This document shows, piece by piece, positions 1 through 26,654 of a stretch of DNA of 26,654 bases; position 1 is the first letter of the stretch; every line of letters starts with the position of its first letter. The stretch covers positions 1 to 26,654 of the IMG/VR virus record IMGVR_UViG_3300025168_000555, one strand, 5' to 3'. The notes beneath the pieces are model-generated. The model saw only the letters and a list, made by a program, of their open reading frames with translations, had not been told where the DNA came from and ran no database searches. This DNA is from a virus. Both the position numbers and the translations under genes were made by a program.

Positions 1-2601
1 CCGATCTGTGCGTTGGCAGCGATTTTATATGCTACCTCGGGTCGCCTGTTGTTATCTGGGACTACTGCTGCCTTGGCTGGCCGAGGCGCTGGCGATGAGA
101 CAACCGGCTCGGCGTGTGAGCTTATAGAATCAGACGCTAACGGAAACTTGAAATTACTTGTAAGCCCAGACGGAACCGACGCTACACTAAACGCAGTCAC
201 CTTCAATTTTGATGAGACTAGCAAACAGTATATCCGCAAAGTGCTGAACACTAATCCTACAGTCACTAATAGTACGATTACAACTGCTCAAACTAGAACT
301 TCTAATGAGGGTGGCAACTACTGGCTCGGTGAATCGTTTCAGTCAGTGCTCGCTCAAAAGGGAACTTCTACTATACCCACTATGGGTATTCTAGGAAAGG
401 GTAACGACAGTGGAACAATTATTGGAACAAAATTCCATGCTGCAATTCTTCCTTTAGAGAACCCCCTGTCCATAACTGAGGAACTAAGTGATCGCCGCTA
501 TGCAGCAAAGCGAGGCACCACTGGATGGTTTATCTCGCAAGATACGAACGCATCCCATACGTCGTATCAGCCTAGCGATATGCGGAAGTTGTTCCGCCTA
601 GAAGCATTAGCTCCTGGATCATGGGCACAACAAGAGATCAAAATTTCTATCTCTAACCTCAAGCTTGCGACCGGCGACTTCCAGTCTTATGGATCGTTTA
701 GTGTTCTAGTCCGTGATATTCGCGACTCAGACAAGCGGATGAATATTATAGAACGCTTTGACGAACTAAATCTTAACCCTGCATCTGCAAATTACGTTGC
801 AAAAGTAATTGGCGACAAGTTTGAAGAATATAACGCAACCGATAAAGGGATGCGAGAATACGGTGTTTACGATAATAACTCAAAATATATTAGAGTTGTT
901 GTGAGTGACGAAGTAGAATCAGGTGCTATGACGCCAGGGCTTGTTCCTGCCGGTGTCTATGGTCCAGTCACTTATCGCCCCTTCACAGTTATTAGTGGAT
1001 CGGGTGCTCCTACACTGCTTGGAGATTTCACTAGTGGATCATTCGGATTAAAGACTGCCAGTGAGGTAGAAACCCTTGCTGCCGGCGGCGGCTCGGCTCG
1101 CTACGGACACCTCGGCGGCGACGCTTTGACAGAGACAGAATACGCCGGAGTTGTAAACCTCAGTGCCCCAACCGCCACTAACCTCCTAGGATTTAGTGGC
1201 TCGGTCTTCTTCCCTTCAGTACCTCTTCGCGGAAGAAGCGATTGGGGTGCTCCTAAAAACCTTAGTACCACGTTCTGGGGTGCCTGGACAGGAAAAACCA
1301 ATACTAATATCAACTTTAATGAAGATATAGTAGATATGGTTCGTGCCCAACCTCGTGGACTACAGGACAATACTACAGTTACTACCTTGGATATAGCTGA
1401 GTCTGGATCATATGCAAATTATCAGGCATCACCTCTAAACACAGCCTGGATCTTTAGTCTTGATGATATTACCAGCGCCGCCGACGGTCAGACATATTAT
1501 TATGTCTCTGGCTCACGCCAAGCAGGAACCAGTCTTTCAGCGGCTAGCGGATCATTTACATTCTGTGTTGATAACGGACTGGATCGCTTTACGGCTCCGC
1601 TTTTCGGTGGAACAGATGGGCTTAATCTTCGCGAAAAGAATCCTTTACGAAACGCCTTGATGGATGGTAAGACAGAAAAGACAAGTTCTCCTCTGTATTC
1701 ACTCCGAGCAGCAGTCAACATGGCTTCTGATCCGGAACGCCTTCAATACAATATGGTCACCATCCCTGGAGTCACTCAGCCTTTGGTTACCGACTATCTA
1801 TTAGAAACTGTTGAAGATCGCGCCGACGCTTTGGCCATCGTAGATCTTCCTCTTGTTTACTTGCCTGCCTCAGATAGCAACGCAAGCGAGGAAACACGTA
1901 GAAACTTTACGGTTAAGCAAGCTGTAGATAATCTTCAGTCTCGTAGTATCAACAACAGCTACGGCGCTACCTATCTTCCATGGGTTATGATCCGTGATAC
2001 CAATACTAACCGCACTTTGTGGGTCCCCCCATCAGTGCCAGCATTGGGGTCCCTATCATTCACTGACAGAAATGCTGCCCCTTGGTTTGCCCCCGCAGGC
2101 TTTACTCGCGGTGGACTTAGTGAGGGTGCCGGCGGATTGCCAGTCTTGGATGTTACCCGTCGCCTAACTTCGGATAACAGAGACTCGTTGTACGAAAACA
2201 ATATTAACCCCATTGCTAAGTTTCCCGCAGAAGGAATTGTGATCTTTGGACAGAAGACGCTGCAACAAACTGCATCAGCACTGGACCGTATCAACGTCCG
2301 ACGTTTGATGATCTTCTTGAAGCGTGAAATTTCTTTCATCGCCTCACGCTTGTTGTTCGGTCCTAACGTTCCTGCTACCTGGGCAAACTTTACTTCTCAA
2401 GCACAGCCGCTACTTAAGAATGTTAAGGCTCAGTTCGGTGTAGACGATTTCAGAATAGTGTTGGATGAAAGCACCACTACTCCAGATCTAGTAGATCGTA
2501 ACATCATCTACGCTAAGTTATTCATTAAGCCTACACGGGCTGCGGAATACTTCGCTATTGACTTCATAGTCAGCCGAAGTGGAGCAAGCTTTGAGGACTA
2601 A
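1..2601 (+). CDS. Contractile tail sheath protein (T4 gp18-like), 5' partial
   Basis: Forms the outer contractile tail tube that drives injection. The reading frame is open from base 1, so the true start lies upstream; the TTG at position 13 is not a convincing start. At least 866 codons are visible, against about 659 aa for T4 gp18. The C-terminal 190 residues carry the recognisable sheath core: a WVPPS segment, APAGFTRGG (T4 has SPAGYNRG), LYENNINPIAKFP, then SALDRINVRRLMIFLKREI (T4 has PFDRINVRRLFNMLK), and near the end LVDRNIIYAKLFIKPTRAAE with the final SGASFED. The middle is Ser/Gly/Thr-rich and much longer than in T4, probably added surface domains. The tail tube gene follows 42 bp later. 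Identity as sheath is secure; the N-terminal limit is not known. Confidence 0.93.
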   Translation, partial: PICALAAILYATSGRLLLSGTTAALAGRGAGDETTGSACELIESDANGNLKLLVSPDGTDATLNAVTFNFDETSKQYIRKVLNTNPTVTNSTITTAQTRTSNEGGNYWLGESFQSVLAQKGTSTIPTMGILGKGNDSGTIIGTKFHAAILPLENPLSITEELSDRRYAAKRGTTGWFISQDTNASHTSYQPSDMRKLFRLEALAPGSWAQQEIKISISNLKLATGDFQSYGSFSVLVRDIRDSDKRMNIIERFDELNLNPASANYVAKVIGDKFEEYNATDKGMREYGVYDNNSKYIRVVVSDEVESGAMTPGLVPAGVYGPVTYRPFTVISGSGAPTLLGDFTSGSFGLKTASEVETLAAGGGSARYGHLGGDALTETEYAGVVNLSAPTATNLLGFSGSVFFPSVPLRGRSDWGAPKNLSTTFWGAWTGKTNTNINFNEDIVDMVRAQPRGLQDNTTVTTLDIAESGSYANYQASPLNTAWIFSLDDITSAADGQTYYYVSGSRQAGTSLSAASGSFTFCVDNGLDRFTAPLFGGTDGLNLREKNPLRNALMDGKTEKTSSPLYSLRAAVNMASDPERLQYNMVTIPGVTQPLVTDYLLETVEDRADALAIVDLPLVYLPASDSNASEETRRNFTVKQAVDNLQSRSINNSYGATYLPWVMIRDTNTNRTLWVPPSVPALGSLSFTDRNAAPWFAPAGFTRGGLSEGAGGLPVLDVTRRLTSDNRDSLYENNINPIAKFPAEGIVIFGQKTLQQTASALDRINVRRLMIFLKREISFIASRLLFGPNVPATWANFTSQAQPLLKNVKAQFGVDDFRIVLDESTTTPDLVDRNIIYAKLFIKPTRAAEYFAIDFIVSRSGASFED

Positions 2602-2605
2602 AAAA

Positions 2606-2619
2606 AGTTTTATAAAACT
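2606..2619. repeat. Perfect 14-bp palindrome with an adjacent -10-like TATAAT
   Basis: AGTTTTATAAAACT is a perfect inverted repeat just after the sheath stop codon. It is followed by TATAAT at 2621-2626 and then an ACGGAGAG ribosome-binding site before the tail tube ATG. There is no T-run, so it is not a standard terminator. No good -35 box lies 16-18 bp upstream of the TATAAT. It could be a regulator site or a -10-only phage late promoter; AT-rich chance is also possible. Confidence 0.3.
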
Positions 2620-2643
2620 ATATAATAACGGAGAGTTAAAACC

Positions 2644-3231
2644 ATGAGTAACGTTTTTTGGTCATCAACCCAACCTGATCCGAAAAGACAGTATCGGTTT
2701 GTGGTAATTTTTGCTGATTCAGTCGGCGCAAACGCCCCTAATCGTATTCCCAACTTTGTTGCCAAAACGGTAACCAAGCCTAAGATTTCAGTGAGTACTG
2801 TCCCTCATATGTTTTTGGATCACGAGTTCAAGTTTCCTGGTCGCGTGACATGGGATCCGATCTCAATAACGATGGTTGACCCCGGTGGCAAAGATGATAT
2901 AGCCGCTGCTCTAATGAGCCGTCTTGGACAATCTGGGTATAAATACCCAGATACAAGCGCCGAGGCACTTATTTCACTAAGTAAAGGTAAAGCTGCCGGT
3001 GCTGTGGGTACAGTTGCTATCGCTCAACTAGACGCCGAGGGTAGGGTTGCTGAACAATGGAGTTTGACGAACTGCTTCATTACAAGTCTAGACTTTGGCG
3101 GTTTGGATTATAGTTCCGATGAACTCTCAGAGATCACTATAGAGCTTACTTATGATTGGGCTACTTTGAATGATCCTGATAATGTCGCGAACCCAGCCGT
3201 TGACCTTCCAGACCCCAATAGGGATCTTTAG
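2644..3231 (+). CDS. Tail tube protein (T4 gp19-like)
   Basis: Builds the inner tube through which DNA passes; sits inside the sheath. It is 195 aa, compared with 163 aa for T4 gp19. Features supporting the call are the N-terminal QYRFVVIF strand, the stretch HEFKFPGRVTWDPISITMVD (residues about 60-79) typical of gp19-like proteins, and a late W-x-L-x-NCFITSLDFGGLDYSSDEL segment ending in a strand ITIELTYDWA. An ACGGAGAG ribosome-binding site precedes the ATG. Its position directly after the sheath gene is the usual one. A tail-terminator or tube-initiator paralogue with the same fold is less likely given this context. Confidence 0.85.
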   Translation: MSNVFWSSTQPDPKRQYRFVVIFADSVGANAPNRIPNFVAKTVTKPKISVSTVPHMFLDHEFKFPGRVTWDPISITMVDPGGKDDIAAALMSRLGQSGYKYPDTSAEALISLSKGKAAGAVGTVAIAQLDAEGRVAEQWSLTNCFITSLDFGGLDYSSDELSEITIELTYDWATLNDPDNVANPAVDLPDPNRDL

Positions 3232-3306
3232 GTAATACGGATATTCCATATACAAAAGTAAATTAGTTCAGTATACTGTTACAGTAAGAAACGAAAAGGT
3301 TACATT

Positions 3307-4182
3307 ATGAGTAGAAATCAACAACGTACAGGTCTTGCGGATGCTGAAATGCACACGCCCCAGGATACAGAGACCCCCGCCCCAGCGGCGGCGGGTCTGT
3401 CAGCGCCAGCTTTCCAATGGTCAGCCCCCACCGAGATGGTGTCTCTCCCGAGTGGAGGACGATTTTATCATCCACAGCACCCCCTACATAACGCTGACAC
3501 TGTAGAAATTCGTTATATGACGGCGAAAGAAGAAGATCTTCTGACTTCTCCTTCACTAATTAAGGCGGGTATTGCAGTAGATCGGATGCTGGAGAATTTA
3601 ATCGTAGACAAGACGGTCACATTAAACTCTCTTTTATTGGGGGATAAGAACGCCCTCATTGTTGCTTCGCGAGTAACAGGATACGGACCAGAGTATACTA
3701 CCAATGTTACGTGTCCTTCTTGTGGTGCGATTTCTCGTCATAGCTTTGACCTAGAAGAAGGCAGGGTTAGTGATTTTGAGGCAGCTTTAACTGAATATGG
3801 AGCTACTTTAAACGAGGAAAACAACCTAGAGGTTACACTTCCCTTCTCAGGGGTAACAGTAGCCTGTAGGTTTTTGACAGGACAAGACGAAGTAAACGAC
3901 TTTAAGCGTAACAAAAAGAAAAATAAGTCTAACAGAGGTAATACTAATCTGACAGACCTTTTTAATAACATCATTGTTTCCGTTAATGGTAGCACCACTC
4001 TGGAAGATATTTCTGGATTCGCTACAAACATGCCTGCTAGAGATTCCATCTACTTAAGAGGATTTTATGCGGCTGCAACCCCTAACTTAGATCTATCACA
4101 AAATTTTGAGTGCTCAGAATGTGGATATGAAGCGGACGTGGAGGTTCCGCTCACTGTTGACTTTCTATGGCCTAAGCGATGA
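3307..4182 (+). CDS. Baseplate hub/tail assembly protein, T4 gp26-like
   Basis: 291 aa. The central block reads VSLPSGGRFY-HP, IRYMTAKEEDLLTSPSLIK, a D-R-M-L-E-N segment, then LLLGDKNALIVASRVTGYGPEY. This is the recognisable signature of phage gp26-type baseplate hub proteins, which in T4 are needed for hub assembly. Two CxxC pairs, CPSC (about 136-139) and CSEC (about 270-273), suggest a zinc site. Residues 1-45 are Pro/Ala-rich and look disordered; a basic KRNKKKNK stretch follows in the second half. An AAAAGG ribosome-binding site lies upstream of the ATG. The last 92 bp overlap an open +1 frame containing the next gene, and the pair precedes the tape measure gene by one small gene, where tail assembly chaperones usually sit. 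Confidence 0.78.
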   Translation: MSRNQQRTGLADAEMHTPQDTETPAPAAAGLSAPAFQWSAPTEMVSLPSGGRFYHPQHPLHNADTVEIRYMTAKEEDLLTSPSLIKAGIAVDRMLENLIVDKTVTLNSLLLGDKNALIVASRVTGYGPEYTTNVTCPSCGAISRHSFDLEEGRVSDFEAALTEYGATLNEENNLEVTLPFSGVTVACRFLTGQDEVNDFKRNKKKNKSNRGNTNLTDLFNNIIVSVNGSTTLEDISGFATNMPARDSIYLRGFYAAATPNLDLSQNFECSECGYEADVEVPLTVDFLWPKR

Positions 4183-4381
4183 TTATAAAATAGGCATATA
4201 CGAAGAATTCTTTCAGATGAAGTACTGGGGTGGTTGGAGCTTTTTTGAGGCTTACAATCTGCCTGTTACTGTCCGTCGCTGGTTCATTCAGCGACTAGTG
4301 AAACAGAAGAAAGAAGAAGCCGAACAAATCAAAGAAGCAAACCGCCAAGCAAAATCGTCATCAGGATCGCGTCGCCGGTAA
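4127..4381 (+). CDS. Small gene overlapping gp26-like ORF; putative tail assembly chaperone partner
   Basis: About 84 aa from ATG 4127; the frame is open from 4091 to 4381. Start choice is uncertain: ATG 4127 has no clear ribosome-binding site, while TTG 4157 follows GGAGG (4140-4144) at 12 nt. The protein contains FFQMKYWGGWSFFEAYNLPV followed by RRWFIQRLVKQKKEE and a Lys/Arg/Ser-rich tail. The aromatic-rich helix then 'LPV..RRWFI.RL' is a pattern I associate with small proteins encoded just after gp26-like genes in T4-like phages. It is in the +1 (equivalently -2) frame relative to the upstream gene, so it may be expressed by reinitiation or as a frameshift extension. Function is inferred from position and size only. 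Confidence 0.6.
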   Translation: MKRTWRFRSLLTFYGLSDDYKIGIYEEFFQMKYWGGWSFFEAYNLPVTVRRWFIQRLVKQKKEEAEQIKEANRQAKSSSGSRRR

Positions 4382-4392
4382 CTAAAACTTGT

Positions 4393-4408
4393 TTACCAAC
4401 CTATTTAT
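4393..4408 (+). promoter_or_regulatory. Copy 1 of intergenic motif TTACC-ACCTATTTAT
   Basis: TTACCAACCTATTTAT lies 12 nt after a stop codon and 29 nt before the next ATG. A near copy, with a one-base length difference, sits at 14767-14783 in the same kind of position. This suggests a phage promoter or processing site. The CTATTTAT core is the reverse complement of a T4-late-like ATAAATAG, so orientation is ambiguous. Confidence 0.35.
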
Positions 4409-4437
4409 TGAGTAGTAAATCATCAGGAGGCTGATCC

Positions 4438-4782
4438 ATGGAAAAGCTTACAGAGAATCAACTAGAAGAGGTGGTCTTTGATTTGGGTGCGGCTCGCAAG
4501 GGACAACTCAACGAAAATATCCTTCATGTCTTCGCAGCGTGGATTCAGTATCTTTTATCTAAGATGTTCAAAGGACGAAAAGTTCCTGTAAAAGTTCGTG
4601 GAAATCGGATAGAAATTTCTGCCTTTACTGACGCTTTGGTTAATGAGAAAAGATATATGAACTATATTAAAAAATATGGTTTAGATGATCCCATGACCTA
4701 TAAGCAGAAGGGCAAGTTAGATCTTGCAATTCGCAATTTTGAAAGAGAAGCAAAGATCAACTGGCCAATTCGCGGGCACTAG
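4438..4782 (+). CDS. Conserved-looking small phage protein, function unknown
   Basis: 114 aa, basic, preceded by a full AGGAGG Shine-Dalgarno (4425-4430) 7 nt before the ATG, so probably strongly translated. It begins with an acidic helix (EKLTENQLEEVVFDLGAARK), then an amphipathic segment around IQYLLSKMFKGRKVPVKVRG, and ends with MNYIKKYGLDDPMTYKQKGK and a WPIRGH tail. No transmembrane helix or enzyme motif is visible. It lies between the gp26-like pair and the tape measure gene, which argues for a tail or assembly role. I do not recognise a named family. Confidence 0.75.
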   Translation: MEKLTENQLEEVVFDLGAARKGQLNENILHVFAAWIQYLLSKMFKGRKVPVKVRGNRIEISAFTDALVNEKRYMNYIKKYGLDDPMTYKQKGKLDLAIRNFEREAKINWPIRGH

Positions 4783-4792
4783 GTGACTGACA

Positions 4793-7114
4793 ATGGCTAA
4801 TGGTGACGGAAATAATAGTCTACCTACCCCTGAACAGGTGGCGGCTGCGGCAGAGGCTGCAAAAAAACAAGCCAATTCGGCGGAGCTAGTCAACAAAAAA
4901 CTTGCAGACCAAGCTAAATTATTAGCCGAGTTAAACACGCTAGAAGATCAAATCAGGGATACTCGCGAGAAAGGTCTTCCTGTATCTGATTCGGCGAGAG
5001 TCCGTCAAATGCAGCTTACTGAAGCTACTGAGGACCTGAGGGCTGCCCTGGAAAGACAAGAGGCTGCATCCGCCAAAGCTAAGGCAGCAGAAGAACTTCT
5101 AGCTAACGCTCGCCAAGCCGGAACAACCGTCCTGAACAACATGGTGGGTGCTCAAAATATGGCAGCCACATCCCTGACAGGATTTACGGGGGCTGTTTTT
5201 GATCTCGTTAATAATTTGGATGAGGCAACAACAGGACTTGGCAAAACCACAGGTTATGTTAACTCCTTTAATAACGATATTATTAAATCAGCGAACGCAA
5301 CCAAAGACTTCTCCGTCTCCGTCGCAGAGGCTGCGAGTGCTATCGGTGGCTTATCTACTAATATGACCCTCTTCAATACTTTGGGGGCAGGACAAAGAGA
5401 ACAAATAACTAACACTACTCTTGCTCTGGAAAGGTTAGGCGTCAGTAGCCAATCCACAGGTCAGGCGCTAGATACTCTTACCCGAGGTATGGGACTAAGT
5501 GTTGCCTCCGCCGCTGATGCTGCACGCAGTTTTGATCAACTAGCTCAGAGCGTTGGCTTGCCAGTTACAGAGGTGATTGACGGCTTTAATCAGATTTCCG
5601 GCGACCTGTCTAGGTTCGGCACAGATGGTAAGAAAGTTTTTGCAGATCTTACCAAACAGGCACGTTCAATGGGTATTTCTATTCAAGAGGCTTTTGACCT
5701 CGCTGAGGCATTTGATACCTTTGAGTCCGCTGCTCAACTGGCAGGTAAACTAAATGCCCAGATAGGGCTCCAATTAAACTCAGTGGAGTTAATGAATGCT
5801 TCTCACGAAGACAGAATTAAAATTCTACAACGAGAGTTTAAGATGCGGGGTGAGAATTTTGATGATATGTCGCGGCGACAAAAGCAAGCCATTGCCGAAG
5901 TGATGGGTGTGGATGTAGATATGGCTTCTCGTATTTTTGGCGACCCCGTAAAGTTAAGAAAATACCAAAGAGAACAAAAAACTTTGGAAGAAAGAGCTAA
6001 AGCTGTCACGACAATCCAGCAAGACTTAAATAACTTGTTCCAGGAGATGATGCTTATTTTAGGTCCAGTGATTAGTGGTTTGCGTACTCTCACCAAATAT
6101 ATAGCTAGTTCTACTATCCCAAAATATCTTCTTCTTGGCGTAGCTATTACTAAGCTCGTTGGAGGAATGCCTTTGTTGATCAAGGGTATTGCTGGGTTAG
6201 TATCCAATTCAAGTATGTTGACGGGCATTGGTGAAAAGATGGGTAGCTATTTCAGTAGTGCAGGAAAAGGAGCAAACCAGTTAGCGGCAGGTACTCAAAA
6301 AGCAGGTAAAGCATCGGCAGCTAGTTTAGGAAGCCTTGCCGGTATGGCGTTAGTAATTGCAGCAATCGGCGCTTCTATATTCCTTGCCGCTACCGGAGTT
6401 GGTAATTTGGTTGCATCTTTCAAGGGGCTGGGAGACGCTGCTCCTTATGCCGTTCTCGGGATCGTAGCCTTCGCCGGAGGCATGGCACTCTTAATACCTG
6501 CTCTTGTGGCAGTGGGAACTGTTGGGTGGCCCGGTGTGGCAGCAATTTTAGCTCTAGGCGCTGCAACAATGATGATGGGGAAAGCTGTGCAGTGGGCTAG
6601 TGGTGGAATTACGAAACTTGTAGAATCAATTGGTACTCTAATTACAGGTGTTATGGGATCAATATCAGGAATCTTCAACTCTGTCAATGGATTTATTACA
6701 ACTTTGGCAAATATGGGAGCACTTCAGATAGGCAAGGTAGCTCTAGCAATCGTTGCCTTGGGGAAAGCCTTAGGCGAATTGCTGTCCATGGACACGGCTG
6801 GAGCACCAGCACTTCACAAACTATTGCACTCAATTGCACAAGCAGGAGATGGTCTAGAGAAAATCCAAGCTAATGCTGAGTCCCTCAAGTCACTGGAGCG
6901 TGTAATAAAGGTATCAACAGAATTGGATGCTGCAAACGTTGCAGGACTTCAGGCAATGGCACAGGTTGCTTCCGCTCCGGCGCAAGGCGCAGGGGCTGCC
7001 GCACCGAGTAAAAAATACAACATTCCAATTACGTTTAAAATTAATAATTCGGATATGCAAAAGTATGTTGTGGATATAGTTGATGAAGAATTTAATGTAA
7101 CGAGGGTCCGCTAA
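4793..7114 (+). CDS. Tail tape measure protein
   Basis: 773 aa. It sets tail length and is extruded before DNA during injection. The first 110 residues are Ala/Glu/Lys/Gln-rich and predicted coiled coil. A long helical region with phage tape-measure-like composition follows (Ser/Asn/Thr/Gly-rich with FDQLAQSVGL, SMGISIQEAFDLAEAFDTFE). The C-terminal third has strongly hydrophobic segments, near residues 430-460, 515-540, 550-600 and 640-665, as is usual for tape measure proteins that insert into the inner membrane. It ends in a short basic/acidic tail (VVDIVDEEFNVTRVR). The gene is the longest in the early tail module, follows the gp26-like genes, and starts at ATG 4793 with AGGTGA upstream, 10 bp after the preceding stop. 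No lysozyme or peptidase motif was seen. Confidence 0.85.
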   Translation: MANGDGNNSLPTPEQVAAAAEAAKKQANSAELVNKKLADQAKLLAELNTLEDQIRDTREKGLPVSDSARVRQMQLTEATEDLRAALERQEAASAKAKAAEELLANARQAGTTVLNNMVGAQNMAATSLTGFTGAVFDLVNNLDEATTGLGKTTGYVNSFNNDIIKSANATKDFSVSVAEAASAIGGLSTNMTLFNTLGAGQREQITNTTLALERLGVSSQSTGQALDTLTRGMGLSVASAADAARSFDQLAQSVGLPVTEVIDGFNQISGDLSRFGTDGKKVFADLTKQARSMGISIQEAFDLAEAFDTFESAAQLAGKLNAQIGLQLNSVELMNASHEDRIKILQREFKMRGENFDDMSRRQKQAIAEVMGVDVDMASRIFGDPVKLRKYQREQKTLEERAKAVTTIQQDLNNLFQEMMLILGPVISGLRTLTKYIASSTIPKYLLLGVAITKLVGGMPLLIKGIAGLVSNSSMLTGIGEKMGSYFSSAGKGANQLAAGTQKAGKASAASLGSLAGMALVIAAIGASIFLAATGVGNLVASFKGLGDAAPYAVLGIVAFAGGMALLIPALVAVGTVGWPGVAAILALGAATMMMGKAVQWASGGITKLVESIGTLITGVMGSISGIFNSVNGFITTLANMGALQIGKVALAIVALGKALGELLSMDTAGAPALHKLLHSIAQAGDGLEKIQANAESLKSLERVIKVSTELDAANVAGLQAMAQVASAPAQGAGAAAPSKKYNIPITFKINNSDMQKYVVDIVDEEFNVTRVR

Positions 7115-7115
7115 A

Positions 7116-8201
7116 ATGGCTGATAGTAAAAATAAGTCTCGCTCATCGTTGCGCTCAAACGAATCCGCCAAAAAAGATAACGGCGACTTTGGCGTAGGGG
7201 AAGAAAACCTATACAATAAAGGTTTCGTTTTACGCATAGAGCATGTTCCCACTAAAAGAACGGTTGAGTTCTCTGCCTTTATCACTGACCAGACCGATGC
7301 TTTTACTAGCACTTGGACCGAGGAAACAGTTTTTGGTCGTATGGATCCGATTGCTACATTTGAATCTACTAGGCGTGTGAGCAGCATCGGTTTCACTGTG
7401 CCTTCTTATTCTCGGGTGCAGGCTGCTCATAACTTAGCTCGCATAAATACTCTTTTAAGCATGTTGTATCCCACCTACGCAGTTCAGGGTGGCGACAACG
7501 CAGTGGGCACTACATTAAATATGGGTCCGTTAGTACGGGTCAAATATGCAAATATTATTGACAATGCTGATGTTCCTGGTAAAGGTCTTTTGGGATATAT
7601 TACGACAGGTATAACTGTCACTCCTAACTTAGAGGCAGGAGTGTTTGCTACGACTGGTGGCACTCAAGGTACGGCTACCGGAATAGAGGGCAATGAAATT
7701 TTATACAGAGCTTATAATGTAAACTTTGAACTCTCTGTGTTGCATGAGCATTCTCTCGGGTTTGTAAAAGGATTAACCCATGACGGAAAGGAAGGGTGGG
7801 TGTTTCGCAGTCGCAAAGGTGCTTTCCCTTATCAAAACAAAAAGCACTTGCCCTACACTATTCATGGAATGGACTTTTCCGACAGTCAGGGCAGCACTGC
7901 GTCCACTTCGGTTGGTCCCGGCTCACCCTCCGCAGCGGCGGCATCCGGACCCATCCCATCAGGGAAGCAAGTACAAGTCCCTCCTCTTCTGGGACTTAAT
8001 GTGGGCAAACCTAATACCGAAGAACGTAGGAAAGCCATTGACAAACTAAATAAGTCAGGTGCAAATGTAGCAAAAATTCAAAAACTATTAGGATCTTCAA
8101 CAGGATTTAATCTTAATTCTGCTGCTGGAAGGAACTACGCTTTACAAAAGCTTTCACCGACTCAGTTTACAGCCATCCAGGGACAAGTAGGAAACATCTA
8201 A
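7116..8201 (+). CDS. Baseplate/tail-tube cap-like structural protein
   Basis: 361 aa, starting 1 bp after the tape measure stop. The N-terminal 25 residues are charged and disordered-looking. Residues about 45-120 contain FSAFITDQTDAFTSTWTEET, then FGRMDPIATFESTRR and a VPSYSRVQAAHNLARINTLL segment ending MLYPTY. I associate this pattern with baseplate proteins near the tube start in T4-like phages (gp48/gp54-type), but I cannot confirm it by alignment. Residues about 245-280 are a Ser/Pro/Ala/Gly-rich linker. The last 70 residues form a separate small helical domain (RRKAIDKLNKSGANVAKIQK). The position between tape measure and gp53-like genes supports a baseplate hub or tube-initiator role. 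Confidence 0.6.
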   Translation: MADSKNKSRSSLRSNESAKKDNGDFGVGEENLYNKGFVLRIEHVPTKRTVEFSAFITDQTDAFTSTWTEETVFGRMDPIATFESTRRVSSIGFTVPSYSRVQAAHNLARINTLLSMLYPTYAVQGGDNAVGTTLNMGPLVRVKYANIIDNADVPGKGLLGYITTGITVTPNLEAGVFATTGGTQGTATGIEGNEILYRAYNVNFELSVLHEHSLGFVKGLTHDGKEGWVFRSRKGAFPYQNKKHLPYTIHGMDFSDSQGSTASTSVGPGSPSAAAASGPIPSGKQVQVPPLLGLNVGKPNTEERRKAIDKLNKSGANVAKIQKLLGSSTGFNLNSAAGRNYALQKLSPTQFTAIQGQVGNI

Positions 8202-8213
8202 GGAACATAGCAT

Positions 8214-8558
8214 ATGGCATACTCTAGAATGACGGCACGAACTATTTTCACTAACGATCTTAAAGAATATCAAAAAGAATTCTTTGATAAGCGTGGAATT
8301 AAGCAAACCCCGCAGTATAAGACAGGGCGATTCCGCCCCTTGACAGCGGCTCAAGTACAGAGCCTAAATACTATATCCGTGACCTGGGAATCGCACCTAA
8401 GACTACCTGTATTGGCTGAGGAAATCTATGGTAGTCCAGAATATTGGTGGGTTATATGCCTTTTCAATCAGCTTCCTACTCCTGCTCACTTTAAGCCTGG
8501 TATGATTGTGTACGTGCCGCAACCTCTTGATGAAGTCTTAAGTTATTACGGGATCTAG
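8214..8558 (+). CDS. Baseplate wedge protein, T4 gp53-like (LysM-type)
   Basis: 114 aa. The C-terminal two thirds read W-x-S-H-L-R-L-P-V-LAEEIYGSPEYWWVICLFNQ, then FKPGMIVYVPQPLDEVLSYY. That order (rL..LA...YG...YWW.I...N, then pG..i.vP.p) is the LysM-like pattern of gp53-type wedge proteins in T4-like phages and of LysM baseplate proteins in simpler contractile phages. In T4, gp53 links adjacent wedges. An AAGGA ribosome-binding site lies 9 nt before the ATG. The neighbouring genes are all tail or baseplate candidates. Confidence 0.82.
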   Translation: MAYSRMTARTIFTNDLKEYQKEFFDKRGIKQTPQYKTGRFRPLTAAQVQSLNTISVTWESHLRLPVLAEEIYGSPEYWWVICLFNQLPTPAHFKPGMIVYVPQPLDEVLSYYGI

Positions 8559-8560
8559 AT

Positions 8561-11227
8561 ATGGCTGACTTACTATCCCCAGCAGAAAAAGCGGAGCTTG
8601 CTCGTCAAAATGCCCAATGTTTGTTGGTAAATAATCTTCCTGATGTTCTCGCATATACTGGGCTGTTGTCCGGTAACAGTAACAAACGTGGTGGGGCTTT
8701 CCCACTTCCTAACGTTCCGAGGTCGCTCAAGGGTTTTCAGACCCCTGGCTATGCTGGAGCCCTTCAAAAGACCTTGTGTCATCTCGGGTCGCCCGATAAG
8801 CTAGTCAACGCCCTCACGGCAGACTTGACCCCTCCTAAAGCTTTTATACATGCGACCCCAGCACAGTTATCTCAACTCCAGCCCCGTGTTGATTTTTATA
8901 TTCGTTCCAACGAGCGATCCAATGCTGGTGTTACTACTCCCACAGATCGTAAAATTATATTTAGTGATTATGTGAGTGGCGAAAAAATGACAAAGCTTCA
9001 GAGTGTTCGCGACGGTTCGGGGGTATTAGATGGATCTTCTGGGGGGTGGAATGTAGGGCTGAAAGAGTTTAGTTGGATCTATGACAACAAACACGAGGGA
9101 GATAAAATTGTTAAAGCTAAGATGATCATGTATTTCGGGTCACTAACTGAACTAACTAATAATTACTATCTAGACTTTTTGTTTGTGAGTGGCCGCCGCA
9201 CTTTGTCAGCTAGTGGAATGAAAAATGAAACCGATAAAGAAAAAATTCAAAGGTTAAGGCAAAGTTTAGAAAAACGCAAAAAGCAACTAGGCTCTGGAAA
9301 AGTTAGTAGATCACCCACAGCTACCCATCGTGACGCCCGACAACTTAAAGTTATTTTGGGCTGGGCTCTTCCTCCGCAAAAGATTTATGATTTGTTTGAA
9401 GATGCGGTTCAAGCAGATAATTTTTACGAATCTGTGAGACAATCCCAGAGAACACTGCTTCTGAACCTTACTCAGTATGATCTTAATTTTAATCAGAATG
9501 GCTCGGTAGAGGTTACTTTAGAATACATTGCAAGTTCCGATGCATACATGGTCAGTCCTCAGGCAGACGTTTTGGCTGACCACCGAGACAATCGCGATGG
9601 TGACTTTATCGCTACTGGGCGCTCCGGTCTCAACCGATATATTGGCGGCACAGGACGATTATCTGAACTTTACCCGGATGGATACATATATAGAACTTTG
9701 CGTGCTGCCCTTAATGCCAGACCTCCGACTGATTCTGACGGAGTGGAAGTATTTGGTGTAACAGGGACTAAAATTTTAGCAGAGATAGATTTCTTAGATG
9801 AATTATCACAGTTGTACTCACTCACCTTGGCTAACAGTACGGATAAAGCCTCCCAAGAAAAAGTGCGTCTTGCACAACAGTGGTTGGAAGGCGCGGAGGC
9901 TGTGTATGCTGATTATTTATCTGCATCAGCCACATCTAAATATCAAAGTTTTTTATTAAAGCTGGTTGGAAATGGTAGGTGTTTTCGTGCAGTCGCCAAA
10001 ACCGAGTTTATTAGAGCACGTACAAACCAGTCTGGACCTCCCCCAAAGTATTACAAGCTAGAGGGGGGAATTTCCTCTCTTAAGCATGGGACAACAGATA
10101 CTACTACTACATCCGCCCGCCAGCGTATGAGGAGGCTCGCAGGTGCCATCGCCAAAGCCAAACAAGATGGTATTACTGCCCAAGAATATTTAGATGGCGA
10201 CGGCTCTGCCGGCGGCAGTAATGGAATCATCAACCCTGATGACCCTGCTGAGACATCGCTAACCACTCAACAACTCCAAGACGGTAAGCGAGAGATATTG
10301 TTTGTGCGCCTAGGAGACCTCATACAAGTCGCGACTGACTCGTGTCTTATGCCGCCGACTACTCAAATTATTTTAGGGAGTTTTTCCCCCCGAGAAGCTC
10401 GTATGAGAGGTTTTGCTGACGGTGAATTGGTATGTTTAGCAGAGTTACCAATTTCTTTAGATTATTTTGGGCAGTGGTTCTTTGATCATGTGATATCTTC
10501 AGATCGCGATGTTTACCCTTTTCGCCGTTTTTTGGATGATTTGCTTAATGACTTGGTTAATCCTATTTTAAATGAATTATGTTCTCCTAACAATACTCGT
10601 CTTACAGCAGCATATACAAATTGTGTAATTGCGGCAACTGATACTGTGGAAAAGAATATATCACCAGGTGGTACCGCTACTGACAACAGCCTTATCCCAG
10701 TGGTTAAGTTAGCAGCGCAAAAAGCATCAACATCTAGCAAGGACGAGGAACTCATAACTCTCTTGCTTATTCATGCAGAGCAGGTGAATGATGAGCGTGT
10801 TGGCGATCGGACAGTAGATGAACAGGAAGGAGTATACCATTTTTTCCTCGGAGCAGACAGGGGACTTGTTAAGGAATTTAACTTTTCTCAAAAGCAGATG
10901 CCCCAGTTACGGGCGATGAATATTGAAAAGGTAAACCAGGGGGCTTCTAAGGCTGGCATACTTATTTTGCCCATGGATGTATCTTTACGCATGTTTGGTA
11001 ATTCTTTGCTCAGAAATGGGAATATGATTTTTGTAAACGCTAATTATGGTGTCGGACAGCGCGTTGCCGATAGTCTCAAGTTGGGCGGCTATTATAGAGT
11101 TTATAAATCTACTAATACTATCCGCCCTGGCTTTTTTGAGACTACGGTGGATTGTATTTTTGAAAGGCCTCGCATCAATCCAGCGCCAAAAGTAGACGAC
11201 AAGGGGAACACGATCGGTGGCATTTAA
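8561..11227 (+). CDS. Large baseplate or tail structural protein, unrecognised
   Basis: 888 aa, starting 2 bp after the gp53-like stop. No signal peptide, transmembrane helix or enzymatic motif is visible. A charged coiled-coil-like stretch (KEKIQRLRQSLEKRKKQLG) lies near residues 228-246. The segment just after it (LKVILGWALPP) is followed by LLLNLTQYDLNFNQNGSVEV, which looks like a beta-sandwich structural region. The C-terminus includes FFLGADRGLVKEFNFSQ and LILPMDVSLRMFGNSLLRNG with repeated Gly and aromatic residues; this resembles hub or tail proteins with a phage beta-barrel domain. By position, a baseplate hub or central wedge component is most likely. The next gene overlaps its last 11 bp. 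Function is inferred from context only. Confidence 0.6.
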   Translation: MADLLSPAEKAELARQNAQCLLVNNLPDVLAYTGLLSGNSNKRGGAFPLPNVPRSLKGFQTPGYAGALQKTLCHLGSPDKLVNALTADLTPPKAFIHATPAQLSQLQPRVDFYIRSNERSNAGVTTPTDRKIIFSDYVSGEKMTKLQSVRDGSGVLDGSSGGWNVGLKEFSWIYDNKHEGDKIVKAKMIMYFGSLTELTNNYYLDFLFVSGRRTLSASGMKNETDKEKIQRLRQSLEKRKKQLGSGKVSRSPTATHRDARQLKVILGWALPPQKIYDLFEDAVQADNFYESVRQSQRTLLLNLTQYDLNFNQNGSVEVTLEYIASSDAYMVSPQADVLADHRDNRDGDFIATGRSGLNRYIGGTGRLSELYPDGYIYRTLRAALNARPPTDSDGVEVFGVTGTKILAEIDFLDELSQLYSLTLANSTDKASQEKVRLAQQWLEGAEAVYADYLSASATSKYQSFLLKLVGNGRCFRAVAKTEFIRARTNQSGPPPKYYKLEGGISSLKHGTTDTTTTSARQRMRRLAGAIAKAKQDGITAQEYLDGDGSAGGSNGIINPDDPAETSLTTQQLQDGKREILFVRLGDLIQVATDSCLMPPTTQIILGSFSPREARMRGFADGELVCLAELPISLDYFGQWFFDHVISSDRDVYPFRRFLDDLLNDLVNPILNELCSPNNTRLTAAYTNCVIAATDTVEKNISPGGTATDNSLIPVVKLAAQKASTSSKDEELITLLLIHAEQVNDERVGDRTVDEQEGVYHFFLGADRGLVKEFNFSQKQMPQLRAMNIEKVNQGASKAGILILPMDVSLRMFGNSLLRNGNMIFVNANYGVGQRVADSLKLGGYYRVYKSTNTIRPGFFETTVDCIFERPRINPAPKVDDKGNTIGGI

Positions 11228-12683
11228 AGACGCAGGAGAGAGATTAGCATCAGACATGAGTGAGGGGTCTAATGAGCTTTCTTCTGAGGCAGTCTTTCGC
11301 GAAAGAAAAAAATATAGAGATGTAGTATTTCCTGATGGAATGATTGACAACATGTGCGACACTTGGGGTAAGGACCGTTTTTATGGCAAGATAAGCCCTC
11401 GGGGTAATGCCGTATTGCCCATGGGTCGCCGCCTTAAACCACTACGTTATACCACAAGGGGAAGAAATTTCTTGGCTTTAAATTTTGTTGCAGATGCGTG
11501 GCGTGACTTAGCCGAACGATTGAGAGAGCTTTCGGATACGGGGATTATTTTTGAGAACTCTCCCTGGTCATCTCCAGATATTCACAAAGCCTATCAGAGT
11601 ACAAATTATGATTATGATGAATATATTAAAGACGCTGTATTCCCAGTCTTTACTGAGGTGTTTATGGATGGCGAAAAGAACACCAAGTTGAGAGACTTTA
11701 ATTCCTTTATGGATCTTTTTTCCGAATATTACAAGGACATTGTTTTACGAGCAGGAGTCTTGACTCGTTCTGCGTATGTAGAGAGCGCAATGGCTAGCCC
11801 CCTCTGTAGTGGACTGGTCATAGAACTTGGCAATGATTCTTACGATGACGATTTTTTGAAGATAGAAAAGTATGGAGACTTCAACTTTAATATTGTTGCT
11901 AGCATAGCATCTCAATATGGGTTTCTTATAGATCGTAATGTGCCTTGGAGATTGGTAGCTGATCTTTCCAGCAAAGCAATGCAGGAGTATATGATTGGAG
12001 TACCTATCGCAGGAATTGAAGGAGACTTCTTAAATCAGCTAGACGAATGTCGGCAAGTTATGAGAAACAATCCGTCTTATGTTCCTGACTTTTTTGGTTA
12101 TTCACAGATCCCTGGTTTTGAAGATGTTCGTCGGCACATACACGCCTACATTGATCAAGCCGGCGAATTAGAACCAGGATATCCAGCTTATTATCCTATA
12201 AAAAACACCTCCAACCAACAAGAAATCGCCTCTGTTGTATTTTCTCAGGCTTTTGAGGAGACCTGGAAAACTGATATGGATTATCTATCCCCTTATTTTT
12301 TAAAGATATACAACTCTTACGTTGGCGCTTATCCTATTGTGAGCATTTATTTACCTGGTGACCCTGTTTGTCCTTTGGGGAAACAGATAACTATTCAAAG
12401 AGAGCCAATCACTACACGAACTATTGCCGGTGCATCCTCTCGCTACGGTGATCGCTGGTCTTATAAAACTTTTTACAACATTCGTACCGAAGAAAGAAGA
12501 AAAGGGTATTCTATAACTCAAGATGGGGTTAACCTTAGGGATGCCACTAATATATATGACTTCCGGACTGGCAACCCTGCTTCCCGTTATACAGCAACTT
12601 TACGATTTATTCAAAATAACTTTTTAGGACCTTTGGTGAACAAATTCTTAAACATTCGCACTGTTGGTGATATTCTTTCATAG
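11217..12683 (+). CDS. Unrecognised late protein, probable tail/baseplate component
   Basis: 488 aa, Tyr/Phe/Asp-rich, with no transmembrane segment or recognisable motif. GTG 11217 was chosen because AAGGGGA lies 7-9 nt upstream and the start overlaps the previous gene by 11 bp, as in translational coupling; ATG 11256 is the alternative and has a poorly spaced ribosome-binding site. The C-terminal quarter (SIYLPGDPVCPLGKQITIQ, then an Arg-rich RTEERRKGYS segment) looks like a compact folded domain. It is the last gene before the polymerase and shares direction and coupling with the structural block. I do not recognise a family. Confidence 0.6.
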   Translation: MAFKDAGERLASDMSEGSNELSSEAVFRERKKYRDVVFPDGMIDNMCDTWGKDRFYGKISPRGNAVLPMGRRLKPLRYTTRGRNFLALNFVADAWRDLAERLRELSDTGIIFENSPWSSPDIHKAYQSTNYDYDEYIKDAVFPVFTEVFMDGEKNTKLRDFNSFMDLFSEYYKDIVLRAGVLTRSAYVESAMASPLCSGLVIELGNDSYDDDFLKIEKYGDFNFNIVASIASQYGFLIDRNVPWRLVADLSSKAMQEYMIGVPIAGIEGDFLNQLDECRQVMRNNPSYVPDFFGYSQIPGFEDVRRHIHAYIDQAGELEPGYPAYYPIKNTSNQQEIASVVFSQAFEETWKTDMDYLSPYFLKIYNSYVGAYPIVSIYLPGDPVCPLGKQITIQREPITTRTIAGASSRYGDRWSYKTFYNIRTEERRKGYSITQDGVNLRDATNIYDFRTGNPASRYTATLRFIQNNFLGPLVNKFLNIRTVGDILS

Positions 12684-12690
12684 AGGTATT

Positions 12691-13902
12691 ATGTTATTTC
12701 AAACTTTAGATGATAAAGCAGAGTGCGTGGGAATCTGTAGCGACGGCCAATTGTATTTTCAGCCGGACGACATACCACAGAACCTTTCTCGGACGTGGAA
12801 CTATGCGCCATATTTACGACCCTTAGACATAGAGTATGCCTCCTTGTACTTGGAGGGCGCTCTGTTGAATGATTGTCTTCCAGAATATCTTAAAGATGAC
12901 TGGGAGGACGTTTCTAAAAAGCTGACCTCGTTTAAGAGATCACTAGATCTTGGACAGGTTAATCTCCAAGAGAATTGTTTTTATGACTTGGTTCCTAAAA
13001 GATTTTTATTAGATTTTTGTGGCATCAAAGATAAAATAACTTCCTACGTTTTTGAAAATATTCGTCGCCCTGATCGCTATAGTTTTTATCACCATGTGGC
13101 TTGTATGCTGGGTGATATCAGTACACACCCCGTCAATGTGGATCATCGGGTTTTGCAAAGCCTATCTCAACCTAAATTAAAAAACCAGATAGAACAGATT
13201 AAGTCGCGCCAACATGTGGTTTATAAACAATTTGGTACCAAAACAGGTCGTCTCAGTACTGCTAAGAATTCTTTTCCCATCCTTACTTTAAATAAGTCTT
13301 TACGCTCAGCGATCAAGCCTACTAACGATTATTTTATAGAAATTGATTTTAATGGGGCAGAGGTGCGAACTTTGATGGGGATATTAAATATGGAACAACC
13401 CACAGAGGATGTCCATAATTTTCACTTAAGAGAAGTTTTCCCCGAACTTGCAACTCGCGACGAGGCTAAGGTTTCCTTCTTTGCATGGCTCTATGGATCC
13501 CGCCGCCATACTAACGCAGCCGCCATAAAAAAGTTAGAATCTTATTATAACAAGACAGCAATTTTAAAGAAGTACTACCAAGATTCTGTTGTGACGACTC
13601 CTTATAATAAGATAATGACAGGTGTAGATTCTCATCACGCTCTGAACTACCTTATTCAATCTACCGCAGCAGAACTCACACTAAAGCAGTCCCTAAAGGT
13701 AGAGAGGCTGCTGTCTCAGGCGTCGCAGGGATCTCATCTAGCTTTCATTATTCATGATGCTATTGTTCTAGATATCAAAGAGGCAGACCTACCCCTATTG
13801 CCTGCGATTATTCGCCTGATGTCGTCTACTAATTTTGGCAAGTTTGAGGTGAACATAAAACAAGGAACCTCATTAGGGTTAATGAAGGAAATTAAAAACT
13901 AA
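12691..13902 (+). CDS. Compact family A DNA polymerase
   Basis: 403 aa from ATG 12691, which has AGAGG (7 nt away) and follows the previous stop by 7 bp; a GTG 27 bp upstream is inside the previous gene and less likely. Family A motifs appear in order: FGTKTGRLST (181-190, like TATGRLSS), motif A FIEIDFNGAEVR (215-226; catalytic Asp219 and steric-gate Glu223), the O-helix RDEAKVSFFAWLYG (256-269; Arg256, Lys260, Phe264, Tyr268 match Pol I R754, K758, F762, Y766), LNYLIQSTAAEL (318-329), and motif C FIIHDAIVLDI (352-362; catalytic Asp356). Motif C has HDA instead of the usual HDE. The N-terminal 175 residues are short and show no clear 3'-5' exonuclease motifs, so this lacks the usual Klenow proofreading domain (Klenow is about 605 aa). 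A DnaE-type polymerase is also encoded in this window, so this one may serve repair, gap filling or initiation. Confidence 0.88.
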   Translation: MLFQTLDDKAECVGICSDGQLYFQPDDIPQNLSRTWNYAPYLRPLDIEYASLYLEGALLNDCLPEYLKDDWEDVSKKLTSFKRSLDLGQVNLQENCFYDLVPKRFLLDFCGIKDKITSYVFENIRRPDRYSFYHHVACMLGDISTHPVNVDHRVLQSLSQPKLKNQIEQIKSRQHVVYKQFGTKTGRLSTAKNSFPILTLNKSLRSAIKPTNDYFIEIDFNGAEVRTLMGILNMEQPTEDVHNFHLREVFPELATRDEAKVSFFAWLYGSRRHTNAAAIKKLESYYNKTAILKKYYQDSVVTTPYNKIMTGVDSHHALNYLIQSTAAELTLKQSLKVERLLSQASQGSHLAFIIHDAIVLDIKEADLPLLPAIIRLMSSTNFGKFEVNIKQGTSLGLMKEIKN

Positions 13903-14760
13903 ATGGATAAAATAATTGGCTTAGGAAAGCTTGGCTGTTCTATCGCAGATGAGTTAGCGGAACACCCCGAGTATAGAATTTATAAAATAGGATCTGCGAT
14001 TGATGAACGAGCAAGCTTGTCAATTGGAGAGTTCTCTGATATAGAAGAATACGAAAAAGGTGTGGATGCCGGCGAAGTAGAGATTTATCTTCGCACCGTT
14101 AAGCCTGGCGAGGATGTTTTGCTCATATTGGGTGGAGGAGATCCTATAGCCGGCAGTGCTCTAAAGATATTAGAGACGATCAAGGACGCCAAAATTTATA
14201 TACTTTATGTGTGCCCAGACAGGGGAATGATATCAGAGATTCAAAAGCGAGACGACAAAATATCATTCAATATAATGCAGGAGTTTGCTCGGAGTGGAAT
14301 TTTTGAAAAGATATTTCTCGTAGATAGAACTTTAGTAGAAGAGTTGATGGGGGAGGTGGCGGTTCAGGATTATGAGAAAAGTGTTTCACATTTTATTTCT
14401 TATGTTGTGGCCATGATTAATTATTTCAATCACAGTGACCCCTTAGTATCATCTAAGATTGACCCCCCAGAACATTGCCGTATAGCTACATTCGGAATTT
14501 CTAACCTAGAAGCTAAAGATAAGGAAGTTAATCTTCTATTTCCTTTAGCTTCTATTACAGACTTTCATTTTTTTTATGGGGTTCCTGCGCAGCTATTAGA
14601 ATCAGATGGAACTTTGATGAAGCAGATCAAAAACCATGTAAAGGGTTTTAAAACCAGCGATCAATCCACCAGCTTTTCGGTCCACGCGACCTCATTTGAA
14701 AACATAATGGTTTTGTGTTCGGTTTTCTCCCATCAAATCCAGGCTTTTGCAAGCAGCTAA
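13903..14760 (+). CDS. Putative divergent tubulin/FtsZ-superfamily protein
   Basis: 285 aa, starting directly after the polymerase stop codon. Motif order suggests the FtsZ/tubulin GTPase fold. The N-terminus has a beta strand and Gly loop (IIGLGKLGCSIADEL, 4-18), as in FtsZ GxGGxGxN. A second loop LILGGGDPIAGSAL (75-88) sits where the GGGTGTG signature belongs. Then come a strand with P-D (KIYILYVCPDR, 97-107), a helix and strand EFARSGIFEKIFLVDRTLVE (127-146), like FtsZ 'a..gi..l...vD.lIvI.N', a long helix at about 155-175 like H7, and a C-terminal alpha/beta domain. TGTG is replaced by D-P-I-A-G-S and I see no NxDxxD-like synergy loop, so GTP hydrolysis may be altered or lost. Bacteriophage tubulins organise DNA or virions in some phages. 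This assignment is by eye; another Rossmann-like fold is possible. Confidence 0.5.
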   Translation: MDKIIGLGKLGCSIADELAEHPEYRIYKIGSAIDERASLSIGEFSDIEEYEKGVDAGEVEIYLRTVKPGEDVLLILGGGDPIAGSALKILETIKDAKIYILYVCPDRGMISEIQKRDDKISFNIMQEFARSGIFEKIFLVDRTLVEELMGEVAVQDYEKSVSHFISYVVAMINYFNHSDPLVSSKIDPPEHCRIATFGISNLEAKDKEVNLLFPLASITDFHFFYGVPAQLLESDGTLMKQIKNHVKGFKTSDQSTSFSVHATSFENIMVLCSVFSHQIQAFASS

Positions 14761-14766
14761 AACTAA

Positions 14767-14783
14767 TTACCCTACCTATTTAT
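14767..14783 (+). promoter_or_regulatory. Copy 2 of intergenic motif TTACC-ACCTATTTAT
   Basis: TTACCCTACCTATTTAT lies 6 nt after a stop codon and 37 nt before the TTG start at 14821. It matches the copy at 4393-4408 apart from a one-base length difference and one substitution. A shared upstream phage control element is the simplest reading. Confidence 0.35.
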
Positions 14784-14820
14784 ATAAGTTGCGTATACAG
14801 ACCTCGGGGGAAAAGCTCAA

Positions 14821-15258
14821 TTGTCTCAGCGAAAAAATGGTTTTCTATTGGCTTCGTTTCTCCAAACAGAGGACGATAATAAGATCTTGGAAGAAGTAGA
14901 ATTTATTGCTTCTAGTTTAGAACTAACAAATAAGTTTATCTTTTTACTAGTTCACAAAGATGACCCCACTAAAAAAATACTTACCTACAATGCACAGCCT
15001 CAAAGTGGCTCGCCTTTTAATTCCCGTCTTTATACAATTAGAATTCATCGTAAAAAGCAAACCAATACGCTTTATACCATTAATGCGCTCAATGCCGCAA
15101 TAGCCTCTCAGCACGACGGAAGAACAGGGAAAGATCTACGTCTAGACTGGACCCCTTATCAGGACACCCTCTTGCTTACCTCGGGTAAAGAACTTAAGTT
15201 AAATCCTATTGAAGTTGTAAAGATTTTTCAAATAGAAGACGAACCCGAAGAAAATTAG
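14821..15258 (+). CDS. Small protein of unknown function
   Basis: 145 aa. TTG 14821 is the only sensible in-frame start near the 5' end and has a G-rich GGGGGAAAA ribosome-binding site 6-8 nt upstream. The protein is alpha/beta in character: a helix (KILEEVEFIASSLEL), a strand pair (KFIFLLVHKDD and KKILTYNAQP), a basic strand (YTIRIHRKKQ) and an acidic C-terminus (FQIEDEPEEN). It sits between the tubulin-like gene and the gp32 promoter and is as AT-rich as its upstream neighbours. No family recognised. Confidence 0.65.
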   Translation: MSQRKNGFLLASFLQTEDDNKILEEVEFIASSLELTNKFIFLLVHKDDPTKKILTYNAQPQSGSPFNSRLYTIRIHRKKQTNTLYTINALNAAIASQHDGRTGKDLRLDWTPYQDTLLLTSGKELKLNPIEVVKIFQIEDEPEEN

Positions 15259-15259
15259 C

Positions 15260-15287
15260 TTTACACCCTCTCCTAATGTGGTATAGT
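15260..15287 (+). promoter_or_regulatory. Sigma70-like promoter upstream of gp32-like gene
   Basis: TTTACA (15260-15265), 16-bp spacer, TATAGT (15282-15287). Each hexamer matches five of six consensus bases. It lies 37 bp before the SSB ATG, between converging gene units, and has the same spacing as the promoters at 18646 and 24548. Confidence 0.7.
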
Positions 15288-15324
15288 AGATACACGGTCA
15301 ACTAACCAGTAAAGGAGAAATACA

Positions 15325-16104
15325 ATGGGTATTGACTTGAGCAAGATGAGAGCAAAGCACGCTGCTCTTACGACCAGAGGAGGCGACTCCTCAGAAAACT
15401 ATTGGAAGCCAGACGAGGGCACGCACCAGTTGCGACTAGTATGCCCGCCAAACGGCGATCCATTCTTTGAGGCATATTACCACTACGGCATGGGTGCCGA
15501 AGGTAAGACTACTGTCCTCAGTCCACGCACTAATGGCGATCCCGATCCCATTGCAGAGTGGGGAACCAGTCTTTGGAACGAAGGCACTGACGGCTCAAAG
15601 GAAGCAGCAAAACGCTTCTGGCCTAAGATGCGAGTGTTCGCTCCCATCGTCGTCCGTGGCGAAGAGGACAAAGGCGTTCGCTGGTGGGGCTTTTCCCGCA
15701 CCACCTACCAAGCACTACTTGATGTAGTTCTTGACCCCGAGTACGGGGACATTACCGATACCGAAAAGGGTACGGACATTCGCATTGACTACGGCAAGAA
15801 GTCGGGTCAATCATTCCCAACGACTGATGTGCGCCCTATGCGCCGCACCTCACCCTTGGCGAAGACCGAAGAAGAAGTCAACACTCTTCTTGAAACTATC
15901 AAAGTCGCTGCGGATGTTTTTGAAGTTGCTACTTACGAGGCTTGCCAAAAGGTTCTTAATGATACCTTGGGCGAGACGGAGACTACAACTACCTCCGAGT
16001 CCACTCGTTACAGCAACGATACCACGACCACTGCCCCTGCCAAGAACAATGGCATGGAAGGTGTGGCGGATATTGAATCAGCGTTTGATGATTTGCTGTC
16101 ATAG
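15325..16104 (+). CDS. Single-stranded DNA-binding protein, T4 gp32-like
   Basis: 259 aa; coats ssDNA at replication forks and during recombination. Evidence: an LSKMRAKHAALTTRG start, YWKPDEGTHQLRLVCPPNGD, then the conserved run DPIAEWGTSLWNE, AKRFWPKMRVFAPIVVRGEE, DKGVRWWGFSRTTYQALLD and YGDITDTEKGTDIRIDY, and the TSPLAKTEEE segment. The linker is Thr/Ser-rich (residues about 220-240) and the C-terminus is acidic (VADIESAFDDLLS), as expected for protein-protein contacts in SSBs. Only two cysteines occur, so the zinc module of T4 gp32 is absent. It has a strong AAAGGAGA ribosome-binding site and its own promoter. A G/C-rich hairpin follows its stop codon, before uvsX-like. Base composition is richer in G+C than in the genes before it. 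Confidence 0.85.
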   Translation: MGIDLSKMRAKHAALTTRGGDSSENYWKPDEGTHQLRLVCPPNGDPFFEAYYHYGMGAEGKTTVLSPRTNGDPDPIAEWGTSLWNEGTDGSKEAAKRFWPKMRVFAPIVVRGEEDKGVRWWGFSRTTYQALLDVVLDPEYGDITDTEKGTDIRIDYGKKSGQSFPTTDVRPMRRTSPLAKTEEEVNTLLETIKVAADVFEVATYEACQKVLNDTLGETETTTTSESTRYSNDTTTTAPAKNNGMEGVADIESAFDDLLS

Positions 16105-16120
16105 TTGACCAGCACCCGCA

Positions 16121-16148
16121 GGGGGGCACGGGGTTACAGGTGCCCCTC
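16121..16148 (+). other. G/C-rich hairpin between gp32-like and recA-like genes
   Basis: GGGGCAC (16123-16129) pairs with GTGCCCC (16140-16146), extended by one G-U and one G-C pair to 9 bp around a 10-nt loop. No T-run follows, and the next ribosome-binding site GGAG is at 16159-16162. It may protect the 3' end of an abundant gp32 mRNA or weaken read-through into the recombinase gene rather than stop transcription. Confidence 0.55.
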
Positions 16149-16168
16149 CCTATGGAAATGGAGATTAA

Positions 16169-17239
16169 ATGGGAAACAAAGCTGGAAACAGCCTTGTAAG
16201 TGACTTGCGCAGCGAGTTAAACAAGGCAGCTAAAGAAAATATTGCATATGATTTGCATGGGGACAACCCCACGGATGTAAAGACTTGGATCTCAACCGGC
16301 TCAACGCTTTTGGATTATATTATTTCCAACCGCAGAGACGGCGGGATCCCTGTCGGCAAGCTCACCACAATTGCTGGTGAGTCTGCTAGCGGCAAGAGTC
16401 TTGTCGTCACTCAGATTCTAGCCAACACACAAAAGATGGGAGGCGTTGCTGTTTATATTGATACAGAGAACGCAGCCTCCCCAGATTTTATGGAACAACT
16501 AGGACTTGATACAAAGAACAACTTTATGTATGTTCAGCCTGGCACGATTGAAGAAGTGTTTGAAACTATTGAACGTCTCATCGGACTCATCAGGGAGAAG
16601 GCCCCTGACAAGCTAGTCTGTATTGTATGGGACAGTGTTGCTGGAACTCCAGTCAAGGCTGAAATTGAAGGGGACTATGATCCCAACAGCCGTATCGGAC
16701 TGACTGCCAAGGCACTAGCCAAGGGTATGCGGAAAGTGACGGAGACACTCGGCAAGGCACAGATCGCCCTAGTGTTTACCAACCAGTTGAAAACCAACAT
16801 CGGCGTGATGTTCGGAGACAACCGAGTTGAGCCAGGCGGCAAGGCTTTACCTTATCATGCGTCCAGCCGTATCTGGCTGACCCAGCACAAGGGAAAAGCC
16901 AATGGTCAGATCCTAAACGAGAAGAAGCAGGTCATTGGTTTTCATACCAGTGCCAAGACGATGAAGTCTCGCTTCGGACCATCACCAAGGAGTTGTCAGT
17001 TTGATGTACTATTTGACCTTGCTAACGACCGTGTTGGCGTTGATGATGAGGGTTCCTGGCTTAGTGCTATCGCTGGCACGCCTGGCTGCATTCGCAGCGG
17101 CGCTTGGTATACTATCAATGTTGACGGGGAAGATAAAAAGTTCCAAAGTAAAGACTTTTCAAAACTCTTAGAAGATAAGAAGTTTAAGGAAAGAGTTCTT
17201 GACATCCTAGAGGATGAGTGTAGAATAGGTAAGAAGTAG
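16169..17239 (+). CDS. RecA/UvsX-family recombinase
   Basis: 356 aa ATPase that would form filaments on ssDNA and catalyse strand exchange, working with the gp32-like SSB encoded just upstream. Walker A is GESASGKS (70-77), catalytic Glu100 is in IDTENAASPDF, Walker B is VCIVWDS (150-156), and the DNA-binding loop region is TNQLKTNIGVMFGDNRVEPG (204-223), close to RecA's [20 protein letters not shown], with GGKALPYHASSRIWL next. It is RecA-like rather than a degenerate UvsX. It has a GGAG ribosome-binding site and is 64 bp from the SSB stop. Confidence 0.92.
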   Translation: MGNKAGNSLVSDLRSELNKAAKENIAYDLHGDNPTDVKTWISTGSTLLDYIISNRRDGGIPVGKLTTIAGESASGKSLVVTQILANTQKMGGVAVYIDTENAASPDFMEQLGLDTKNNFMYVQPGTIEEVFETIERLIGLIREKAPDKLVCIVWDSVAGTPVKAEIEGDYDPNSRIGLTAKALAKGMRKVTETLGKAQIALVFTNQLKTNIGVMFGDNRVEPGGKALPYHASSRIWLTQHKGKANGQILNEKKQVIGFHTSAKTMKSRFGPSPRSCQFDVLFDLANDRVGVDDEGSWLSAIAGTPGCIRSGAWYTINVDGEDKKFQSKDFSKLLEDKKFKERVLDILEDECRIGKK

Positions 17240-17253
17240 AGGGTGTCTTTAGT

Positions 17254-17682
17254 ATGGAGTATGAACCGACCAGTGAGATTAATGATAAATTTCTTAGGCT
17301 GGCAATCCGCCGTATCACTGGAACAAAATACAGCGAACACATTCAGCATCGCCACGCTGCTATTATTGTAAAGGGCGGACGAGTCTTAGCTGTCGGAAGA
17401 AATAGAGACAAGACGCATCCTGATTCTATCTTTTATGATAACGGCGAGCGCATCCTTAAAACTATTCATGCTGAGTTTGACGCCATCTCCCGTGTGAAGA
17501 ACAAGCACCAACTAAAAGGTGCAACCATTTATATAGCTCGCATGGGGCGCAGTGGACACCCAGGGATGTCGTGCCCCTGTGAGATGTGCCAGGGACTTAT
17601 TAACAAGTATGGATTTAAAAAAGCTGTGTATACTACCGATTATGGAACAGGCGTCTTAGAATTTACAGGAGAAACACCTTGA
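17254..17682 (+). CDS. Deoxycytidylate deaminase-like protein
   Basis: 142 aa of the cytidine/dCMP deaminase superfamily. Zinc and catalytic motifs are HAE (72-74, in TIHAEFDAISR) and PCEMC (108-112, in GMSCPCEMCQ). In phages, dCMP deaminase makes dUMP for thymidylate synthesis; here it fits with the ribonucleotide reductase and replication genes downstream. Substrate is not proved, as the fold also covers nucleoside and tRNA deaminases. GAGGG lies 10 nt before ATG 17254. The stop overlaps the next gene as TTGA. Confidence 0.75.
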   Translation: MEYEPTSEINDKFLRLAIRRITGTKYSEHIQHRHAAIIVKGGRVLAVGRNRDKTHPDSIFYDNGERILKTIHAEFDAISRVKNKHQLKGATIYIARMGRSGHPGMSCPCEMCQGLINKYGFKKAVYTTDYGTGVLEFTGETP

Positions 17683-18632
17683 AGAGACTATTGATTATTG
17701 ATGGGCAGAACATGTTCATCCGCAACTATGTTATGTCTCCCCAGTTGGATATCAACGGGAATCCAATTGGGGGGCTGACTGGTTTTATGCGCTCCCTTCA
17801 GAAAGAAGTGCGACGTGCCAAGCCTGACCGAGTTGTAGTCTGTTGGGAAGGTCCCGGCGGCTCACAAGCTCGCAGGGAAAAGAACAAGAATTATAAACTT
17901 GGACGCAAGGCTCCAAAGCTCAACCGAGAGTATGAGTTTGCTACACCAGAGGCTGAGCGAGAAAACAAGTACGACCAGCTTATGAAGCTGACGGAGTATC
18001 TGGAGCAACTTCCTGTTCTTCAGGTGTCCTTAGAAAATGTAGAGGCTGACGACATCATCGCTTGGCTCTGTCATTGCAATGAGTATGACGAGTGGCAGAA
18101 GGTTATTGTATCTAATGACCAAGACTTTTTGCAGCTTTGCGATGATAAGACTGTTTTGCTGCGACCCGGCAAGAACGAACAGGTTATGAATAAGAATAAA
18201 GTGCTTGAGGAATATGGTATACATCCTCGTAATTTTGCGTGGGCACGAGCAGTTGTTGGAGATAAATCTGACAATTTAGAGGGAGTTAGGGGTCTAGGCT
18301 TAAAGACTATGGCCAAAAGATTTCCCTTCCTTTCAGAAAATAAAGACTATGGTCTGGAAGATATTTTAACGCACGCAGAGAATAATAAAAATAAAGTTAA
18401 GGCTTTTCAAAAAGTTCTTGAAAGTGCTGAAATTATTGCTTCAAATTATGATATTATGCAGCTATATACCACTGTCATATCACCGCAAGGAGTCCGCAAG
18501 TTAAAATACGCAATTGAGAACGACGGGGTTGATCTCAATCGCACCAAGATTAGGACAATGCTCCTCAAGGATGGGATTGGCACACTGAATATTGACGAGC
18601 TTATGTTGATGCTCAACTCTCATAGGAAATAA
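17679..18632 (+). CDS. 5'-3' exonuclease / flap nuclease (T4 RNase H-like)
   Basis: 317 aa FEN-family nuclease, likely removing RNA primers and flaps during lagging-strand synthesis. Acidic metal-binding motifs occur in order: LLIIDGQNMFIRN (4-16), NVEADDIIAWL (120-130), VSNDQDFLQL (144-153) and GDKSDNLEGVRGLGLKTM (194-211), which combines the last aspartates with a helix-hairpin-helix DNA-binding motif. Size agrees with T4 RNase H (305 aa). TTG start chosen because AGGAG is 7 nt upstream and TTGA overlaps the deaminase stop; the frame has no better ATG. The stop is straddled by a weak hairpin. Confidence 0.88.
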   Translation: MKRLLIIDGQNMFIRNYVMSPQLDINGNPIGGLTGFMRSLQKEVRRAKPDRVVVCWEGPGGSQARREKNKNYKLGRKAPKLNREYEFATPEAERENKYDQLMKLTEYLEQLPVLQVSLENVEADDIIAWLCHCNEYDEWQKVIVSNDQDFLQLCDDKTVLLRPGKNEQVMNKNKVLEEYGIHPRNFAWARAVVGDKSDNLEGVRGLGLKTMAKRFPFLSENKDYGLEDILTHAENNKNKVKAFQKVLESAEIIASNYDIMQLYTTVISPQGVRKLKYAIENDGVDLNRTKIRTMLLKDGIGTLNIDELMLMLNSHRK

Positions 18633-18642
18633 ACGAGAGTTG
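18614..18642 (+). other. Hairpin spanning nuclease stop codon, possible weak terminator
   Basis: CAACTCTC (18614-18621) pairs with GAGAGTTG (18635-18642) over 8 bp, with a 13-nt loop containing the TAA stop. The downstream tract is CCCTTCACATTTT, poor for intrinsic termination. A promoter starts immediately after, so it may still mark a transcript end. Confidence 0.35.
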
Positions 18643-18645
18643 CCC

Positions 18646-18673
18646 TTCACATTTTCAGCAATTAAGTTATAGT
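18646..18673 (+). promoter_or_regulatory. Sigma70-like promoter upstream of helicase
   Basis: TTCACA (18646-18651), 16-bp spacer, TATAGT (18668-18673). The -10 hexamer and following AGA match the gp32 promoter, and the -35 differs by one base. It lies 18 bp before the helicase ATG, so the leader would be only about 10-12 nt. Confidence 0.55.
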
Positions 18674-18691
18674 AGAGGACAAGGAATTTAA

Positions 18692-20197
18692 ATGACCGAA
18701 CAACAGTACAGTACATTTAGTAAGTTCGGAAAATCCTTCCAAGAAAAACTAGTTAAGACAATCCTCTTTGACCGCAACTTCGCGAACCAAATGGAGGAGG
18801 TCTTAGATACCAGCTATCTAGAGTTGAAGTATCTTCAAGTTTTCGTGGACCTGATGTTCCAACACAAGCAGGACTATCCGCATCCAACCTATGAAGCAAT
18901 GGTTTCAGTTGTGCGTACACAGACCGAAGATTACTCAGATAGTATTATCAAACAGGTCATTGAGTTCATGGCTCGCATCAAGAGCAATGCTATCGGCGAC
19001 GAGGACGAAGAGTATGTTAAAGAGAAGTCTCTAGACTTTTGCAAGAAACAGAAGCTAAAAGAAGCTATCCTCAAATCCGTAGACCTTCTTCAGTCCCAGA
19101 GTTTTGACCAGATTCAAAAGGTTATTAACGAAGCAATGAACCTTGGATCCGATAATGATCACGGCCATGACTACCACCAAGATGTTCTTGACAGATTTGA
19201 AATGAAGATGCGCAACCCCGTCTCTACACACTGGGATGAGATTGATCTTATTACTAAGGGCGGGCTCGGCAAGCGAGAGCTTGGCGTAGTGGTTGCTCCT
19301 ACTGGTGCAGGCAAGTCTATGGCTCTTGCCCACCTCGGTGCGATGGCTGTGGTCAAGGGTAAGACTGTGGTTCACTATACTCTAGAACTTGCTGACACGG
19401 TGGTTGGTCAACGCTATGACTCCTGTATCACGGGAATTGAACTCACAAGCTTGATGTCCATGAAGGATTCTATTGTTGAGGCAGTGGCACTTATCCCTGG
19501 ACAACTCATTATCAAAGAGTATCCTACCAAGTCAGCCTCTACCCGCACCATCTCAACACACCTAGAGAAACTAAAACAAAAGGGTATCAACCCCGATATG
19601 ATTATCGTGGACTATGCTGACCTTTTGAAACCAACAGCATCTGGGTTCAAGACCCAGGAACTCCGCCACAGTCTTGGCAATACCTATGAAGAGTTGCGAG
19701 CCATCGGTCAAGTGTGGGACATCCCAGTGTGGACAGCATCCCAGACAAACCGTAGTGGATTGAACGCTGAGGTCATCACGATGGAAGCCATTAGCGAAGC
19801 ATTTAGTAAGTGCTTTGTAGCTGACTTTATCTGTTCCATCTCTCGCACGGTTGAGGATAAGACCGAGAACAAGGGTCGTATGTTTGTGGCCAAAAACCGT
19901 AACGGCGTTGACGGTATTGTTTACCCAATGGAGATTGATACCTCAAGGGTTCATCTCCGAGTTCTTCCACCCGACGAGCATTCTACAATTGATGCTGTGG
20001 TGATGAAGACCAAGCAGGAGCAAGACGCCCATCTTCGCGAAAAGTATAAGAAGTTCAAAGCCACCCGAGATAAAAAAGCAGAAGACGCCCGCCAAAAAGC
20101 GGACGATAAAAAAAAAGAGAATGACGAACAAAAAAGCCTCAAGCAAGGCTTACGAGATTTAAAACAAAAACTTGAAAAGGAGCAAGCCGCATCATGA
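18692..20197 (+). CDS. Replicative DNA helicase, DnaB/T4 gp41-like
   Basis: 501 aa hexameric RecA-fold helicase that unwinds DNA at the fork. The N-terminal 160 residues are helical, as in DnaB-type proteins. Walker A is APTGAGKS (202-209), with the LGVVVAPTGAGKSMALAHLG context; a catalytic Glu232 follows in HYTLEL (DnaB 'SLEM' position); Walker B is MIIVDYADLL (303-312); then an arginine-finger-like segment EELRAIGQVWDIPVWTASQT. The C-terminal about 60 residues are extremely Lys/Glu-rich and predicted coiled coil, an unusual extension. AAGGA precedes ATG 18692. The stop overlaps the next gene as ATGA. A primase or loader gene is not present in this window. Confidence 0.87.
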   Translation: MTEQQYSTFSKFGKSFQEKLVKTILFDRNFANQMEEVLDTSYLELKYLQVFVDLMFQHKQDYPHPTYEAMVSVVRTQTEDYSDSIIKQVIEFMARIKSNAIGDEDEEYVKEKSLDFCKKQKLKEAILKSVDLLQSQSFDQIQKVINEAMNLGSDNDHGHDYHQDVLDRFEMKMRNPVSTHWDEIDLITKGGLGKRELGVVVAPTGAGKSMALAHLGAMAVVKGKTVVHYTLELADTVVGQRYDSCITGIELTSLMSMKDSIVEAVALIPGQLIIKEYPTKSASTRTISTHLEKLKQKGINPDMIIVDYADLLKPTASGFKTQELRHSLGNTYEELRAIGQVWDIPVWTASQTNRSGLNAEVITMEAISEAFSKCFVADFICSISRTVEDKTENKGRMFVAKNRNGVDGIVYPMEIDTSRVHLRVLPPDEHSTIDAVVMKTKQEQDAHLREKYKKFKATRDKKAEDARQKADDKKKENDEQKSLKQGLRDLKQKLEKEQAAS

Positions 20198-22065
20198 ATG
20201 AGCAAGACGTATCAACACAGATTTTATCTGACATCACAGTGTATATGAAATACGCCAGATACTTACCTGAAAAGCAGCGCCGTGAGACTTGGGAAGAACT
20301 AGTCGCTCGGAATATGGATATGCACATGAAGAAGTATCCTAACCTCAAGCAAGAGATCAAGGACAACTATCAGTTTGTGTATGATAAGAAGGTCCTTCCC
20401 TCTATGCGATCCATGCAGTTCGCAGGGAAACCTATTGAAATCTCACCCAATCGTGTATTCAACTGCGCCTATGCTCCCGTAGATGACTGGCGTGTGTTTG
20501 GTGAGATTATGTTTTTGTTGCTTGGTGGGACAGGCGTTGGCTACTCTGTCCAACAGCATCATGTTGACGAACTCCCAGAAATTCACAAACCAAACCCAGA
20601 AAGAACCCGGAGGTATTTAGTAAATGATAGCATTGAAGGATGGGCTGATGCAGTCAAACATCTTATCCGCAGCTACTTCTTTGGTGGCTCTAAGCTACGA
20701 TTTGATTATAGCGATATTCGCCCTAAGGGTGCTCGCCTTGTAACCTCTGGCGGCAAAGCCCCAGGACCCCAACCTCTCAAAGAGTGTCTGGTTAAGGTTG
20801 AGGGGGTCTTCCACGAAAAGTCTGATGGCGATAAGTTGTCTGCCATTGAGGTCCACGATATTGTTTGTTACATCGCCGATGCTGTTCTTGCTGGTGGCAT
20901 CCGCCGTGCTGCTTTAATCTCGTTATTCTCAGCAGATGACAACGAGATGATTGCCTGCAAGGCTGGCAACTGGTGGGAGACTAATCCGCAGCGTGGCCGA
21001 GCTAATAACTCAGCCGTGCTTTTGCGGCACAGAGTTACAAAAGAATTCTTCCTAGACTTATGGAAACGAGTGGAAGCCTCCAACGCTGGTGAACCCGGCA
21101 TCTACTTGTCCAATGACAAGGACTGGGGAACCAACCCATGCTGTGAGATTGGACTACGACCTTTTCAGTTCTGTAACCTGACTGAAGTAAATGTTAGTAA
21201 CATCACAGGACAAAATGATCTAGAGGAACGAGTGAGGGCTGCTACATTTATCGGCACACTCCAAGCAGGCTATACTGACTTCCATTATCTTCGCAACGTT
21301 TGGCAGCGAACAACTGAAAAAGATGCACTCATCGGTGTGTCTATGACAGGCATCGCTTCGGGTCGTGTGCTCCAAGACGACATTAGTTTGACGGATGCTG
21401 CGAACGTAGTGAAAGAAGAGAATGCCCGTGTTGCTGATAAGATTGGAATCAACCAGGCAGCCCGTACAACCTGCGTAAAACCTGCGGGCACCACGAGTTT
21501 GACCCTGGGAACATCCAGTGGCATCCATGCGTGGCACAACGATTATTATGTTCGCCGAATTAGAGTTGGCAAAAATGAGCCAATTTATTGGCACCTCGCT
21601 GTGAACCACCCAGAACTGGTGGAGGATGAGTACTTCCGTCCCCACGATACAGCCGTCATCTCAGTGCCCCAACGAGCACCCGAAGGTTCCATCCTGCGTG
21701 ATGAAAGTGCGTTCCAACTTTTGCGGAGAGTAAAGAAGATTACAAGAGAATGGGTCACCCCTGGCAAACGATCGGGTCAGAATGGACATAACGTCTCTGC
21801 TACCATCTCTCTCCACGAGAACGAATGGACAGATGCCGGCGAATGGATGTGGGAGAACCGCAAGCATTATAACGGATTAGCCGTACTTCCTCATAACGGA
21901 GGTACTTACCAACAGGCACCCTTTGAAGACTGCTCCAGGGAAAAGTTTGAAGCAATGATGTCTACGCTCCAGGATGTTGACCTCACCAAGATTGTTGAAG
22001 AGGATGACAACACCGACCTCAAGGGCGAAGCAGCTTGTGCTGGCGGTGCGTGCGAAATTACTTAA
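20194..22065 (+). CDS. Class II ribonucleoside-triphosphate reductase (adenosylcobalamin-dependent)
   Basis: 623 aa, monomeric-type (RTPR-like). It would reduce ribonucleotides to deoxyribonucleotides using cobalamin to make a thiyl radical. Motifs: VFNCAYAPV with Cys91 (redox pair with Cys327); NPCCEIGLRPFQFCNLTEVN (314-333) with radical Cys316 and Glu318, canonical NPCGEI; CVKPAGTTSLTLG (about 425-437, the P-loop-like substrate site); and the C-terminal regenerating pair CAGGAC (Cys615, Cys620). It is shorter than the Lactobacillus enzyme (739 aa), mainly by trimmed insertions, but no key residue is missing. AGGAG lies upstream of ATG 20194. No NrdB, NrdD or NrdG is nearby, consistent with a one-gene class II system needing host or environmental B12. 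Confidence 0.92.
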   Translation: MNEQDVSTQILSDITVYMKYARYLPEKQRRETWEELVARNMDMHMKKYPNLKQEIKDNYQFVYDKKVLPSMRSMQFAGKPIEISPNRVFNCAYAPVDDWRVFGEIMFLLLGGTGVGYSVQQHHVDELPEIHKPNPERTRRYLVNDSIEGWADAVKHLIRSYFFGGSKLRFDYSDIRPKGARLVTSGGKAPGPQPLKECLVKVEGVFHEKSDGDKLSAIEVHDIVCYIADAVLAGGIRRAALISLFSADDNEMIACKAGNWWETNPQRGRANNSAVLLRHRVTKEFFLDLWKRVEASNAGEPGIYLSNDKDWGTNPCCEIGLRPFQFCNLTEVNVSNITGQNDLEERVRAATFIGTLQAGYTDFHYLRNVWQRTTEKDALIGVSMTGIASGRVLQDDISLTDAANVVKEENARVADKIGINQAARTTCVKPAGTTSLTLGTSSGIHAWHNDYYVRRIRVGKNEPIYWHLAVNHPELVEDEYFRPHDTAVISVPQRAPEGSILRDESAFQLLRRVKKITREWVTPGKRSGQNGHNVSATISLHENEWTDAGEWMWENRKHYNGLAVLPHNGGTYQQAPFEDCSREKFEAMMSTLQDVDLTKIVEEDDNTDLKGEAACAGGACEIT

Positions 22066-22090
22066 AGGGAAACAAAAAGTATTATATAAT
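22062..22090 (+). promoter_or_regulatory. Promoter-like element before small accessory operon
   Basis: A perfect -10 TATAAT lies at 22085-22090, 23 bp before the ATG at 22114. The best -35 (TTAAAG, 22062-22067, 17-bp spacer) is weak, so this may rely on the -10 or an activator. Confidence 0.45.
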
Positions 22091-22113
22091 GTAAGGGAAG
22101 AAAGGAGTCTATT

Positions 22114-22347
22114 ATGGCTACTCTAAACTTTATTATGCCCGATGATCTTAAAGAGGGCTTTTGCGAACGAGAAGAAAAGCAGCCCAAGAATAAACATACT
22201 TGGCTGCCATCAGGACAAACACGAGCAATTGTTGGTGACGAGATAGCCCTTGAGTGCTATTGCAAGCACTGCAATATGCGTGAATGGACCCAAACTTCTC
22301 GCTTTGAATTTGAAATGTTACAGGACTATTGGAAGGAATTACGATGA
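22114..22347 (+). CDS. Small Cys-containing protein, unknown
   Basis: 77 aa, preceded by AAAGGAG about 9 nt before the ATG. The central ECYCKHCNMREW has three closely spaced cysteines plus a nearby His and could bind a metal, though no second CxxC pair completes a normal zinc ribbon. The last codons overlap the GroES-like ATG as ATGA, so the two are coupled. No function recognised. Confidence 0.6.
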   Translation: MATLNFIMPDDLKEGFCEREEKQPKNKHTWLPSGQTRAIVGDEIALECYCKHCNMREWTQTSRFEFEMLQDYWKELR

Positions 22348-22595
22348 AACCACTAAATCGCAGACTACTTATTGAAGTAATTGAGGAGGAGCCAGAACAG
22401 GGGGCCTTCTTCGTTCCTGTGGAGGAAAAGGTGGAGGAGTTCTTGACGGCAAAGGTAATTGAGTGTGCAGAAGACTGTACTAATGATCTAGCTGGCAAGA
22501 CTGTGGTCATCCATTCCTTCGGGAGAGAAGAAGTAAAAGTCAAGGGAAAGAAATATACTTTCATCGGCGAGAATCACTTGATCTGCGTAGAATAA
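22344..22595 (+). CDS. GroES-like co-chaperonin
   Basis: 83 aa from ATG 22344; an in-frame TTG 15 bp upstream is less likely because the ATG makes a standard ATGA overlap and has AAGGA about 6 nt upstream. The pattern is GroES-like: N-terminal MKPLNRRLLIEVIEEE (GroES MKIRPLHDRVIVKRKE), a short acidic mobile-loop region with QGAFFVP where GroES has the IVL tripeptide, then a VEEFLTAKVIEC strand, GKTVVIHSFGREEVKVKGKK and the C-terminal YTFIGENHLICVE (GroES LIMSESDILAIVE). It would cap the host GroEL, as T4 gp31 does for capsid folding. It is slightly shorter than GroES (97 aa). The assignment is by motif only. Confidence 0.7.
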   Translation: MKPLNRRLLIEVIEEEPEQGAFFVPVEEKVEEFLTAKVIECAEDCTNDLAGKTVVIHSFGREEVKVKGKKYTFIGENHLICVE

Positions 22596-22599
22596 TATA

Positions 22600-23298
22600 A
22601 TGAAACAAATTATCAATGAGTGGAAAAAGTTTTTGAATGAGTCTGGGTTCAATAGGATCAAGAATATCCTGCAAGGTAAAGTAGCCTCTGTGGATACGGT
22701 TGGTTTCCTCACAGGTGAAAACCCCATGGCTCAAAAGATGTCTTCCAAGGAGAACCGAACTCTCAACAAGGAGTTGATGGCTTGGATGCGTGAACGAGGC
22801 TACGGGCCTATTCGTATCCGTGGGAAGTTTGGAAACAAAGAACGCTCAATGATTATTCCTAACATCACTAGGGAAGATATGGTAGAGGTTGGACAATACT
22901 TCACCCAAGAATCTGTTATCTGGGGAGAGAAGACCGGGGAAAACCAATTTGTATTTGAATACATTGAAGGCGACAAGACTATGCAGAAGAGAGATGTAGT
23001 TTTGTTTGACGATGAAGTTCAAGCCCGTGAAGATTTCTATTCCCAGGAGAGACAATCAGCCGGTCGCAAATTTTATATTCCTTTCTTTGACGACCAGTAT
23101 GAAATGGAAGAGGGCTTTGAGTACGATTACGACTTGCCCAGCCTAAGCGAAATTGAAAGAGAAAGTAATAGCGAACTCATTAAAGAAATTAATAACAGGA
23201 TTGGTTACACTTTGGAAGCAGACCGCCCTCCTAAGTCACGCTGGCATCACCGCCAAATCCTCCGTATTAAGCTTCGGGAACTAAAAAAGAAACTATGA
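22600..23298 (+). CDS. DUF3293-like accessory protein with capsid-targeting-type N-terminus
   Basis: 232 aa. Residues 1-15 (MKQIINEWKKFLNES) resemble the T4 capsid targeting sequence with an L-x-E site after residue 14. The next part contains TGENPMAQKMSSKENRTLNK and RERGYGPIRIRGKFGNKE, then IPNITREDMVEVGQYFTQES. This arrangement (xNP...EN..., RGYG, I..ED......QES) matches my recollection of DUF3293-like proteins found in phages and bacteria, of unknown function. The rest is acidic, then a basic C-terminus. The ribosome-binding site is weak, 4 bp after the GroES-like stop, suggesting coupled translation. Its stop overlaps the next ATG. Confidence 0.6.
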   Translation: MKQIINEWKKFLNESGFNRIKNILQGKVASVDTVGFLTGENPMAQKMSSKENRTLNKELMAWMRERGYGPIRIRGKFGNKERSMIIPNITREDMVEVGQYFTQESVIWGEKTGENQFVFEYIEGDKTMQKRDVVLFDDEVQAREDFYSQERQSAGRKFYIPFFDDQYEMEEGFEYDYDLPSLSEIERESNSELIKEINNRIGYTLEADRPPKSRWHHRQILRIKLRELKKKL

Positions 23299-23816
23299 AA
23301 AAATTAATCAAAGACTTTAAGCAATTCCTCACTGAAGCACAAAAGAGCGACTACGACTCTGGTGGAGAAATTATGCTCTACCATTATGCTCCAGTGGACG
23401 CTGATCAGATTATCGTGGATCCAAAATACTTTGCGGACAGAGCTAAAAGAAGCACGTTTAGTATGAGAGAATATGAAACAAGCACAGTGCCCCGAACCTT
23501 TTGGTATGTGGATGCAACGCAAAGAGAGAGGCAGGTTTCCTCAGGACGTAATCTATATGCTGCAACTATCCCTGCTGGTGAAATCTATGACTTTAGGAAT
23601 GACCCCGAGGGTCATAAAGAGATGCACGCCCACCCCACCTATGGGCTACGAAAAGGCGTAGAGTGGAATGAGATGTTAGAGCACATCCGAGAAAGCTATG
23701 CCGGCATTTATTATTCACTAAACAATTTTGACGTGGTGTCCCTCTTTGTGCCATATGAAGCAACGAGAGTATCACCAGAAGAACAAGCCCAACTAGAAGG
23801 CAGCCAGGAAAGGTAA
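23295..23816 (+). CDS. Accessory protein with capsid-targeting-type N-terminus
   Basis: 173 aa starting in an ATGA overlap. Residues 1-16 (MKKLIKDFKQFLTEAQ) are similar in pattern to the upstream neighbour and to the T4 tag MKTYQEFIAEA, with a predicted L-T-E|A protease site. The rest begins LYHYAPVDADQIIVDPKYFA and contains VPRTFWYVDATQRE and LYAATIPAGEIYDF. The LYHY strand and later S-T and E residues are loosely reminiscent of ADP-ribosyltransferase-like folds, but I cannot demonstrate this. Unknown function; packaged ejection protein is a hypothesis. Confidence 0.55.
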   Translation: MKKLIKDFKQFLTEAQKSDYDSGGEIMLYHYAPVDADQIIVDPKYFADRAKRSTFSMREYETSTVPRTFWYVDATQRERQVSSGRNLYAATIPAGEIYDFRNDPEGHKEMHAHPTYGLRKGVEWNEMLEHIRESYAGIYYSLNNFDVVSLFVPYEATRVSPEEQAQLEGSQER

Positions 23817-23820
23817 TCAC

Positions 23821-24135
23821 ATGAGATTAGATGGAGAATCCTACGGCATTGACGTAGGAAGTTTTGTGATGAGTTTTCATCACGGGCTTTTAAGAATGGG
23901 AGTAGTGGAGTCCAAGCGTAAGGATGCCGAGGGCTGGACTCGCTTCACTGTAGACTTCTTGGAGGATGATATTCACGAAGCCAGAGTTGAGTGGGACAAA
24001 AAACTTAATTCTAAAAAGGTTTGGACAAATGAATTTCGTGCTGAATACCTTAAACCAGTCAGCGTCCAATGGCTGAAAAATGTCATGGATGCCCATGGGA
24101 GATATAAAGATGAGCGACGAACAGAAAACGGTTGA
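23821..24135 (+). CDS. Small phage protein, unknown
   Basis: 104 aa, ATG 23821 with AGGAAAGG 8 nt upstream and 4 bp after the previous stop. It begins with a short SH3-like or beta-barrel-looking segment (GSFVMSFHHGLLRMGVVESK, then GWTRFTVDFLEDD) followed by a charged helix with WLKNVMDAHGRY. It overlaps the next gene by 26 bp. No family recognised. Confidence 0.6.
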   Translation: MRLDGESYGIDVGSFVMSFHHGLLRMGVVESKRKDAEGWTRFTVDFLEDDIHEARVEWDKKLNSKKVWTNEFRAEYLKPVSVQWLKNVMDAHGRYKDERRTENG

Positions 24136-24469
24136 AGAAGTTACTGACGATTTAATCCCGAAGCCACCTTCAAAGTTGGCACCACGAGGGATTACCAGTT
24201 TCACGGTTTTCCGTCAGCAAGATGAGACAGGAGTTTCTGGCGAAGGAGTAGTGATTGAGGGCGTTGTCATGGCGACAGGTCAATGCGTTGTTCACTGGCT
24301 CTACCCGCCACCCCGTGGAGGTATTGCTATCTTTGATAGTATGAGCGACTTTGTGAAGGTTCACATTGAACCCCACCCAGCCAATCAAACAATCATCACC
24401 TATCAAGACGGGCACAAAGATGTCTATGGCGGCAAGCCCGAAGAAGATAAACAGGAAGAAGAAAAATAA
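24110..24469 (+). CDS. Small conserved phage protein, unknown
   Basis: 119 aa from ATG 24110, which has GGGAGA about 8 nt upstream; an in-frame ATG at 24080 lies deeper in the previous gene. The core FTVFRQQDETGVSGEGVVIE, then MATGQCVVHWLYPPPRGG and IAIFDSMSDFVKVHIEPH, has a pattern I have seen in many phage small proteins (D-E-T-G-V-S-G and G-x-C-V-V-x-W). Both ends are acidic. Function unknown. It is the last gene before the terminator. Confidence 0.65.
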   Translation: MSDEQKTVEEVTDDLIPKPPSKLAPRGITSFTVFRQQDETGVSGEGVVIEGVVMATGQCVVHWLYPPPRGGIAIFDSMSDFVKVHIEPHPANQTIITYQDGHKDVYGGKPEEDKQEEEK

Positions 24470-24513
24470 ATCTCCTATATAAAATAATTGGAGTTCCCCA
24501 TACGATGGGTGGA

Positions 24514-24546
24514 GAGCAGGGCACTGGGAGCCCTGCTCATTTTTTT
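24514..24546 (+). terminator. Rho-independent terminator
   Basis: GAGCAGGGC (24514-24522) pairs perfectly with GCCCTGCTC (24530-24538), loop of 7 nt, followed by A then seven Ts (24540-24546). This is a strong intrinsic terminator and ends the DNA metabolism operon. A small CCCAT/ATGGG hairpin lies just upstream (24497-24509). Confidence 0.9.
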
Positions 24547-24547
24547 C

Positions 24548-24575
24548 TTGAACTATTCAGAATCTCTGCTATAAT
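24548..24575 (+). promoter_or_regulatory. Sigma70-like promoter for dnaE-like gene
   Basis: TTGAAC (24548-24553), 16-bp spacer, TATAAT (24570-24575). It follows the terminator directly and lies 29 bp before the dnaE-like ATG, so the polymerase has its own transcription unit. Confidence 0.75.
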
Positions 24576-24604
24576 AGTATCGCACCAAAATAGGAAGGTA
24601 GTCA

Positions 24605-26654
24605 ATGACTAACCGAATTGAAAGCAAGATCCCATTCGTGGGATTACATGCTCACTCAGGACTCTCACCGTTTGACGGACTGGGAATGCCTGGGGAACAT
24701 ATGGACTTCGCCTACGAGAATGGGATGAACGCCCACGCCCTGACCGACCACGGTCATATGAACGGGCTCTCGTTTCAAGTGGAACACTTAAAGAAAATGA
24801 AGGAAGACGGCAAAGACTTTCGGGCCCTCTACGGATGTGAATCCTACTTCATTAAGTCCCATCGTAAATGGCGCACGATGTACGAGGAGCACAAGGCTAA
24901 CTCCAAGAAGCAGAAGAAGGAAGAGTATGGGATGGTCATTGAGGATGAGGACCGTCAGAAGAAGTTCAATCCTCTCAACAGCCGCAGCCATCTCGTGATG
25001 GTTGTCCAGAACCAAGTAGGGCTAAACAATCTTTTCCAGTTGGTGTCCAACAGCTATCAACCAGAAAACTTTTATCGTTATCCTCGTATGGATTTTGAGA
25101 TGCTGGACAAGTACAATGAGGGGCTCATCATCAGTAGTGCCTGTATGTCTGGTCCATTGTTCGCAGACTTCTGGAAGCACCGAGACAAGAGCCCTGACCA
25201 TGTACTCTCCGCTATGCGAGATACAATTGCTCAGTTCAAAGAGATCTTCGGCGACAGATTCTACGGAGAGATCCAGTGGAATGATATTCCGGAGCAGCAT
25301 CTCGGCAACAATCTTATTATCCAAGCCTGTATGGAAATGGGCGTAGAGGTCATCAGCACAGCCGATAGCCACTACCCACGACCAGAGCTTTGGAAAGAGC
25401 GAGAGATGTACAAGCGCATTGGCTGGGGTGGTAAGATTCCAGCGTGGGCTGAGGGTGGCAATGGCCTCCCCGACTCGGTTGATGAGGTCGGCTACGAACT
25501 CTACCCGAAGAATGGCGACCAGATGTGGGAGAGTTATAAGAGCTACTCCGCCAAGCATCGCACCGAGTACGATGATACACTTGTCCGTGACTCAATTGAG
25601 CGTACTCATCACATTGCGTTTGACCGCTGTGAAGACTTCCTTCCCAACAGTGATGTTCGCTTGCCTGAGTTCGTGGTGCCCGAAGGTAAGACAGCCATCC
25701 AGGCTCTGACCTCTGACGCTTTAGTGGGGATGAAAGAAAAGAATATCACAGACCCAGAATATGTGGACCGTCTCAAATATGAACTCGGTATCATTAAGGA
25801 GCGTGGGTTCGCTCAATACTTCCTGACGATGAAAGCCATCTCGGACAAAGCCCAAGAGGAAATGTTGGTCGGACTTGGACGAGGTTCAGCCGCCGGCTCA
25901 CTACTATCATATGTTCTGGACATCACCCAGATTGATCCGATCAAGTATGCTCTCCAGTTTGAGAGGTTCCTAACCAAGGGCGGCAAGGGCTACCCAGACA
26001 TTGACTTTGATGTTGAGGAGCCAATGGAACTGAAGCAGCAACTCGCAGAGGAGTGGGGAAAGATTGGGGTCAATGTTGTTCCTATCAGCAACTTCAACAC
26101 GCTCCAATTGCGCTCGCTGATTAAAGACATCGGTAAGTTTTATGATATTCCATTCATGGAAGTCAACAAAGTTACGGGCGTGATGATGAGCGAGGCAACC
26201 CCACTAGCCAAGAAGGCTCACGGGCAGACTGCCGGTGTCTACACTCCCACATTTGACGAGGTAAAAGAATACAGCGAAACTCTTCAGGCATTCTTTAAAA
26301 AGTATCCAGAGGTAGCAACTCATGTTGACCACTTGTTCGGCAATATGCGTAGTATCTCCAGGCACGCTGGTGGAGTTGTGGTCGCAGAGAACCTTGACCG
26401 CCATATGCCCCTGATCAATTCAGGCGGAGTCATCCAGACTCCATGGAGTGAAGGGCAGAACGTCAGACACTTGGAGCCGCTCGGCTTCATTAAGTTTGAC
26501 CTGCTCGGGCTCTCAACTCTCCGTATGATCTCGGGAGCTATCCGCCACATCCTCAAACGCCACCAAGGTATTGAGGAGCCAACCTTTGAACAGGTGAGAG
26601 ATTATTATAATACTAACCTCCACCCAGATTCAATTGACTTTGATAATCAAGTAG
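24605..26654 (+). CDS. DNA polymerase III alpha subunit (DnaE-type), 3' partial
   Basis: Family C replicative polymerase; 683 codons visible and open to the window end, so the C-terminus is missing. ATG 24605 has AGGAAGG 6 nt upstream. The N-terminal PHP domain shows the metal-binding motifs: LHAHSGLSPFDG (His15, His17), LTDHGHMNG (Asp48, His49), GCES (78-81), SSACMSGP (177-184) and ADSHYPRPE (253-261). The polymerase core has LVGLGRGSAAGSLLSYVLDI (421-440), ITQIDPIKYALQFERFL and GYPDIDFDV (462-470) with catalytic Asp465 and Asp467, then RSISRHAGGVVVA near residue 582 and FIKFDLLGLSTL near 627 with the third Asp. A Lys/Glu-rich insertion (about 84-122) interrupts the PHP domain. The PHP residues look intact, unlike the degenerate E. 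coli PHP, so it may proofread. tau/beta-interaction elements are beyond the window. Confidence 0.93.
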   Translation, partial: MTNRIESKIPFVGLHAHSGLSPFDGLGMPGEHMDFAYENGMNAHALTDHGHMNGLSFQVEHLKKMKEDGKDFRALYGCESYFIKSHRKWRTMYEEHKANSKKQKKEEYGMVIEDEDRQKKFNPLNSRSHLVMVVQNQVGLNNLFQLVSNSYQPENFYRYPRMDFEMLDKYNEGLIISSACMSGPLFADFWKHRDKSPDHVLSAMRDTIAQFKEIFGDRFYGEIQWNDIPEQHLGNNLIIQACMEMGVEVISTADSHYPRPELWKEREMYKRIGWGGKIPAWAEGGNGLPDSVDEVGYELYPKNGDQMWESYKSYSAKHRTEYDDTLVRDSIERTHHIAFDRCEDFLPNSDVRLPEFVVPEGKTAIQALTSDALVGMKEKNITDPEYVDRLKYELGIIKERGFAQYFLTMKAISDKAQEEMLVGLGRGSAAGSLLSYVLDITQIDPIKYALQFERFLTKGGKGYPDIDFDVEEPMELKQQLAEEWGKIGVNVVPISNFNTLQLRSLIKDIGKFYDIPFMEVNKVTGVMMSEATPLAKKAHGQTAGVYTPTFDEVKEYSETLQAFFKKYPEVATHVDHLFGNMRSISRHAGGVVVAENLDRHMPLINSGGVIQTPWSEGQNVRHLEPLGFIKFDLLGLSTLRMISGAIRHILKRHQGIEEPTFEQVRDYYNTNLHPDSIDFDNQV

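What the first reader, a model, noticed from the sequence alone, without database searches (positions are those of the whole stretch)
22600..23816. Two adjacent accessory proteins share a T4-like capsid-targeting N-terminus
MKQIINEWKKFLNES (22600) and MKKLIKDFKQFLTEAQ (23295) are alike although the rest of the two proteins is not. Both resemble T4's internal-protein tag MKTYQEFIAEA, which ends in an (I/L)xE site cut by prohead protease gp21. A shared tag at the very start of unrelated proteins suggests both are loaded into the capsid and ejected with the DNA into the host, like T4 IPI or Alt. One of the two is DUF3293-like, a family of unknown function.
Basis: partly seen in the sequence, partly recalled or inferred. 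Interest (0 to 1): 0.7.

Follow-up and report, generated by a model that had tools for sequence, protein, structure and literature searches.

The report
Capsid-tagged enzymes injected with phage DNA
Two neighbouring genes of a marine T4-like phage encode enzymes, one like a methyl-donor (SAM) destroyer and one like an ADP-ribosyl-transferase, that carry a removable address tag for being packed into the virus head and injected with the DNA, so the phage probably disarms its host at the moment of entry.

Summary
Both proteins start with an ungapped [WF]xxFLxE tag. Tag-like starts recur on 8 (type A) plus 6 (type B) otherwise unrelated proteins of a collinear 172-kb relative. That relative has a T4-type head module with gp21 protease. 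A DNA pattern for tag A finds 78 distinct proteins in 45 unrelated families. Among homologues of protein 1, 30 of 31 keep [LIVM]xE just before the enzyme domain, although tag type and length (14-41 aa) change; protein 2: 23 of 23.

Protein 1 (DUF3293) folds like phage SAM lyases (T3 enzyme, Z 14.0) and keeps Gly, Glu and Gln of the active site. Tagged relatives at the same locus are recognised SAM lyases. A tagged homologue in cyanophage S-CREM2 was found in purified virions by mass spectrometry (published). There my pre-set tag core picks 5 of 188 proteins; 4 are in the virion, namely the puzzling non-structural enzymes. Protein 2 is probably an ADP-ribosyltransferase fold.

Best reading: both are head-packaged, gp21-cleaved, injected effectors; protein 1 probably degrades host SAM on entry. 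Not shown: processing, ejection and activity of these very proteins. New variant of the T4 internal-protein system.

The parts
22600..22641 (+). N-terminal tag of protein 1 (residues 1-14, MKQIINEWKKFLNE); predicted gp21 cut after E14
   Evidence: W8, F11, E14 invariant in 12 close homologues; [LIVM]xE at this column in 30 of 31 homologues with tags 14-41 aa long; low-confidence detached helix in the AF2 model
22600..23298 (+). Protein 1: tagged DUF3293 protein with SAM-lyase-like domain (about residues 21-167, nt 22660-23100)
   Evidence: PF11697 37.3 bits vs cut-off 25; AF2 model pLDDT 82; T3 SAM lyase Z 14.0, rmsd 2.5 over 131 residues; Foldseek top 5 all SAM lyases; active-site residues G75, E81, S83, Q103 invariant
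23295..23298 (+). ATGA overlap of the stop of protein 1 and the start of protein 2 (translational coupling likely)
   Evidence: sequence; protein 1 ends within 60 nt of protein 2 in 23 of 35 loci
23295..23336 (+). N-terminal tag of protein 2 (residues 1-14, MKKLIKDFKQFLTE); predicted gp21 cut after E14
   Evidence: [LIVM]xE in 23 of 23 homologues, next residue mostly A; aligns with T4 gp23 EKIAQAFGSFLTEAE, shuffle P 0.002
23295..23816 (+). Protein 2: tagged protein with probable ADP-ribosyltransferase fold (about residues 22-170)
   Evidence: AF2 pLDDT 84, pTM 0.80; nearly all VIA-align rows are ART-fold toxins, PARPs or an ART-like anti-CRISPR, best Z 7.3; BFVD hits include PolyVal ADP-ribosyltransferases

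Best explanation
Both proteins are cargo of the phage head. The first about 14 residues form an amphipathic helix that docks the protein on the scaffold core of the prohead (inferred). The S77 prohead protease, gp21, cuts after the [L/I]xE at the end of the tag (inferred from motif and conservation). The freed enzymes stay with the packaged DNA and are ejected with it (inferred from T4; packaging of tagged homologues is shown in published cyanophage proteomics). In the host, protein 1 degrades S-adenosylmethionine by a lyase reaction (fold and active-site residues shown, activity inferred). This would starve SAM-dependent restriction and methylation before any phage gene is expressed. Protein 2 probably modifies a host target by ADP-ribosylation, as T4 Alt does (fold probable, activity and target unknown).
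For: Tag over-represented at N-termini of unrelated proteins. Identical residues of the tags use different codons in 27 of 47 cases, so peptides are conserved, not copied DNA. Window collinear with G002 and G004, which carry gp21, portal, TerL and gp23-like protein; gp21 in 26 of 32 large tagged contigs, 20 of 20 of those >=147 kb. Tag exchange on one enzyme with the [LIVM]xE junction kept. Cultured T4-like phages carry the enzyme with their own tags before an ES/SLSR[LI]-type junction, e.g. P-TIM68 MKTYKEFIQDIQES/SLSRI. SAM lyase. S-CREM2: tagged SAM hydrolase, kinase, cytidylyltransferase and Cas9-labelled protein all MS-detected in virions; core predicts virion presence, Fisher P=0.004 among non-tail CDS, 0.021 among all. 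S-SCSM1 NMNAT, a published virion protein, starts MKSFLQFLKEA. One 3668-aa elemoA virion-type protein contains both a protein-1-like and a protein-2-like domain.
Against: No proteomics of this uncultured phage. Window fragment has no gp21. Authors of the S-CREM2 and S-SCSM1 papers allow that such enzymes may be contaminants of CsCl bands. Protein 1 scores below the SAM-lyase Pfam cut-off (17.3 vs 28) and has Phe at the Tyr58 position. No sequence match to T3 SAM lyase by profile. The ART call for protein 2 rests on modest Z (7.3) and its catalytic residues are not mapped. The association of tag with gp21 was not compared with untagged large contigs.
Confidence: 0.72

Rival explanations
1. The tag is a scaffold-docking signal only: the proteins enter the prohead core and help head assembly or are cut and lost, and are not injected effectors.
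For: T4 core proteins gp22, gp67 and gp68 are also gp21 substrates (PMC9026906); type-B-like tag on a small protein next to gp21 in G004.
Against: The tagged domains are enzymes of many unrelated kinds: SAM lyase, zeta-toxin kinase, NUDIX, C39 peptidase, GNAT, 2H phosphoesterase, ART. Tagged enzymes remain detectable in mature virions of S-CREM2.
Confidence: 0.12
2. Protein 1 is packaged and binds SAM or a SAM derivative but is not a SAM lyase: for example it destroys the SAM-AMP signal of type III CRISPR, or blocks the host SAM synthetase.
For: SAM-AMP lyase structures appear in the VIA list, though only at Z 4.8, level with unrelated rows. The T3 enzyme forms heteropolymers with host MAT (PMC8406200, title and abstract). 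F77 replaces the Tyr whose change to Phe cuts Svi3-3 activity fivefold (PMC7877911).
Against: Best and clear match is T3 SAM lyase; the Glu whose loss nearly abolishes Svi3-3 activity and the Gln are invariant. Tagged homologues in the same place are over the SAM-lyase Pfam cut-off.
Confidence: 0.2
3. The shared N-terminus has nothing to do with the head: it is a generic amphipathic start, a recently copied 5' gene end, or another localisation signal, and the virion detections are contaminants.
For: Direct proof for this phage is missing; cyanophage authors mention contamination.
Against: Codon divergence, the fixed [LIVM]xE junction with changing tags, gp21 in the tagged phages, similarity to T4 gp23 propeptide, tag predicting virion detection in S-CREM2.
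Confidence: 0.08

Closest known systems
T4 internal proteins IPI, IPII, IPIII and Alt with capsid targeting sequences
   Same: Short N-terminal peptide shared by unrelated proteins, ends in (I/L)xE, gp21 protease and T4-type head module in the phage; one cargo is an ART-like enzyme as is Alt.
   Different: Consensus differs (LxExWRKFLxE against KTYQEFIAE); many more cargo families; a SAM-lyase-like cargo, not reported for T4 to my knowledge; packaging not measured for this phage.
T3 SAM lyase (gp0.3) and Svi3-3, Pfam PF23780
   Same: Fold (Z 14.0 to T3), Gly, Glu, Gln and acidic neighbour of the active site in the same order.
   Different: Phe instead of Tyr58 in this protein; below the Pfam cut-off; carries a capsid tag and C-terminal extension; T3 makes its enzyme after entry instead of carrying it.
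Synechococcus phage S-CREM2 ORF6 SAM hydrolase (virion protein, PMC10665884)
   Same: Homologous enzyme family, tagged N-terminus, T4-like phage, detected in virions; its authors already proposed anti-restriction on entry.
   Different: Its tag is T4/cyanophage type (MKDFDSFLEEF); the passages read name no tag and do not link the packaged enzymes to each other.
Polyvalent proteins of phages (PMC5512222), e.g. the giant elemoA protein
   Same: Capsid-delivered conflict enzymes; elemoA holds both domain types seen here.
   Different: There the domains are fused in giant proteins; here they are separate small proteins, each with its own tag.

Membership tests
T4-type CTS-tagged internal head proteins | Short N-terminal peptide shared by unrelated proteins and ending in (I/L)xE | tested here: met
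T4-type CTS-tagged internal head proteins | gp21-type (S77) prohead protease in the same phage | tested here: met
   Found in the collinear relatives G002 and G004; not in the window, which is a fragment lacking the head module
T4-type CTS-tagged internal head proteins | Protein present in the mature virion | not testable with these tools
   Published for tagged homologues and other tagged proteins of S-CREM2 and S-SCSM1, not for this phage
T4-type CTS-tagged internal head proteins | Tag sufficient for packaging and removed by gp21 | not testable with these tools
   Needs fusion experiments or semi-tryptic proteomics
DUF3293 (PF11697) | Score above the curated cut-off | tested here: met
   37.3 bits vs 25
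Phage SAM lyase family (PF23780) | Score above the curated cut-off | tested here: not met
   Protein 1: 17.3 bits vs 28. Tagged homologues L081 and L085 at the same locus: 56.4 and 58.5 bits
Phage SAM lyase family (PF23780) | SAM-lyase fold | tested here: met
   T3 SAM lyase Z 14.0, rmsd 2.5, 131 aligned; Foldseek top 5
Phage SAM lyase family (PF23780) | Strictly conserved Gly56, Glu69, Gln104 (Svi3-3 numbering) | tested here: met
   G75, E81, Q103 invariant in 31 homologues and aligned with T3 G55, E68, Q94 (residues from PMC7877911)
Phage SAM lyase family (PF23780) | Tyr58 packing on the SAM sulfur | tested here: not met
   Phe77 in the window protein; Tyr in some homologues such as L113 and L126
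Phage SAM lyase family (PF23780) | SAM-degrading activity | not testable with these tools
   Biochemistry needed
ADP-ribosyltransferase superfamily | ART fold | tested here: inconclusive
   Nearly all VIA-align rows are ART-fold, but best Z is 7.3; BFVD PolyVal-ART hits E 5e-5 and weaker
ART-PolyVal (PF18760) | Pfam match | tested here: not met
   Protein 2 has no Pfam match at E<=1

The most novel reading that the evidence does not exclude
T4-like phages of sea and fresh water share a readable head-delivery code: exchangeable N-terminal tags ending in [L/I]xE that load dozens of unrelated enzymes into the capsid. Here it delivers a SAM lyase (DUF3293) and an ART, so that SAM-dependent defence is starved by an enzyme that arrives with the genome. 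DUF3293 as a whole becomes a SAM-lyase superfamily member.
Probability: 0.6. Interest if true: 0.85.

Novelty: new variant of a known kind. Interest (0 to 1): 0.75.

Why it matters
Which proteins a phage injects is normally learned only by virion proteomics. If a short N-terminal tag predicts it, the injected arsenal of thousands of uncultured T4-like phages can be listed from sequence, and many unknown proteins get a time and place of action (the host, at entry). It also offers an explanation for enzymes repeatedly found in cyanophage virions, assigns a fold and likely chemistry to DUF3293, and suggests an anti-restriction tactic: delivering a SAM-destroying enzyme with the DNA instead of expressing it first, as T3 does.

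Tried and rejected
Recent copying of a gene start: rejected, 27 of 47 identical non-W/M residues in the tags use different codons. tblastn with 22-residue tag peptides against cultured phages: no match, too short. PDB sequence searches with the two profiles and with L081: nothing useful. hhalign of the protein 1 profile with T3 SAM lyase: no sequence-level match, so that link rests on structure, on the bridge through L085 and on motifs. Random-pattern scan for a baseline of gp21 in large contigs: returned almost no large contigs, so no baseline. Literature search for the tag peptides or DUF3293: no relevant paper. The label 'structural protein' for elemoA could not be traced to mass spectrometry. 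Tag A against the capsid-protein propeptide of G002/G004: only weak similarity (shuffle P 0.03-0.8, uncorrected), so the idea that the tag mimics the propeptide helix stays a lead.

Full report
What is there. The window is a whole IMG/VR record of 26,654 bases, a phage fragment. Protein 1 is 22600-23298 (232 aa), protein 2 is 23295-23816 (173 aa); they overlap by ATGA. The window is collinear with 26-55 kb of G002 (171,926-base record) and with 30-60 kb of G004. In these relatives the head genes lie upstream: terminase, portal, gp21-type protease and gp23-type capsid protein, all by PHROGs match in G002.

The tag is more than chance. The core [WFY]xx[FYW][LIVM]xE in the first 25 residues occurs 2 times in the window (0.06 expected) and 6 times in G002 (0.66 expected, P=7e-5). 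Without any motif, clustering of N-termini in G002 gives a group of 8 proteins (type A, MKxLxExWRKFLxE) and one of 6 (type B, MKITKSQLRKIIKEE), while residues 26-47 or shuffled N-termini give almost nothing. Tag peptides agree but codons differ (27 of 47 identical residues). As a positive control the same core test on T4 recovers ipII and ipIII, plus gp61.1 (MKTFKEFIKED) and one other start, against 1.4 expected, so the test is weaker there.

The tag is general. A degenerate DNA pattern for tag A gave 95 matches in IMG/VR; 91 start an open frame of at least 60 aa. They make 78 distinct proteins and 45 groups without detectable similarity after the tag is removed; tag B gave 95 proteins in 79 groups. 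Cargo of tag A includes zeta-toxin-type kinase, NUDIX, C39 peptidase, GNAT, HD, ParB, AAT, ART-PolyVal and two kinds of 2H phosphoesterase. Of 32 tagged contigs of 100 kb or more, 26 hold a gp21-type protease, and all 20 of those of 147 kb or more do; no untagged baseline was available.

The junction is conserved while the tag changes. Among 31 homologues of protein 1 down to about 27% identity, tags are type A, type B-like or T4-like and 14 to 41 residues long, yet 30 of 31 have [LIVM]xE at the column before the domain, mostly followed by S, A, G or T; for protein 2 it is 23 of 23. This is what a processing site for gp21 (motif L/I-x-E, PMC9026906) would look like.

Protein 1 is a SAM-lyase-like enzyme. 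AF2 model, pLDDT 82, with the tag as a low-confidence separate helix. Foldseek: the five best PDB matches are T3 SAM lyase and Svi3-3, then a gap. VIA-align: T3 SAM lyase Z 14.0, rmsd 2.5 over 131 residues (model 21-167), next unrelated row 6.8. G75, E81, S83 and Q103 are invariant and line up with T3 G55, E68 and Q94 and with Svi3-3 G56, E69, S71 and Q104, the residues shown to bind SAM (PMC7877911). The Tyr58 position is Phe here; Y58F lowers Svi3-3 activity fivefold. Protein 1 itself is below the Pfam SAM-lyase cut-off, so I file it under DUF3293, related to SAM lyases, not in PF23780. Four related contigs (L081, L082, L083, L085) hold at the same place, upstream of protein 2, a related tagged protein; the two scanned, L081 and L085, are over that cut-off (56.4 and 58.5 bits) and L085 matches the protein 1 profile (E 5e-14). 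Two other relatives without protein 1 carry a SAM synthetase gene directly after protein 2 (L062, L073), a further hint that the locus deals with SAM.

Cultured phages and virion proteomics. Homologues in cultured T4-like cyanophages, Campylobacter phages, Microcystis and Alishewanella phages, and in metagenome-derived Lak megaphages, have their own tags before a conserved junction: P-TIM68 MKTYKEFIQDIQES/SLSRI, AG-345-L05 (single-cell genome) MKTFKEFLEES/SLSRI, S-CREM2 MKDFDSFLEEFDRDQESLEES/SLSRL, S-N03 MKNFEEFKEQAQEELEES/SLSRL, Mel-JY01 MQFKQYILGES/SLSRI, Lak-A2 ...NELNEK/SLNRM. Those scanned (S-CREM2, P-TIM68, CPt10) are over the SAM-lyase cut-off. S-CREM2 ORF6 was detected in CsCl-purified virions with 19 unique peptides (PMC10665884 Table 3). 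I then applied the core fixed earlier to 188 S-CREM2 coding sequences (some of the shortest and one long one left out): 5 match, 4 of them are in the virion list, and these are the four non-structural enzymes other than the endolysins: SAM hydrolase, APH/ChoK-like kinase, cytidylyltransferase and the Cas9-labelled protein (Fisher P=0.004 against non-tail CDS, 0.021 against all). In S-SCSM1 the NMNAT found in virions (PMC9602691) starts MKSFLQFLKEA. The authors of both papers allow for contamination and, in the text found, name no tag.

Protein 2. AF2 model pLDDT 84. Nearly all solved structures it resembles have the ADP-ribosyltransferase fold (RES and ParT toxins, NatT, diphtheria-type, PARPs, an anti-CRISPR), but at modest Z, best 7.3; BFVD hits include PolyVal ADP-ribosyltransferases and a Flavobacterium phage structural protein. 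The related elemoA giant protein holds a protein-1-like domain (aa 1292-1405, E 6e-28) and a protein-2-like stretch (aa 2068-2163, E 8e-7 for a one-sequence search) in one chain, which links the two functions.

Mechanism. Shown by computation: tag, junction, gp21 in relatives, folds, active-site residues. Shown by others: packaging of tagged homologues. Inferred: docking on the scaffold, cleavage after E14, ejection, SAM destruction and ADP-ribosylation in the host. The likely benefit is protection of incoming DNA from SAM-dependent restriction, as argued for T3 and S-CREM2.

Novelty. Capsid targeting sequences are known in T4, and a packaged SAM hydrolase is known in S-CREM2. I found no report in the held library of the tag in these phages, of its use on dozens of enzyme families, or of DUF3293 as a SAM-lyase relative; that library is open-access only.

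Noticed in passing
G002 (L027 2907-3789, L030 7963-8418, L031 11340-11534 and 15250-15540), G004 and many IMG/VR loci L230-L307: A second N-terminal tag, MKITKSQLRKIIKEE, sits on 79 unrelated groups of mostly small proteins, often several genes in a row; it also ends in IxE.
   Followed up: partly
L027 1723-2910 (G002): A 395-aa protein contains internal copies of the type-B motif (MRITKSQLQQIIREE, TKITKTQLQQIIKEE), as if it were a polyprotein to be cut by gp21 or a fusion of tagged genes.
   Followed up: no
L062 4488-5486 and L073 4535-5503: A SAM synthetase (metK) gene directly follows protein 2 in relatives that lack protein 1.
   Followed up: partly
L037 1628-2023 (G004 21628-22023): A type-B-like tagged 131-aa protein lies in the head module near gp21; possible core or scaffold protein.
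   Followed up: no
window 22329-22595: GroES-like (Cpn10, PF00166) gene just upstream of protein 1, perhaps a counterpart of T4 gp31; similar-looking small genes also precede protein 2 in some relatives (L062, L073).
   Followed up: no
S-CREM2 (L482) 10310-10546 and 12843-13331; L484 7301-8014: Three further virion-detected hypothetical proteins start with tag-like peptides (MKDLHSFLTEQ, MNFSEFNESLQ, MQTFSMFFSED) that the strict core misses.
   Followed up: partly
T4 gp61.1 (L468 18966-19130): This small T4 protein of unknown function starts MKTFKEFIKED, like a capsid targeting sequence.
   Followed up: no
L031 12804-13517 (G002): 237-aa protein starting MIEILRELIMEE with a HELEH motif, possibly a tagged metallopeptidase.
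   Followed up: no
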